Origin: an uncultured Porphyromonadaceae bacterium
Lineage (GTDB): Bacteria; Bacteroidota; Bacteroidia; Bacteroidales; Muribaculaceae
Direction of reading: 5' to 3'
Assembly: GCA_948467675.1 (NCBI GenBank)
Contig: CAOKFI010000002.1
Location: forward strand, 124,001-188,000
DNA length: 64,000 bases
Position numbers and translations under genes: made by a program. This document shows, piece after piece, positions 1 through 64,000 of the stretch. Every line of letters starts with the position of its first letter. Within the stretch, counting starts at the first letter, position 1. Under the pieces are notes generated by a model. That model was not told the origin of the DNA and did not search any database. It was given only the letters and a program-made list of their open reading frames with translations.

Positions 1-154
1 CGGAAGTCGTTCCGTCGCCGAGCTTTCCTATGTACATGCCGGGTCTGCGGCGTATGTGCTCTTTCCAGTCGAGAGTGATGATATCGTCGCCTGTATAGTT
101 TGCTTCTGGTGTTTCCGTTCCGGGGGCGTCGGGGAGTATCTCTTGGTCGGTCAT
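1..154 (-). CDS. parE: DNA topoisomerase IV subunit B, N-terminal fragment (cut by window edge)
   Basis: Only the first 51 codons are present; the gene continues past the left edge. The translation begins MTDQEILPD and reaches the motif RRRPGMYIGKLGDG, the start of the GHKL ATPase domain of GyrB/ParE proteins. The stretch DWKEHIRRRPGMYIGKLGDG is closer to ParE of Bacteroidetes than to GyrB, which usually reads RKRPAMYIGD. ParE is the ATPase subunit of topoisomerase IV, which decatenates daughter chromosomes in the cytoplasm. A TATATTTG -7 element lies about 40 bp upstream. ParE rather than GyrB is a confident but not absolute call because the rest of the protein is missing. Confidence 0.85.
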   Translation of the reverse strand, partial: MTDQEILPDAPGTETPEANYTGDDIITLDWKEHIRRRPGMYIGKLGDGTTS

Positions 155-193
155 GGCTGATACGGGAGTTTGCTCAATATGCGTTAGTTACCG

Positions 194-201
194 CAAATAT
201 A
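194..201 (-). promoter_or_regulatory. Promoter -7 element for parE
   Basis: On the reverse strand this reads TATATTTG, matching the Bacteroidetes -7 consensus TAnnTTTG. A CTTG lies 18 bp upstream as a weak -33. It sits directly beyond the terminator of the upstream gene, so parE appears to be transcribed on its own. Confidence 0.55.
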
Positions 202-202
202 C

Positions 203-245
203 AAAAAAAAGACGGGTGTCAAGTCAATGGCACCCGTCTTTTCTT
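203..245 (-). terminator. Intrinsic terminator, probably bidirectional
   Basis: An 8 bp GC-rich stem (GACGGGTG at 211-218 with CACCCGTC at 231-238) is extended by A/T pairs. On the reverse strand a run of eight T residues follows. It ends the transcript of the phosphodiester glycosidase gene at 256. Confidence 0.8.
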
Positions 246-255
246 CAGCTATTGG

Positions 256-1971
256 TCAGAGTATTATTTTATCGGTCTTTCCTCCCTGGCGGCGCAGGTA
301 TATTCCCGGTGATGCGGTGGCCGGGTCGATACGGACTCCGCACATGTTGTACCATTCCGCAGTTTCGTCTGTCGATGACCCGTCGGCTGCGATGTCGGTT
401 ATTCCGGCCGATCCGCCTATCGTTACGGCTATCGCTGCCGTCATGCCGTCTTTGGCGGCTGTGAGGGCATGTGTGCCGGAGCCGGTGGCCATCAGTGTGG
501 TTCCGTCGGTGGTTATGCTGCCCAAGGCGTCGGGGCAATTGAGCACTACGCCCTTGACGTCGGTGTCGACCAGTATGCCGTAACTGTTGTAGCCGTAAAA
601 CACCGGAGTGTATTCTCCGTCGGGATCGATGGTTTTGGCCCAGTCCTTGAAGCGGATCTCGGATACGGTATTGTCGGCAGGCGCGTCGACTGTCATGTAG
701 AGTCCGCTGCATACGGCGCGCTCGGCTCCGTCGCACGGAGTGTTGACTATGCCGTGTTTCTGCAGATACATGGCCGATGAGCCGCCGCCGTCGAAGTTGA
801 CCGCGTCGTAGCATCCGTAGCTCCGCATCATCTCAGCGCCTTCGGGATATGTGCATCCTGCAGTCGGTCTTTTTGTCGTGCCGTCGACGACACAGAATAC
901 CACTTTCGACCTGTCCTCGCTGTATCCGGCCATGGTGTGCGGATATTTGGTCGTGCGTACATTGATATACCGGTCGGTGGCTATGCCGGCCTGACGTACT
1001 TCGCCACGGTATAGCAGCACTACATCGCCGCATGCCATGGCTGTGGCTTTAGGCCTGACGTTGTAGTCCTCCAGTTTTACGGTGGTGGAATATGTGAACT
1101 CTGTGCCGGGTGTGAAATTAGCCAGCGCTTTGACTGCTTTTTCGGGTATCCCGGGGCCAGCGGCTATCACGAGTCCGTTGGCCGGTATGGCCATGTTGCC
1201 TTTTGTGCTCGCTTCTCCAGTGACCCTGAATCTGACGGCTTTGTTTATGCCCCATTCCGAACCTTCGATGAGTTCGGCCTGGATCTCTGTCACACCGGCC
1301 GGATTGCAGGTATATTTGCCCATGGCGGAGTTGAACACCACTACGTCGGCATTGCGCGGAGCCACGTTGACCCACGGCTGCAATGACGGCATAGATGTCA
1401 ATACGCCTTTGATGTTCAGTACATTGCTGACAACTGCTACGTCACACCACATTTCGTTGGCGTTCTCGCCCACTACGAAGTGCCCGTACTTGTGGGCGCC
1501 GTCGGTGATCGGGGCATTGCCGGCAATGATACGGCTGTCGACGGCACAGTTGGAGTTGGGGTTGCCGAGCATGTTGGGGAAGCCTGCGTTCTTGAGATCG
1601 TTGGCGAAGCTCGATGTCACGAAGAAGTCGGAGTTGATGCCTCCGAGATACTGTCGGGTCGGGGAGTCCTTGCGCTTTGCTATGGACGATATGCGTTCGG
1701 TGCCGTATACCGAATCGCGTGCCAGTCCGGCTTTGATCGCGGGGGCGTTTTCGCCTTGGGTGTCGGCTGTGAGCACATGCGATCTGAATGTACGGCTTTC
1801 GTCTGCGGTAGTGTATTGCAGCAGTGTGTAGGTCATGCCGGGACCTGCTTTGTAGTGTTCGATGGTGTCGACATTGAATGTCGTGCCGCATATCACTGAC
1901 ACTGTAGAGGCAGCGGCGCTCGCGACACCGACTGATGACGCGATGATAATTGAGGCTAAAGATTTGATCAT
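256..1971 (-). CDS. Secreted phosphodiester glycosidase (NAGPA-like) family protein
   Basis: A 571-residue protein starting MIKSLASII with a signal peptide of about 20 residues ending ASAAAST. The centre carries VNFDGGGSSAMYL, the signature of the NAGPA/phosphodiester-glycosidase domain, and a preceding VVDG motif. Family members hydrolyse GlcNAc-phosphodiesters or similar sugar-phosphodiester bonds. The C-terminus ends with YNMCGVRIDPATASPGIYL and a short basic tail, a terminal module common on exported Bacteroidales proteins. An upstream in-frame extension to 2124 was rejected because it overlaps the preceding gene and lacks a signal peptide. The start codon overlaps the stop of the upstream gene by 4 nt, so translation is probably coupled. 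The natural substrate is unknown. Confidence 0.75.
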   Translation of the reverse strand: MIKSLASIIIASSVGVASAAASTVSVICGTTFNVDTIEHYKAGPGMTYTLLQYTTADESRTFRSHVLTADTQGENAPAIKAGLARDSVYGTERISSIAKRKDSPTRQYLGGINSDFFVTSSFANDLKNAGFPNMLGNPNSNCAVDSRIIAGNAPITDGAHKYGHFVVGENANEMWCDVAVVSNVLNIKGVLTSMPSLQPWVNVAPRNADVVVFNSAMGKYTCNPAGVTEIQAELIEGSEWGINKAVRFRVTGEASTKGNMAIPANGLVIAAGPGIPEKAVKALANFTPGTEFTYSTTVKLEDYNVRPKATAMACGDVVLLYRGEVRQAGIATDRYINVRTTKYPHTMAGYSEDRSKVVFCVVDGTTKRPTAGCTYPEGAEMMRSYGCYDAVNFDGGGSSAMYLQKHGIVNTPCDGAERAVCSGLYMTVDAPADNTVSEIRFKDWAKTIDPDGEYTPVFYGYNSYGILVDTDVKGVVLNCPDALGSITTDGTTLMATGSGTHALTAAKDGMTAAIAVTIGGSAGITDIAADGSSTDETAEWYNMCGVRIDPATASPGIYLRRQGGKTDKIIL

Positions 1972-2324
1972 AATACTATTATGCGTGCTGAACGGCTTTG
2001 CGCGCCGGTTTTTATTGTTATTACATATAATCCTGATTCCAGACCGGAGGTGTCGATTCCGATCTCCGGTCCGTCGGCTGGTCCGCAGGCGATTTCCTTG
2101 TCGTCGGTGTCTGTCAGCGTCCATGTGGAACCGGTGTCATGTCCGGCATCGACATGTACTATGGCTCCGGCGCGCATAAGGCACGGTGTTGCCTGTATCG
2201 GTCTGCTGTATTCGGGATCTGTAGCCACGGATCGTTCCGGCTTGCCGGATGGAGCGCCGGAAGCTGTAGCTATGGCAGTGATCAATATGGCTGCGGTTGT
2301 AATTATTGCGCTGGATTTATGCAT
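1968..2324 (-). CDS. Small secreted protein of unknown function
   Basis: This 118-residue product has an N-terminal signal peptide (hydrophobic residues 5-22, cleavage near ASG). It is a single small beta-rich domain ending SGLESGLYVITIKTG and ARIIVL, which resembles the beta-sandwich tail (DUF3244 or secretion-tail-like) seen on exported Bacteroidetes proteins. It overlaps the phosphodiester glycosidase gene by ATGA, so the two are one transcription unit. No catalytic motif is visible. Function is unknown; a partner or carrier role for the downstream enzyme is a guess from context. Confidence 0.6.
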   Translation of the reverse strand: MHKSSAIITTAAILITAIATASGAPSGKPERSVATDPEYSRPIQATPCLMRAGAIVHVDAGHDTGSTWTLTDTDDKEIACGPADGPEIGIDTSGLESGLYVITIKTGAQSRSARIIVL

Positions 2325-2384
2325 AGCCGGTTGATCCGGAGTTCCGGTTTAAGGTCAGGGTACAGGGAATTTTGAAATTTGTGG

Positions 2385-2416
2385 CTAAGGTAAGGACAAA
2401 ATTCAGTGTCGGCAAT
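2385..2416 (-). promoter_or_regulatory. Probable promoter of the secreted-protein/phosphodiester-glycosidase pair
   Basis: On the reverse strand ATTG, 20 bp, then TACCTTAG: one mismatch each from the TTTG and TAnnTTTG consensus with ideal spacing. It lies about 60 bp upstream of the start at 2324. Confidence 0.4.
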
Positions 2417-2450
2417 TTTTACGGTCTGAAAATATGTATAAAATAATTAA

Positions 2451-2494
2451 AATAACCGAACGAAGCGCTATGTACAGCACTTCGTCCGGTTATT
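2451..2494 (-). terminator. Terminator of the succinylornithine transcarbamylase gene
   Basis: AATAACCG pairs with CGGTTATT and ACGAAG with CTTCGT, with one mismatch between them. On the reverse strand an AT-rich tail with two T runs follows. Confidence 0.7.
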
Positions 2495-2512
2495 GGTTAT
2501 GATGTCAATGAA

Positions 2513-3466
2513 TTACAGGCTCTCCAATATGCGTTTCAGCACGAGCTGTGCCGAGATCTCGCGGTTGGCGGCCTCGGGTATGACCAGTGATCGCGGGCTC
2601 TCGATCACGTCGTCGGATACGATCATGTTGCGGCGTACAGGCAGACAGTGCATGAAGAACGCATTGTTTGTAAGTGCCATTTTTTCGGCTGTCACAGTCC
2701 ATGATCTGTCCCGGCTCAGAATCTTGCCGTAGTTGGGGTCGGTGTATGCCGCCCAGTTTTTCGCATATACGAAGTCGGCACCCTGCAGGGCCTTGTCCTG
2801 GTCGTATTCGATACGCGCGCCGCGTGTGAATTCAGGATCCAGTTCGTAGCCTTCGGGGTGGGTGATCACGAAATCGTAGTCTGTGGCACACATCCATTCG
2901 GCAAATGAGTTGGGCACTGCCTGTGGAAGTGCTTTGGGGTGCGGAGCCCATGTCATGACCACTTTCGGTCGCTCGGTGAGTTTGTGTTCCTCGATGGTGA
3001 TGAGGTCGGCGAGCGACTGCAGAGGGTGTCGTGTGGCGGCCTCCATCGAGAATACCGGACGTCCGGAATAGCGGATGAACTGCTGGAGTATCTTTTCTCC
3101 GTAATCGTCCTCTTTGGATTCGAACCGGGCGAATGAACGTACACCGATCACATCGCAGTAGCTTCCCATTACGGGTATGGCTTCAAGCAGGTGCTCGCTC
3201 TTGTCTCCGTCCATGATGACACCGCGTTCGGTCTCGAGTTTCCATGCGCCCTGGTTTACATCGAGCACTATCACGTTCATGCCGAGATTCATGGCGGCTT
3301 TCTGTGTGCTCAGGCGGGTACGCAGCGATGAGTTGAAAAATACCATCATCAGGGTCTTGTTGCGCCCGAGATGCTGCATGGAGAAGCGGTCTGCTTTTAT
3401 GGCAAGAGCCTCGCTGACTGCCTGGCGGAGATCGCCGATATCGTTTACGCAAGTGAAATTTCTCAT
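2513..3466 (-). CDS. argF: N-succinylornithine carbamoyltransferase
   Basis: A 317-residue protein starting MRNFTCVND. It transfers the carbamoyl group to N-succinyl-L-ornithine in the Bacteroides variant of arginine synthesis. The carbamoyl-phosphate site is SSLRTRLS (instead of STRT) and the second site is HCLPVRR, both typical of the acetyl/succinyl-ornithine branch. The loop EAIPVMGSYCD carries the proline that distinguishes the Bacteroides succinyl enzyme from the Xanthomonas acetyl enzyme, which has Glu there. The longer in-frame start at 3592 was rejected because it runs into the 3' end of the neighbouring receptor gene and adds unconserved sequence. The gene has its own terminator and a possible -7 element at 3495-3502, so it is probably monocistronic. 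Confidence 0.92.
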   Translation of the reverse strand: MRNFTCVNDIGDLRQAVSEALAIKADRFSMQHLGRNKTLMMVFFNSSLRTRLSTQKAAMNLGMNVIVLDVNQGAWKLETERGVIMDGDKSEHLLEAIPVMGSYCDVIGVRSFARFESKEDDYGEKILQQFIRYSGRPVFSMEAATRHPLQSLADLITIEEHKLTERPKVVMTWAPHPKALPQAVPNSFAEWMCATDYDFVITHPEGYELDPEFTRGARIEYDQDKALQGADFVYAKNWAAYTDPNYGKILSRDRSWTVTAEKMALTNNAFFMHCLPVRRNMIVSDDVIESPRSLVIPEAANREISAQLVLKRILESL

Positions 3467-3494
3467 ATTCTGTCGGTTTGATTTATTAATCCAA

Positions 3495-3502
3495 CAAAAA
3501 TA
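3495..3502 (-). promoter_or_regulatory. Possible -7 element for argF
   Basis: Reverse strand TATTTTTG, matching TAnnTTTG, 29 bp upstream of the argF start. No clear TTTG is seen 19-21 bp further up. Confidence 0.35.
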
Positions 3503-3533
3503 CATCAAAAAAGTGAAACTGCGAATCCTGATT

Positions 3534-6356
3534 TTACATGCGAGGAGGGCGTCCACCGGGTCCGCGTCGTCCGCCGCCGGGTCCGTCGCCACGCATGAAG
3601 TCGCTGTTTCCGGAGGGTTCCTTGCCTTTTCCGAATGAGTTGAAGCGGTAGCTGAGTGTCACCATGAAGTATCGGTTGAGGGCGTTGTACTCGATATCGT
3701 CGATATAGTTGGCGGTGATGTTTCGCCGTATGTTGTTGCGCTGGTTAAGCAGGTCATATACCTTTACGGCGAGTGTCAGCGCCTGATTGCGCAGGAACTG
3801 CTGCGATATGGTGGCATTCCACATCCATGTTTTGGTGTTGTATCCGGCGGCATATCCTGAAGTGGCCGAGTAGTTGATGTCGGTCTGGAGTGTGAGTCCC
3901 CATGGGGTGTAATATGATCCGTCGAAGCGTCCGCCGTAGTTGTGTACAGTCTGGTTGGCGTTGACCTGCACGCTGTTGTGGGTGGTCTGTATCATGTATT
4001 GCGGGCGCAGTTCGAGTTCGAAATGATCGGGGCGGAATGTTATGCCCGGGCTTTCGCGTACGGAGAACGACATGGAGTTGTTGCGTGTGCCGTTGTTGAA
4101 ACCTACGTTGTGCTGGACGTTGGCGAATATATGGTTCGATACGCTCCATTTCTTGTTGCGGAACGGCATGGAGAACATGTTCATGAGCCGTCCGTTCCAT
4201 ACGCCGTTTACGTTGACATATTCGGTGAGCCGTGAGCCGTAAGCGTCGAAACTTGTTTTGGAGATGATGGAGTTCTGTGTCATCTGGAAGTCGGCCATCA
4301 ACATTATCGACCTCTGCGATTCCATGTTGAAATCCTGGAAGCGTACGTTGACATTATGGCTGAACGACGGATCGAGGTTGGGGTTACCCTGGATCTTGTT
4401 GGTGGGATTGGAGATGTCGAGTACCGGTTGCAGCTGTGTCATGCTCGGCTGTGAAGACTGTCCGCGGTAGTTTGCCTGTATGGAGCTGCGTTTTGAGAAT
4501 TTGTAGCGGAACCGCATGAACGGAGCATAGTTCCATACCCAGCGGCTTATGTTCTTGTCGGCGTTGTCGAGGTATATCGATTTCGACATCTGCGGCACTA
4601 AGGCCAGTCCGGCCTCGAAGTTGGTGTTGGCACCGGTTTTCTTGTATCCGAGGCGTATGTTCTGGTTGAAATAGTTGTTGCGGTAACGGTTGGAATACAG
4701 AGGGTCGGGCTCCTCGCCGACAGGCGGGAATATGTCGAGGTCGTATCCGTCGGGAATGTTATAGACGAGTTTGTCGGCATTGTTCCAACGGTAGTTCATG
4801 CGGTATGAGAATGTTATGAAGTTGCCTTTGGCCACGTTGCCTATGGGTTCGGTCCATGTGAACTGAGCCAGGACCTGATTGCTCCAGGTGTGGTTGTCGG
4901 TGTACTGGTTGAGGAGTTCGGAGTTGTCGCCTGTATTGTCCGGATCTTCAGTCATGATATACCGGATGAAGTCGTTGACCGAAGTTTCTGTCTCGATTAC
5001 GTTTGAGAATCGGTATTGTCCTGACAATGAGAATGAGCGTCCTCTGTGGCGTTTGAAACTATGCGAGTATATCAGGCGGCCTCCGGTTTCGTATGAGTCG
5101 CCGTGGCTGTTGCCTTCGGCAGTGTTGTCGCTCACTTTGTCCATCGCGGCGTTGTAGTACGATGTCAGTTCGCTGTCGTTGGATTTGTTGAAGTTGAACG
5201 AGAAGTTCGGACGGAACTCAAGGGTGTTGAACGAGTCGGGCTTCCAGAGCACACGGAAGTCTCCGCGGAAGTTGTTTCCCCGGTCGCGGGTGTTCTTTCG
5301 TATTTTCGAATATGTCGAATTGTCCTCGAACAGGTATTCACGATCCTGTCGTGTGATGGATGAGGCATCGGTGTTGCTCCACAATATGTCGCCGCCGACA
5401 CGTAATATCTCTTTGTTTCCTATGTTGAAGTTCAGTCCCAATGCGCGGGAGGTAGTTATGCCGTTGTTTCCTCCGAATCGGCGGAATCGGTTGCCGTTGC
5501 TGTCGGTGAAGCCGATCTGATTGGTATTGTTGAAGTTGCCGAGGAGAGTTATCTGATTTCCGTTCCAGAATCGATTGACGTTGAATGACGCCGTGTATCG
5601 GTCGTCGGTGCCGTATCCGGCCTCAGCTGTTCCGAACCATCCCTGGTTCATGCCTTTCTTGAGCGTGAGGTTTATGACGGTCTCGTCCTCGCCGTCGTCT
5701 ACTCCTGTCAGGCGCGCCATGTCGCTTTTCCTGTCTACGACCTGTAGTTTGTCGATCATGTCGGCCGGCAGGTTCTTTGAAGCGACCTGCGGGTCATCGC
5801 TGAAAAACTCCTTTCCGTCGACGAGAATCTTCGAGACTGTTTTGCCGTTGGCAGTGATTGCGCCGTCGGTGCCGACCTCGACACCCGGAAGTCGTTTCAG
5901 CAGGTCTTCGACTACGGCGTTAGGCTGCGTGTGATATGCGCCGGCACTGTATTCGACTGTGTCTTCCATTACCTTGATAGGGGTCTGTACACCTATGACT
6001 ACAGCTTCCTTTAGCATGATCGACGATTCGCTCAGTGCAAAAGGCTTCAGGCGGGCAGTGCCGTCGGCAGCTACGCTTACATTCTGGTATGCGGGAGTGT
6101 AGCCTATGTAATTGGCCTGGACTATGTATCGTCCGGCTTTTACGTCGGCTATGCGGAATTTTCCGTTGACATCAGCAGCTGCACCGGTCACGAATGTGCT
6201 GTCTTTTTGCAGCATTATCCGTATTGTGGCGTCGGGAAGGGGTTCTCCGGCGGTGTCGTTGACCTGACCGGTTATTACAGCAGCGGAAATAGATAGCGCT
6301 GATAGCGCTGAGAGAGTGAGCATGGTGGCGATTTTACGTGCCGAAGATTGTTTCAT
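3534..6356 (-). CDS. TonB-dependent receptor / outer-membrane beta-barrel protein
   Basis: This 940-residue protein has a signal peptide (MKQSSARKIATMLTLSALSA), a CarboxypepD-regulatory-like domain at about 28-110 (VITGQVNDTAGEPLPDA), a plug domain at about 125-235 (VVEDLLKRLPGVEV, ILVDGKEFFSDDP) and a long beta-barrel rich in aromatic/Asn strands. It belongs to the OMP_b-brl_3 type of TonB-linked receptor, not to the SusC type. The last 20 or so residues are a Gly/Arg/Pro tail (GPGGGRRGPGGRPPRM), which is unusual because barrels normally end on an aromatic strand; this tail follows the final strand and may be extracellular or periplasmic. It probably imports a nutrient or metal complex. The substrate cannot be deduced, and no SusD partner is adjacent. 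Confidence 0.85.
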   Translation of the reverse strand: MKQSSARKIATMLTLSALSALSISAAVITGQVNDTAGEPLPDATIRIMLQKDSTFVTGAAADVNGKFRIADVKAGRYIVQANYIGYTPAYQNVSVAADGTARLKPFALSESSIMLKEAVVIGVQTPIKVMEDTVEYSAGAYHTQPNAVVEDLLKRLPGVEVGTDGAITANGKTVSKILVDGKEFFSDDPQVASKNLPADMIDKLQVVDRKSDMARLTGVDDGEDETVINLTLKKGMNQGWFGTAEAGYGTDDRYTASFNVNRFWNGNQITLLGNFNNTNQIGFTDSNGNRFRRFGGNNGITTSRALGLNFNIGNKEILRVGGDILWSNTDASSITRQDREYLFEDNSTYSKIRKNTRDRGNNFRGDFRVLWKPDSFNTLEFRPNFSFNFNKSNDSELTSYYNAAMDKVSDNTAEGNSHGDSYETGGRLIYSHSFKRHRGRSFSLSGQYRFSNVIETETSVNDFIRYIMTEDPDNTGDNSELLNQYTDNHTWSNQVLAQFTWTEPIGNVAKGNFITFSYRMNYRWNNADKLVYNIPDGYDLDIFPPVGEEPDPLYSNRYRNNYFNQNIRLGYKKTGANTNFEAGLALVPQMSKSIYLDNADKNISRWVWNYAPFMRFRYKFSKRSSIQANYRGQSSQPSMTQLQPVLDISNPTNKIQGNPNLDPSFSHNVNVRFQDFNMESQRSIMLMADFQMTQNSIISKTSFDAYGSRLTEYVNVNGVWNGRLMNMFSMPFRNKKWSVSNHIFANVQHNVGFNNGTRNNSMSFSVRESPGITFRPDHFELELRPQYMIQTTHNSVQVNANQTVHNYGGRFDGSYYTPWGLTLQTDINYSATSGYAAGYNTKTWMWNATISQQFLRNQALTLAVKVYDLLNQRNNIRRNITANYIDDIEYNALNRYFMVTLSYRFNSFGKGKEPSGNSDFMRGDGPGGGRRGPGGRPPRM

Positions 6357-6445
6357 CTGGAAATTTTGACGGTTTTGCTTTTCGTTGACAGGTTAATAGA
6401 CCGTATCGTTTGGAAAAGGTTTAACTGGAGTTTGCGAAATTGTTG

Positions 6446-6453
6446 CAAAAATA
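6446..6453 (-). promoter_or_regulatory. Possible -7 element for the TonB-dependent receptor
   Basis: Reverse strand TATTTTTG, 90 bp upstream of the receptor start. No matching -33 is visible, so the receptor could also be served by the more distal element at 6725. Confidence 0.35.
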
Positions 6454-6724
6454 CTTCAAAATATCCGCTTTCCGGTAGGGCAGAAGCACGGATCCGGGCG
6501 GCGGCGCGGGCCCTTTGCGCGCTGCACAGGCTGCGAGTCGCGGTCACCGCTTTCGTCGGATGGTGCCGGTATCTACACCGTCGGTGGAGCTATCGCCGGT
6601 GCGCGTTTGCGGACGGTACCACTTTCCGTTTGCGCGCGGTGGCCTCTTTTCCTCACGATACCGGCATCAGCCGCAGGTTTCGGTATCGGCTGACTGGCGT
6701 CGTCCCATGGTCGGGGATCCGATG

Positions 6725-6732
6725 CAAAGTTA
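6725..6732 (-). promoter_or_regulatory. -7 element firing into the GC-rich intergenic stretch
   Basis: Reverse strand TAACTTTG, an exact TAnnTTTG match and the same octamer used by hflX and tyrS. It points leftwards, about 370 bp upstream of the receptor gene. No clear -33 was found. Confidence 0.4.
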
Positions 6733-6850
6733 CGGTGCGGAAAAGGGGATGGACTGCGATTTTTCCGAAACGCAGATGTTAAAGTGTGTGAACGGCTGTC
6801 GTGTTGCGGATTGCGTCCACGGTTTTGGCGAAGGTGGTGTCCGGGGATGA

Positions 6851-6882
6851 TTTGTTTTGAGGCGGTAAAGATTGTAACTTTG
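6851..6882 (+). promoter_or_regulatory. Promoter of hflX
   Basis: TTTG at 6851-6854, a 20 bp spacer, then TAACTTTG at 6875-6882: a full match to the Bacteroidetes sigma consensus. Transcription should start near 6889, giving a leader of about 50 nt. Confidence 0.8.
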
Positions 6883-6940
6883 CGGAAAATAAGGCTGTCC
6901 GCTAAGTACTTTAGGTGGCGGCGCGTGTTTATAAGTAACT

Positions 6941-8170
6941 ATGAAGGATCTTATCATAAACAAGGAGACTACCGAGCGCACTGTTCTCGTGGGTCTGATC
7001 ACTCCGTCGCAGAACGAGACCAAAGCCAACGAGTATCTCGATGAGCTTGCATTTCTGGCTGATACGGCGGGTGCGGTGACGGTAGGACGGTTTCTGCAGA
7101 AAGTGGAACGTCCTAACCCTCGCACATACGTCGGTTCCGGCAAGCTGCAGGAGATAAAGGAGTATGTGGAGGCCAACGATATAGGAATGGTGATAGTCGA
7201 CGATGATCTGTCGACCAAGCAGGTTAGCAATATCGAACGAGAGCTGCAGGTCAAGATACTTGACCGTACGAGCCTGATACTTGACATATTCGCCAAAAGG
7301 GCTCAGACAGCCAACGCCAAGACTCAGGTGGAACTGGCGCAATACAAGTATCTGCTGCCGCGTCTGACGCGTATGTGGACCCACCTCGAGCGTCAGCGAG
7401 GCGGTATAGGCATGCGCGGTCCGGGCGAGACGCAGATAGAGACTGACCGCCGTATAATACTGGATCGGATATCGCGTCTTAAAGAGGAGCTTGTGGCTAT
7501 AGACAAACAGAAATCGGTGCAGCGCAAGAACCGCGGCAAACTGACCCGTGTTGCGCTTGTAGGGTATACCAATGCCGGAAAGTCGACTCTTATGAATGTG
7601 CTTAGCAAGAGCGATGTCTTTGCAGAGAACAAGCTGTTTGCGACACTCGATACGACAGTGCGCAAGGTGATCATCGACAATCTGCCGTTTCTGCTGACCG
7701 ATACCGTCGGTTTCATACGCAAGTTGCCTACACATCTGGTCGATTCGTTCAAGTCGACTCTCGACGAGGTCCGCGAGGCCGATGTGCTGCTTCATGTGGT
7801 GGATATAAGCCATCCGCAGTGGGAGGAGCAGATCGAGGTGGTCAACAAGACACTGCAGGAGGTATGCGGTTCGGCCGACAAACCTATGATAATGGTGTTC
7901 AACAAGATCGATGCGTTCACATACGTGCCTAAGGATGAGGATGATCTGACGCCGCGTACGCGTGAGAATATCCCGCTTGAGGAGCTTGAGGCGTCGTGGA
8001 TGGCCAGGATGGGCGATGACTGTGTGTTCATATCGGCCCGGAAGCAGATCAATATAGACCGGCTCAAGCAACGTATCTATGAAGCTGCGAAGGAGGTTCA
8101 CCTGAGCCGTTTCCCCTACAATGATTTTCTTTTCCAGAAATACGATACCGACGATGATCCGCAGACATAA
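6941..8170 (+). CDS. hflX: GTPase HflX
   Basis: HflX is a ribosome-associated GTPase that splits stalled 70S ribosomes after stress. The 409-residue product has the N-terminal HflX domain (residues 15-195, including YVGSGKLQEI and GGIGMRGPGETQIETDRR) and a TRAFAC G domain: G1 GYTNAGKS at 208-215, G3 DTVGF and G4 NKID. The C-terminus is short. It has its own promoter, and dut follows after 83 bp with a separate promoter element. Length and motifs are normal for the family. Confidence 0.95.
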   Translation: MKDLIINKETTERTVLVGLITPSQNETKANEYLDELAFLADTAGAVTVGRFLQKVERPNPRTYVGSGKLQEIKEYVEANDIGMVIVDDDLSTKQVSNIERELQVKILDRTSLILDIFAKRAQTANAKTQVELAQYKYLLPRLTRMWTHLERQRGGIGMRGPGETQIETDRRIILDRISRLKEELVAIDKQKSVQRKNRGKLTRVALVGYTNAGKSTLMNVLSKSDVFAENKLFATLDTTVRKVIIDNLPFLLTDTVGFIRKLPTHLVDSFKSTLDEVREADVLLHVVDISHPQWEEQIEVVNKTLQEVCGSADKPMIMVFNKIDAFTYVPKDEDDLTPRTRENIPLEELEASWMARMGDDCVFISARKQINIDRLKQRIYEAAKEVHLSRFPYNDFLFQKYDTDDDPQT

Positions 8171-8217
8171 TGGACCGATTCCCGGATGCCGGTTGTTGTA
8201 AATTCGGGATATTAAGT

Positions 8218-8225
8218 TAAATTTG
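8218..8225 (+). promoter_or_regulatory. Promoter -7 element for the dut operon
   Basis: TAAATTTG, 28 bp before the dut start. The -33 region (TTGTTG at 8193-8198) is only a partial match to TTTG. Confidence 0.5.
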
Positions 8226-8253
8226 CGATGATCAAACATATTAGGATATATTC

Positions 8254-8697
8254 ATGGATCAAGTAAAAGTCAAGATAGTGAACCGGTCCGGCAATCAGGA
8301 GCCGGCCTATGCCACTCCGTCATCGGCCGGGATGGATGTACGTGCAAGCCTGAAGGACCCGATCGTGCTTCAGCCCATGGAGCGTGTTCTGGTGCCAACC
8401 GGACTCTATATAGAATTGCCGCAGGGCTATGAGTGTCAGCTCCGTCCGCGCAGCGGTCTGGCTCTTAAACACGGGATAACGCTGGTCAATACTCCCGGAA
8501 CTGTCGATGCCGACTATCGCGGAGAAATCGGGGTAATACTTATCAACCTGTCGGCGGAACCGTTTGTTATAAATGACGGGGAGCGTATCTGCCAGATGGT
8601 CGTGACGCGTTATTCGCGTGTGGAATGGGAGGCTGCCGATACGCTTGCCGACAGCGAACGCGGATCAGGCGGTTTCGGACATACCGGAGTGGGCTGA
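8254..8697 (+). CDS. dut: Deoxyuridine 5'-triphosphate nucleotidohydrolase (dUTPase)
   Basis: The enzyme hydrolyses dUTP to dUMP and pyrophosphate, limiting uracil in DNA and feeding dTMP synthesis. All five trimeric-dUTPase motifs are visible in the 147 residues: SSAGMDVRA (motif 1), RPRSGLALK (2), [16 protein letters not shown] (3, with the catalytic Asp), ERICQMV (4) and the C-terminal [10 protein letters not shown] arm (5). It is the first gene of a run of closely spaced genes encoding envelope proteins, an arrangement seen repeatedly in Bacteroidales. Confidence 0.95.
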
Positions 8698-8741
8698 TTA
8701 CGCCGCCGTTATTTTTTTGGAACAGATAGTATAGACAGCAA

Positions 8742-10514
8742 GTGAAAACCCGTACGTTTCGACATTTGGCATGGATGCCTATAGCCGCATTGCTGGCCAT
8801 GGCGCTTGTGGCTGTCGCCGCTGCAGAAGCGCGTACATCGCCTTCGGCATGGGATGATGCAGCGCGCCAGCGTAAGAGCGATTATATATTTATGGAGGGT
8901 ATGCGTCGCAATGCCATAGGAGAGCAGGATTCGTATTATGAGTTGCTCAACCGCGCTCATTCGCTCGATACGGCCGATACGCAGACCGGCTTTTATGTGG
9001 GTTATATGCAGGTGCTGATGGCGAATAACGATTCGGCTCTGTTCAGCAGGGGGTATGACCTTATAGACCGTCATTTCCGTGAGAATCCGTCGGATCTCTA
9101 TGCCACATACGTGTACGGCAATCTAAACGAGCATATAGGGCGCAAGTCCGATGCCTTGCATGTATGGGCAGTGCTCGACTCGCTTTATCCCGAACGTCCG
9201 GAGGTGACTCTGCGGTATGCCGAGGCATTGTCGATGACCGGCGATACGGCCGATCTGTCGCGTGCCATCTCCGTCTACGACCGTGTTGAGACCGGACAGG
9301 GCAAGAGCCTTCAGGTGTCGTCGCGCAAGATCCGGGCGTATCTCAGTTCCCGTGATACTACAGCGGTGATAGCCGAGCTTCATGATCTGATGAAGTCGTC
9401 GCCGCGCAGTTCGGAGTACCGGGTGTTTGTCGGCGATGTATATTCGATGTTCGGCAAGGGCGACAGCGCCCTATATTACTATAACCGTGCCTGCGAGGTT
9501 GACTCGACCAACGGTCTGGCGTATTATTCGAGGGCGAATTTCTATAAGAATACAGGCGACAGCGTGGGTTATGACCGCGAGGTGTTCAAGGCGCTCAAGC
9601 AGGATAATCTCGATCTGGATACCAAAATGCAGCTGCTCACCGGATATGTCAAGGAACTTTATTCGGACAGTATGCAGCATCCGCGTATCCAGGAGCTGTT
9701 CAAGGTGCTGATCGACCAGCATCCTCACGAGGTGGACATACACGATCTGTACAGCGCCTATTTCGTGGCTATAGAAAGATACGATTCGGCGGCCGAGCAG
9801 GTGGGGTATGCCATCGATATAGATCCGGCCGACGAGAACCGCTGGCGAATGCTGATGAGTCTTTATGCCCAGAGCGGCAACATGGACAAGGCCATCGCTA
9901 CGGGTGAGAACGCCATGCATTATCATCCCGACAGTCCGACCCTTTATCTGCTGACCGGTTCGGACTATGCGATGGAGCGTGACTTCGGCAAGGCGCAGGC
10001 CTATCTGCGGCGTTCGCTCGAACTGGCCGACTCACTCCAGCCCGACATGCGAAGCCAGATCCTCTGTTCGATAGGCGACGCCTACTATCAGGCCGAGCGC
10101 AGCGACAGTGCGTTCGTATATTATGATATGGCGCTGGAGGAGGATCCGGGGAATCTGCTGGCGCTGAACAACTGCGCCTACTATCTGGCCTGCGAGGGGC
10201 GCGATCTCGACCGGGCCGAGCGTTTGGCGGCACTGGTGGTGAAAGAACGGCCCGACGATGCGACGTCGCTCGATACTTACGCATGGGTGTTTTTCAAGAA
10301 AGGCGATTATGGTCTGGCCAAAGAGTATATAAAAGAGGCTCTGGAACATGCCGACAAGCCATCGGCTGAGATATATCATCATTCAGGCGACATATATTTC
10401 ATGGCCGGAGATCCCGACAAAGCCATAGAATACTGGAACAAGGCCGTAGAGCTCGAACCTGACAATGAACTTCTTCAACGCAAAGTGCGTCACAAGACAT
10501 ATTTCTACAAATGA
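8742..10514 (+). CDS. Exported tetratricopeptide-repeat protein
   Basis: A 590-residue protein with a GTG start at 8742 and a signal peptide (hydrophobic residues 10-28, ending AAAEA). Most of the chain is TPR helices. Clear repeat units include residues about 370-500 and GDIYFMAGDPDKAIEYWNKA near the C-terminus. TPR proteins act as scaffolds; the periplasmic location and conserved position between dut and the DUF4292 lipoprotein suggest an envelope-assembly role, but no specific partner is known. The stop overlaps the next start by ATGA. The earlier GTG is chosen because it gives the complete signal peptide. Confidence 0.8.
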   Translation: MKTRTFRHLAWMPIAALLAMALVAVAAAEARTSPSAWDDAARQRKSDYIFMEGMRRNAIGEQDSYYELLNRAHSLDTADTQTGFYVGYMQVLMANNDSALFSRGYDLIDRHFRENPSDLYATYVYGNLNEHIGRKSDALHVWAVLDSLYPERPEVTLRYAEALSMTGDTADLSRAISVYDRVETGQGKSLQVSSRKIRAYLSSRDTTAVIAELHDLMKSSPRSSEYRVFVGDVYSMFGKGDSALYYYNRACEVDSTNGLAYYSRANFYKNTGDSVGYDREVFKALKQDNLDLDTKMQLLTGYVKELYSDSMQHPRIQELFKVLIDQHPHEVDIHDLYSAYFVAIERYDSAAEQVGYAIDIDPADENRWRMLMSLYAQSGNMDKAIATGENAMHYHPDSPTLYLLTGSDYAMERDFGKAQAYLRRSLELADSLQPDMRSQILCSIGDAYYQAERSDSAFVYYDMALEEDPGNLLALNNCAYYLACEGRDLDRAERLAALVVKERPDDATSLDTYAWVFFKKGDYGLAKEYIKEALEHADKPSAEIYHHSGDIYFMAGDPDKAIEYWNKAVELEPDNELLQRKVRHKTYFYK

Positions 10515-11134
10515 AAGATAGAAAGCGATATATATATTGGCTGACGGTATGCGTCTTTGCCGTATGCCTGCTGGTGTCGGGCGGCTGCCGGTCGGCCAAG
10601 ACGTCTGTAATGCCGGAGCAGGATAACCGGTGGTCTGATCTGTATGTACCTGTAAAACTGGAACTGACAGAACCTTCGCGTATGTCGATTTCAGGAAGAG
10701 CCACGATAGTGCGGGATAAAAGCATATACCTGTCTCTGCGCATGATCGGGATGGAGGTGGCTACGGTTTATGTAGATGCAGACTCCATATTCGCGACCGA
10801 GAAGATGCACAGGCAGATGCTTGCCGTGGGATTCGACCGTGCCTTGGGAAAACGTCTGACAGTAGGAGAACTTCAGGATCTGCTGCTCGGAGAGCCTGGC
10901 GCTCCGGTAGGAAAACTGCCGAAAGCCCTGTCATATACAGCCGATAGTCAGGATGACGGCAATGTTGTGGTGAATCTCAGAATCACATCCGGGCGAAAGG
11001 TATATTCCGGCCGGCTGATATGGGATATGGGATCGGCGCAGTACGATACCGGCTCGCCACGTCAATGGCGGCGTCCGGCTGACTATACGGTCATCGACAT
11101 ATCGAAGCTGCTGCGGTTGCTGGAATCTGTCTGA
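10511..11134 (+). CDS. DUF4292 envelope lipoprotein
   Basis: This 207-residue protein starts with a membrane-targeting segment (residues 8-24) followed by SGGC, a probable lipobox with Cys26. The body matches the DUF4292 family, LolB/LolA-like beta proteins found next to EnvC-type genes in Bacteroidetes; GRATIVRDKSIYLSLRMIGMEVA is the characteristic central region. The fold similarity to lipoprotein-carrier proteins suggests a role in lipid or lipoprotein handling in the periplasm, which is inference. It is translationally coupled to the TPR gene (4 nt overlap) and precedes envC by 36 bp. Confidence 0.75.
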   Translation: MKDRKRYIYWLTVCVFAVCLLVSGGCRSAKTSVMPEQDNRWSDLYVPVKLELTEPSRMSISGRATIVRDKSIYLSLRMIGMEVATVYVDADSIFATEKMHRQMLAVGFDRALGKRLTVGELQDLLLGEPGAPVGKLPKALSYTADSQDDGNVVVNLRITSGRKVYSGRLIWDMGSAQYDTGSPRQWRRPADYTVIDISKLLRLLESV

Positions 11135-11170
11135 CTCATATCTGGACCACTCACAATCAAGATCACATAT

Positions 11171-12475
11171 ATGCCACGAATACTCCTTATATTGCTTACG
11201 GTCCTGACGGTTCTTGCCGCCACGGCCGCCAGGCCGCGCACCCAGCGCAATGTGCGTCAGCAGCGCCAGCAGACAACAGAGCAGATCAAGGAGACCAACC
11301 GGCGTATACAACAGAATACGAAAGAGACCGAGCGTCAGCTGAACCAGCTCAATCTTCTGTCGGCCCGGATACGCGAGACAAACCGCGATATCGCCGCGAT
11401 GCAGAAGTCGCTTGACTCGATCAACAGTGCCGTGACCGGACTGACCGATTCCATAGCCGCACTCGACAGTCATCTGGAGCAGTTGCGCCGGAAGTATGCC
11501 ACGGCGGTGAAGAAGATGCACGGCAACCGCAATGCGGTAAATAAACTGGCGTTTATGTTTGCGTCGGAATCCGTGTCGCAGGCATATCGGCGCATGAGGT
11601 ATCTGGAGCAGTATTCGAGATGGCGCCAGCGCAAGACCGACGAGATTGCCGCTACGGTAAAGACTCTCGACATCAAACGCGCCGAACTCGATGAGAAGCG
11701 GCGCCAGCAGGCCCGGGCTGTGGAGCGTCTTGCCGAAGCACGTTCTGAACTCGGCAAACAGAAGGAATCGACCGATAAGCTCGTTGCCGGACTCAAGAAG
11801 GAGGGGCGGTCGCTCAAAACGTTGCTGAAAGAAAAAGAAAAAGAGGCCAAGCGGCTCGATGCGGAGCTGGAGCGTCTTATAGCGGAAGAGGCGCGCAAGC
11901 AGCGCGAGGAGGAGGAACGGCGCAAGCGTGAGGCCCAGGCAGCCGCGGCGGCTGAAAAAAATAAGCCGGATGGCGGCAAGGCAGAGAAAAAGGCTAAGGT
12001 CAAACCCGTGCCGCGTCCGACCAAGGAGGCTCCCGACGACAAGGCGTATGCCGCTCTGTCGGGGTCGTTCGAGCAGAACAAGGGGCGTCTGCCGTATCCG
12101 GTCGCCGGGCGGTACTCTGTCGTACGTCCGTTCGGCCGCACGACTCATCCTGATCTTCCGCATGTGCAGGTCGACAATTCAGGTATCGACATAGAGGTCA
12201 GTCCCGGAACCGCTGTGCGTGCGGTATTCGACGGCAAGGTGTCGGAGATATTCAAACTTGCGGGATTCGAGACTATAGTCATGGTGCGCCACGGCCGCTA
12301 TCTGACCATTTATGCCAATGTGGACGGTATCACAGTGAAGAAAGGCGACGAGGTCAAGGCGGGCATGACCATAGGCAAGGTTTATGCCGATCCGTCCGAC
12401 AACAACCGTTCGGTGCTCCACTTCGAGATACGTGAGGAACGCAAGAAACTCGATCCGCAACTCTGGCTCAAATGA
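11171..12475 (+). CDS. envC: Murein hydrolase activator EnvC-like protein (degenerate LytM/M23 domain)
   Basis: The 434-residue product has a signal peptide (residues 1-20), a long coiled coil (about 22-290, very rich in Arg, Glu, Gln and Lys) and a C-terminal LytM/M23 domain (about 305-434). The zinc-binding residues are largely lost: the usual HxxGxD is NSGID, the HxH motif is VLHFE with only one His, and the central His-Gly region reads RHGRYLTIYANV. This is the pattern of EnvC proteins, which do not cut peptidoglycan but switch on amidases at the division site. It follows the DUF4292 gene and overlaps the flippase gene by ATGA. Confidence 0.85.
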   Translation: MPRILLILLTVLTVLAATAARPRTQRNVRQQRQQTTEQIKETNRRIQQNTKETERQLNQLNLLSARIRETNRDIAAMQKSLDSINSAVTGLTDSIAALDSHLEQLRRKYATAVKKMHGNRNAVNKLAFMFASESVSQAYRRMRYLEQYSRWRQRKTDEIAATVKTLDIKRAELDEKRRQQARAVERLAEARSELGKQKESTDKLVAGLKKEGRSLKTLLKEKEKEAKRLDAELERLIAEEARKQREEEERRKREAQAAAAAEKNKPDGGKAEKKAKVKPVPRPTKEAPDDKAYAALSGSFEQNKGRLPYPVAGRYSVVRPFGRTTHPDLPHVQVDNSGIDIEVSPGTAVRAVFDGKVSEIFKLAGFETIVMVRHGRYLTIYANVDGITVKKGDEVKAGMTIGKVYADPSDNNRSVLHFEIREERKKLDPQLWLK

Positions 12476-13905
12476 GGGCTGTAGCAAAACCACGCAGCGA
12501 GTTGTCGCGTCAGGTCGTCAAGGCCATGGGGCTGTTCGGCGGTGTGCAGTCGGCAACCATATTGTGCGGTATCGTGCGTGTCAAGCTGGTGGCTATGTGG
12601 ATAGGCGCCGCCGGAGTCGGTATTTTCGGACTTTACAACACCGCCATAGATATGATCGGGGCAATAACGCAGCTGAGCCTGCGCAACAGTGCCGTACGCG
12701 ATATCACATCGGCACGCGGTGCTGATGCTCTTGCGGTGATGGTCACGGTTGTGCGCCGCTGGGCGTGGGCGCTCGGACTTGCCGGCGCGTTGCTGACTCT
12801 GGTTCTGTCGCCGGTTCTGAGCCGTACGACGTTCGGCGATGAAAGCCATGCCTGGGGCTTCATGCTTGTGTCGGTGGCGGTGCTCATCCAGTCGGTGTGC
12901 GGCGGCGAAGCCGCCATATTGCAGGGGATGGGGCTTCTGAAGCGTCTTGCCAACGCCTATACGTGGAGTGTTGTTATCGGGCTCGTGGTGTCGGTGCCTA
13001 TGTACCGTATATGGGGCGAGGCGAGTATCGTTCCCTCGATCGTGGTCTATAATGTGGCCATGTTCATGACCGTGATGCTTATGCGAGACCGCGCTCTCCG
13101 CCCTAAGGAGCCGGTGACATGGCGCCGTACGGTCGCTGACGGCCGTGGATTCGCGGTGCTTGGAGCCTATATGACGGTCTCGACATTCGTCACATATCTG
13201 ATGAGCTACGCGTTCATGTCGTATCTCAATGTATGGGCCGATGCCGATACGCTCGGTTATTACCAGTCGGGATATACGCTCGTGAACCGTTATGTGGGGC
13301 TGGTGTTCACCGCTATTGCCGTAGAGTATTATCCGCGTCTGTCGCGTAGTATCGGTTCCGACCGGCGCACCGGCACCATAGTGTCGCACGAGCTGACGAT
13401 AGTGATGTGGGTGCTGATGCCTGTCGTCGCAGTCTTCATAGCCGCCGACAGGCTTATTGTGGAACTACTGTATACGTCTGATTTCCTGGTTGTGCTTCCG
13501 TATATCACATGGGCTATGGCCGGTATAGTGTTGCGCGGAGTGTCGTGGTGCATGGCGTTTGTGATTCTTGCCCGTGGCGACGGACACACGTTTCTGGTCA
13601 CAGAAGTCACGAGCGGAGCTGTAGGGCTCGTGCTCAATATCCTGGGTTTCCATTTTTATGGCTTTACCGGTCTCGGAGTGTCGTATGCCTTGTGGTATGC
13701 GGTCTATACAGCGATAATATGGTATGTGTACCGTTACCGTTACGGTCTTCGTCTGGGGCGTGGGGTATGGCCGCTGGCAGTGTCGGCACTGTGTGTTACC
13801 GTAGGTTGTATAGTGGCCCGCAACAGTCTCGGCTGGTGGTGGCTTGCCGCTCTGGCGGGCATGTCGATGCTTTACGGAACCATCCGGTACGTATTCCGCC
13901 GCTGA
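12472..13905 (+). CDS. Wzx-type polysaccharide/oligosaccharide flippase
   Basis: A 477-residue integral membrane protein with about 12-14 hydrophobic segments, belonging to the MATE-like polysaccharide exporter superfamily. The N-terminus (VKAMGLFGGVQSATILCGIVR) resembles WzxE/O-antigen translocases, which flip undecaprenyl-linked oligosaccharides across the inner membrane. It is the last gene of the dut-TPR-DUF4292-envC run, with a 4 nt overlap, so it may handle a glycolipid precursor of the envelope. The gene converges on the TPM-domain gene, 8 bp away. The substrate is unknown. Confidence 0.8.
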   Translation: MRAVAKPRSELSRQVVKAMGLFGGVQSATILCGIVRVKLVAMWIGAAGVGIFGLYNTAIDMIGAITQLSLRNSAVRDITSARGADALAVMVTVVRRWAWALGLAGALLTLVLSPVLSRTTFGDESHAWGFMLVSVAVLIQSVCGGEAAILQGMGLLKRLANAYTWSVVIGLVVSVPMYRIWGEASIVPSIVVYNVAMFMTVMLMRDRALRPKEPVTWRRTVADGRGFAVLGAYMTVSTFVTYLMSYAFMSYLNVWADADTLGYYQSGYTLVNRYVGLVFTAIAVEYYPRLSRSIGSDRRTGTIVSHELTIVMWVLMPVVAVFIAADRLIVELLYTSDFLVVLPYITWAMAGIVLRGVSWCMAFVILARGDGHTFLVTEVTSGAVGLVLNILGFHFYGFTGLGVSYALWYAVYTAIIWYVYRYRYGLRLGRGVWPLAVSALCVTVGCIVARNSLGWWWLAALAGMSMLYGTIRYVFRR

Positions 13906-13913
13906 TACGTAGC

Positions 13914-15161
13914 CTACCAGCCTCCGCTTGCGCCTCCGCCACCGGTCATGCCTCCACCGAAACTGCCGCCGGAGAAACCTCCGCCACCGCCGAGCCGGCC
14001 ACCGCCGCCTGCGATGACTACCGGAGCCGCCAGTTTGGCGATGTTGTAGCGTTTCTGCGTGCGGTTGCGGCAGTTATGACATTCGTATTCCTTGATGCCA
14101 TAGCCTTCGGTGACGGTAGTAGGCTGTGCTATGATGCGGTCGGTACGCAAAGTGCAGGCTCGTGCATGGCATACCGGACATACGGTGTATGACGATGATT
14201 TGTTGACGTAGGGGAGTATGTCGGTCTCGCCGCACTGCTGACAGAGCCATACATCATAATCGACCGAGTTGATGCGCTCCTCGGTGTCCTGCGCCGGTGT
14301 AAGGTAGAAGTTGTCGTGTTCTTCATCGACAAGATTCATGGAGTGTCCGCAGTTGGGGCACATGCGCTTTTCGCGACGGAGTCTGCGCAACATCAGCCGC
14401 AGCGGGATATATACTATCAACGGGGCTCCGAGAGCCAGGAAGGTGATTATGAGTGTCGGGACGGACAGTCGGTCGAGTTTCTGATAGCGGTCGAACCGAT
14501 CCATGCGGCGTGTGGAGACTACCTCTCTGATAAACAATATGAGAATAATGAGCGTAAGCACTCCGGCCCATATCAGAAACAGGGCGAACAGATCCGGTTC
14601 ATCCTGTCCGGCGTCGGCGTCGTTGGCATATTTTGACATGAGTTCTTCCCGCGCTTCCGGCGATGTGATGGCTTGTGCAAGCTGGCTGACCGCCTCGACA
14701 GTGCCTCCATCATAGTCGCCTTCGCGAAACCGCGGCGCCATGGCGTGGCGTATGATCTTTCCTGCGAGAATGTCGGGCACCGTGCCTTCCATGCCGTAGC
14801 CGGTACGTATTACAGCCTTTCGCTGATCCTTGACTATGAGCAACAGCAATCCGTTGTCCTTGTCTTTCTTGCCGATTCCCCATGAAGAAAACAGGTCGGT
14901 CGCGAAGCGGTCTATATCGGTGTCTGGCGAAATATCGTCGATGGCAACGACAACGACTTCGGCCGATGTTGCGTCCCATACGGACTTCAGGCTGCTGTCG
15001 ATACCGGCGGCAGCTTCCGGCGACAGGATTCCGTCGGGGTTGGATACGTAGCGGTTGCGGTCGGCGAGGTGTACGTTCGGTACCTGGTCGACGGTATAAG
15101 TTGTGGCAGTTGCAGCCAATACGGCTGTCAACAGCACGATGAGAATCGATATTCTTTTCAT
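13914..15161 (-). CDS. TPM-domain membrane protein with zinc ribbons
   Basis: The 415-residue protein has a signal peptide (1-20), a TPM domain at about 35-170 (YVSNPDGILSP, VVVVAIDD, GKKDKDNGLLLLIV, RTGYGMEG), transmembrane helices at about 191-212 and 235-255, then four CxxC pairs (268/271, 307/310, 328/331, 361/364), enough for two zinc ribbons. It ends in a Gly-rich tail (GGGGGFSGGSFGGG). TPM domains act as phosphatases or in photosystem and membrane-protein turnover. The Gly-rich tail is common in this family (YgcG), but the double zinc ribbon is not. It lies 22 bp downstream of dgt and probably shares its transcript. Function unknown. Confidence 0.7.
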   Translation of the reverse strand: MKRISILIVLLTAVLAATATTYTVDQVPNVHLADRNRYVSNPDGILSPEAAAGIDSSLKSVWDATSAEVVVVAIDDISPDTDIDRFATDLFSSWGIGKKDKDNGLLLLIVKDQRKAVIRTGYGMEGTVPDILAGKIIRHAMAPRFREGDYDGGTVEAVSQLAQAITSPEAREELMSKYANDADAGQDEPDLFALFLIWAGVLTLIILILFIREVVSTRRMDRFDRYQKLDRLSVPTLIITFLALGAPLIVYIPLRLMLRRLRREKRMCPNCGHSMNLVDEEHDNFYLTPAQDTEERINSVDYDVWLCQQCGETDILPYVNKSSSYTVCPVCHARACTLRTDRIIAQPTTVTEGYGIKEYECHNCRNRTQKRYNIAKLAAPVVIAGGGGRLGGGGGFSGGSFGGGMTGGGGASGGW

Positions 15162-15183
15162 GAGGCAGACAGTATGTCGTGGA

Positions 15184-16536
15184 TTAAACAGCCGGAAGGC
15201 TCATGCCGTTCAGTTTCCGGTAGAGGTCGAGGGCATATACGTCGGTCATAGCCGATATGTGGTCTATTACGGCCTGTACTTTTCCGAAAAGCGATGAGGC
15301 CGAGACGTCGTATTGCTGCGGCACTTTTGACAGCAGCAACTGTGAATAGTTGAGATGTGGAAAGCGTACTGCATGGATGAGTTTCTCGAGCAGGAACGAG
15401 ATTATTCGGTTGCCGGCGAGTTCAATCTCGACCACGTCGCTTGCCCGGTACAGACGGGCCCATGACATTTCGTTGCACCGTGCGTAACCTTCGCGTTCGA
15501 GCTGCGGCACGTGGTCGAGCAGAGTGCCGGAAAACTCGCCTGCGAGTATGGCTTCTTCGTTGGCTATAAACGCCTCGGCACACCGGTTGACCAGAGTGCC
15601 GATCACGCATGAACGCAGATAGCCGATTTTTTCGTTCGGATCATCGACTCCGGACATTATGCGGCGGATATGCTCCTGGCGCTGTTCGTTGAAGAATCCG
15701 AGAAACAGATCGATGACTTCCGCTGTGGTGAGAATACGCAGTTTATGGGCGTCCTCGATGTCCATGATCTCGTAGCATATATCGTCGGCTGCTTCGACGA
15801 GGTATACCAGCGGGTGCCGGCAATAGCTTACCGCGCCGGTGTCGGCTTCGTTACGGCGTATCAGACCTACTTCATCGGCTACTTTGATGAAATCGTCGGT
15901 CTCGGATGTGAAAAATCCGAATTTGTTGGCTTTTACAGCCATCTGTGAACTGTATGGATATTTGACTATCGAAGCCAGGGTGGAGTAGGTCATTGCGAAT
16001 CCTCCCGGCCGGCGTCCGTTGAACTGGTGTGTCAGTACGCGGAACGCGTTGGCATTTCCCTCGAAACGGGTCAGGTCTGTCCACTGTTCGGGAGTCAGCT
16101 GGTCTTTCAGGATCAGGCCTGCTCCTTCGGAGAAGAATGTCGATATGGCTTTTTCTCCGGAATGTCCGAACGGGGGGTTCCCGAGGTCATGAGCCAGGCA
16201 TGCGGCCGCCACGATGTCGCCAATGTCGAGCAGTTTGTCGGCCCATGGTTCCGTGGCGTATTTCACGGATAGCGCACGGCTTGTCTCGCGGGCCATAGAC
16301 CGTCCTACGCATGCGACTTCAATACTGTGTGTCAGTCGGTTGTGGACGAATATGCTGCCGGGGAGCGGAAATACCTGCGTTTTATTCTGAAGGCGCCTGA
16401 ACGGCGACGAGAATACGAGGCGGTCGTAGTCGCGCTGGAAATCGCTACGTGATCCCTGGCGGGGATCGTGGTAGTTCTCAAGGCCGAAACGCTTGTCGCA
16501 TATCAGCCGGTCCCAGTGCATTGTGGAGGAGGTCAT
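15184..16536 (-). CDS. dgt: Deoxyguanosinetriphosphate triphosphohydrolase-like protein
   Basis: The enzyme cleaves dGTP (or other dNTPs) to the deoxynucleoside and triphosphate, adjusting dNTP pools. The 450-residue product has the HD-domain metal ligands: H70 in RLTHSIEV, then H116-D117 in CLAHDLGNPPFGHSGE, with a further Asp downstream (VEAADDICY). RRLQNKTQVFPL near the N-terminus is typical of dGTPases. The family splits into several types by length; this one is the medium-length Bacteroidetes form. It diverges from tyrS and precedes the TPM gene. Confidence 0.9.
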   Translation of the reverse strand: MTSSTMHWDRLICDKRFGLENYHDPRQGSRSDFQRDYDRLVFSSPFRRLQNKTQVFPLPGSIFVHNRLTHSIEVACVGRSMARETSRALSVKYATEPWADKLLDIGDIVAAACLAHDLGNPPFGHSGEKAISTFFSEGAGLILKDQLTPEQWTDLTRFEGNANAFRVLTHQFNGRRPGGFAMTYSTLASIVKYPYSSQMAVKANKFGFFTSETDDFIKVADEVGLIRRNEADTGAVSYCRHPLVYLVEAADDICYEIMDIEDAHKLRILTTAEVIDLFLGFFNEQRQEHIRRIMSGVDDPNEKIGYLRSCVIGTLVNRCAEAFIANEEAILAGEFSGTLLDHVPQLEREGYARCNEMSWARLYRASDVVEIELAGNRIISFLLEKLIHAVRFPHLNYSQLLLSKVPQQYDVSASSLFGKVQAVIDHISAMTDVYALDLYRKLNGMSLPAV

Positions 16537-16594
16537 TATCGTATATAATTCTAAGGTTCAAGACTAAAATTACCACGAAGATACAAAGTTTTTG

Positions 16595-16602
16595 TAACTT
16601 TG
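16595..16602 (+). promoter_or_regulatory. Promoter -7 element of tyrS
   Basis: TAACTTTG followed by CGG, identical to the hflX element, 41 bp before the start codon. No good TTTG lies at the expected -33 position. Confidence 0.55.
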
Positions 16603-16643
16603 CGGTCTGTTTAACCAATTTATAGATTACAACAAATTATCCG

Positions 16644-17939
16644 ATGGACTTTATCGAAGAACTTACATGGCGCGGTATGATCCACAACGTCATGCCCGGA
16701 ACCGACGAACAACTCAAGAAAGAGATGACTACGGCCTATCTCGGTATAGATCCTACGGCCGACTCACTCCATATAGGACACCTTGTAGGTGTGATGATTC
16801 TCAAACATTTCCAGCGTGCCGGCCATAAACCGCTCGCGCTTATCGGCGGAGCTACCGGCATGATCGGCGATCCTTCGATGAAGAGCCAGGAGCGCAAACT
16901 GATAGATGAGGATACATTGCGTCATAATCAGGAGGCAATCAAGAAGCAGTTGGCCAAGTTTCTGGATTTCGACAGCGATGCGGCCAATGCCGCCGAGCTT
17001 GTCAACAACTACGACTGGATGAAAGACTACGGATTTCTGAATTTCATCCGCGATATCGGCAAGCATATCACAGTCAACTATATGATGGCAAAGGATTCGG
17101 TAAAGAAGCGTCTGAGCGGTGAGTCTCAGCAGGGCATGTCGTTTACCGAGTTCTCGTATCAGCTGTTGCAGGGATACGATTTCCTGTATCTCTACCGCAA
17201 CAAGAACTGCCGTCTGCAGCTCGGCGGTTCCGACCAGTGGGGCAACATCACTACCGGGACGGAGCTTATACGCCGTACCGAGGGCGGCGAGGCATACGCT
17301 CTCACATGTCCGCTGATCACCAAGGCCGACGGAGGCAAATTCGGAAAGACCGAGAGCGGCAACGTATGGCTCGACCGCCGTTATACCTCGCCTTACAAGT
17401 TTTATCAGTTCTGGCTGAATGTGAGCGATGCCGATGCCGAGAAATACATCAAGATCTTCACTACCCTCTCTCGCGAGGAGGTGGAGGGGCTCGTTGCCCA
17501 GCAGGCCGAGGATCCCGGACAGCGTCCGCTGCAGAAACGGTTAGCCCGCGAGATCACTATCATGGTGCATTCGGAGGAGGATTACAACGCCGCAGTAGAG
17601 GCTTCGCAGATCCTGTTCAGCAACAAAGCGTCGGAAGCGCTTCACAATCTCGACGAGGCTACGCTTCTCGATGTGATGGAGGGTGTGCCGCAGTTTGAGA
17701 TCGCTCTTGACGATGTACGATCAGGAGAGGTAAAACTCGGAGACCTGCTTGTGGAGAAAGCCCCTGTATTCCCGTCGAAGGGTGAGCTGCGTAAGCTCGC
17801 GCAGCAGGGTGGCCTGTCGGTTAACAAGGAGAAGATGGCCGATATAAATGTGCCGGTTACAGCCGATATGCTTCTCAACGATCGCTATATTCTGGTGCAG
17901 AAAGGCAAGAAAAACTACTTTCTGCTTATAGCCCGTTGA
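16644..17939 (+). CDS. tyrS: Tyrosyl-tRNA synthetase
   Basis: The 431-residue enzyme charges tRNA-Tyr. Class I signatures are present: HIGH at residues 43-46 (SLHIGHLVG) and KFGKT as the bacterial form of KMSKS. The tyrosine-binding region includes GGSDQWGN. The C-terminal 80 residues form an S4 RNA-binding domain ([18 protein letters not shown]). Length and layout match bacterial TyrRS of the short-insert type. It is preceded by its own -7 element and followed by a weak stem (ACGGC/GCCGT at 17945-17966). Confidence 0.97.
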
Positions 17940-17968
17940 AGCAAAACGGCGATAAATCAGCCGTCGCT

Positions 17969-18000
17969 ATTGCGCAAATGAAATAAACTGCTTAACTTTG
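17969..18000 (+). promoter_or_regulatory. Promoter of tRNA-Gln
   Basis: ATTG at 17969-17972, a 20 bp spacer and TAACTTTG at 17993-18000. The tRNA begins about 40 nt after the predicted start point. Confidence 0.65.
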
Positions 18001-18046
18001 CAGCGCTTTAGGCTGCGGTAGTCCCGCCGCTTGGGCACATAAGGAT

Positions 18047-18117
18047 TGTCTTATGGTGTAATGGTAGCACTGCAGTTTTTGGTTCTGCCTGTCTAGGTTC
18101 GAATCCTGGTAAGACAA
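18047..18117 (+). tRNA. tRNA-Gln (anticodon TTG)
   Basis: A 7 bp acceptor stem (TGTCTTA with TAAGACA), the D arm AATGGTAGCA, anticodon TTG at 18079-18081 and the T arm GGTTCGAATCC fold normally. The discriminator base is A and no CCA is encoded. The closing pair of the anticodon stem is T-T. Confidence 0.95.
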
Positions 18118-18165
18118 CACGAGAAACGGCATCGACTGTATGGTTGATGCCGTTTCTCGTGTTTG
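18117..18165 (+). terminator. Strong hairpin directly after tRNA-Gln
   Basis: A perfect 17 bp stem (18117-18133 with 18146-18162) with a 12-base loop begins at the last base of the tRNA and is followed by TTTG. It can also end the reverse-strand gene whose stop is at 18217. Confidence 0.75.
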
Positions 18166-18216
18166 CTGCCATGATCTCCGTTGCTCCAGGATATGTTGTG
18201 GCTGAGCCGATGTCGG

Positions 18217-18903
18217 TCACTGCAGCGGATGAATGGGGCTGGCGAGGCGCTGTTCGACATAAGCCTGTACTACTGCGGCTATTGCGTCCATGGTCATGCG
18301 TGATGAGTCGATGGTCAGATCATAGCTGGCGGCGTCGCCCCAGCGTTTGTCGGTATAGAAGTTGTAGTATGCCGCGCGCAGTTTGTTGGTCTTGTCGGAA
18401 AGAGCCCTGGCCTGTTCGGGTGTCGTCCTGTCGCCCCGCTTCATAATGCGCTTCACCCGCTCTTCGACAGGGGCATGGACGAATATGTTGATGCAGCGCG
18501 GATGGTCGCGGAGTATATAGTCGGCTGTCCTGCCTACGATCACGCATGATTCTCTGGCGGCTATGGCATGTATGAAATCGCTTTGCGAGCGGTATACGCT
18601 GTCGTCGGATATCGATGTCGATCCGCTGTAGCAGGTTATCGGATTGAATCCCATGCTGAACGAGAGTACACCGCTTAGAAACGAGGGGAATTTCTCATCG
18701 CTTTTTTCGAAAAACTCCTTGCTTACGCCTGCATGCCGGGCTGCTTCATGAAGCAGTTCCTTGTCGTAATAGGCTATTCCGAGGCGTGAGGCTATGGTTT
18801 TGCCGAGTTCGCGGCCGCCGCTTCCGAACTGGCGTCCTATGGTGATGACGAAATTGTTGTCGATGGCCGGAGCCATTGGAGCGGGAACTTGGTTTGCGTT
18901 CAT
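18217..18903 (-). CDS. Cytidylate kinase-like family protein
   Basis: A 228-residue P-loop protein. It has ITIGRQFGSGGRELGK near the N-terminus, the glycine-rich nucleotide-binding loop of the cytidylate-kinase-like family, and VIVGRTADYIL and the RIMKRGD lid-type region later. The family is distinct from true Cmk, and members are often annotated only by this fold; a nucleotide or small-molecule phosphotransfer role is inferred. The C-terminal half contains the YYNFYTDKRWG region typical of the family. It stands alone, convergent with tRNA-Gln and divergent from pckA. Confidence 0.8.
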   Translation of the reverse strand: MNANQVPAPMAPAIDNNFVITIGRQFGSGGRELGKTIASRLGIAYYDKELLHEAARHAGVSKEFFEKSDEKFPSFLSGVLSFSMGFNPITCYSGSTSISDDSVYRSQSDFIHAIAARESCVIVGRTADYILRDHPRCINIFVHAPVEERVKRIMKRGDRTTPEQARALSDKTNKLRAAYYNFYTDKRWGDAASYDLTIDSSRMTMDAIAAVVQAYVEQRLASPIHPLQ

Positions 18904-19094
18904 GGTCAGTATAGTTTTTCAGCAAAAATAAATAATCTCCGGCGTTTGTGCAACACCGGCTTCCATAGTGAACAATCTACGTGTCTGGGGTGTTTTAAGT
19001 GCGCATCGATAGGTTTTTCCGGGAGATGGAATCATAAAAATAATTAATACGGAAAAATTTCTGTATTTTGTGTTACATTTAACGAAAAAGTCAT

Positions 19095-19102
19095 TACCTT
19101 TG
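19095..19102 (+). promoter_or_regulatory. Promoter -7 element of pckA
   Basis: TACCTTTG, 67 bp before the start codon. TTTG at 19067-19070 gives a 24 bp spacer, longer than the usual 19-21. The leader is AT-rich, which fits a highly expressed gene. The rest of the 266 bp gap back to 18904 shows no gene. Confidence 0.55.
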
Positions 19103-19169
19103 CCGTGATTTTAACACGTGGAGTAGATAATAATATAATTAGTCATATTTTATTTCAAGTCTTAACAAA

Positions 19170-20771
19170 ATGAGCAAGATTGATTTAACACAGTACGGGA
19201 TAACCGGTACCCCCGAGATCATCCACAACCCCAGCTACGACCAGCTGTTCAAAGACGAGACCAATCCCGCCCTCACAGGCTATGAGAAAGGTCAGGAAAC
19301 CGAACTCGGTGCAGTCAATGTGATGACCGGTATCTACACAGGCCGTTCTCCCAAGGATAAGTTCTTTGTGATGGACGACACTTCCAAGGATACTATCTGG
19401 TGGACTTCAGACGAATATAAGAACGATAACAAGCCTATCACCCCCCAGGCATGGGACGCTCTCAAGGCTATCGCCGACAAGGAGCTGAGCGACAAACCTC
19501 TGTATGTGGTAGACGCATTCTGCGGAACCAACGCCGACACCCGTCTGGCTGTGCGTTTCATCGTAGAGGTGGCATGGCAGGCTCACTTCGTGACCAACAT
19601 GTTTATCCGTCCTACAGCTGAGGAACTCGCTGACTTCAAGCCCGATTTCGTGGTGCTCAACGCATCCAAGGCCAAGGTCGAGAACTGGAAGGAACTCGGT
19701 ATCAACAGCGAGACATGTGTGGCATTCAATCTGACAGAGCGCATGCAGGTCATCATCAACACTTGGTATGGCGGCGAGATGAAGAAAGGTATGTTCTCGA
19801 TCATGAACTACTACCTGCCCCTGAAGGGTATGGCATCCATGCACTGCTCGGCCAACACCGACAAGAACGGCGAGAACACCGCTATCTTCTTCGGTCTGTC
19901 CGGCACAGGCAAGACCACACTCTCTACCGATCCCAAGCGTCTGCTCATCGGTGATGACGAACACGGCTGGGACGACAACGGAGTGTTCAACTTCGAGGGC
20001 GGCTGCTATGCCAAGGTTATCAATCTCGACAAAGATAGCGAACCCGATATCTACAAGGCTATCCGTCGTGACGCGCTTCTCGAGAACGTTACTGTTGCAG
20101 CCGACGGCAAGATCGACTTCGCTGACAAGTCGGTTACAGAAAATACCCGTGTAAGCTATCCTATCAACCATATCGAGAAGATCGTTGTTCCGAGCCACGG
20201 TCCCGCTGCTAAGAACGTGATCTTCCTTTCTGCCGACGCATTCGGTGTACTGCCTCCCGTATCTATTCTTGATGCAGAGCAGACCAAATATTATTTCCTC
20301 TCCGGTTTCACCTCGAAACTCGCAGGAACCGAGCGCGGCATCACTGAGCCCACTCCTACATTCTCTGCATGCTTCGGCGCAGCATTCCTGTCGCTGCATC
20401 CCACCAAGTATGCCGAAGAACTTGTCAAGAAGATGGACAAGAGCGGTGCTAAGGCTTATCTCGTCAACACCGGCTGGAACGGCACAGGCAAGCGTATATC
20501 CATCAAGGATACCCGCGGCATCATCGACGCTATCCTCGATGGCTCGATCCTTTCGGCACCGACCAAGACCCTGCCTATCTTCAACTTCGTTGTACCCACC
20601 GAACTTCCGGGCGTAGATCCCAAGATCCTCGATCCGCGTGACACTTACGCAGATCCTGCAGAGTGGACCAAGAAGGCAGAGAAACTTGCCGATATGTTCA
20701 TCAACAACTTCAAGAAGTTTGAGAACAATGAGGCAGGCAAAGCTCTTGTAGCCGCCGGACCGAAACTCTGA
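19170..20771 (+). CDS. pckA: Phosphoenolpyruvate carboxykinase (ATP)
   Basis: This 533-residue enzyme interconverts oxaloacetate and PEP with ATP; in Bacteroidales it usually runs towards oxaloacetate as the CO2-fixing step of the succinate fermentation route. The kinase-1a (P-loop) motif [10 protein letters not shown] is at residues 241-250, the kinase-2/metal motif [11 protein letters not shown] at about 259-269, and the substrate motif [10 protein letters not shown] near 58. Codon choice is strongly biased towards C-ending codons (AAC, GAC, TTC) compared with neighbours, a sign of high expression. A strong terminator follows. Confidence 0.97.
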
Positions 20772-20808
20772 TTTATCGCTGATTGAACTCAGCTTCAAAA
20801 CATTGCCT

Positions 20809-20856
20809 ACGGGCGCCACAACCCAGATCCGGGTATGGCGCCCGTTTTGTGTTTTT
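20809..20856 (+). terminator. Intrinsic terminator of pckA
   Basis: ACGGGCGCCA pairs perfectly with TGGCGCCCGT, an inner ACCC/GGGT pairing extends the stem, and TTTTGTGTTTTT follows. Confidence 0.9.
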
Positions 20857-20921
20857 ACGGTACGGGATATCCCCATTCGTTAAAAAATGGAGGGTGTTGG
20901 CTCACGTGCGGGAATTTTTCG

Positions 20922-20929
20922 TAAGTTTG
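20922..20929 (+). promoter_or_regulatory. Promoter -7 element of the rel operon
   Basis: TAAGTTTG, 44 bp before the start codon; a GTTG lies 22 bp upstream as a weak -33. Confidence 0.5.
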
Positions 20930-20972
20930 TAAATTGGAAATTCTTTTGTGAATCTTGCAATAGTTTCAGACT

Positions 20973-23297
20973 ATGGGAACAGACTTACCTCACAAGCCGG
21001 GTGTCAAGCCCGATGCCGCGACAAAACCGTATATGGCGACTGCCGCCGCTTCTGCTGTGTCCGGTGGCGGGCAGCTGTCGAAAGAAGAGCTTGAAGACCG
21101 GATGATCGAGGATGCTTTCCAGGATGTGTTGCAAGGATATCTGCGCAGCAATCACCGCAAGAAGGTAGAGATCATAGAAAAGGCATATCGTTTCGCCCGG
21201 GAGGCGCACAAGGGTATCCGCCGCCGTTCCGGCGAACCCTATATACTCCACCCGATAGCTGTGGCCAAGATCGCAAGCCAGGAGATAGGCCTCGGCTCGA
21301 CCTCTATATGTGCGGCGCTGCTCCACGATGTGGTGGAGGACACGGACTATACCGTAGAGGATATCGAGCAGCATTTCGGCAAGAAAATAGCCCAGATAGT
21401 CGATGGCCTCACCAAGATCTCCGGCGGTATATTCGGCGATAAGGCTTCGGCTCAGGCTGAGAATTTCCGTAAGCTGCTTCTTACCATGTCGGAGGATATA
21501 CGTGTGGTGCTGATAAAGATGGCCGACCGTCTGCACAATATGCGCACGCTCGGATCCATGGCACCGAACAAGCAGTATAAGATTGCGGGCGAGACTCTCT
21601 ACATATATGCTCCGCTGGCTCATCGTCTCGGACTTTTTGCAATAAAGACCGAACTCGAGGATCTTAGCTTCAAATACGAGCATCCGGCCGCATACGACCG
21701 TATAAGCAGGAAGATTGAAGCGTCGGAAGCGTCGCGTGAGATGGTCTACAATGATTTCGCCGAGCCGGTCATTGCCAAGTTGAAGGATATGGGGCTGAAC
21801 TTCGAGGCCAAATATCGGCTGAAGTCGGTCTATTCCATCTGGAACAAGATGGAGGCCAAGAAGATACCGTTTGAGGAGGTCTATGATCTCTATGCGATGC
21901 GTATAATTTTCGACTGCGAGGATCAGGCATTGGAGAAGAATATCTGCTGGAACATATATTCGGCGATAACCGATCTGTATAAACTGCATCCTGACCGCAC
22001 ACGCGACTGGATCAACAATCCCAAGGCCAACGGTTATCAGGCATTGCATCTGACGGTGATGGGGCCGGACGGCAACTGGGTGGAGGTTCAGATCCGCAGC
22101 CGGCGCATGGATGAGATCGCGGAAAAGGGTTTTGCCGCTCACTGGAAATATAAGATCGGCGAAGGCGAAGAGGAGTCGGAGCTGAACGTATGGCTCCGTA
22201 CCATCAAGGATATACTCGACAATCCGGAGCCGAGCGCAATAGATTTTCTGGATACTCTGAAACTTAATCTGTTTTCGTCGGAGATCGTGGTGTTTACCCC
22301 CAAAGGAGAGCTTCTTACTCTGCCCAAGGATGCTACGGTACTCGATGTGGCATTCGAACTTCACAGTCAGCTCGGACTCCACTGCATAGCCGGAAAGGTC
22401 AACCATAAGCTGGTGCCTCTCAGTCACAGGCTTCAGAGCGGCGATCAGGTGGAGGTGCTGACGTCGCAGTCGCAGAAACCTCAGGCGGAATGGATGTCTT
22501 TTCTGGCTACGGCCAAGGCCCGTACGCGGTTGCGGGTGGCTTTGCGCCGTGACCGTCAGCCTGTGATAGACCGCGGTCGGGAGATGTTCGATGAGTTTAT
22601 GGACCGCAATGAAATACCGGTGACAAATGAGGTAGTTACGAAGCTCATGGGCACATACAGGCTACAGAACCGTGACGATCTCTATATGGCTGTCGGTGCC
22701 GACGATATAACTCTCGACGACTCGGTGGTGAAGCTGCTGCGGAAATCGAAATCGTCGCCTTCGCTTATCAGCAAGATCTTCCGCCTTGGCGCGTTGCGCC
22801 AGGACAAGCCGGTTGCCGAGAATCCTCCGGTAGCTAAGGCGCCTATCAATACGAAGGAGGCATATATACTCACTTACGATGACCAGCATGCCAACTTCCG
22901 TTTCGCAGAATGCTGCTGTCCGATCCCCGGCGATGACGTGATGGGATTTATCGAGGACGACGGAGAGGTGACTGTGCATGCTCTGACATGTCCGCGGGCA
23001 CAGGTGCTCAAAGCCAGTTACGGATCGAGGATATTGTCTACGAGATGGGCTACGGCCGCGGTGAAATTCCTGGCCAACATAAGGATCGAAGGCATAGACC
23101 GCCACGGTATTCTCCAGGAGCTTATCCAGATGATATCGACACATCTCAACATCGACATACGCAAGCTCGATATCGAGGCTGAGCAAGAAGTGTTCCACTG
23201 TGATCTGGCAGTGCGGGTCGAGGATGCCAGAGTGGTCGAGGATCTGTGTGACAAAGTAAAGAAAATAAATGGTGTGAAGCGTGCCCGGCGCGTGTGA
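20973..23297 (+). CDS. spoT: Bifunctional (p)ppGpp synthetase/hydrolase (Rel/SpoT)
   Basis: This 774-residue protein makes and degrades the alarmone (p)ppGpp. In order: a variable N-terminus, an HD hydrolase domain (HPIAVAKI, LLHDVVEDTDYT, KMADRLHNMRTL), the synthetase domain (YRLKSVYSIWNKM, YDLYAMRIIF, NGYQALHLTVMG), a TGS domain (VVFTPKGELLTLPKDA), a conserved-cysteine region (AECCCPIPGDDVMGF) and a C-terminal ACT domain. The HD dyad is intact, so hydrolysis is expected, and the synthetase motifs are also intact. It is followed 21 bp later by the HD membrane phosphodiesterase, suggesting co-transcription of two nucleotide-second-messenger enzymes. Confidence 0.95.
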   Translation: MGTDLPHKPGVKPDAATKPYMATAAASAVSGGGQLSKEELEDRMIEDAFQDVLQGYLRSNHRKKVEIIEKAYRFAREAHKGIRRRSGEPYILHPIAVAKIASQEIGLGSTSICAALLHDVVEDTDYTVEDIEQHFGKKIAQIVDGLTKISGGIFGDKASAQAENFRKLLLTMSEDIRVVLIKMADRLHNMRTLGSMAPNKQYKIAGETLYIYAPLAHRLGLFAIKTELEDLSFKYEHPAAYDRISRKIEASEASREMVYNDFAEPVIAKLKDMGLNFEAKYRLKSVYSIWNKMEAKKIPFEEVYDLYAMRIIFDCEDQALEKNICWNIYSAITDLYKLHPDRTRDWINNPKANGYQALHLTVMGPDGNWVEVQIRSRRMDEIAEKGFAAHWKYKIGEGEEESELNVWLRTIKDILDNPEPSAIDFLDTLKLNLFSSEIVVFTPKGELLTLPKDATVLDVAFELHSQLGLHCIAGKVNHKLVPLSHRLQSGDQVEVLTSQSQKPQAEWMSFLATAKARTRLRVALRRDRQPVIDRGREMFDEFMDRNEIPVTNEVVTKLMGTYRLQNRDDLYMAVGADDITLDDSVVKLLRKSKSSPSLISKIFRLGALRQDKPVAENPPVAKAPINTKEAYILTYDDQHANFRFAECCCPIPGDDVMGFIEDDGEVTVHALTCPRAQVLKASYGSRILSTRWATAAVKFLANIRIEGIDRHGILQELIQMISTHLNIDIRKLDIEAEQEVFHCDLAVRVEDARVVEDLCDKVKKINGVKRARRV

Positions 23298-23318
23298 CAT
23301 TTTTTTGATATTCTACCG

Positions 23319-25382
23319 ATGAAGATGCCTAAACATACGGCGCTGATGCGCCTGCTCCTTTTCGTTGCAGCTACGGCTCTGATTGTATATGCGTTGCCGC
23401 GTACCGACGAGCGGCATTATTCATACGAGATAAACCGTCCGTGGGGATATTCTCTGATTACAGCCCCGTTCGATATACCGGTGCATCTCGATTCTATAAG
23501 TGTCAGAGCTGTGAAAGATTCGCTCGATGCTTCATTCGTTCCGGTCTATATGCGCGACTCCAGAGTGGAGGAAAAGGTTATACAGGAATATAAGTCGCGT
23601 CTTGCCGCCGCGGGTCATCAGACGTTTACTCCCGCAGAGCAGGCTATGCTGGAGAGGCGTGTGCGACAGCTTTTTTCCGACGGTATTGTGGATCAGTCCA
23701 CATATTCGCAGATTTCGTCGGGCAAGTTGCCTTATGTAAGGTTTATCGCCAACAATGTGGCCAGGTCGGTGTCTACGTCCCGCTATCGGTCGCCTCGCAA
23801 GGCCTATGCGTGGCTTGACAGTGTGCTTGCGGCGCCTTCATATCATCAGGCGATAGAGAAAAGCGGTCTGCACAGTCTGCTGGCGGCCAATGTCCTGCCC
23901 GATTCGGCGGCGTCCGGACGGCTGCTTGGCGAACTGTATCAGAAGGCTATGGCGCCTATCGGGGTGTTGCAGCAGGGCGAGCGTATAATCGATCGTGGCG
24001 ATATTGTGACCCCGCAGTTGTATACGGTTCTTAAAACGTATGAGGCCATGTCGATCGAGAAGGGTACCGGACGTGTGTCGGGAAATGTGTATCCGTTTCT
24101 CGGGCAGGTGCTGTATGTGGTGCTGCTGCTTTCCGCGCTGTTTGCCTATCTCTATTTTTTCCGCCGGCGTCTGTATCGTGATCTGAAAGTGATATTGCTG
24201 CTGATGCTGCTTATCACCGGATTTACTGTGTTTGCGTTCATCATGTCGAAAACGTTTGTTTCCGGACTGTATATGGTACCGTTTACGATGGTGCCTATCA
24301 TGGTGCTGGTGTTTTTCGACGGCCGTACGGCGCTGTTCAGTCATCTCGTCCAGATATTGCTGTGTGCGGTCATATCATCGTTTGTGCTTGAGTTCGTATT
24401 CGTGCAGTTCCTGGCCGGTATAGCCGCCATCAATTCGCTGAAGGAGCTTTCGCGTCGCTCCCAGTTGCTTCGCACCGCCTTTTTCGTGTTGCTTGCATAC
24501 GTGGTAAGCTATGTGGCTGTCGAGGTTATGCAGACCGGTTCTTTCGGAACGGTTTCGACCAGGATGTTCGGGTGTTTCGCTATCAATGCTGTATTCATAT
24601 CTTTTGCCTATGTGCTGATTTTCGTATTCGAGAAGATGTTCGGTTTTACTTCGGTGGTCTCGCTGGTGGAGCTGAGCGATATCAACAATCCTACGTTGCG
24701 CGAGCTGTCGGAAGAGTGTCCGGGGACATTCCAGCACTCCATGGCTGTCAGCAATCTTGCAGCAGAGGCGGCCCGTGCCATCGATGCCGATGTGCAGCTT
24801 GTGCGTGCCGGTGCATTATACCATGATATCGGAAAGATCAACAATCCGGCATTCTTTACAGAAAACCAGCATGGCGTGAATCCGCATGATGCTCTTGATC
24901 CGGTGCAGAGCGCCCGTGTGGTCATAGGGCATGTGACGGATGGTGTCAAGAGAGCTGACAAGGCGAAGCTGCCCGGTGTGATCAAGGCTTTCATTACCGA
25001 GCACCATGGCAAGGGAAAAGCCCGTTATTTCTATAATACATATTGTCAGGCTCATCCTGACAAGGATGTAGATCCGGCTCCGTTTACATATCCCGGTCCG
25101 AATCCGCAGAGCCGGGAGACGTCGGTGCTGATGATGGCCGACTCTGTGGAGGCGGCATCGCGGTCGCTCAAGGAATACACTCCCGAAGCCATTACTGCGC
25201 TTGTCAACAAGATAATAGACACGCAGATCGCAGAAGGGCTGCATAACGACTCGCCACTGTCGTTCCGGGATGTACAGACTATCAAACAGTCGTTTATCAA
25301 CCGTCTGCGTACGATCTATCATTCTCGGGTGGCTTATCCGGAAGACCCGCGCAAGCCGGACACCTCAGTGTCCGGAGCATGA
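23319..25382 (+). CDS. 7TM-HD family membrane phosphodiesterase (PgpH-like)
   Basis: The 687-residue protein has one N-terminal transmembrane helix, an extracytoplasmic 7TMR-HDED-type domain (about 40-255), a bundle of seven membrane helices (about 265-455) and a cytoplasmic HD domain. The HD motifs are intact: FQHSMAVSNLA, ALYHDIGKINNPAFF, TEHHGKG and MADSVEAASR. PgpH of Listeria, with the same layout, hydrolyses cyclic di-AMP; that activity is inferred here. Its position right after the Rel/SpoT gene links it to nucleotide signalling. The 3' end overlaps the convergent ThiF-family gene by 18 bp. Confidence 0.88.
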   Translation: MKMPKHTALMRLLLFVAATALIVYALPRTDERHYSYEINRPWGYSLITAPFDIPVHLDSISVRAVKDSLDASFVPVYMRDSRVEEKVIQEYKSRLAAAGHQTFTPAEQAMLERRVRQLFSDGIVDQSTYSQISSGKLPYVRFIANNVARSVSTSRYRSPRKAYAWLDSVLAAPSYHQAIEKSGLHSLLAANVLPDSAASGRLLGELYQKAMAPIGVLQQGERIIDRGDIVTPQLYTVLKTYEAMSIEKGTGRVSGNVYPFLGQVLYVVLLLSALFAYLYFFRRRLYRDLKVILLLMLLITGFTVFAFIMSKTFVSGLYMVPFTMVPIMVLVFFDGRTALFSHLVQILLCAVISSFVLEFVFVQFLAGIAAINSLKELSRRSQLLRTAFFVLLAYVVSYVAVEVMQTGSFGTVSTRMFGCFAINAVFISFAYVLIFVFEKMFGFTSVVSLVELSDINNPTLRELSEECPGTFQHSMAVSNLAAEAARAIDADVQLVRAGALYHDIGKINNPAFFTENQHGVNPHDALDPVQSARVVIGHVTDGVKRADKAKLPGVIKAFITEHHGKGKARYFYNTYCQAHPDKDVDPAPFTYPGPNPQSRETSVLMMADSVEAASRSLKEYTPEAITALVNKIIDTQIAEGLHNDSPLSFRDVQTIKQSFINRLRTIYHSRVAYPEDPRKPDTSVSGA

Positions 25383-26099
25383 TGTGCAGCCTGTCGATTT
25401 TCCGAATCTTATGCGGTTGAACTCCATGGTGCGCGTGTCGGCTGTGAGGAGCGTGCCGGTAAGCAGAGATCCTGTTCCGGAGAGATATTTTATAGCTTCT
25501 GCCGCCTGGATGCATCCGATTATTCCGGCTACTGCCCCGATAGGGCCTTGCGGAGCCTCCGGTTCAGGCATGGTGTCGAACAGGCAGCGGTAGCATGGCG
25601 CGCCTGGAATGTATGTCATGGTATGGCCCTGATAGCGGTATATGGCTCCGTGTGAAAACGGCTTGCCCGAGGCCACGCACAGGTCGTTGATAAGGAATTT
25701 CGCACGGAAACTGTCGGTGGCGTCTACCACGAAATCGTATCCGGCTATCAGACTGGCTCCGTTTTCGGCTGTCAGAAATTCGGTATATGTTTCTATTACG
25801 GTATTTGGATTAAGCGCGGAGAGTTTCTCCATGGCCGACAGCGCCTTCGGTCGGCCTATGTCATCGGTGCGGTGTATGATCTGGCGCTGTAGGTTGGTAG
25901 TGTCCACCACATCTCCGTCGATTATGCCGATGCGCCCCACGCCGGCTGCGGCCAGGTAGTAGGCTACAGGAGATCCCAGACCTCCGGCTCCCACCACAAG
26001 TATACTGCCGTCGTGCAGGCGCTGTTGTCCGGCGCTTCCGAACCCTTCGAGAACCAGTTGCCTGGCATATCGGGCCCGTTCGTCTTCCGAAAATTCCAT
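25365..26099 (-). CDS. ThiF/MoeB/HesA-family E1-like adenylyltransferase
   Basis: The 244-residue protein activates the C-terminus of a ubiquitin-like sulfur carrier (ThiS/MoaD type) by adenylation. The nucleotide loop GAGGLGS is at 37-43, the acidic and Arg residues of the ATP site are D61 and R72, and two CxxC pairs (C169/C172, C238/C241) form the structural zinc site. There is no rhodanese domain. The neighbours give no pathway, so ThiF and MoeB cannot be told apart from context. It diverges from tRNA-Pro and has a TATATTTG element at 26132-26139. Confidence 0.85.
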   Translation of the reverse strand: MEFSEDERARYARQLVLEGFGSAGQQRLHDGSILVVGAGGLGSPVAYYLAAAGVGRIGIIDGDVVDTTNLQRQIIHRTDDIGRPKALSAMEKLSALNPNTVIETYTEFLTAENGASLIAGYDFVVDATDSFRAKFLINDLCVASGKPFSHGAIYRYQGHTMTYIPGAPCYRCLFDTMPEPEAPQGPIGAVAGIIGCIQAAEAIKYLSGTGSLLTGTLLTADTRTMEFNRIRFGKSTGCTSCSGH

Positions 26100-26131
26100 A
26101 ATAAAAGTATTCTATTTGAATATAGCTGCTG

Positions 26132-26139
26132 CAAATATA
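26132..26139 (-). promoter_or_regulatory. Promoter -7 element of the ThiF-family gene
   Basis: Reverse strand TATATTTG, 33 bp before the start codon; the -33 region is not clear. Confidence 0.45.
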
Positions 26140-26192
26140 AGACATGATTGAAAAATGATGATAAAAAATTTTACTGGTTCGGGAAAAAACGT

Positions 26193-26200
26193 TACCTTTG
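26193..26200 (+). promoter_or_regulatory. Promoter -7 element of tRNA-Pro
   Basis: TACCTTTG, 28 bp before the tRNA; TTTT at 26169-26172 sits at the -33 position. Confidence 0.55.
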
Positions 26201-26228
26201 CCGTCGCATTAGCAAAAAAGCGACTGCT

Positions 26229-26301
26229 CGGGGTGTAGCACAGTTGGCAGCGCGCCACGTTCGGGACGTGGAGGTCGGAAGTTCGAGTCTTCTCACCCCG
26301 A
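26229..26301 (+). tRNA. tRNA-Pro (anticodon CGG)
   Basis: The acceptor stem CGGGGTG/CACCCCG, the anticodon stem CCACG/CGTGG with loop TTCGGGA and anticodon CGG at 26262-26264, and the T loop GTTCGAGTC are all regular. The discriminator is A, with no encoded CCA. Confidence 0.95.
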
Positions 26302-26313
26302 CAAAACAATGGA

Positions 26314-26356
26314 AAATGGGTGTAACCTGATGAGTTACGCCCATTTGTCGTTTTTT
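26314..26356 (+). terminator. Terminator of tRNA-Pro
   Basis: A 13 bp stem with one G-T pair (26314-26326 with 26334-26346), followed by a run of six T at 26351-26356. Confidence 0.85.
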
Positions 26357-26432
26357 GTCGGATCCATAACGGAACACGCCGTTTCTTAGAGCGGTAGAAA
26401 AACGGTCCGTGATCCTATTTGTTGTGACGGCG

Positions 26433-26463
26433 ATTGTTATTCCGACGCTTTTAGCTACCTTTG
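26433..26463 (+). promoter_or_regulatory. Promoter of the DivIC-like gene
   Basis: ATTG at 26433-26436, a 19 bp spacer and TACCTTTG at 26456-26463, 20 bp before the start codon. Confidence 0.65.
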
Positions 26464-26482
26464 CGGGGAAGATGATGCAATT

Positions 26483-26761
26483 ATGAACTGGCTCCGCCGA
26501 TATGTCTCGCTTACTTTGATCGTCGTTGTGGCGTTCGTCTTTTTCGTGCTGTTCTTTAATGACAATTCCATACTCCAGAGCTTCGAGTATAACCGTCAGA
26601 TTCAGGAACTTAAAGACGAGATACGCTCTAACGAGGATACATTGCGCTACTATCAGGAGCTAAACGACAGACTCGACACCGATCCCGAGACCATGGAGCG
26701 GATAGTCAGGGAGCAGTATCACATGCAGCGCCCGTCGGAAGATGTGTATGTGTTCGAATAG
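26483..26761 (+). CDS. FtsB/DivIC-family septum formation initiator
   Basis: A 92-residue bitopic protein with one membrane helix (residues 8-25) followed by a coiled coil (about 35-65) and a short C-terminal segment (RIVREQYHMQRPSEDVYVFE), the typical plan of FtsB/DivIC. These proteins link FtsQ and FtsL in the divisome and signal septal peptidoglycan synthesis. The size fits. It is followed 46 bp later by a small membrane protein that may be co-transcribed. Confidence 0.85.
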   Translation: MNWLRRYVSLTLIVVVAFVFFVLFFNDNSILQSFEYNRQIQELKDEIRSNEDTLRYYQELNDRLDTDPETMERIVREQYHMQRPSEDVYVFE

Positions 26762-26807
26762 CGGTGTCTGTCATGATGTAAAGATAACTATTAAATTCCA
26801 GACTTTC

Positions 26808-27194
26808 ATGAATATACAGAACAGTGGTTTTCGCAATGCGATGATGTGGCTGATAACGCTGGGCATGCTGCTCATTGTGGCCGGTACGCTGATGCCTATG
26901 ATTACCCGTATGCATTGCGGCGAATGGTTCAAGTACGTTTATGCCGCCGGAGCCCTGTTGCTTCTGGCAGGCCGTATCTTCACTCCATACAAAGGAGATA
27001 ACATGCGTGTCAGGCGTCTTAGCCGTATCGAGAGCTGGAGCGCGATATTTTTCTGTGTGGCCGCGTTCTTCGTGTTCTACGACCAGACCTCGTTGCGCGA
27101 CTGGCTGGCTTTCACCCTTGCCGGCGGATGTATCCAGGCCTATACCTCTATAATGATACCCCGTGCTCTGTCGAAAGGCGATAAGAAAAGTTAA
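26808..27194 (+). CDS. Small four-helix membrane protein of unknown function
   Basis: A 128-residue protein starting MNIQNSGFRN. Hydrophobic segments lie at about 13-33, 42-57, 77-91 and 100-115, so it is an inner-membrane protein. No motif is recognised. An upstream in-frame start at 26742 was rejected because it overlaps the previous gene and adds a non-hydrophobic Cys-rich stretch. It follows the DivIC-like gene on the same strand and may be part of the same transcript, but a division role is not supported by sequence. Confidence 0.6.
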   Translation: MNIQNSGFRNAMMWLITLGMLLIVAGTLMPMITRMHCGEWFKYVYAAGALLLLAGRIFTPYKGDNMRVRRLSRIESWSAIFFCVAAFFVFYDQTSLRDWLAFTLAGGCIQAYTSIMIPRALSKGDKKS

Positions 27195-27256
27195 AACGCT
27201 CCGGTATGTAGCCATAACTTGCCGGCGGCATGCAAAATCGCAGTGTCGGCGGCATG

Positions 27257-27282
27257 TAATTCCCGAGGAATTAGTAATTTTG
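27257..27282 (+). promoter_or_regulatory. coaX promoter with an operator-like dyad
   Basis: The -7 element TAATTTTG is at 27275-27282. Immediately upstream is a perfect dyad TAATTCC-CGA-GGAATTA (27257-27273) in the spacer. A direct repeat of CGGCGGCATG (27223-27232 and 27247-27256) precedes it. No TTTG -33 is present. Confidence 0.5.
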
Positions 27283-27289
27283 TCGCCTA

Positions 27290-28033
27290 ATGGGTTTTAA
27301 TCTGACAATTGACCGGGGAAATACCTCGACTAAGGCCGTAGTCTGGCACGACGGCAGCGCTGTGTGCAAGGCCGAGCTGCGTGGAGACGATATTTCCGGG
27401 CGTCTGGCCGGGATGATAGCCCCGTATAGGCTCGATGCGGCTATCGCATGTTCGGTGGCCGACGATCCCGCCCCGCTGTTGCGTGTGGCTGAGAGCGCCG
27501 GATGCCATCGGGTCATGGAATTTACCACTACGATGCCTGTGCCGCTGACTATCGGTTACCGTACACCCGGCACCCTCGGTGTAGACCGTCTGGCGGCAGC
27601 TGTCGGAGCAGCGGCTCTTGCTCCCTCCGCCGATCTGCTGATAGCCGATATCGGTACGGCGGCCACGTACGATGTGGTGACATCCGACGGATGTTATCTC
27701 GGGGGCAATATCGCGCCGGGCATAAAGATCAGGTTGCTCGGTCTGCACGAGCATACGAGCCGTCTGCCCCGTGTGGATTCGCGCGGCGAGACCCCGTTGT
27801 TCGGGTTCGACACCGATACCGCCATGCGTGCCGGAGCCGTGCGCGGGGTAGTGGCCGAACTGCTCTATTACCGTTCTCTCGGCGCTGTTTCCCCTCGGCG
27901 CACTTTCGTCAGCGGAGGCTGGGGAGCTGAGGTGATGGAGCTGCTGCCCGATGGAATAAACGATATAGAATATAACAAATACCTTGTGAATCAAGGGCTC
28001 AACAGCATATTGCTATACAATGAAGATAAATAA
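27290..28033 (+). CDS. coaX: Type III pantothenate kinase
   Basis: The enzyme phosphorylates pantothenate in the first step of CoA synthesis. The 247-residue protein has the ASKHA-fold motifs: DRGNTSTK (phosphate 1), GVDRLAAAVGA (pantothenate site) and DIGTAATYDVV (phosphate 2), followed by GGNIAPG. The start at 27290 leaves a leader of only a few nucleotides after the predicted promoter. It overlaps the next gene by 14 nt, and the run coaX, outer-membrane protein, lptC, CNNM transporter forms an operon. Confidence 0.93.
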   Translation: MGFNLTIDRGNTSTKAVVWHDGSAVCKAELRGDDISGRLAGMIAPYRLDAAIACSVADDPAPLLRVAESAGCHRVMEFTTTMPVPLTIGYRTPGTLGVDRLAAAVGAAALAPSADLLIADIGTAATYDVVTSDGCYLGGNIAPGIKIRLLGLHEHTSRLPRVDSRGETPLFGFDTDTAMRAGAVRGVVAELLYYRSLGAVSPRRTFVSGGWGAEVMELLPDGINDIEYNKYLVNQGLNSILLYNEDK

Positions 28034-29258
28034 GCAACTGATTATCGCCGCTTTCCTTCTCATCGGGGGAATGGCTGCAACCGCTCAATCTCTGTCGCCA
28101 TATTCGCGCTACGGCTACGGCCTGTTGCGCGATAACGCCACTTCGGCCCAGCGTTCGATGGGTGGTGTCGGCTATGCCATGAACGGCGGCCGTCAGATCA
28201 ATGTGATGAATCCGGCATCGTATGCCGCTATGGACTCCCTCACATTCCTGTTCGATATGGGACTAGACTTTACCCGTCTGAAGTCGACCGAGGGCGATAA
28301 CAAAGGCAGCGATTTCGGCGGCGGACTCGACTATATCACCATGCAGTTCCCTCTGGGGCGCTATATGGGAGCGTCGGTAGGCATGCTGCCGTTCTCGTCG
28401 GTAGGCTATTCGTTCGGATCCGAGATCAGCAATGGCACTTCGTCCCGTCAGGGTTCAGGCGGTATCAACGAACTGTATGTCGGCATTGCCGGCCGGCCGT
28501 TCAAAGGATTCACCGTCGGCGCCAATATCGCATATCTGTTCGGTACCACTGTCAACGATACATACGCTGTAGGCTCCTCTGCCACTTCATTGTTCGAACG
28601 CGTCGTGCAGGTCCGTGACTGGAGGGTGCAGCTCGGTCTGCAGTACGGTGTGAACATCGGGCGTCGTCACCGTGTATCGGCCGGCCTTACATTCGCACCG
28701 GGCAAGACCCTGCTCGGACGTGCATGGGCCGTGCAGTACGAGGTTTCTTCGTCGACCAGCCAGGTTCCCGATACTCTTTCCGACGTAAGCCTGAAGAACA
28801 ACTATTCCCTTCCCGATATGTGGGGAGCTGGTCTGAGCTATGAGTTCGACCAGCGTCTGCTTTTCGAGGTCGACTTCACATATCAGAACTGGGCCGACGT
28901 GAAATATGCCGTGTTCGAAGGCATGGAGGCGCAGCGGTTTGCCAACCGATACAAGACGGCAGCCGGCGTGCAGTTCGTGCCACGCCGTCGCGGCAACTAT
29001 TTCCAGCGCATCAACTATCGCGCCGGCGGATACGTGAACCGCGATTATCTGACCGTGCGTGGCGACAACATACGCGAATACGGTCTGTCGTGCGGTCTTG
29101 GTCTGCCTCTCAACACTTCCAAGACCATGATAAACCTCGGTTTTGAATACATTCACCGCCAGGGGCATCCGAATGCGCTGATCAAGGAGAATTATTTCAA
29201 TATCACGTTCGGTGTGAACTTCCACCAGATATGGTTTGACCAGAACAAGATCCGATGA
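28020..29258 (+). CDS. Outer-membrane beta-barrel protein (FadL/porin-like) of unknown substrate
   Basis: This 412-residue protein starts with a signal peptide (residues 1-22, ending ATAQ) followed by SLSPYSRYGYGLL, a start seen in a Bacteroidetes family of FadL-like barrels. The remainder alternates aromatic strands with Gly-rich turns and finishes ITFGVNFHQIWFDQNKIR, with near-terminal aromatic residues. It is located between coaX and lptC and overlaps both (14 and 4 nt), so it is co-expressed with LPS export. A role in lipid or LPS transport through the outer membrane is suggested by context only. Confidence 0.75.
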   Translation: MKINKQLIIAAFLLIGGMAATAQSLSPYSRYGYGLLRDNATSAQRSMGGVGYAMNGGRQINVMNPASYAAMDSLTFLFDMGLDFTRLKSTEGDNKGSDFGGGLDYITMQFPLGRYMGASVGMLPFSSVGYSFGSEISNGTSSRQGSGGINELYVGIAGRPFKGFTVGANIAYLFGTTVNDTYAVGSSATSLFERVVQVRDWRVQLGLQYGVNIGRRHRVSAGLTFAPGKTLLGRAWAVQYEVSSSTSQVPDTLSDVSLKNNYSLPDMWGAGLSYEFDQRLLFEVDFTYQNWADVKYAVFEGMEAQRFANRYKTAAGVQFVPRRRGNYFQRINYRAGGYVNRDYLTVRGDNIREYGLSCGLGLPLNTSKTMINLGFEYIHRQGHPNALIKENYFNITFGVNFHQIWFDQNKIR

Positions 29259-30001
29259 ACCATCCGTTGCGGTCCATGCGTCTTGCGCCGTTGGCCGCGA
29301 TCGCGGCCATGCTGGCGGCGGCTTCATGCGGTTCAGGCGGGGGCAAGCCCGCGACCGAGGAGCTTGACCGGACGGGGATGCCCACTATGGTCACTCGCGA
29401 CGTGGAGACTTATATCAGCGATTCCGGCATAACCCGTTATCATATATCCACTGTGTTGTGGAAGGTGTTCGACGAAGCCGAGGAGCCGTACTGGAAGTTT
29501 CCCGACGGGCTGTTTCTTGAAAAGTTCGACGACAATCTTCAGCGCGATGCAACTGTCGAATCCGATTCAGCCACTTATTTCAGCAACAAGCGCCTGTGGC
29601 GGCTCGATGGCAATGTGCGCATGGTCAACACTGCAGGCGACCTGTTCCTGACCAATCAGATTTTCTGGGATCAGATAAAACACGAGGTCTATTCCGACTC
29701 GTTTATCCACATCGAGCGCTCCGACCGCACGATCGAGGGCTACGGATTCGAGTCGAACGACCAGATGACAGCATATACCGTACGTAATCCGTCGGGTATA
29801 TTCCCGGCCAACCGTTTTCGTGGCGGTGAGAAGCCTGATACGACGGCTGCCGAAGCCGATAATAACGCCCTGGAACCGGTGCGTGTGCAGCCCGATGCGA
29901 AGACGCCCCGCACACCGGAACGCGATCCGGCTGTCAACGCTCCCCGTCCGGGCAACCAGTTCCAGCTGCACACGAAGGCTGTCACCGATATCGAAAAATG
30001 A
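29255..30001 (+). CDS. lptC: LPS export protein LptC (lipoprotein form)
   Basis: LptC sits in the inner membrane and passes LPS from LptBFG to LptA. The 248-residue protein has a lipobox (AAASCGS, Cys about 25) instead of the transmembrane anchor used in enterobacteria. The LptC beta-jellyroll is recognisable: VTRDVETYISDSG, YWKFPDGLFLEKFD, DSATYFSNKRLWRLDGNVR and the terminal IEGYGFESND. The last 60 residues are a low-complexity Pro/Asp/Arg tail. It is translationally coupled to the upstream barrel gene. Confidence 0.88.
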   Translation: MNHPLRSMRLAPLAAIAAMLAAASCGSGGGKPATEELDRTGMPTMVTRDVETYISDSGITRYHISTVLWKVFDEAEEPYWKFPDGLFLEKFDDNLQRDATVESDSATYFSNKRLWRLDGNVRMVNTAGDLFLTNQIFWDQIKHEVYSDSFIHIERSDRTIEGYGFESNDQMTAYTVRNPSGIFPANRFRGGEKPDTTAAEADNNALEPVRVQPDAKTPRTPERDPAVNAPRPGNQFQLHTKAVTDIEK

Positions 30002-30020
30002 ACATAACCGTTATCACACA

Positions 30021-31298
30021 ATGACCGACTGGATTATAATAGCATTGGTATCGCTCATGTTCTCGGCTCTGTTTTCAGGGGTCGAGATCGCTTTCGTGTC
30101 GTCCGACAGAGTGCGTGCCGGTCTCGATTCGCAGAAAGGCGGGCTGGTGTCGCGCATATTGAACCGCTATTTTTCGGATCCGGAGTTCTTTATCTCCACG
30201 ATCCTGGTGGGCAACAACATAATGCTTGTCATCTATGGTATGGGGGCTGCCGCTCTGCTCGACCCATGGCTGAAGGATATATGTCCCAACGAGGCTTTCG
30301 TGCTGGTCATGCAGACTCTGATATCGACAGCCGTGATACTCATCACCGGAGAGTTTCTCCCGAAAACGATATTCCGGATCAATCCCAACAGCTCATTGCG
30401 CATATTCGCGCTTCCGGTATATCTGTTCTATATCGTGCTGTATCCGGTATCGCTCTTTACGACATGGCTGTCGAAGGTGCTCATGCGTCTGTGCGGCATC
30501 CGCAATCCTGAGGAGTGTAAGAGCCCGCTGTCGATAGGCGATCTCAACATGTATATAGAGCGTTCGATCGACGAACAGTCCCAGACCACGGCCAAGGTCG
30601 AGAATGAGGTGAAGATATTTCACAATGCCGTGGATTTTTCGACCACACATCTGCGCGACTGCATGATACCGCGCAACGAGATCGTGGCCGTCAATATCGA
30701 TACGGCCACGCGCGAGGATCTTAACCGGCTGTTCACCACTACAGGTCGCTCCAAGATAATAGTCTACCGCGATGATATCGATAATGTGGCCGGCTACATA
30801 CATGTGAGCGAGATGTTCCATCTCGACCAGGACTGGAAAGATCATCTGAAACCTGTGGTGTTCGCTCCCGAATCGTTGCTTGCCAGCAAGATGATGCGCC
30901 GTCTGCTTGCCGAGAAGCGCTCTATGGCGGTTGTAGTCGACGAGTTCGGCGGCACATCTGGCATGGTTACGCTCGAAGATCTCGTAGAGGAGATTTTCGG
31001 CGATATCGAGGACGAGCATGACCATGCCCGCCTTACAGCGAAGCAGGTCTCTCCCGGGGTATACGAATTTTCCGGACGTGTGGAGATCAGCGATCTTCAC
31101 GAGCGGTTCGGCATAGATATTCCCGAGGATGACGAATATCAGACACTCGCCGGCTACATTCTGTTCCGGACCGGTACCATTCCGGCCGTAGGCGAGGAAG
31201 TGACGCTCGACGGACTGGTGTTCAGGATTCTGAAGTCGACGGCCACCCGTCTTGAGCTGATACGCCTGACTGTGGCCGGTGAAGCCGACGGTGAGTAG
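30021..31298 (+). CDS. CNNM/CorC-type transporter (DUF21 + CBS pair + CorC_HlyC)
   Basis: A 425-residue membrane protein starting MTDWIIIAL. The DUF21 (CNNM) membrane domain is at about 1-180 (FSGVEIAFVSSDRVR, FLPKTIFRINPN), followed by a CBS pair (about 200-330; MIPRNEIVAVNID, VVVDEFGGTSGMVTLEDLVEEIFGD) and a CorC_HlyC domain (about 345-420). Family members move Mg2+ or other divalent cations. A longer in-frame extension to 29820 was rejected since it overlaps lptC. It is a paralogue of the GldE-like protein at 33466-34836. The convergent DUF2156 gene ends 5 bp away. Confidence 0.88.
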   Translation: MTDWIIIALVSLMFSALFSGVEIAFVSSDRVRAGLDSQKGGLVSRILNRYFSDPEFFISTILVGNNIMLVIYGMGAAALLDPWLKDICPNEAFVLVMQTLISTAVILITGEFLPKTIFRINPNSSLRIFALPVYLFYIVLYPVSLFTTWLSKVLMRLCGIRNPEECKSPLSIGDLNMYIERSIDEQSQTTAKVENEVKIFHNAVDFSTTHLRDCMIPRNEIVAVNIDTATREDLNRLFTTTGRSKIIVYRDDIDNVAGYIHVSEMFHLDQDWKDHLKPVVFAPESLLASKMMRRLLAEKRSMAVVVDEFGGTSGMVTLEDLVEEIFGDIEDEHDHARLTAKQVSPGVYEFSGRVEISDLHERFGIDIPEDDEYQTLAGYILFRTGTIPAVGEEVTLDGLVFRILKSTATRLELIRLTVAGEADGE

Positions 31299-31303
31299 GC
31301 GCG

Positions 31304-32254
31304 TCAGTCATCTATCACGATATCGTATTTGGGAAGCATCATGGCCGGATGGTATGACTGCTTGGCGGCCCTGAGTCCCGGATCGCCTGCGTCGTCCTCG
31401 CGGTTGATATAGCGTATCTCCGGATTTGCGGCAAGCATGTATTCCGCAAACATCTTGTTTATGCTCTCGCCTGCTCCCGGCACTTCATGGTCCATCTTCT
31501 CGATGTGTACGAACAGGGTGTCTCCGACCGTTTCGCCTATTGAAAATGCCACCGTCCGGCCTGTATGGTCGCGTAGCAGCGCACCGGTGAATACCGGCGA
31601 GTAGCTGTCCCAGTTGTCGAGCACGTGATGTGTCTGCGTGCGCTCCACGGTGGCCAGCAGCGACTGGTGCTGCCTGGCGGCTATTCCTGACAGAAACGCT
31701 TTCAGCTCCGGGATCACGGCGTTTGTAATAGGCTGAAGCGAGGCGCCGGGGTTGTCGGCGAGAAACCGGTTTACGTGGTTGCGCTTCTTCTTGAGAGCGT
31801 TTCCGCTCAGGGTTGCCAGCGAGGCGGCATCGTACAGATAGTCGCTCCAGTCGGGCAGGGGCGATACCGAACAAGGACCGGCGTCGCTGAACAGATGCAG
31901 CTTGTCTTCCGGAATGGCCGAAAAACGTAGTCTGTGACCCTCTGTGCGGCAGTGTATGCGCAGCAGGTCTATCGCTTCCGGCAGCGACAGGGATCCTATC
32001 GGGAGCGAGTAGGCTATCTCTCCGAGGTTGTCTTCAGATACTCCTTTTATGAACAGGGTGTCCTCGACTATGCAGTACCTGTAGCTGAAATAGTCGATCC
32101 ACATGTATATGCCTCCGATCGTATAGTCGCATGTGCGGCTCGGATCGCGGTGCAGATATCCGTTTATTACGGGTATGGCGTCAAGAGTGATGGGCCTGAA
32201 ATGCAGCGGGCTCGTCTGTTGCCGCATGTGCGGCGGTGTGACTAAGGTTCTCAT
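31304..32254 (-). CDS. DUF2156 / phosphatidylglycerol lysyltransferase C-domain protein
   Basis: The 316-residue protein belongs to the DUF2156 (LPG_synthase_C) GNAT-like family. It starts with a region SPLHFRPITLDAIPVINGYL and CDYTIGGIYMWIDYF, and its C-terminal half holds KKKRNHVNRFL, GETVGDTLFVHIEKMD and YINREDDAGDPGLRAAKQSY, typical of these proteins. In Firmicutes the domain adds lysine to phosphatidylglycerol, but this stand-alone soluble form lacks the flippase membrane domain, so the acceptor is unknown. It lies 64 bp downstream of the phosphopantetheinyl transferase gene and may share that transcript. Confidence 0.8.
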   Translation of the reverse strand: MRTLVTPPHMRQQTSPLHFRPITLDAIPVINGYLHRDPSRTCDYTIGGIYMWIDYFSYRYCIVEDTLFIKGVSEDNLGEIAYSLPIGSLSLPEAIDLLRIHCRTEGHRLRFSAIPEDKLHLFSDAGPCSVSPLPDWSDYLYDAASLATLSGNALKKKRNHVNRFLADNPGASLQPITNAVIPELKAFLSGIAARQHQSLLATVERTQTHHVLDNWDSYSPVFTGALLRDHTGRTVAFSIGETVGDTLFVHIEKMDHEVPGAGESINKMFAEYMLAANPEIRYINREDDAGDPGLRAAKQSYHPAMMLPKYDIVIDD

Positions 32255-32318
32255 AATTCATAGGTTCCGGAAACGTGAGGTTCGGACTATCTTAGAACCG
32301 CCATGTGCGTGTCTTTGT

Positions 32319-32849
32319 TCATAGAGGCACGGCTACGGTGGTCATGAAGTTGTCGCTGAATGCGGAATACAGGTGGAAGCGTCGCTTCTCCACATCGGCG
32401 CCCGTCAGTTCGGCTGTCATCGACGCGTGATCGAGTGCGATCGATGTCAGTGGCAGACCTTCTATGCCCGCGGCCTTGTATACAGCCTCTTTGGCGGTCC
32501 AGGCCCACAGCAGCTGCCTGATGGAACGGAATTCTGCGGCTTCAGTTGCCGTGAGATACCGGTTCCGTATCCGCAGCAACTGTGTGCGCTCAGTCTCAAT
32601 GTCGATGCCTATGCGCAGACGCGGATGTGTGGCCACTGCCGCCATGCCGCGGCAGTGGCTTATGCTGACATGTCCGTCGTAGCCGTCGACCGACGGTGCT
32701 CCGGCATCATCGTGCAGCAGCACGGCATCATCACCGAAGTGTGTGCGTATCAGCCGCATTACAGAGTCGTGCTCGGCCTGGCGGCGCAAGCTCCTGTCGG
32801 CCGGCTGGGCTACCGGAGCGTAGTCTATTGTAATGTCGGGGATATTCAT
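32319..32849 (-). CDS. 4'-phosphopantetheinyl transferase superfamily protein
   Basis: The enzyme transfers phosphopantetheine from CoA to a carrier-protein serine. In the 176 residues, the metal-binding GIDIE (D83, E85) and the WxxKEAxxK motif (W117, K120, E121, K125) are intact, and SISHC at about 62-66 is the substrate-side motif. Size is at the short end for the Sfp-like class and long for AcpS, so a compact Sfp/HetI type is likely. Start overlaps the gldD-like stop by 4 nt. The association with gldE and gldD is repeated across Bacteroidetes. Confidence 0.87.
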   Translation of the reverse strand: MNIPDITIDYAPVAQPADRSLRRQAEHDSVMRLIRTHFGDDAVLLHDDAGAPSVDGYDGHVSISHCRGMAAVATHPRLRIGIDIETERTQLLRIRNRYLTATEAAEFRSIRQLLWAWTAKEAVYKAAGIEGLPLTSIALDHASMTAELTGADVEKRRFHLYSAFSDNFMTTVAVPL

Positions 32850-33469
32850 CTGTGCCGGAGATTTTTCAGAAGATGTGTTACGTCGGCCTCCACCGCTTCA
32901 ACTATCGGACGAATGGAGTCGGCGGCCGGCGCACAGTCGGGATTTTTCAGATGAAGCGATCCCGAGAGTACGAACCGGGCGGAGTCCGTAGCCAGAAACT
33001 GTACAGGTGTTATAGTCCCGCCGGGGGTTACGAGCAGCCGGCACGATATGCCTCCGCCGTTGCAGAACTCGGTCAGCAGCGACTCTTCGGCTCCGGCGTT
33101 GAGAGCCATGCGTTGCTCGCGGTTGTCGAGAGTCTGCCGTAGCGGGAGCACAGCGGTGACCGGAGTGTATGTGCAGTATAGTGTGGCATTGTATTTCGGA
33201 TAGACTATCGACAGCCAGCGCAGTCCGCTGGCTGTACGGCTCTCGTAGTCGGTATCGTACACGGCGCTGTCGTTGGCTTCTATCGTCAGAGCGGGAAATC
33301 CGGTGTCGGAGTAGGTTCGGGGATAGGTCTCGATCCGCGGGTATGCCGTAGGCCGCGGCACTGCCGGGCAATCGTTCTTGCCGCTGCTGGTGCAGTCCCA
33401 TCCGGCTATGGCGAGCAGTCCCACGAACAGGGCGGCGCCGGGTAGGTGCCATCTGTTGCCGCGGCTCAT
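32846..33469 (-). CDS. gldD: GldD-like gliding-motility-family lipoprotein
   Basis: The 207-residue protein has an N-terminal hydrophobic segment (about 10-23) and a Cys near 26, but the lipobox (AGWDC) is not canonical. PRPTAYPRIETYPRTY is the hallmark start of GldD, and IVYPKYNATLYCTYTPV is the conserved middle region. In Flavobacterium GldD is needed for gliding and type IX secretion; in non-gliding Bacteroidales the role is unknown. It is coupled by ATGA overlaps to gldE upstream and the phosphopantetheinyl transferase downstream, which supports the identification. Confidence 0.75.
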   Translation of the reverse strand: MSRGNRWHLPGAALFVGLLAIAGWDCTSSGKNDCPAVPRPTAYPRIETYPRTYSDTGFPALTIEANDSAVYDTDYESRTASGLRWLSIVYPKYNATLYCTYTPVTAVLPLRQTLDNREQRMALNAGAEESLLTEFCNGGGISCRLLVTPGGTITPVQFLATDSARFVLSGSLHLKNPDCAPAADSIRPIVEAVEADVTHLLKNLRHR

Positions 33470-34836
33470 TGCTGCTGAAGGTCGGGCATCACCTTTACGC
33501 GTACGCTGGCGATGCGGTGGTTCGTTATGTCGAGTACCAGAAAGCGGCAGTGGCCGTAGACTATCGATTCTTTCTCTTTCGGGAAATCGCCCTTTATGGC
33601 CAGCAGCATTCCTGCCAGGGTCTCGCAGTCCTCGGTGGCGGGCGCATACAGTTCCTCGTCCTGTCCCGTAACGCGGAAAAAGTCGTTGAGCAATGTCTTT
33701 CCGTCGAATATATAGGTGTCGTCGGGCAGACGCCGGTATGTCTTTTCCTCCTCGTCGTATTCGTCGTCGATGTCGCCCACGATCTCTTCGAGCACATCCT
33801 CCATGGTCACTATTCCCTGGGTTCCGCCGAACTCGTCGACCACTACGGCCAGATGTATGCGCCGTTTGCGGAAATCCTCGAGCAGGTCGTCGATCATGCG
33901 CGATTCAGGCACATAATAAGGCTCGCGCAGCAGCGACTGCCAGCTGAATCCGTCGGGGCGGTTCTCTATATACGGCAGCAGATCCCGGCTGTAGAGTATG
34001 CCGCGTATGTTGTCCTGTGTGCCTTCGTAGACCGGCAGGCGTGAGTAGCCGCTCGTCACGATTGTGTCGAGCACCTGGCTGAAAGGCCAGCCTATTTCGA
34101 TGTCGGTGATGTCTACCCGCGGGGTCATGATCTCCGAAGCCGTGGTATCGCCGAATTTGAGTATGTCCTGGAGCATCCGGCTGTCGTCGCGGGCTTCTAC
34201 ATCGGTCAGTTCGAGGGCATGGCTCAGCTCGTCGGCCGATATGTTCTGCGGTTTCTTTGCCACTACGCGGTTCACGATCGATGAGCTGCGCACGAGCATC
34301 GATGATATGGGATAAAGCACCTTCACGGCGGCGTTGATGCCGTGTACGGCCATTCTCGCCCAGCCCAGGGTGTGGCTGTTGGCGTAGAGTTTCGGCAGGA
34401 TCTCGCCGAACAGCAGTATCAGGAATGTCAGGATTACGGTCTGCAGGATGAAACTCCATACAGCGCTCAGTTGGCTGAATATGGGGCCCAATGCGAAAGT
34501 ACACAGCACGACTATGGTCACATTGACCAGATTGTTGGCAATGAGTATCGTGGCGAGGAGGCGCTCCGGTTTGCCTGTAAGACGGCGTATCGATTCGCTT
34601 GCCGGCGATTCGTCGAGGTCGTCGATCTGTTGAGGGGTAAGGGAGAAGTAGGCTATTTCGCTTCCCGATACGAAACCCGAGAGCACGAGGGCTATCGCGG
34701 CCAGCACCAGGGCTATGATCTGGGCGGTGTCGAGCGGTGCTATATACAGCAGCTGTTCTGCCGGAAAAGCTGCATCGAGCAGCATGTCAGTGGCCGGCAA
34801 GGGGTCGGCGTCGAGAGGTAAGGATGCTAAGTCCAA
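33466..34836 (-). CDS. gldE: GldE-like CNNM/CorC family membrane protein
   Basis: A 456-residue protein with a DUF21 membrane domain (about 35-215; FVSGSEIAYFSLTPQQ, LFGEILPKLYA), two CBS repeats (about 230-355; MTPRVDITDIEI, VVVDEFGGTQGIVTMEDVLEEIVGD) and a CorC_HlyC domain (about 370-450). The N-terminal extension before the first helix and the gldD partner mark it as the GldE branch rather than the general CNNM branch represented at 30021-31298. In Flavobacterium, GldE supports gliding together with GldD. Its promoter lies at 34898-34929. Confidence 0.82.
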   Translation of the reverse strand: MDLASLPLDADPLPATDMLLDAAFPAEQLLYIAPLDTAQIIALVLAAIALVLSGFVSGSEIAYFSLTPQQIDDLDESPASESIRRLTGKPERLLATILIANNLVNVTIVVLCTFALGPIFSQLSAVWSFILQTVILTFLILLFGEILPKLYANSHTLGWARMAVHGINAAVKVLYPISSMLVRSSSIVNRVVAKKPQNISADELSHALELTDVEARDDSRMLQDILKFGDTTASEIMTPRVDITDIEIGWPFSQVLDTIVTSGYSRLPVYEGTQDNIRGILYSRDLLPYIENRPDGFSWQSLLREPYYVPESRMIDDLLEDFRKRRIHLAVVVDEFGGTQGIVTMEDVLEEIVGDIDDEYDEEEKTYRRLPDDTYIFDGKTLLNDFFRVTGQDEELYAPATEDCETLAGMLLAIKGDFPKEKESIVYGHCRFLVLDITNHRIASVRVKVMPDLQQQ

Positions 34837-34867
34837 GAAAGATAAGGATTAATTAGACATAAAAGGC

Positions 34868-34888
34868 CGCGCGGCGCGATGCCGCGCG
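34868..34888 (-). terminator. GC-rich hairpin ending the caspase operon
   Basis: CGCGCGGC (34868-34875) and GCCGCGCG (34881-34888) form a perfect 8 bp stem with a 5-base loop. On the reverse strand GGCCTTTTATG follows. It lies between the last gene of the four-gene operon and gldE. Confidence 0.65.
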
Positions 34889-34897
34889 ACTGTGTTG

Positions 34898-34929
34898 CAA
34901 AAGTACAAAAACAAATCGGCCCGTGCAAG
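34898..34929 (-). promoter_or_regulatory. Promoter of the gldE operon
   Basis: Reverse strand CTTG (34926-34929), a 20 bp spacer and TACTTTTG (34898-34905). Transcription would start at the edge of the GC-rich hairpin, so gldE mRNA may carry that stem at its 5' end. Confidence 0.6.
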
Positions 34930-34948
34930 TGTGGCAGAGCCACGGAGG

Positions 34949-35899
34949 TCAGATATGCAGGCCTATGCTGACGAATATGTTCAGGTTGCCTTTGTTGTCG
35001 TTGTCGACGGTCCACCAGTTGTTTATTGAGTAGTTGCCGGTGCCGTCGGTGTAATCATATCTGGATGAATATGATTCATTATACTTGTCGAAACATGGAG
35101 CCACGTATGTCACACCTGCAAGGATGTTGAGCTTTTTGTAGTGGAACATTACTGCCGCTTCCACCGCTATAGCCCAGTCTGATTCGGGATCTATGGAATC
35201 GTAGTTGTAATTATCAGTCGGATGTTCTATCGGTGTGCCTGCGCTGTTATATAAGGTACTGCTGCTACCGGATTGGTATAAGTTGTAGTTGGCGCCGGCG
35301 CCGGCACCAACAAGCAGGTTCACGTTGTTGCTGAGCCGTTTGATCACACCGCCTGTAAATAACGGAAATGTACCATACGACATAAATGATTCGGAATACC
35401 CGTAACCGGTATCGAATCTGGGTCCGCCGAAACCGCCGATCATGATCTTGGCGTATCCGCCCCATTTGCGGTAGGCACCGCCCATGATACCAGCCTGCGG
35501 AATCATTCCGTCGACCGGAATCGTACCGCCGAGCACTTTGGAAGCTCCACCCACGAGGTTTATGAATCCGTGTGTGCGACGGTGTTCCTTTAGGGTGAAT
35601 ATCATCTGGTTGTGCGCGGTTGTGCGCAGCTTGGTGTCGCGCAGTCCGGTGTAGGAGGCGGTCAGGCTCTTGAGCGTTATGGGCACCTCGATGGAGTACG
35701 AGCCGTCAGCCTCGGTGTAGACGGTCTCGGCTCCGCCGGTGGCACGCACTTCGGCGCCCGACAGCGGATTGCCGTTTTTGTCGACCACCATGCCGGTGAT
35801 GGTGCGTGTGGTTGTGTTGGACTGTGTGCCGGCAGTCTGAGCCGACATGACCGGTACCGCACAGACTATTGCGGCTGTAAGGACGATGTGTTTAAGCAT
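34949..35899 (-). CDS. CarboxypepD-domain outer-membrane barrel protein, last gene of the caspase operon
   Basis: The 316-residue product has a signal peptide (1-20, ending MSAQ), a CarboxypepD-regulatory-like beta-sandwich at about 32-108 (TITGMVVDKNGNPLSGAEV, YTEADGSYSIEVP) and then strands with Gly/aromatic alternation (about 115-316; GGAYRKWGGYAKIMIGGFGG, LLVGAGAGANYNLY), ending NIFVSIGLHI. This is a small outer-membrane barrel with a periplasmic sandwich domain. It lies 22 bp after the DUF4384 gene and is the fourth gene of the operon starting at 40949. Function unknown; an outer-membrane anchor or pore for the exported caspase system is an inference from position. Confidence 0.75.
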   Translation of the reverse strand: MLKHIVLTAAIVCAVPVMSAQTAGTQSNTTTRTITGMVVDKNGNPLSGAEVRATGGAETVYTEADGSYSIEVPITLKSLTASYTGLRDTKLRTTAHNQMIFTLKEHRRTHGFINLVGGASKVLGGTIPVDGMIPQAGIMGGAYRKWGGYAKIMIGGFGGPRFDTGYGYSESFMSYGTFPLFTGGVIKRLSNNVNLLVGAGAGANYNLYQSGSSSTLYNSAGTPIEHPTDNYNYDSIDPESDWAIAVEAAVMFHYKKLNILAGVTYVAPCFDKYNESYSSRYDYTDGTGNYSINNWWTVDNDNKGNLNIFVSIGLHI

Positions 35900-35921
35900 A
35901 ATGTGATATGTATATTATTGG

Positions 35922-36857
35922 TCAGTCACTTACTGTAACTACGGTTTTGATGACCTGCATGTCGGGATCGTGGCGCCGGGCTTTGCCGAGCCATCGCTGG
36001 AAAGAGGTGAAATCGGCCTCGCGCGGCATCAGATCCACTTCCTCTCCGCCTACGTTCACGCTTCGTCCGGTGCTGCTGCGGCGGTCGTTGGCTTTGGCAA
36101 ACCTGTTGGGCGAGAATATAACGTAGACCTGGTTCACGTCCATCTCCTTTCGGGCGTTCATCTTTATGCGCCGTGTCACGTCACGGTATTGAGGCTCTGC
36201 GCTTGCGCGGTCGAAGAACACATATTCCTGTCCTGCCTTTACGGGATATGCGCCTTCGCTCATCCCGTCCATCGGCACAAGGCTCTGCAGGGTCATGGCA
36301 TCGTTGTCGTCGCCTATGTATATGGCCAGATGTCCGTCGACAGGCGATGTGAAGTATATGTACATGTAGTCGCCTACCTTGTAGCTGAAGTTGCGCACCA
36401 GATTGCGGTCCTTGTCGGTTCCGTTGTAGAGCAGCCGTGTGTCTATGTCGATGCGGTTCATCGGAATCTCCCGTATGCGCCCCTTCAGGGTCACTTCATA
36501 GAGGGTCTCGTTGTTCATCGGGGTGATCTGCCATATCGTGTCGCCTATGGTCTCGATCCACTCGCCTCTCACATCGCTTTCGGCTATGGAGTAGAAATCG
36601 TCGCGTTCGCTGTCGGTGGAACTTTGCATGAACGACAGATTCGACATCGATACAGCCGATCCGAATTCACGTCCTATTGCATCGAGCTGGGCGCGGTTTA
36701 TGGCCTCCTGGCGAGCCTGGAACGGCATCATGGAGTGCGGGGCGTAGTACACTGCGTGGCCAGTGACTGTACGCACCTTGTCGGCGCTGACACCGGCGGC
36801 TCCTGCCGCAGCAAGCAGCGCTATGGCTATGGTTGCAAGTTTCCGGTTCATCATCAT
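35922..36857 (-). CDS. DUF4384-domain exported protein
   Basis: This 311-residue protein has a signal peptide (hydrophobic residues 8-24, cleavage near VSA). Residues about 45-130 (FQARQEAINRAQLDAIGREF) resemble the LPP20/FlgT-like domain found before DUF4384. Residues 160-250 match DUF4384 (VGDYMYIYFTSPVDGHLAIY, LVPMDGM, VKAGQEYVFF). DUF4384 proteins are repeatedly found beside caspase-domain genes. Three Met codons in a row make the exact start uncertain by two residues; a long upstream extension overlapping the caspase gene was rejected. Spacing is 29 bp to the caspase gene and 22 bp to the barrel gene. Confidence 0.8.
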   Translation of the reverse strand: MMMNRKLATIAIALLAAAGAAGVSADKVRTVTGHAVYYAPHSMMPFQARQEAINRAQLDAIGREFGSAVSMSNLSFMQSSTDSERDDFYSIAESDVRGEWIETIGDTIWQITPMNNETLYEVTLKGRIREIPMNRIDIDTRLLYNGTDKDRNLVRNFSYKVGDYMYIYFTSPVDGHLAIYIGDDNDAMTLQSLVPMDGMSEGAYPVKAGQEYVFFDRASAEPQYRDVTRRIKMNARKEMDVNQVYVIFSPNRFAKANDRRSSTGRSVNVGGEEVDLMPREADFTSFQRWLGKARRHDPDMQVIKTVVTVSD

Positions 36858-36886
36858 GGATGTGTATGTCTGTGTTATTTTCGGTA

Positions 36887-38836
36887 TCAGTCGAGCAGAG
36901 TCCTTGACCGCCAGCTGTCGCCGAGAGTGGGCGATGCATTGACTGTAGGTGTCTGGTGCTTGTTCTTTTTGTCGTAGGCCTTGTTGTCGACATCGCGCAG
37001 CAGAGCGTCGCCGAGCTCGCCGAGTGATATGGCGCCTTTCGACTGCTGCAGGTGTTTGAGCAGATAGTAGGTAAAGAATCCGTGCTGCTGGTCGTCGTAG
37101 GCCATTGCGGTCTGGTTGCCTGCGGTTGCGCTGAACACCACGGTGTTGCCTTTGGCCACCACATCCTCCACCTCGTATTCGACGAATCGTTCGGCAAACA
37201 GCATCTCGTTGCCGCGAGTGGCTCCGCTGAAACAAGCGTCGAGAAACACGGTCACGCTTTTCGTGGGCATGTCGTCGAGGCGGGCATATAGCTGTTCGAG
37301 CTCGAAGCAGGACTCGAAGTCGGTACCCGAAGCATCGGTAGGGAGCAGGTGTGCGGTGCCGCGTGACACATCTGGAACGCCGTGTCCGGCATAATAGAAT
37401 ATGATGTCGAGCTTGTCGGGGTTCATGCGAGTCTTTTCCTCCAGATACCGTAGCGGCTCGCGTATCTCCGACAGGGTGGCGTCGTAGCGTTCGCGTATGT
37501 TGTCCTTCGGTATGCCGAGCACTTTCTGGCAGTATTCGGCGAATGTGGCTCCGTCGCGCTTGGCGTATGCCACGTCAGAGAAGTACTTGTAGTTCTCGTT
37601 GCCGATTATGACCACGTATGTATTGGGGCGCTGTATGTCGGTGATCGGTATGTTTATGTCGACATCGCTCTGTCCGGCCTTGGTCGCTGCCAGGGTCTCG
37701 GTCTGTACGGGCGTGAAGTTGAGGGTCGGCATGTAGTCGCTTTCGGGCTGCAGAGGAGTGCTGGCTGTGACTTCCTGCGCGCGCAGGGCTGTGAGGGCTT
37801 CATTGGCTTTCCGCAGACCTTCGGCGTCGCCGGTCAGGTTGTGGCACTGTGCCAGCGCGTGGGCCACGTTGATGGCGTAGGGCGATGAGTCGAGGATCTC
37901 CTGCAGCACCGGTACAGCTGCCGTCAGATATGCGTTGGCCAGGGCCATGCCTGTGGTGTCGCCGCTTTCCGCGATGCGGGTATGTGTGGCTATGGCCGCG
38001 TTGTAGAGGTTGAATCCGTAGTGGCATGCGTAGTCGAGGCTCTGCGGATTGGCCTTGTGCAGTCCGGCGAATATCTTGGCCGCTTTTTCGGGCCGGTCCG
38101 TGCGCTCGTACATCTTGCCTTTGTATTCGATGAGTGTGGTGTGGTCGGGGCGCATGGCTATGGCTTTGTCGAGAAATGTCTCCATGCGCTTTTCATTGCC
38201 GGTTTTCAGACATGATTCCACGCCGATCACGACCATGTTCCAGTTCTGGGGATATGCCTCGGATCCCTGCGATGCGATGTAGATGGCGTTGTCGTAGTTG
38301 CGTAGTTCGAAATAACTGCGCGACAGCCCTTCGAAGGCCATTTCGCGTTTCGATACATCGCCGCTCGACAGGTATGCCTGGAAGTAGCGTATGGCTCTCT
38401 GGTAGTCGCCGCGGTTGTATATGTTTGTGGCCGCGAGGTGTGCCAGCACGGGGTATCCGAGCGTTTCCTGCAGCCGGTCGTCGCGCATGCCTGGGAGCAG
38501 CGACAGATCCACGTAGTCGGCGGCGAAATTCAGCACTCGCTCGGGATTGTTGAGCGAGGCATAGTGGTAGGCGGCGCGGCGCAGCTGCGGGAAGACCTCC
38601 TTGAGCGAGATCTTGGCACGGGACCATTCGTCGGAACCGGCTGCCGCGTTGCGCAGTACATCGGTGTAGGCCGTGTAGGCATGACGTAGCGACTGCCATG
38701 CGGTGTCGGCCGGCTGCTCTGTGGCCGACAGTGCTTTGAAGTCGGAGAAATAACTGTCGGCGGCGGCTATGTCGGCTTTTGTCTGCATATATGCCGGCAC
38801 GGCCAGAGCCAGAGTCATCAATATCTGTTTTATCAT
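36887..38836 (-). CDS. Exported TPR-caspase family protease
   Basis: A 649-residue protein with a signal peptide (MIKQILMTLALAVPAYMQTKA), a helical TPR region (about 22-350) and a C-terminal C14 caspase/metacaspase-type domain (about 400-640). The catalytic dyad is complete: His485 in YYAGHGVPD and Cys535 in FLDACFSGA. TYVVIIGNENYKY opens the domain and QHGFFTYYLLKHLQ is the conserved late helix. Bacterial caspases usually cleave after Arg/Lys or Asp and many act in cytoplasmic cell-death defence, but this one is predicted to be periplasmic. It lies 28 bp after the WD40 gene and 29 bp before the DUF4384 gene. The substrate is unknown. Confidence 0.88.
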   Translation of the reverse strand: MIKQILMTLALAVPAYMQTKADIAAADSYFSDFKALSATEQPADTAWQSLRHAYTAYTDVLRNAAAGSDEWSRAKISLKEVFPQLRRAAYHYASLNNPERVLNFAADYVDLSLLPGMRDDRLQETLGYPVLAHLAATNIYNRGDYQRAIRYFQAYLSSGDVSKREMAFEGLSRSYFELRNYDNAIYIASQGSEAYPQNWNMVVIGVESCLKTGNEKRMETFLDKAIAMRPDHTTLIEYKGKMYERTDRPEKAAKIFAGLHKANPQSLDYACHYGFNLYNAAIATHTRIAESGDTTGMALANAYLTAAVPVLQEILDSSPYAINVAHALAQCHNLTGDAEGLRKANEALTALRAQEVTASTPLQPESDYMPTLNFTPVQTETLAATKAGQSDVDINIPITDIQRPNTYVVIIGNENYKYFSDVAYAKRDGATFAEYCQKVLGIPKDNIRERYDATLSEIREPLRYLEEKTRMNPDKLDIIFYYAGHGVPDVSRGTAHLLPTDASGTDFESCFELEQLYARLDDMPTKSVTVFLDACFSGATRGNEMLFAERFVEYEVEDVVAKGNTVVFSATAGNQTAMAYDDQQHGFFTYYLLKHLQQSKGAISLGELGDALLRDVDNKAYDKKNKHQTPTVNASPTLGDSWRSRTLLD

Positions 38837-38864
38837 ACGATTTATCGCTTGTCCGTGTATTTCG

Positions 38865-40949
38865 TTAATATGGATCTACGAATAGTAGGGTTACGTTGAT
38901 TCTTCGGAACTGTCCGCCGCGCTCTTTGCTCACGTTGATGTCGTAGTTGACCGACACATCCATCTGCTGCAGGGCGTCCACCGATTTCATGATGTGGTCG
39001 CGCACGGCCTGTGCCCGCATGAATGCCAGCTGCGGGTTGGTGGCTATGCCGGTCGACGGTGTCACCGTGATGGCCGTCAGGTCATTGTCCACGCGGCAAG
39101 GCTCGTCGTTGAACTCGCCGAAAGAGCCGTCGTAGGCTATGGGGCGGTTGATCGGTGCGGCGTCGGCAGTGCCGGTGAGCGTTAGTATCACCTTCTTGCC
39201 CTGAGCCAGATATCCGGCCAGATCGTTCTCAAACGCTTCGTTTACGATCTGGAGCATCGACTGGGCAGCCGCCGACTCCTCGATACGGTATCGTCCGGGG
39301 GCGAAATCCTCATGATCCGAATATTCCGGATCGACGGTGTATGTGAAGTCGACCTGATAGTTGTTGATCCGTTTGCCGGAGGCATCGGTGGTAGGAACCA
39401 GGCGTGAGCTCACCTCGATCGCCGTGTGTTCGGAAATGGAGCTGTTGCGCAGCGCTTTCTCGACCACATCCTCTTTGATGGACTGGAGCTTGGCGGCCTC
39501 GCGGCTCTGTTGCTGCATGATCTCGAACGGCACGAGCGATGCATCGTCGTTTTTCAGGAAGTCGAGATTCTGGCGGCTCAGGTTGTCGAAACGGTATGTC
39601 TTGCCGTTGGCCTTGTTGTAGACCTCAGTGTAGATCAGCTCGAAATTGTCGTCGGCGGTAAGACCGTAGACCGAGTTGCGGAATTCGAGATCTTCGGCGG
39701 AGAACGAGGTGAGATCCTCTTCCCCGACTGTCAGATACACTTCGGCGAACGAGCCGATGCTGAGTGTGAGTGCGCCTGACTCAGGATTGTAGCCGCCGAG
39801 TGTCACATCCTCGTGTGCTATGAGGTCGCCTGCGAGTCCGGTAGTGATCTCGTTGGCGAAAAGCGATCTCTGCTTCTTGCGTGTCTCGTCGTTGACGCGC
39901 TGCCGGTATTCATCTTCGGTCTCCATCGGTCTCATCATGGACCATTCGAGCATGCGGGCGTTGAGCTCGTCCTCGAGCAGTTTAGTGTAGTTGGTGGCGA
40001 ATCCGACCACGCGTTTGTATTTTATCGACAGCGGCGCATTGTATATTATGTAGACATTGCCCTGTCCGTCCTTTACGAAACGGGTGAAGGCAATGGTACC
40101 TTCCGGATCCTTGATATAGGAGCGGTCGGATGAGTCGATGAGATTGTAGAACCCGATGGTGTTGCCGCCTGTCGCCACGGCCGCGTATTTGCCGTCGGGA
40201 TGAAAGGAGAGCGCGTTGGCGTCGCCGGGAAGCTCGACAGTGGTCGACACGATGAATTCCGGTGTGGAATATACCGTCAGCTTGCGGTCGGAGGTCACGG
40301 CTCCGAACTGTTTTGCGCCGGGATTGAATGCTATGTCCACGACAGTGGCCGGGAGTGTCAGTGTCTGGTGTGTCTTTTTGTCGGGAAGATTGACCACGGT
40401 CACCTTGCCGCCTTCGGCCGCGGCTATGTAGAATCCGTCGGAACTGGCCGTCATCATGACCGGATTCGTGCCTGTGGCAATCTCGCCGGCAGGGGCGAAG
40501 GTGCGCGAATCGAACAACTTGACAGAGCCGTTGTCGGCGACTGCCAGATAGCGGCTGTCGGGAGTATAGCAGATGGCCGTGGGGGCGGTGAGTCCTTTGA
40601 TCGTGGCTGATTTGATATTGGCGTGTCCGAGCGGTCTGATATCTACTTTAGCTTTTTTACCTGTGCCGCTGAGAAATGCTATCGAATGTCCGGCCGGGTT
40701 GATCTTGATGTCGGTCACGGCCGATCCGGCTGAACCGACCTCGAAGCCTTTCATGTTGTAGGCTTTCCTGTCGGTTGAGAAAAACGACGAATACAGATAG
40801 TTGTCGATATGTTCGGGCTTGATTTTCTGTCGGTAGATCAGGTTCTTATCCGCTTTAATGCCGGATGCCGCCAGCGTTTCGGACTGTGTCTGTGCCGATG
40901 CACATACGATCATGGATATCAGGATGGCAGATATAGATAAACGTTTCAC
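38865..40949 (-). CDS. Exported WD40-propeller protein with a divergent OmpA-like C-terminal domain
   Basis: The first gene of the operon encodes 694 residues. A signal peptide ends at ASAQ (residue 20). Residues about 70-315 form WD40-like propeller blades (ITDIKINPAGHSIAFLSG-type repeats, with LAVADNGSVKLFD and HPDGKYAAVATGG). Residues 320-550 are of unknown fold. Residues 555-694 resemble OmpA: KVILTLTGTADAAP, then NPQLAFMRAQAVRDHI and GGQFRRINVTLLF, matching the GhtD, N..Ls..RA..V and RR.v positions of OmpA_C domains, with an insertion in between. OmpA domains bind peptidoglycan, so the protein may be fixed to the cell wall. Its promoter is at 41003-41034. Confidence 0.75.
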   Translation of the reverse strand: MKRLSISAILISMIVCASAQTQSETLAASGIKADKNLIYRQKIKPEHIDNYLYSSFFSTDRKAYNMKGFEVGSAGSAVTDIKINPAGHSIAFLSGTGKKAKVDIRPLGHANIKSATIKGLTAPTAICYTPDSRYLAVADNGSVKLFDSRTFAPAGEIATGTNPVMMTASSDGFYIAAAEGGKVTVVNLPDKKTHQTLTLPATVVDIAFNPGAKQFGAVTSDRKLTVYSTPEFIVSTTVELPGDANALSFHPDGKYAAVATGGNTIGFYNLIDSSDRSYIKDPEGTIAFTRFVKDGQGNVYIIYNAPLSIKYKRVVGFATNYTKLLEDELNARMLEWSMMRPMETEDEYRQRVNDETRKKQRSLFANEITTGLAGDLIAHEDVTLGGYNPESGALTLSIGSFAEVYLTVGEEDLTSFSAEDLEFRNSVYGLTADDNFELIYTEVYNKANGKTYRFDNLSRQNLDFLKNDDASLVPFEIMQQQSREAAKLQSIKEDVVEKALRNSSISEHTAIEVSSRLVPTTDASGKRINNYQVDFTYTVDPEYSDHEDFAPGRYRIEESAAAQSMLQIVNEAFENDLAGYLAQGKKVILTLTGTADAAPINRPIAYDGSFGEFNDEPCRVDNDLTAITVTPSTGIATNPQLAFMRAQAVRDHIMKSVDALQQMDVSVNYDINVSKERGGQFRRINVTLLFVDPY

Positions 40950-41002
40950 TTGAAATGTGTGAAAGAATGTGTGGATGATAATGATGGTGTGCTAAAGTCA
41001 TG

Positions 41003-41034
41003 CAAAGATATGAAACTGAGATAAAAACTGCAAA
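41003..41034 (-). promoter_or_regulatory. Promoter of the WD40-caspase operon
   Basis: Reverse strand TTTG (41031-41034), exactly 20 bp, then TATCTTTG (41003-41010): a perfect Bacteroidetes promoter. The predicted start is about 50 bp upstream of the first ATG. Confidence 0.85.
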
Positions 41035-41063
41035 TCATGATCCTGATAAATGAGGATTTGCAG
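41028..41063. repeat. Inverted repeat overlapping the -33 element
   Basis: CTGCAAATC (41028-41036) and GATTTGCAG (41055-41063) are perfect inverted copies separated by 18 bp. The left arm contains the -33 TTTG of the WD40-caspase promoter on the reverse strand, so it is placed like an operator. Confidence 0.6.
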
Positions 41064-41079
41064 CATTTATTCCGTTTTT

Positions 41080-41100
41080 CCGGCATGCTTATCATGCCGG
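41080..41100 (-). terminator. Hairpin after the NanM-like gene
   Basis: CCGGCATG and CATGCCGG form a perfect 8 bp stem with a 5-base loop, 19 bp past the stop of the mutarotase gene. There is no T run on the reverse strand (an A run follows), so it may stabilise the 3' end rather than terminate on its own. Confidence 0.4.
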
Positions 41101-41119
41101 ATGCGTCGCGGTACGGCTG

Positions 41120-42187
41120 CTAACGGAGTGTGTCGAATGGAATCAGGGCTATCTGCGGGGTGCGGATGCCCGGTTTCAGCTCTCCTTCGATGACGAGTAT
41201 GCCGGAGGGTGTCACGGCTATGCCTGCCCCGGCGCGAGCAAGCGAGAAATTGTTGCTGCCGCAGTTGCGCCAGCTGTCGGTGGCTGGATCGTAGACCCAT
41301 GCGTCGCCCTGGAAACGGTACGACGACTGCGGTCGCAGCTGATATTCGCGGATCTGTTCCCGGGTATTGTATTTCAGTGCTTCTGCGAATATCTCGCGGT
41401 CGACTCCTCCGGCGCAGAATATACGGCCGTCGGGAATAGTGGCGCTGACGGCGCCGGTGAATGTGCCTCCGGCAGGGTGCGGTGCCACAGGAGTCCAGCT
41501 GTCGGTATCGGGATCATAGCACAAACCCCGGCCTGACACCTCGCCGGTGGCGGTGTTGCATCCGTACCACAGATACAGTTTCCCATTGGACGATGCCATG
41601 ACTGGTTGCACAGCCGGCGATGGAAGAGGTGCTATCGGAATCCACATTCTGTTGGAAGATTCGGTGTCGAGCATCCATACCGTAGCCGATGGCTTCCCGT
41701 CTGCTATACCTCCGGCTACATACACTTTGCTGCCGATTATGGCGGCCGCGCCTTCGCTTACGGCTGCGGGAAGGTCGGGCCAGGAGCGGTCGATGAGGTA
41801 AATCTCGCGCTCGCCGGTGCGGATCTTGAACACCTGGCGCGACTGTCCGCTGTATCCGGTGCCGCCTATGCAGAGCAGCCCGTCGCCGAGGGGCACACTC
41901 ATGCCGTAGGCCAGTGGCTGCGGCAACGTTCCCCTGAATTGCCATTCCCGGTTTTCACCGTGCTTTGTGAATATTTCGTAATAGAAGTGTTTGCGTCCGC
42001 CATCCGCCGCCGGGACATCCGGGAAGTTTGCGCCGCCCGCCATGACTATGGTGTCGCCTACGGCACCGGCGAACATAGCCGATACCCCTTTTTCATATCC
42101 TGTCGGTCTGGTGGCTCCGGGTTCATAGAGCGGTGCAGGAGCAGTTATCTGGATGGCTGTGATGAGTGCGATTATAAGTGCTGTCAT
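41120..42187 (-). CDS. Cyclically permuted mutarotase family protein (NanM-like kelch propeller)
   Basis: A 355-residue protein of six kelch-type blades. Blade signatures such as DTIVMAGGANFP, LLCIGGTGY, VYVAGGIADG and RIFCAGGVD recur about every 50 residues. It corresponds to the cyclically permuted form of N-acetylneuraminate epimerase (NanM), which speeds the alpha/beta interconversion of sialic acid or a related sugar. The N-terminal hydrophobic stretch (residues 2-16) is a probable signal peptide. It has its own -7 element (TATCTTTG at 42208-42215). The real sugar is uncertain as no sialic acid genes are in the window. Confidence 0.8.
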   Translation of the reverse strand: MTALIIALITAIQITAPAPLYEPGATRPTGYEKGVSAMFAGAVGDTIVMAGGANFPDVPAADGGRKHFYYEIFTKHGENREWQFRGTLPQPLAYGMSVPLGDGLLCIGGTGYSGQSRQVFKIRTGEREIYLIDRSWPDLPAAVSEGAAAIIGSKVYVAGGIADGKPSATVWMLDTESSNRMWIPIAPLPSPAVQPVMASSNGKLYLWYGCNTATGEVSGRGLCYDPDTDSWTPVAPHPAGGTFTGAVSATIPDGRIFCAGGVDREIFAEALKYNTREQIREYQLRPQSSYRFQGDAWVYDPATDSWRNCGSNNFSLARAGAGIAVTPSGILVIEGELKPGIRTPQIALIPFDTLR

Positions 42188-42207
42188 ACTGAATGTCTTG
42201 AATATTG

Positions 42208-42215
42208 CAAAGATA
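42208..42215 (-). promoter_or_regulatory. Promoter -7 element of the NanM-like gene
   Basis: Reverse strand TATCTTTG, 21 bp before the start codon and directly after the mgsA terminator. Confidence 0.5.
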
Positions 42216-42256
42216 TAAAAATATCCGGCACCCTATGTGTTACGGATGCCGGATAT
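42216..42256 (-). terminator. Terminator of mgsA
   Basis: ATATCCGGCA (42221-42230) pairs with TGCCGGATAT (42247-42256); on the reverse strand TTTTTATATC follows. Confidence 0.8.
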
Positions 42257-42291
42257 GGTAGGAGATTGTGTATGAAATGTTATGGCAGAAG

Positions 42292-42741
42292 TCAATGCGT
42301 GCGGTCGAACTCCACGTAGCGTTGTTCGATCGGCCGGTAGTTTTCGTCATTCCAGAGGGTGCTCGATATCATAAGGTCGGCGCTTATGCGGTTGCATGCG
42401 ATAGGCACGTTGTGCAGACGGCATTGCCGCAGAAGCATCTGTATGTCGGCCTCGTGGGGCTGCGCGCTCAGATCATCGATCAGGAAAACGGCTAAATCCA
42501 CCTCGTTGCGTACGACCATGGCCGCGATCTCGGCGTCGCCACCCATCGGGCCTGAATTCATGCACGTTATGTCAGACGGTATTCCCATCTCGTCGAACGC
42601 TTTCTTTATGAGGCTGCCGGTAGTACCCGTGCATACCAAATGCTGGCGCGACAGATAATCGGCGTTGTAACAGGCCCAGTCTACCATGTCGGCTTTGCGT
42701 TTGTCGTGGGCTACCAGCGCTATGGTCAGTTTATGTTTCAT
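42292..42741 (-). CDS. mgsA: Methylglyoxal synthase
   Basis: The enzyme converts dihydroxyacetone phosphate to methylglyoxal and phosphate, a bypass that relieves sugar-phosphate stress. The 149-residue protein has the family motifs LVAHDKRK (phosphate site), CTGTTGSLI, NSGPMGGDAEIAAM (with the catalytic Asp) and the C-terminal HNVPIACNRISADLMI region. The start at 42741 was preferred to the longer frame because MKHKLTIALVAHDKRK is the conserved N-terminus. It diverges from the creatininase-family gene. Length is standard. Confidence 0.95.
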   Translation of the reverse strand: MKHKLTIALVAHDKRKADMVDWACYNADYLSRQHLVCTGTTGSLIKKAFDEMGIPSDITCMNSGPMGGDAEIAAMVVRNEVDLAVFLIDDLSAQPHEADIQMLLRQCRLHNVPIACNRISADLMISSTLWNDENYRPIEQRYVEFDRTH

Positions 42742-42795
42742 AATGTGATATAATTGAACTGTTCTGATATATAAACACACATCGGTCCCCGCTGG

Positions 42796-42828
42796 TTTGC
42801 TTCAGATCGTTTATTTGTGTTAACTTTG
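42796..42828 (+). promoter_or_regulatory. Promoter of the creatininase-family gene
   Basis: TTTG at 42796-42799, a 21 bp spacer and TAACTTTG at 42821-42828. The predicted start near 42835 leaves room for ATG 42855 better than for ATG 42843. Confidence 0.75.
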
Positions 42829-42854
42829 TATGCATAAACATAATGCTATTGATT

Positions 42855-43625
42855 ATGGATAATAAAACGATCGACCTTTCGATAAGCAATTATGGTACCG
42901 CACGTGATCTGGATTATGACATTGTCCTGCTGCCATGGGGTGCTACCGAACCTCATAATCTGCATCTGCCGTATCTGACGGACTGCATCCTGTCGCACGA
43001 TGTGGCTGTGGATGCCGCCCGTCTGGCCGGTGAGCGTTACGGAGTCAGAGCCATGGTCATGCCTGCGTTATTTGCCGGATCGCAGAATCCCGGACAGCGT
43101 GATCTGAAATTCTGCATACATTACCGGCAGGAGACCCAGAAAGCCATACTGACCGACATCGTGGCCTCGCTTTACAATCAGGGGCTGCGGCGGATGGTGA
43201 TCGTCAACGGGCATGGCGGAAATTCCCTGAAAGGGATGATACGTGATCTGGCTGTGGACTATCCCGATTTTCTCATAGCGTTGAGCGACTGGTTCACGGT
43301 ATGTCCTGCGAAGGAATATTTCGAAGCGCCGGGCGACCACGCTGACGAACTCGAGACGTCTGTGATGATGCACTACCATCCGGAACTTGTCGATCTGGCG
43401 ACAGCCGGCAAAGGCGCCAGAACCGGTTTCGCTGCTCCGTCGCTCCAGCGCAAGACGGCCTGGATTCCACGTAACTGGCTGCGGGTGACATCCGATACCG
43501 GCATAGGCGATCCTTCGGCAGCGACAGCTGAAAAAGGTGGCCGTTATGCCGCCGCGGTGGCGGCGCGTTATGCCGAACTTCTGAACGATCTCGTCAAGGG
43601 CAACATTTACGCTGACCGGATCTGA
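42855..43625 (+). CDS. Creatininase-family amidohydrolase
   Basis: A 256-residue metal-dependent amidohydrolase of the creatininase/formamide-hydrolase fold. Ligand residues are in LPWGATEPHNLHLPYLTDC (Glu, His, Asp), NGHGGNS and GDHADELETS. Family members open cyclic amides or cleave formamides, for example creatinine, or the formamidopyrimidine step in riboflavin/F420 synthesis, so the substrate remains open. An alternative ATG four codons upstream (42843) would leave almost no leader after the promoter. gluQ follows after 11 bp and is probably on the same transcript. Confidence 0.8.
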   Translation: MDNKTIDLSISNYGTARDLDYDIVLLPWGATEPHNLHLPYLTDCILSHDVAVDAARLAGERYGVRAMVMPALFAGSQNPGQRDLKFCIHYRQETQKAILTDIVASLYNQGLRRMVIVNGHGGNSLKGMIRDLAVDYPDFLIALSDWFTVCPAKEYFEAPGDHADELETSVMMHYHPELVDLATAGKGARTGFAAPSLQRKTAWIPRNWLRVTSDTGIGDPSAATAEKGGRYAAAVAARYAELLNDLVKGNIYADRI

Positions 43626-43636
43626 GGCATTGTGGC

Positions 43637-44569
43637 ATGAAAACAGGTAGATTCGCTCCGTCGCCAACCGGGCGCATGCACCTCGGGAATCTGTTTACCG
43701 CGCTGTTGTCGTGGCTTTCGGTGAGGAAAGCCGGAGGACGGTGGATTCTGCGCATAGAGGATCTCGATCCTCAGCGGTCGCGCATGGAATATGCCCGCCA
43801 GATCGAAGACGATCTCGACTGGCTCGGACTGTCATGGGACGAGGGTGGCGTGGACGGTTCAGGCAGTCACGGCCCGTATTGTCAGAGCATGCGTCACGAT
43901 ATATATGCCGGAGCTCTTGACTCTCTTGTGGCCACAGGGCTGACATATCCGTGCTACTGCAGGCGCGCCGACATACTGGCGACCCAGGCGCCGCATCAGT
44001 CCGACGGGAGGGTGATATATGCCGGCACATGCCGTCCGCGGCATCTTCCGGTGTCCGGTCTTGCCGATTCCGGGCGGCCGGCATCGACCAGGATCTGTGT
44101 GCCTGACGAGGAGATAGGTTTTGTCGACGGTGTATTCGGTCGCCGGACTGCAAACCTGACACAGGAGTGCGGTGACTTCGTGCTGCGTCGTGCCGACGGA
44201 GCATGGGCCTATCAGCTGGCAGTGGTGGTCGACGATGCCATGATGGGGGTTACCGAAGTGGTGCGCGGATGCGACCTGCTGCTGTCGACCGCCCAGCAGC
44301 TGTATCTGTACAGGCTGTCGGGATGGACAGCGCCGGACTATGCCCATGTGCCGCTGCTGTGCAATGCAGCCGGACAGAGGCTGTCGAAACGCGACATGTC
44401 GCTCAATATGGCTCAGCTGCGCACCCGTTTTACCCCAGGACAGATAATCGGCCGGCTGGCAGCGTTGGCGGGCCTTATATCAGGTCCGGAATCATGCCGA
44501 GCCGACGAGCTGGTCGGAATCTTTGACTGGAACCGAGTCCCGGCAGTGCCGTCGGTCATTGTAGAATAG
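43637..44569 (+). CDS. gluQ: Glutamyl-Q tRNA(Asp) synthetase
   Basis: This 310-residue paralogue of GluRS lacks the anticodon-binding domain. It glutamylates queuosine in the wobble position of tRNA-Asp. Class I signatures are GRFAPSPTGRMHLGN (HIGH-like) and RLSKRD (KMSKS-like). The zinc site is visible as YPCYCRR with a later AGTCRP. The length matches GluQRS and is far shorter than GluRS. It follows the creatininase-family gene by 11 bp; the LuxR-type gene begins 24 bp later on the same strand. Confidence 0.93.
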   Translation: MKTGRFAPSPTGRMHLGNLFTALLSWLSVRKAGGRWILRIEDLDPQRSRMEYARQIEDDLDWLGLSWDEGGVDGSGSHGPYCQSMRHDIYAGALDSLVATGLTYPCYCRRADILATQAPHQSDGRVIYAGTCRPRHLPVSGLADSGRPASTRICVPDEEIGFVDGVFGRRTANLTQECGDFVLRRADGAWAYQLAVVVDDAMMGVTEVVRGCDLLLSTAQQLYLYRLSGWTAPDYAHVPLLCNAAGQRLSKRDMSLNMAQLRTRFTPGQIIGRLAALAGLISGPESCRADELVGIFDWNRVPAVPSVIVE

Positions 44570-44593
44570 TAGTAAACTGCGAATATAGATATT

Positions 44594-45532
44594 ATGGTAG
44601 AATATGCGCCCCACAACAAAATGAGAGAGATAATTGTCGACAACAATCTGCTGCTGATGGTGATAAGTCGTTTCGGGATAGCGTTCGGCTTCGGCGACAG
44701 ATCGATACGCGAGACATGCGAGGCAAACAACGTGGACATAGATACGTTTCTGGCTGTAGCAAATTTCATCAGCGGCAAGAACTACAAGGATTATCCTATT
44801 TCGCTCCCGTCGCTTATGGAATATCTGAAGCGGGCTCATACTTCGGTGCTTGAGTTCTCGCTGCCGACCATACGGCGGAAACTGATAGAGGCCATAAACT
44901 ATGTCGATACCAACGACGTGTCGTTCCTGCTCATGAAGTTCTACGACGATTATGTGGGCGAGGTGCGGCGCCACATGGAGCATGAGAACGACAGGATATT
45001 CCCGTATGTCGAGAAACTGCTCGGAGGGACGGCCGATCCCGATTTTATAATCTCTCGCTACTCGGTGAGCCATAGCCCTATGGCGTCCAAACTGAAGGAA
45101 CTCAAGGATATATTCATATATCATTATCATCAGCGCGACAACGATACGCTAAGTTCGGCGCTCTATGACATAATCGTGTGTGAGCGCGATCTGATGTCGC
45201 ATTTCGAGGTGGAGAACAATCTGTTTCTTCCCGAGGTCGAGAGGCTCGAGAATACGCTCATGGCAAATGTCGCCGATACCGTTGTCGATCCGGAGGAGGA
45301 ACATGATCCCCAGCTCGAGGTGCTGAGCGAGCGTGAGAAAGAAATCGTCAGATATGTGGCGCTTGGCATGTCCAACAAAGAGATAGCCGACAGGCTGTAT
45401 CTGTCGGTACACACTGTGACAACTCACCGGCGGAATCTCAGCTCCAAGCTCGATATCCATTCACCGGCGGGACTGACTATATTTGCGATCCTGCACAATC
45501 TGGTCGATCTGAACGATATCCCGCGGACCTGA
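44594..45532 (+). CDS. Hemerythrin-domain LuxR-type transcription regulator
   Basis: The 312-residue protein joins three parts. Residues about 8-65 resemble the ScdA_N/DUF542 segment of RIC proteins (RFGIAFGFGDRSIRETC). Residues 70-225 form a hemerythrin-like four-helix bundle with candidate iron ligands H82, H127/E131, H177 or H179, and H203/E207. Residues 241-305 are a LuxR/GerE helix-turn-helix (LSEREKEIVRYVALGMSNKEIADRLYLSVHTVTTHR, split here for description). A diiron site coupled to a DNA-binding domain suggests sensing of oxygen, nitric oxide or iron-sulfur damage, which is inference. The targets are not known. It is 24 bp after gluQ. Confidence 0.82.
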   Translation: MVEYAPHNKMREIIVDNNLLLMVISRFGIAFGFGDRSIRETCEANNVDIDTFLAVANFISGKNYKDYPISLPSLMEYLKRAHTSVLEFSLPTIRRKLIEAINYVDTNDVSFLLMKFYDDYVGEVRRHMEHENDRIFPYVEKLLGGTADPDFIISRYSVSHSPMASKLKELKDIFIYHYHQRDNDTLSSALYDIIVCERDLMSHFEVENNLFLPEVERLENTLMANVADTVVDPEEEHDPQLEVLSEREKEIVRYVALGMSNKEIADRLYLSVHTVTTHRRNLSSKLDIHSPAGLTIFAILHNLVDLNDIPRT

Positions 45533-45536
45533 GAGG

Positions 45537-45599
45537 TCAACCGTTGACATCTTCGAGCGATATTATGCCGTGGATGATGGCGAATATGGCGAGTCCGGC
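45537..45599 (-). pseudogene. 3' relic of a second LuxR-type regulator
   Basis: On the reverse strand, 20 codons ending in TGA read AGLAIFAIIHGIISLEDVNG. This aligns without gaps to the C-terminus of the neighbouring intact regulator (AGLTIFAILHNLVDLNDIP), with about two thirds of positions identical or conservative. A TAG stop lies directly upstream in frame, and no start codon exists, so only the tail survives. It sits 4 bp beyond the intact gene's stop, in the opposite orientation. Confidence 0.55.
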
Positions 45600-45642
45600 C
45601 TATTTTTGATATGTCACCCGGCTTTTTGTTGGGAATAGATGT

Positions 45643-45650
45643 TATATTTG
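45643..45650 (+). promoter_or_regulatory. Promoter -7 element of rhaM
   Basis: TATATTTG followed by CGG, 40 bp before the start codon; the TTTTTG upstream is only 14 bp away, so the -33 is unclear. Confidence 0.5.
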
Positions 45651-45690
45651 CGGATAGATACACGACTGACAATCTATTACCCTGACAATT

Positions 45691-46008
45691 ATGACCCGAT
45701 TTGCATTCAAAATGATTCTCAAGGCCGGTTTTGAGAATGAGTACGAGAAACGCCATGCCGCGTTATGGCCGGAACTGCAGCGGCAGATTACCGCATCCGG
45801 TATCCGGAACTATTCCATATTCTGGGACAGGGACACCAATATCCTGTTCGGATATCAGGAAGTCCAGGGCGAGCATAACTCGCAGGAAGCCGATGTCGCC
45901 GATGATATAACCAGGCGATGGTGGGATTATATGGCTGATATCATGGAAGTGAATCCCGATAATTCTCCGGTGACAATTCCTCTCAAAGAAGTCTGGCACA
46001 TGGACTGA
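45691..46008 (+). CDS. rhaM: L-rhamnose mutarotase family protein
   Basis: A 105-residue single-domain protein of the DUF718/RhaM family that interconverts alpha and beta anomers of L-rhamnose or a similar 6-deoxy sugar. His22 in KRHAALWPEL is the proton donor position. RWWDYMADIMEVNPDNSPV and the terminal LKEVWHMD are the family signature. No other rhamnose genes are nearby, and an L-fucose mutarotase activity is possible given the fucosidase at 48539-50392. Confidence 0.9.
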   Translation: MTRFAFKMILKAGFENEYEKRHAALWPELQRQITASGIRNYSIFWDRDTNILFGYQEVQGEHNSQEADVADDITRRWWDYMADIMEVNPDNSPVTIPLKEVWHMD

Positions 46009-46067
46009 GCTGAGCGTATATACACGGATTGCGGACGAAAATACAGTTTTTTATCGACGGAAACCCT

Positions 46068-46075
46068 TATTTTTG
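46068..46075 (+). promoter_or_regulatory. Possible -7 element of the esterase gene
   Basis: TATTTTTG, 29 bp before the start codon; a T-rich stretch at 46047-46052 lies at about the -33 position. Confidence 0.4.
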
Positions 46076-46104
46076 CGCATCTGCTGATTTAAGAATTTCC
46101 GACC

Positions 46105-46908
46105 ATGAAAAAGATTCTTCTGTTTTGTCTGTCTGTCATCGTCTGTTTATGCGGAACCGCCCAGTTCCGTACCGATGTTGCCATGCCATATCGCGCTGCC
46201 GGCAGCATGTGCAGTGGCGGCCGCTGTGTGCTCGACATCCATTACAACCCTGATACCGCCGGACTCCCTGTTGTCGTATGGTTTCATGGCGGCGGCCTGA
46301 CAGGCGGCGACAGGTTCGTGCCTCAGGAATTGAAAAATTCCGGCTATGTCGTTGTGGCGCCGGGTTACAGGCTGCTTCCCGACGCTACCGTAGCGGATTG
46401 TATCGACGATGCCGCAGCGGCAGTGGCATGGGTGTTTGCCCACGCATCGGAATATGGCGGCGATCCGTCTGCGGTTTTTGTGGCCGGACATTCGGCCGGA
46501 GGATACCTTGCGAGCATGATCGGACTCGACCGGTCGTGGTTGCGTAAATACGGTGTCGAAGCTGATTCCATTGCGGGAATTATTCCGTATAGCGGACAGG
46601 TCATCACTCATTTCGCATTGCGCCGGAGCCGCGGCATGTCGGAACTTCAGCCCTCTGTCGACGAGTTCGCGCCTTTGTATCATGTCCGCAAAGATGCTCC
46701 TCCGTATATAATCATCACCGGCGACAGCGAGATGGAACTCTTCGGACGTTATGAGGAAAACGCCTATATGTGGCGCATGATGAAGCTCGTCGGTCATCCG
46801 GATGTAAGACTCTACAAACTCGATGGCTACAATCACGGCGACATGGCCCGTCCGGCCCACCACATACTGAAAGCCCAGATCGCGCGCATACTTCATTCGG
46901 GCAACTGA
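46105..46908 (+). CDS. Secreted alpha/beta hydrolase (HSL-type esterase)
   Basis: A 267-residue protein with a signal peptide (MKKILLFCLSVIVCLCGTAQ). The hydrolase motifs are FHGGGLTGGD (oxyanion hole), AGHSAGGY (nucleophile Ser), ITGDSEME (Asp) and YNHGDM (His), so the catalytic triad is complete. The HGGG/GxSAG arrangement places it in the hormone-sensitive-lipase/acetyl-esterase group. It could remove acetyl groups from glycans in the periplasm, which is suggested by the neighbouring sugar genes but not shown. It converges on galM. Confidence 0.82.
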   Translation: MKKILLFCLSVIVCLCGTAQFRTDVAMPYRAAGSMCSGGRCVLDIHYNPDTAGLPVVVWFHGGGLTGGDRFVPQELKNSGYVVVAPGYRLLPDATVADCIDDAAAAVAWVFAHASEYGGDPSAVFVAGHSAGGYLASMIGLDRSWLRKYGVEADSIAGIIPYSGQVITHFALRRSRGMSELQPSVDEFAPLYHVRKDAPPYIIITGDSEMELFGRYEENAYMWRMMKLVGHPDVRLYKLDGYNHGDMARPAHHILKAQIARILHSGN

Positions 46909-46920
46909 CAATTGCCGGAC

Positions 46921-46962
46921 AAATAAAAAAACGCGGCGAGGGGCAGTCGGTTCCTCGCCACG
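46921..46962 (-). terminator. Terminator of galM
   Basis: GGCGAGG (46935-46941) pairs with CCTCGCC (46953-46959); on the reverse strand a CGCG extension and a run of seven T residues follow. Confidence 0.85.
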
Positions 46963-46983
46963 GTGCTATGTGATCGGTATAAT

Positions 46984-48120
46984 TTATTCAGCGACCGAGA
47001 ACTTGTATATGCAGTTGCTGGTGTACTTGTCGCCGGGACGTACGGTTACCGACGGCCATTCCGGTTTGTTGGGGGAATCGGGATAGTGCTGTGTCTCCAG
47101 GCATAGAGCGCTACGCTGCGGGTAGGCTATGCCGCGTTTTCCGGTTACGGAACCGTCGAGGAAGTTGCCTACATAGAATTGTATGCCGGGTTCATCAGTG
47201 TATACATCCATCTGTATGCCGGTTTCCGGATCCGTTACAGTCGCTGCCGATACAGATATGTCGCCCGGATGGTTGAGCACGAAGTTGTGGTCATAGCCAT
47301 TGCCGTTGCGCAGTTGTTCGTCATCGGCTTTGATGTCCTGGCCTACGGTTTTGCCATTGCGGAAATCGAAAGGTGTCCCTTCGACCGGACGGATCTCGCC
47401 TGAAGTCATATAGGTGCTGTCTATCGGAGTGAATCCGTCGGCATCGAAACGTACGGTTTCACCGAGAATGTCGTGCGACGGGTCGCCGCTGAGATTGAAA
47501 TACGAGTGGTTGGTGAGATTGAGGATTGTAGGTTTGTCGGTCTCGGCGGCGTATGCTATCGCTATCGAGTTGTCGGATCCGAGTGTGTATGTCACAGTCA
47601 CGTCGATGTTGCCAGGGAAGCCGGCTTCGCCGTCGGGGCTCTGGAGTTTCAGACAGAGGGTGGAGTCGTTGGGCTGTTCGGCGTCCCATACAGCATGATG
47701 GAATCCGCGTGGGCCTCCGTGCAGGCAGTGGCCGAAATTGTTTTGAGGAAGCTGGTATTCAACATCGTCGATAGTGAAGCGGCCGTTGGCTATGCGGTTG
47801 CCGTAGCGTCCTATGAGAGCTCCGAAATTGCCGTCCACGTTGACATAGTCGGCTATCGAGTCATGGCCGAGAACCACATCGCGAAACTTGCCTGTGCGGT
47901 CGGGAACCATAAGCGATACTATGCGGCCGCCGTAGTTGGTGATGCACGCCTCCATGCCGGATGGATTCGTAAGCACATAGAGCGCGGTCTTTTTTCCGTC
48001 CTGAGTGCTTTCGAAATTCCTGGGATCGAGACCCGATTTGGTCGTTTCTGACTGTTGGTTGCCCGCATTGCATCCGCATATAAGCAGAGATGCTGCTAAC
48101 GGGAGAAAATGAAGTTTCAT
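46984..48120 (-). CDS. galM: Aldose 1-epimerase (galactose mutarotase), lipoprotein form
   Basis: A 378-residue protein that interconverts anomers of galactose and other aldoses. The first 17 residues end in LLICGCNAG, a lipobox, so it is exported and lipidated, unlike cytoplasmic GalM. The substrate motifs are RYGNRIANGRF, NHSYFNLSG (His), and ALCLETQHYPDSPNKP (catalytic Glu). It follows its own promoter and sits downstream of the PUL end; an extracytoplasmic mutarotase would process galactose released by the neighbouring GH2 enzyme. Confidence 0.92.
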   Translation of the reverse strand: MKLHFLPLAASLLICGCNAGNQQSETTKSGLDPRNFESTQDGKKTALYVLTNPSGMEACITNYGGRIVSLMVPDRTGKFRDVVLGHDSIADYVNVDGNFGALIGRYGNRIANGRFTIDDVEYQLPQNNFGHCLHGGPRGFHHAVWDAEQPNDSTLCLKLQSPDGEAGFPGNIDVTVTYTLGSDNSIAIAYAAETDKPTILNLTNHSYFNLSGDPSHDILGETVRFDADGFTPIDSTYMTSGEIRPVEGTPFDFRNGKTVGQDIKADDEQLRNGNGYDHNFVLNHPGDISVSAATVTDPETGIQMDVYTDEPGIQFYVGNFLDGSVTGKRGIAYPQRSALCLETQHYPDSPNKPEWPSVTVRPGDKYTSNCIYKFSVAE

Positions 48121-48168
48121 GTCGTTGATTTAATGGAAATGTTTGTGATATGACGGTATGGTCGACAG

Positions 48169-48200
48169 CAAAGGTACTGCACCATGACATATTATGCAAG
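48169..48200 (-). promoter_or_regulatory. Promoter of galM
   Basis: Reverse strand CTTG (48197-48200), a 20 bp spacer and TACCTTTG (48169-48176), 49 bp before the start codon. Confidence 0.7.
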
Positions 48201-48334
48201 TAGTATTATTCCGAAAAGTGGTCGGCACGTTTCTGGCCGGGGATTGATGAGTAAATTAGTATCAAAGACTGGAAATTGTGTGCGATTCCCTGTTTATGGG
48301 ACAATCGTGCGGGTATTGTCCGTGTTGTACGGTG

Positions 48335-48528
48335 TATATTTGTAGTGTAATCGGATGCGTGTATCTGTGAAGATAGGCCGGTTATAATGATTAGGGTTAG
48401 TAATCATATAAGACAGGTGTATAAGGATACTTATGTGATAAGGTTAGGTTTAGGTTAGTTAAGACAAACATGGGGGATACAAGCAACCGGACGGACTTTC
48501 ATACAGGGTCTGCCCGGCTGCTTGTTTG
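48335..48528 (+). ncRNA. Candidate small RNA upstream of galM
   Basis: A TATATTTG -7 element, then about 140 nt with several short dyads, ending at the hairpin 48480-48524 with a TTTG tail. The -33 is weak (ATTG, 16 bp spacing), so this is a candidate only. Confidence 0.3.
48480..48524 (-). terminator. Hairpin at the end of the GH29 gene
   Basis: CAAGCAACCGG (48480-48490) pairs with CCGGCTGCTTG (48514-48524) with one mismatch/wobble. It lies 14 bp beyond the stop of the fucosidase gene; T residues after it on either strand are few. Confidence 0.55.
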
Positions 48529-48538
48529 TGATCTCCTG

Positions 48539-50392
48539 CTATTTGTCGGATGTCAGTACCGAAAACTCTACTGCGCTTATGAAGTCGCCTCCGTTGATTT
48601 CTTGCAGGCATTCGATTTTCAGCATACGGGTGTTTACCGGAGTGTCGAAATGGATGTGTTGTTCAATCGGATTGTTGACGATATTGCTGAATTCGCCTGA
48701 TGTCGGGATCTCGGTCCATGTCTGGCCGTCGTGGCTTGCGAACAGACGGTATTGGAATATCGTGCCGTTTTTGTCGTCACCGTCGCGTGGGGTGTATGTG
48801 AATCCCGTCACATCGCGGACGGTTCCCATGTCTATGGTAAGGTTTTTGATTCCGCTACGGGACTGCCAGAATGTCTTCTTGTCGCCGTCGATAGCCGCTG
48901 TAGCATCGGACGGTACCGTAGTCCAGCCGTCGGTGGGTACGGATGTGTGTCCTTGAACTGCCGCATCGCCACTGCCGGGCATCCTTATACAGTAGGCTCC
49001 GGAAACCTCGACATCCGTGTCGCCGCGTGCTGACAGGATATCGATCCTGATGCCGTCGGCTTCTGTTTCCGGAAATACGATGATGCGTTTACGGCCTATG
49101 GTCGTACCTTCTGCTGCGTGGCGCCATTGGCCGTCAGTACGCACGAGAACCTCGAAAGCCTCCACCTGTTGGCCTTTGGCGATATTTTCTTCGATTACCA
49201 CCGTGTTTACTATGGACGGTTTATCGAAATCGTAGGACAGGTCTTTTTCTTCTTCCGAGATGAGGTTGTCGGAGAAATTTTCGTCGATCCAGTTCCGTAA
49301 TTCCGACAGGCGTGCCGCATCTTTCCGGTTGATACGGCCATGAGTGTCTGGAGGCACATTCAGGAGCAGCACGGAGTTGCGGCCTACCGATGTAAGGTAT
49401 ATTTCGGCCAGTTCGGCCAGTGCCTTCGGCTCCTCTTTTTCATGATAGAACCATCCCGGACGTATTGAGACGTCGACTTCCGAGGGCCACCAGTGAAGTC
49501 TGTCGGCTTTGGCTACGATTTCACGGCTGCCGAGATCCGGAGCTTTGGCCGATAGTCCGAGTCTTTCGTTGGCCTCATCCGATCCGGGATATATGCCGGG
49601 AGTGAGCGCTGTGGCGCTCCATTCGGTTTCGCGCCCCTGTCCTTTCTCGTTTCCTACCCATCGTATGTCATCGCCCATGATAGCTGTTACAGCTTCGGGC
49701 TGCAGCGTTTCTATAGTCTCCTTGAAACGGATCCAGTCGTAATCCTGTTTCTTGCCGTTCGGCCCTTCTCCGCATGCTCCGTCAAACCATACCTCGTCGA
49801 TCTTGCCATAGTTCGACAGCAGTTCGGTGAGCTGAGCCACGAACATATCGTTATACCGGGGAGAATCGCCGTAGCACTCCGCATTGCGGTCCCAGGGCGA
49901 AAGATACAGACCCATTTTCATGCCGTATCTGTCGCATGCCTCGCGCAGTTCCCTAACTACGTCGCCTTTACCTTCCTTCCATGGCGACGACGCTACGGAG
50001 TGGCTGGTAGTGGCTGTAGGCCACAGGCAGAATCCGTCGTGATGTTTGGCGGTAAGGATCACCAGCCTGAATCCGGCATCGCGTAGCGTCCGTACCCATT
50101 GGTCTGCGTCGAGCGAATCGGGATTGAACAGAGCCGGATCCTCCTTGCCATCGCCCCATTCACGGTCGGTATATGTATTTATGCCGTAATGCAGGAAAGC
50201 CGTAAGCTCCAGATCCTGCCATGCAAGCTGTTTTTCCGAGGGCACAAGCCTCGAGGCCATCTCTATCTTCGTGGCCTCGTCGGCTCCTTCGGGAAAAGTG
50301 ACTTCCTTCACAAAATACTCCTTGCCGCCGCCACATGCAGTCAAAGCCATTGCCACGGCACAACAACCCGCAACGATTGTATCTTTTATCAT
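48539..50392 (-). CDS. Alpha-L-fucosidase (GH29) with F5/8 type C domain
   Basis: A 617-residue lipoprotein (lipobox LTACGG, Cys20). The GH29 catalytic domain covers about 50-370: HYGINTYTDREWGDGKED and TAKHHDGFCLW near the N-terminus, and the nucleophile D204 in EVWFDGACGEG. The first motif resembles the GH29-B type (alpha-1,3/1,4, Lewis-type linkages); that subtype is inference. A discoidin (F5/8 type C, CBM32-like) domain at about 470-615 could bind galactose or GalNAc. It is the last gene of the PUL operon, 11 bp after the GH2 gene. Confidence 0.92.
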   Translation of the reverse strand: MIKDTIVAGCCAVAMALTACGGGKEYFVKEVTFPEGADEATKIEMASRLVPSEKQLAWQDLELTAFLHYGINTYTDREWGDGKEDPALFNPDSLDADQWVRTLRDAGFRLVILTAKHHDGFCLWPTATTSHSVASSPWKEGKGDVVRELREACDRYGMKMGLYLSPWDRNAECYGDSPRYNDMFVAQLTELLSNYGKIDEVWFDGACGEGPNGKKQDYDWIRFKETIETLQPEAVTAIMGDDIRWVGNEKGQGRETEWSATALTPGIYPGSDEANERLGLSAKAPDLGSREIVAKADRLHWWPSEVDVSIRPGWFYHEKEEPKALAELAEIYLTSVGRNSVLLLNVPPDTHGRINRKDAARLSELRNWIDENFSDNLISEEEKDLSYDFDKPSIVNTVVIEENIAKGQQVEAFEVLVRTDGQWRHAAEGTTIGRKRIIVFPETEADGIRIDILSARGDTDVEVSGAYCIRMPGSGDAAVQGHTSVPTDGWTTVPSDATAAIDGDKKTFWQSRSGIKNLTIDMGTVRDVTGFTYTPRDGDDKNGTIFQYRLFASHDGQTWTEIPTSGEFSNIVNNPIEQHIHFDTPVNTRMLKIECLQEINGGDFISAVEFSVLTSDK

Positions 50393-50403
50393 ATCCGTAC
50401 GAT

Positions 50404-55820
<5,417 letters not shown>

Positions 55821-55825
55821 ATATT

Positions 55826-57427
55826 CTATTGTATTGAGTCGACAGGATATTTGAACCGGATCGGGTCGTCGTATTGCTCCTGAGCCTCTTTGAGCTTGCG
55901 CATCATCTCGGCGGTTATGGCTTCAGTACCGGGTTTGCCATAGATGTTGTCCATCTCTCTGGGATCGTTCTGCAGATCGAAGAGCTCCCAGCTGTTGATA
56001 TCGTTATAGAAATGTATTAGTTTGTAACGGCCGTCGCGGACTCCGTAATGGCGTTTTACAGCGTGTTCGGCGGGATATTCATAGAAATGATAGTAGAGTG
56101 TCTTCCGCCAGTCGTCGGGGGTCTCGTCCTTTAATAGAGGAACGAGTGAGCGCCCCTGGATATCGGCCGGAATCTCGTCTATGCCGGCGAGCTCCATGAA
56201 TGTGGGAGCGAAGTCGATGTTCTGAACCATTTCGGGTATGTCGCCACGCCGTTTCAGGCTTGCAGGAGGAAGCATGATCAGCGGAGTGCGGAATGATTCC
56301 TCATACATGAACCGTTTGTCGAACCATCCGTGTTCGCCCATATAGAACCCCTGGTCGGATGTATATACGACAAGCGTGTTGTCGAGCATGTCATGCTGTT
56401 CGAGATAGTCGAGAACGCGGCCTACATTTTCATCGAGGCTCTTCACCACCTTCAGGTAGTCCTTGATGTAGCGCTGGAATTTCCATTCGGCGAGTTCTTT
56501 GCCTGTCAGTCCGCTGTTGTAGAAGTCCTTGATTATAGGATCGTAGTGGGCATCCCATGCTGCTTTCTGAGCGGAGTCCATGCGGTTGTAGTAGGATTCG
56601 TAACGCTCTTTGAGGCGGCTGTGCTTGTCGGGGCGGTTCATTTTCAGGTCGTAGATCAGGTCCATGTGGTCATCGACCCGCATTTCGGCTGTGGATGCGG
56701 CTTCGCGGCCCTCGTAATCATCGAAGAAGTTGTCAGGCACTGGGAATGTCCGGTCTTCGTACAGGCCGAGATGGCAGGTGTCGGCCATCCAGTTGCGGTG
56801 AATGGCTTTGTGGTGGATAGCGAGAAAGAACGGTTTCTCCGGATCATGCTCGTTTTCGAGCCAGTCGAGACTCTTGTCTGTGATCAGATTTGTCAGATAT
56901 CCATGTTCTACTACGGTGTCGCCGTTCTGAAGTATGAAATCGGGATTGTAGTAGTCGCCCTGTCCCGGCACGATCTCCCATCGGTCGAAGCCTGTAGGCA
57001 GACTCTCCAGGTGCCATTTTCCGAATAAGGCGGTTTCGTAGCCGGCTTTCTGAAGATATTTCGGAAAAGTAGGCTGTGATCCGTCGAATACGCATGTCGT
57101 GTTGTCCGTGAAGCCGTTTTTATGGCTGTGCTTTCCGGTGAACAGACATGCCCGGCTCGGTCCGCTGAGCGAATTCGCTACGAAGCCGTTTGTAAAGCGT
57201 ACGCCGTCACGGGATATTCTGTCGAGATTGGGAGTGTCGGCATAACGGGTATCGTAGCAGCTCATCATCTGGGCCGTATGGTCGTCGGTCATGATGTAAA
57301 CGATATTCATCGGTTTCTGCTGCACGTTGTTTTTATTCGTACTGCACGATGTCGCAGCGGGAGCCAGGGCTACAATAGCGGCCGAAGGGTAAATCAACGC
57401 GCTACGGCGGTTTGGAGTCAGGGGCAT
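55826..57427 (-). CDS. Serine-type sulfatase (S1 family), probably GlcNAc-6-O-sulfatase
   Basis: A 533-residue formylglycine-dependent sulfatase lipoprotein (ATSCS, Cys28). Metal ligands D48 and D49 lie in MTDDHTAQ. The modification site is S88-G-P-S-R92, the (C/S)xPxR motif with serine, which needs an anaerobic sulfatase-maturating enzyme (anSME); none is in this window. TGKHSHKNG, GKWHL and YTSDQGFYMGEHGW complete the active site. The general layout is like the S1_11 group of GlcNAc-6-sulfatases, an inference without alignment. It follows SusD after 136 bp that include a terminator, and leads the exo-enzyme set. Confidence 0.9.
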   Translation of the reverse strand: MPLTPNRRSALIYPSAAIVALAPAATSCSTNKNNVQQKPMNIVYIMTDDHTAQMMSCYDTRYADTPNLDRISRDGVRFTNGFVANSLSGPSRACLFTGKHSHKNGFTDNTTCVFDGSQPTFPKYLQKAGYETALFGKWHLESLPTGFDRWEIVPGQGDYYNPDFILQNGDTVVEHGYLTNLITDKSLDWLENEHDPEKPFFLAIHHKAIHRNWMADTCHLGLYEDRTFPVPDNFFDDYEGREAASTAEMRVDDHMDLIYDLKMNRPDKHSRLKERYESYYNRMDSAQKAAWDAHYDPIIKDFYNSGLTGKELAEWKFQRYIKDYLKVVKSLDENVGRVLDYLEQHDMLDNTLVVYTSDQGFYMGEHGWFDKRFMYEESFRTPLIMLPPASLKRRGDIPEMVQNIDFAPTFMELAGIDEIPADIQGRSLVPLLKDETPDDWRKTLYYHFYEYPAEHAVKRHYGVRDGRYKLIHFYNDINSWELFDLQNDPREMDNIYGKPGTEAITAEMMRKLKEAQEQYDDPIRFKYPVDSIQ

Positions 57428-57479
57428 TATGATTGGGAATTTCAGTTATATGGATTGTCTGCAAAAATTGTGTCAGTAG

Positions 57480-57531
57480 AAAAAAGGCAGAAGGCTCATG
57501 ATTCAATGTAATTATCTCATGGCCTTCTGCC
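57480..57531 (-). terminator. Strong terminator/attenuator between SusD and sulfatase genes
   Basis: A 10 bp stem (57486-57495 with 57522-57531) continues through a one-base bulge into five more pairs (CATGA/TCATG). On the reverse strand six T residues follow (57485-57480). It would cut most transcripts after susD. Confidence 0.85.
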
Positions 57532-57563
57532 ATGTATTTATCGGTCAGTCGTCGTTGCGGTTA

Positions 57564-59495
57564 TCAGTCGCAATCGTAGTTGTAGTCAGCGGTTCCGTCC
57601 GAATTTGTAGGCCATCCGGGGTTCTGGTACAACACGCTCTTTCCGGTCGCGGGGTCGATCGTCAGCAGGAACTCCGATACGGGTATCGGTTCGAGATAAT
57701 GCGCTTTCGGAAAGTTGTAGCCGTTGTATGCGATCGATGTCGTGGTGCTCTGGAGCGGGCGCAGGTAGTTGCCGTTGGCTTTCGGCGACAGGTTCTTATC
57801 GTTCAAGTCGTTGTCCTTGCCACCCTGTGCCTCATACACCTTGTACAGTTCTTCCCAGAGATTGAATCCTTCGGGCTGGTAAGCACGCATCTTGTCGAGC
57901 GAACGCCAGCGCTTCAGGTCGTCAAGACGCATGGCCTCGGCAATGAACTCGCAGCGGCGCTCACGGCGGATATTGTACAAAGTGGGGCTTACAGCCACAC
58001 CTTTCGACCATACGGCCAGATCGTTCTCTTTGTCAAGCACGGTAGCATCAATTGTCTTCTGGTAGTCGGTGTCGACACCGGCACGCTTGCGCAGTTTTGT
58101 CCAGTATGCACCGCACTTGCCTCCGAGATCACCGTGACGCTCATAGTATGCCTCTATGTAATTGAGGTAGCACTCGGCGGCACGGAATATCGGGGTAGCC
58201 GTCGTGGTACGGGTCTGCAACTGCTGTATCTCGTCTTCGCTCACCCACTTGCACACCTCATAACCGGTGGTGGCACGCGATGCGCCCTGCGATGTTATAT
58301 AGGGGAGATAGAAGAATGTGGTATCGTTCACATACTTGTTGAGTTCGGGATCGAAACGGGTGCTTATATCAGATCCGGCAGCACGTACCGATTCGGTAAG
58401 GCGGGTGTCGCGTCCCATAAATTCGTGATATGAATCCTTGTCACCCTGATATTCGGGATCGGCATAGATGGGGAGTCCGGATTTCATCAGGAATGAATTG
58501 ACTGCGGCACGTGTCATTCCGAGTCCGCCACCGGAGCGCAGGAACGCGGAGCAGCTGTGGACAAGCACACCTTCCTGATAGTAGCGGGCCAGGATCACCT
58601 CGCTGTTGTCGGGGAATACGGATTCCCAGTTATTGAACATTGCCTGGTAGTCCTTGTCAAGGTCGCGTGAATCGGCAACCAGCTCGGCAGCCTTATATGC
58701 TTCCTCAAGGAAGAAATAGACCTCAGCCTCGGCGCTTCCGGCCTTGAATTGGAAGTCAGGCCAATATGGAGCGCCCACCCATTTCGGGTTGCCAGGAACG
58801 AAGCATGTTCCGGCGTGGTACTTCTCCCATGTACCTTCGTACAGAGCCACGCGCGATTTCAGTGTCAGAGCAGCATCGCGGGTTATACGGCCCGATTCCG
58901 GAGCCACTTGCTGAAGCAGGCCTATCGCACGGTCGAGCTGTTCGAGAATAAAACGGGCCACCTCATTGCGCGGACGGCGCTTTGTAGCACTGATCAACAC
59001 CGACGGGTCATCCGGGAGCATCTCGGTAAAGATAGGTGCATCGCCGAAATTGCGCAGAAGACGGAAATATTCCCATGCGCGGAAGAAGTATCCTTCGCCG
59101 AGATAGTGGTCAACGAGAATACGGTTGCCGGTGATATGCTCGTAGCGCTCCTCTGTTTTGTTGATGAAGAAGTTTATGCCGCGCAGAGACTTGAAATTCC
59201 ACTGGTTGGACTCATCCTCCATCTTGGGTGTGCGCTTGCTGCCTTCATAGAGCAGCGCGTTCGGGCCACCGCCGAACTGGTCGTCGGAATTTACGTCGAC
59301 ATTGTAGGGGCCGCCACTCCATTCGGTGCTCTTCGGCAGGAGTGAATAAAATTCGTTGACGGATATTTTCAGGTCATTGTCGGTCTTGAAATATGTGGTC
59401 TCGTTGCCGAAATCCAGAGGCTCACGCTCAAGGAAATCGTTGCAGGAACTGAGACCGAATGCCGCAATGGCTATTAACAATATATGTTTTTTCAT
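57564..59495 (-). CDS. SusD/RagB family surface glycan-binding lipoprotein
   Basis: A 643-residue lipoprotein (LSSCNDFLE, Cys18). After the tag comes the SusD_RagB core: N-terminal EREPLDFGNETTYF, TPR-like helices (GEGYFFRAWEYFRLLRNFGDAPIF, EVARFILEQLDRAI) and a C-terminal region with RREVRCEF-type motif (RRERRCEFIAEAMRLDDLKRW). It sits on the cell surface and closes over the SusC channel, loading oligosaccharides. It is 25 bp after the SusC gene. A strong terminator follows it, so SusCD should exceed the downstream enzymes in expression. Confidence 0.95.
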   Translation of the reverse strand: MKKHILLIAIAAFGLSSCNDFLEREPLDFGNETTYFKTDNDLKISVNEFYSLLPKSTEWSGGPYNVDVNSDDQFGGGPNALLYEGSKRTPKMEDESNQWNFKSLRGINFFINKTEERYEHITGNRILVDHYLGEGYFFRAWEYFRLLRNFGDAPIFTEMLPDDPSVLISATKRRPRNEVARFILEQLDRAIGLLQQVAPESGRITRDAALTLKSRVALYEGTWEKYHAGTCFVPGNPKWVGAPYWPDFQFKAGSAEAEVYFFLEEAYKAAELVADSRDLDKDYQAMFNNWESVFPDNSEVILARYYQEGVLVHSCSAFLRSGGGLGMTRAAVNSFLMKSGLPIYADPEYQGDKDSYHEFMGRDTRLTESVRAAGSDISTRFDPELNKYVNDTTFFYLPYITSQGASRATTGYEVCKWVSEDEIQQLQTRTTTATPIFRAAECYLNYIEAYYERHGDLGGKCGAYWTKLRKRAGVDTDYQKTIDATVLDKENDLAVWSKGVAVSPTLYNIRRERRCEFIAEAMRLDDLKRWRSLDKMRAYQPEGFNLWEELYKVYEAQGGKDNDLNDKNLSPKANGNYLRPLQSTTTSIAYNGYNFPKAHYLEPIPVSEFLLTIDPATGKSVLYQNPGWPTNSDGTADYNYDCD

Positions 59496-59520
59496 TTTTT
59501 AAAGTTCAAGGGTTAAGTGA

Positions 59521-62500
59521 TTAGAAGGTAAGCTCAAGACCCACAGAGAATGTACGGTACTGCGGGTAGCATTTACCTGCGCCGCCGTCATAGGTGTCGT
59601 CATTGGTCTTCAGTGCTTCGGGATCGAATATCTTCAGTTTGGAAACTGTAAACAGATTCTCACCGGAGAAGTACAGACGGGCTTTTTTCACATATTTAGC
59701 CAGCTTGGTGTTCTGCGGCAGGCTGAAACCGATCTGGAGGTTCTTCAGACGCAGGTAGGAAGCATCCTGTATCCAGCGGTCAGCACACTGGGTGTTGTTG
59801 CGGTCCATGCGCACACGTCCGTAGTATGAATCGAAGTTTGCGCCAAGCGGAGAATCGGCATAGCGGAAGTAGTCGAGATGCTGCTCGAAGAACGACATCT
59901 GCCATTCCTGGGTGATGCCGAAGAATGTGGACTCATCGATGTAATAGTCGCGTTTGCCTATACCCTGGAAATATGCACGGAAGTCGATCCACTTCCACTG
60001 GGCCTCAAGAGTGAAGCTGTAAGCATAGCGCGGAGTTGTGTTGCCGATGATAGTCTGGTCACCATGGTTGTCGAGTGTACCGGCTCCCGGGCTGATCGCG
60101 GGATCGTCGTCAAGGTTGGCATACATTATGTCGCCGCCGCCCCACTTGTCGCCGATAGCGATCTGCGGGTGCTTCTCGAGATATGCGTTCATCTCGTTGT
60201 CGGACTGAGCTATACCCACTACCCTGTAGCCCCATATATCACCATAGGTCTTACCCTGGTACCAGCCGTTGATCTTGTTGTCGGGCGAGTCATATTTTGT
60301 TATGACGGTCTTGTAGTCGCTCAGCGAGGCCGATATGCCGTAGTTGAAGTCGCGTCCTATGCGGTCACGCCAGCTGATCTCAAGCTCCCAGCCACGTGTG
60401 CGCAGCTCGGCGTTGTTGGTCTTGGGTGCGTCGGCACCGAATATTCCGGGGAAAGCCATGGCCGGGCCCACCATATCCTTGGTGGTACGCTGGTACCAGT
60501 CGAATGCTCCGGTGAGGCGGTTGCTGAAGAATCCCCAGTCGATACCTGCGCCTACGTTTTCGATCTTCTCCCATGTAAGTGAAGATGAGAATGGATCGTA
60601 TACCGGCAGTACGGTAGCCTGCGATCCACCGAGGATCAGCTGTCCGCCATTGGTGTTCATCTGCTGGTAGTAGGGATAGAACGATGTGGTGTTCTGGTTA
60701 CCGAGAGTACCGTACGATGCACGGAGCTTAAGGTATTCAAATCCTTTGTATCGGAGTGATTCCCAGAACTTCTCCTGGGCGATGTTCCAGCCTATCGAGA
60801 AGGAGGGGAACACACCCCAGCGCTGATCGGTCGGGAAACGGCTTGCAGCGTCGCCACGGAGGTTGACCTCTGCCATGTAACGGTCAGCGAAGTTGTAGTT
60901 TATACGTCCGAATATACCTACCGACGACCATTCACCCTTTTTCTGAGCCATCATAGTGGTCTCGCCGCCAACTTCCGATGGAAGGAAAGGCTTGTCGGGG
61001 TCAAGCACGTTGGACGAGGCCATACGGTCGGTCTCGGTGCGGTAGTACTCGGTCTGCACACCGGCGAGGAACTTGAAGTTGTGGTGCTCGCCAAGACGCA
61101 GCGAGTAGTCGGTATAGGTATTGGTGCTGAAATAGTTTATAGCGGTATTGGCCTTCTCGTAATAGCTCTCGCCTGCCGACGGATAAACCTGGAAATTACC
61201 CCACTGGTTGATCTTTTTCTGTGCCGGCACCCCTTCGAGCACCTGAAGATATTTCTGACCTCCGTAAGGGCCTGTCACCGAGATAGGCTTGAACTGGCGG
61301 GTGTAGGGATTGTGCTCGATACGGCTATTGATCTCGGCATGTATCTGCCAGCCTTTTATCGGCTCGATGAGGAGGTTGGCCTGGTTGTAGAACTGCTGTG
61401 TCTTCTGGTTGATGCGGCCACCGTCCTTGATGGACTGAACCATTGAGTTCTCATGGTACTCGCCATTAGGCAGGTAGAGCGGTATGGTCGGATAGCGGCG
61501 TCCTATATTGTGGAAGAACAGCGAGTTCAGGGCCGATGGCTTGTCGTTGTCGGTCGAGATGATACGGGTTGTCCAGTTCAATGACACATAGTTGTTGAAC
61601 TTGATGTTGGTCTTTCCGGTAAGGGCCAGACGCTTGAAGCCCTCGTCGGCAAAGTTGAAGAGACCGCCCTGATCCATGAAGTTTCCGGAGAGATAATATG
61701 TCACTTTGTCACCGCCACCCGATACGCTCAGGTTGTGTTCCTGTGAAAATGTGTGATCCTTCAGGTATACGTCGTACCAGTTGGTATTGCCCCAGGAGTT
61801 CACCTGGCCGAGCCATTCGTCCTTACCGTCCTCCTTGGGCATAGTGGCATCTGCGAGCAGACCGTTCTGATACTGGAGGAGGCGGTTGAGATGGTTGCCG
61901 CTGAACATCGGCGACTGTCCGGCATTGGTACGAGAGTCATTGACCACCAACGCAAAGGTGTAGGAGTCGAGTGTGTTGGGCACGCTCACCGGCTTCGAGA
62001 ACCGGAGGTTGCCTGAATATGTGACTGAAGTGCCCTTCTGTCCGCTCTTGGTGGTGACGAGAATCACACCGAAAGGTGCACGCGAACCGTAGATGGAGGC
62101 TGCAGCGGCATCCTTGAGGACGGATATGTTGGCTATATCGTTGGGGTTGATCGTGGAAAGGTCGCCTTCCATACCGTCGATAAGCACGAGCGGGGATGAA
62201 TTGGAGCCTTCGCCGATAGAGCCGACACCACGTATGTTGATGTTCATCTGCTCACCGGGGGCACCACCTGCGTCGTTAGATATGTTAAGACCGGCCACGG
62301 CACCCTGCAGACCCTGCACGGCGTTGGTGATAGGACGCGATTCAAGCACGGCGTTGTCGATGGTCTTGACGGAACCGGTGGCATTGATCTTTTTCTGCAC
62401 GCCGTAGCCCACCACGACTACCTCCTCGAGGTTCACACCTCCGGAATCCTTCAGGGTCACATCTATATTGTCACGGCCATTCAGTGCAATCTCCTGAGTC

Positions 62501-62733
62501 TCCATACCTATATAGGAAACCACTATGGTTGCGTTGAGCGATGACACTTTAAGGGAGAACGCGCCGTCCACGTCGGTTGACACACCTCCTGTAGGATTGC
62601 CTTTCTCATAGACAGTCGCACCGATGGCTGTATCGCCTGATGGCTCGTATACCACACCTTTTACCAAGGCGTCAGCGTAGGCCGCAGCTACCGTGAAAAT
62701 GCACAGTATGATTGATACAAGATATTTTTTCAT
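59521..62733 (-). CDS. SusC/RagA family TonB-linked outer-membrane protein
   Basis: A 1070-residue protein starting MKKYLVSIIL with signal peptide ending AAAYA. The order is a CarboxypepD-like domain (about 20-100; VKGVVYEPSGDTAIGATVYE), the SusC signature VEEVVVVGYG-type TonB-box region (LEEVVVVGYG), a plug (NAVQGLQGAVAGLNI, VLKDAAAASIYGSRAPFGVILVTTK) and a 22-strand barrel. It imports glycan fragments captured by SusD. The start at 62733 was chosen because the alternative at 62757 adds eight residues before a complete signal peptide. It follows the surface lipoprotein gene by 36 bp. Confidence 0.95.
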   Translation of the reverse strand: MKKYLVSIILCIFTVAAAYADALVKGVVYEPSGDTAIGATVYEKGNPTGGVSTDVDGAFSLKVSSLNATIVVSYIGMETQEIALNGRDNIDVTLKDSGGVNLEEVVVVGYGVQKKINATGSVKTIDNAVLESRPITNAVQGLQGAVAGLNISNDAGGAPGEQMNINIRGVGSIGEGSNSSPLVLIDGMEGDLSTINPNDIANISVLKDAAAASIYGSRAPFGVILVTTKSGQKGTSVTYSGNLRFSKPVSVPNTLDSYTFALVVNDSRTNAGQSPMFSGNHLNRLLQYQNGLLADATMPKEDGKDEWLGQVNSWGNTNWYDVYLKDHTFSQEHNLSVSGGGDKVTYYLSGNFMDQGGLFNFADEGFKRLALTGKTNIKFNNYVSLNWTTRIISTDNDKPSALNSLFFHNIGRRYPTIPLYLPNGEYHENSMVQSIKDGGRINQKTQQFYNQANLLIEPIKGWQIHAEINSRIEHNPYTRQFKPISVTGPYGGQKYLQVLEGVPAQKKINQWGNFQVYPSAGESYYEKANTAINYFSTNTYTDYSLRLGEHHNFKFLAGVQTEYYRTETDRMASSNVLDPDKPFLPSEVGGETTMMAQKKGEWSSVGIFGRINYNFADRYMAEVNLRGDAASRFPTDQRWGVFPSFSIGWNIAQEKFWESLRYKGFEYLKLRASYGTLGNQNTTSFYPYYQQMNTNGGQLILGGSQATVLPVYDPFSSSLTWEKIENVGAGIDWGFFSNRLTGAFDWYQRTTKDMVGPAMAFPGIFGADAPKTNNAELRTRGWELEISWRDRIGRDFNYGISASLSDYKTVITKYDSPDNKINGWYQGKTYGDIWGYRVVGIAQSDNEMNAYLEKHPQIAIGDKWGGGDIMYANLDDDPAISPGAGTLDNHGDQTIIGNTTPRYAYSFTLEAQWKWIDFRAYFQGIGKRDYYIDESTFFGITQEWQMSFFEQHLDYFRYADSPLGANFDSYYGRVRMDRNNTQCADRWIQDASYLRLKNLQIGFSLPQNTKLAKYVKKARLYFSGENLFTVSKLKIFDPEALKTNDDTYDGGAGKCYPQYRTFSVGLELTF

Positions 62734-62769
62734 ATTTGCAATGTGTTTGTATTTCAAGGTGGGTTAAGG

Positions 62770-63360
62770 TTATTCGCCTTTTTTCTTCTGCTCGAAAGTC
62801 AGTTTGTGCATCACGGTGGAGTCATTGCTGTATATGTAGGCAATTGACCGGCGACGGGAGGTAGTGCTACGGTTCAGATTCAGTTTGAACTGTGTGTAGC
62901 CGTCGCCACCTCCTGACAGTTTCGGGCAAGAGATCGCCGATCCGATCAGTTTGCCAACAGTCCAGCGGGAGTTGGAGTTGAGAGTCACCATATACTCGGC
63001 CATCTCGGATTTCACCACTACCGGCTCATAGACATAGTAGCGGGCCGTGATCGGGCCTTCGTACTCTATGACGGTCTCGGTGACATTGAGCGATCCGTCG
63101 GGCAATATCTCAGGCTCACCGTCGGCGTCAAACACGGTGTCACGTTCCGTATAGCTATATATATAGGTGGTATCGGTTTTGGCATTGGGATCAATCGTCA
63201 GAGGATATACCTCGGTCGGATCCGACAGCAATGATATTGTGCCGAGTTCAAAATACACCGGGACTTCTTCCCCGTAGTTGCCATCGGGGCCTGCCTCATC
63301 GTCGCAACCTGTAAGCCCCACGGCCACACAGGCGGTCAGTAGATAAAACAATTTTCTCAT
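62770..63360 (-). CDS. PUL surface lipoprotein with BACON-like C-terminal domain
   Basis: A 196-residue lipoprotein (LTGCDDE, Cys19). The C-terminal half (about 115-190) has a Trp in a conserved SRWTV position and strands ending SIAYIYSNDSTVMHKLTFEQ, resembling BACON domains; the first half is of unknown fold. It stands where SusE-like or SGBP proteins occur, just before SusC, 28 bp after the GH18 gene. Binding of the target glycan or a spacer role at the cell surface is inferred from position only. Confidence 0.65.
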   Translation of the reverse strand: MRKLFYLLTACVAVGLTGCDDEAGPDGNYGEEVPVYFELGTISLLSDPTEVYPLTIDPNAKTDTTYIYSYTERDTVFDADGEPEILPDGSLNVTETVIEYEGPITARYYVYEPVVVKSEMAEYMVTLNSNSRWTVGKLIGSAISCPKLSGGGDGYTQFKLNLNRSTTSRRRSIAYIYSNDSTVMHKLTFEQKKKGE

Positions 63361-63388
63361 GGATGGTTATTTATGTATTTAGGTTAGT

Positions 63389-64000
63389 CTATTCTTTTAT
63401 AAATTTTGATTTTACAATCTCTCCGTTCTCCGCCTTGGCCGTAACGACATAGATTCCGCCTGTAAGCGACGACACGTCCACCAGCCCTTCCGGCTCACGG
63501 ATACCCATCACCTCGGCACCCGACAGGTTGAACACCTGTATGGTGTCGATCTTATCGCCTGACGACAGATTCACATTGATATGCGAACGTGCCGGCGACG
63601 GATATATGTTGAGCGAGGCATTGCCTGTGCGGTCGATCCCGATATTGCCGATTCCGGCTATATGGCGCACATCGACCTCGGTAATCAGGGTATCGACATT
63701 AGCGTTCAGACCGTAGCTGCACCATTTTGCCAGGTTGTACTTGTGCATTTTGGGCGATCCGTCCTCATTCTTGTCCCACACATCGTTGCCCATATCCCAG
63801 TAGAATATGCCCTGGAGATTCTGCTCGCGTGTGTATTTGGCACGCTTGTAGGTCAGCATCGGGCCGGTGAAGTAGAACTTCTCGTTGCCGAACGTCTTGT
63901 ATTCCTCGGTTTCCGACGGTACATAATCGTCGGTGAAGAAACCGTCCTTCACGCCCTTGATAGGCGAACCCGACACCTGTCCGTTGCCGTTGGATGTAGT
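63389..64000 (-). CDS. GH18-like endo-glycosidase, C-terminal part with T9SS sorting domain (cut by window edge)
   Basis: Only the last 203 residues are in the window; the gene continues past the right edge. The first 80 visible residues end in QGIFYWDMGNDVWD, matching the last beta strand (GxxxW-D) of GH18 chitinase/endo-beta-N-acetylglucosaminidase barrels. Residues from about 130 to the end, beginning NIYPSPARSHINVNL and ending NGEIVKSKFIKE, form a T9SS type A (Por_Secre_tail) sorting domain. The product would be exported through T9SS to the surface. GH18 is likely but not certain from the C-terminus alone. Confidence 0.7.
   Translation of the reverse strand, partial: TTSNGNGQVSGSPIKGVKDGFFTDDYVPSETEEYKTFGNEKFYFTGPMLTYKRAKYTREQNLQGIFYWDMGNDVWDKNEDGSPKMHKYNLAKWCSYGLNANVDTLITEVDVRHIAGIGNIGIDRTGNASLNIYPSPARSHINVNLSSGDKIDTIQVFNLSGAEVMGIREPEGLVDVSSLTGGIYVVTAKAENGEIVKSKFIKE

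Follow-up and report, generated by a model that had tools for sequence, protein, structure and literature searches.

Bacterial caspases have mostly been discussed as death effectors in the cytoplasm, and the original prediction for the locus described here likewise held them to be mainly cytoplasmic. This view needs a qualifier: the passages of a 2012 survey of prokaryotic metacaspases and orthocaspases that count domain types include metacaspases with N-terminal helices, possibly signal peptides, and report OmpA domains in 14 metacaspase operons (PMC3501461). Caspase domains are also found in EACC1/CHASE2 conflict systems and in caspase-bearing polymorphic toxins, sometimes with CHASE2 or a transglutaminase fold nearby (PMC8195603, PMC7159879, PMC3482391). 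Among envelope proteins, PorE from the T9SS of Porphyromonas gingivalis combines TPR, beta-propeller, CarboxypepD-like and OmpA_C-like domains, and its residues Asp576, Asn584 and Arg591 contact peptidoglycan, gripping diaminopimelate (PMC7192894); in OmpA from A. baumannii, diaminopimelate is bound by Asp271 and Arg286 (PMC5974059).

The operon considered here lies on the minus strand of the window, i.e., the whole 64 kb stretch of DNA that was analysed, and, as had been anticipated, no characterised system with such a gene set is described in the open PMC papers searched. Its genes, named A, B, C and D in the order of transcription, are codirectional and tightly packed, with the following features:

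41003..41034, minus strand: promoter-like site of the Bacteroidetes type, TTTG-N20-TATCTTTG, exact match
38865..40949, minus strand: gene A, WD40 protein with a signal-like start and an OmpA-like C-terminal domain (ORF, 694 aa, GTG start; WD40/beta-propeller Pfam models)
40062..40721, minus strand: WD40 beta-propeller of A, residues 77-296 (WD40 4e-8, above cut-off; PDB WD40 structures match)
39561..39965, minus strand: middle domain of A, residues 329-463, common to A and the B' caspase of sister operons
38889..39323, minus strand: OmpA_C-like domain of A, residues about 543-687, with a ~34-residue insertion (hhalign)
36887..38836, minus strand: gene B, TPR-caspase with a signal-like start (ORF, 649 aa; Peptidase_C14 6.8e-21, above cut-off; TPR)
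36932..37618, minus strand: caspase domain of B, residues 407-635 (Peptidase_C14)
37384-37382 and 37234-37232, minus strand: codons of His485 and Cys535, the catalytic dyad of B
35922..36857, minus strand: gene C, two-domain protein with a signal-like start, its C-terminal half DUF4384-like (ORF, 311 aa)
34949..35899, minus strand: gene D, signal-like start, CarboxypepD_reg, then a probable outer-membrane beta-barrel (ORF, 316 aa)
34866..34890, minus strand: G+C-rich hairpin 3' of the operon (10 pairs, 9 of them G-C, then CTTTT)

The ORF coordinates give intergenic gaps of 28, 29 and 22 bp, exactly as originally predicted, and the dN/dS values against the nearest relative (0.11-0.18 for all four genes, with synonymous sites near saturation) are a sign of purifying selection. 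The Bacteroidetes promoter is present as claimed, its pattern occurring three times in 64 kb versus 0.2 expected, and the exact pattern is mostly absent upstream of the operon in relatives. The GC-rich hairpin claimed for the end of the operon is also found and is the strongest terminator-like site in the region, where the total of such sites (7 versus 5.9 expected) is near chance. Directly downstream (34836-32846, minus strand) lie gldE and gldD, which are T9SS/gliding-linked genes; this neighbourhood is not conserved at the loci of relatives.

The nearest named relatives place the organism in the Muribaculaceae. Within this family and its order, the regions around relatives of A, B and C were mapped using profiles of the window genes. 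Some loci were found through B first, and a search with A only in 99 genomes of the family returned the same loci plus more; all places of A from the latter search were mapped except the fragment G098:C230, and L079, with the C-terminal part of A only, was left out of the 28 loci with A. The families do not occur scattered and without order: B directly follows A on the same strand in 28 of these 28 relative loci, mostly at a spacing of no more than 100 bases or with overlapping open frames, and is itself followed by D or C. C stands after B, directly or beyond D, in 25 of the 26 loci that extend far enough; the contigs of L004 and L087 stop before the position of C, and L076 is the one locus where C is absent after B. 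In the nearest relatives (L003, L036, L037, and L038), D lies between B and C, so the order C-D of the window represents a local change. The operon subtypes are A-B-D-C (the window kind), CHASE2-x-A-B'-C-E-F, A-B-C and A-B-D-D-x-C-F, and the tree of A places the D-type, CHASE2-type, A-B-C, and D-D-F operons each on one side of a well supported branch (100/99 for the D-type). A CHASE2 gene of sensor type is present in sister operons and absent from the window operon; CHASE2 was matched directly in a single upstream protein (L039:1476-2678), whose profile served to recognise its relatives in the other loci.

A is found in 21 of the 99 Muribaculaceae genomes and in 6 further genomes among 247 of the order, three of them with a full-length copy, while a set of 247 genomes of the phylum yielded no further full-length A. 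Occurrence is patchy, the full A unit being an accessory trait that most genomes lack and that is rare outside Muribaculaceae. C is broader in the order (30 of 247 genomes), and a caspase relative of B lies inside 13 of the 20 C loci fetched from 19 genomes, usually adjoining C or within about 3 kb. As regards a mobile origin, no homologue of B was found in 50,697 phage records and none of A in 72,556 plasmid records.

A second, sister operon with A', B' (883 aa), C', E, and F is found on contig 11 of the same genome. Its A' (L035:2531-4601) is split into two overlapping open frames, and near L035 3300-3345 the conserved sequence shifts frame with some residues missing, so that A' is either a broken gene or the result of an assembly error. 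Apart from this operon, contig 12 carries a CHASE2 gene with an internal TGA together with a neighbour gene (L117:3627-5651), a pair resembling that upstream of CHASE2-type operons. The broken A' and the displaced, TGA-bearing CHASE2 gene suggest that in this genome the sister system is undergoing decay. The F proteins (L035:8989-10500 and relatives) have invariant Cys421, His448, and Asp475 (L035 numbering), which, read by eye from the alignment, would correspond to a transglutaminase-like pattern; a Pfam scan of two of them (L035 and L076) gave no match. The genome also has a T9SS, with two Peptidase_C25 proteins and T9SS C-terminal sorting domains, and matches to such sorting domains within the window (63392-63607 and 1974-2156, both on the minus strand) indicate that probable T9SS cargo is also encoded there. 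A PorE-like protein separate from A is present elsewhere in the genome. The candidate identification of A as PorE was rejected because of this separate protein and the lack of BLASTP similarity; moreover, A has no TPR or CarboxypepD matches.

The N-terminal propeller of A is also matched by the Pfam model Beta-prop_THOC3 (2.7e-15), under the cut-off of that model. Its middle domain is related to B' of the sister operons (hhalign probability 98.1, E 1.1e-13; independent match 4.4e-11) and is not found in B of the window. Regarding the OmpA domain originally claimed for A, Pfam gave no backing, OmpA PF00691 having no match in A of the window and reaching E 0.04 in one relative, and a PDB sequence search with the end of A returned no OmpA match. 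Profile comparison did recover it: the profile of A proteins aligned with six OmpA domains from the same genome with an hhalign probability of 92.7, E 4e-7 and a score of 46, where 30 column-shuffled control runs gave a top score of 17. Asp596, Asn638, and Arg645 occur without exception (28 of 28 A proteins) and, apart from an insertion in A, align with the three diaminopimelate-gripping residues of PorE, the Asp and Arg also falling on the positions of Asp271 and Arg286 in the A. baumannii OmpA. AlphaFold models of the C-terminal part of A and of C, built from the window, L003, and L004 sequences only, had a poor mean pLDDT (54.5 and 45, respectively) and gave no significant match in a fold search; the sole agreement with OmpA_C from this low-confidence modelling is that the end of A is predicted to follow the order beta-alpha-beta-alpha-beta-beta. 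By profile and residues, the end of A thus qualifies as a divergent OmpA_C-like fold with predicted peptidoglycan binding. In two distant genomes (G537 and G514), this OmpA-like domain and a caspase are fused in one open frame.

B passes the Pfam model PF00656 of peptidase family C14 by a wide margin (75.4 bits versus a cut-off of 21.4), and the dyad originally proposed is both present and conserved, with His485 in 47 and Cys535 in 46 of the 48 aligned caspases. The acidic pocket residues Asp428 and Asp533 are each conserved in 48 of 48. When solved structures were searched with a profile of the caspase domain, only MALT1 paracaspases were found (best E 1.4e-4), in which both Asp residues of B are aligned to Asp. 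In a metacaspase, basic substrate residues are held by a pair of Asp of this kind (PMC6426788), and the conserved pair in B and its alignment with MALT1 suggest that B would cut after Arg or Lys, as orthocaspases with an acidic pocket do. In the caspases of L091 and L092, the alignment shows Ser or Pro in place of the catalytic Cys and Leu in place of the His; the two are possibly pseudo-enzymes or contain misaligned stretches, and catalysis may therefore be dispensable in some relatives. Immediately N-terminal of the caspase domain, the motif SDVDxNIP (residues 390-397) is strongly conserved, with Pro397 invariant and Asp393 kept in 41 among 49 B proteins. B does not match the EACC1-associated caspase family NF047832, scoring 81.1 bits versus an NCBIfam cut-off of 140.

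For C and D, the domain assignments held in part. Residues 158-250 of C are similar to DUF4384 (PF14326) with E 6.3e-5, at 23.4 bits versus a curated cut-off of 27; the 12 orthologues compared (12/12) all match the model, and the relative L038 reaches 27.2 bits. The gene set supplies a defined context for DUF4384-like proteins. Residues 33-92 of D match CarboxypepD_reg in Pfam (4.5e-11), which bears out the first half of the claimed CarboxypepD barrel; the barrel half goes unrecognised in the window copy, where no Pfam barrel profile matches, and its relative in L038 matches OMP_b-brl at 3.9e-5, itself under the curated cut-off.

Signal peptides had been claimed for all four products, and the N-termini of A, B, C, and D are indeed Sec-signal-like (charged, then hydrophobic) in every orthologue examined, according to a simple, home-made score. 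One of five control proteins reached equally high values, and two others overlapped with the low end of the range; given this partial separation, the score counts as supporting evidence only. The OmpA-caspase fusion of G537 starts with a lipoprotein-type N-terminus with a lipobox-like sequence (LLITGCAQ). Of the conserved, exported, envelope-located system originally put forward, conservation of the operon is supported, and so is a location in the envelope, by the signal-like N-termini, the lipobox-like start of the fusion and the putative peptidoglycan-binding residues of A. The original interpretation is in this way partly supported, its sensor role, its proteolysis and the barrel as an anchor being putative.

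From the gene set and its order, the signal-like starts, the conserved residues and the OmpA-caspase fusion, all read directly in the DNA, we infer a complex together with its location, activity, specificity and role. We lean toward the operon encoding a periplasmic proteolytic complex, tethered to peptidoglycan, that would process envelope or exported proteins. In such a complex, A, with its propeller, middle domain and OmpA-like domain, would be the scaffold gripping diaminopimelate in peptidoglycan, the TPRs of B would bind A and/or other partners, and the His485/Cys535 dyad would cut proteins after Arg or Lys. C would be a constant partner that may serve as a regulator or as an adaptor for substrates, while the CarboxypepD domain of D, on a probable outer-membrane barrel, would link the complex to the outer membrane. 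Most likely, the complex would process its envelope or exported targets in a controlled way, responding to the condition of the envelope. The dyad residues lost in L091 and L092, the poor models of A and C, the simple signal score, the near-saturated synonymous sites and the unrecognised barrel in D of the window count against this model. A wider proposal, which we hold to be doubtful, is that of a previously undescribed, modular pathway of envelope proteolysis in Bacteroidales, where the peptidoglycan-bound WD40 scaffold would activate the periplasmic caspase upon envelope disturbance and interchangeable modules (CHASE2 sensor, transglutaminase-like enzyme, outer-membrane barrel) would set input and output.

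Other readings of the operon can be drawn from the same features. The four domain kinds of PorE (TPR, beta-propeller, CarboxypepD-like, and OmpA_C) are spread over A, B, and D (PMC7192894), and this distribution, the T9SS and PorE-like protein of the genome, and the gldE and gldD genes directly downstream would fit a T9SS accessory in which a PorE-like scaffold split across genes works with a clan CD caspase-type protease that processes secreted proteins, in parallel to PorU. It is an unlikely explanation, however, as A and the PorE-like protein have no BLASTP similarity (E 0.18), no T9SS sorting domain is recognised on B, the linkage to gldE and gldD is not kept in relatives and only a minority of Muribaculaceae have the operon.

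An anti-phage or cell-suicide system, where the caspase would kill the cell via the cutting of envelope proteins, is in line with the patchy distribution and the varied accessory genes, and conflict systems of bacteria often include caspases (PMC7159879, PMC8195603). Yet the products appear to be exported, judging from their signal-like N-termini, no NTPase or nucleotide-signal enzyme is recognised in the operon, B is far under the cut-off of the EACC1-type family NF047832, and neither B in the phage records nor A in the plasmid records searched was found. In PADLOC no complete system was recognised; one caspase model matched in part, over 172 of 453 positions, and the other matches had E > 0.008. 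Altogether, this reading seems very improbable. Gut Bacteroidales export many proteases, and the operon might accordingly be taken for a nutritional or competitive surface protease that digests external proteins and is kept in place by A and D, an idea that we give very little credence. While the probable outer-membrane barrel of D would suit it, and degradation of extracellular protein by metacaspases has been suggested for aquatic bacteria (PMC4933709), B of the window has neither a T9SS sorting domain nor a lipoprotein signal, no uptake gene is recognised among the four window genes, and the near constancy of A and C as partners favours a regulated complex.

The operon combines known domains in an unusual, conserved and apparently exported arrangement, and the idea of an envelope protease is plausible and now better grounded. 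A conserved exported caspase set with an apparent wall-binding partner suggests that bacterial caspases may act in the envelope too, beyond intracellular defence. If borne out, this would give exported bacterial caspases a place, partners and testable residues, and would amount to a new type of envelope proteolysis in bacteria common in the gut.

Compared with described systems, the EACC1/CHASE2 systems and polymorphic toxins share the caspase domain with the operon but are NTP-driven or bear C-terminal toxin domains, respectively, neither feature being recognised in the window operon. MALT1, the best match to B among solved structures and aligned with it at the acidic pocket, is eukaryotic and cytoplasmic, and the similarity is weak (E 1.4e-4). 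The 2012 survey likewise places caspase genes in operons with OmpA domains, some with an N-terminal helix or signal, although its passages counting domain types do not describe this gene set, the peptidoglycan residues or the subtypes (PMC3501461). PorE has the same domain kinds and three diaminopimelate-contacting residues in common with the operon (PMC7192894), but whereas PorE is one lipoprotein without a caspase, the operon spreads these domains over several genes.
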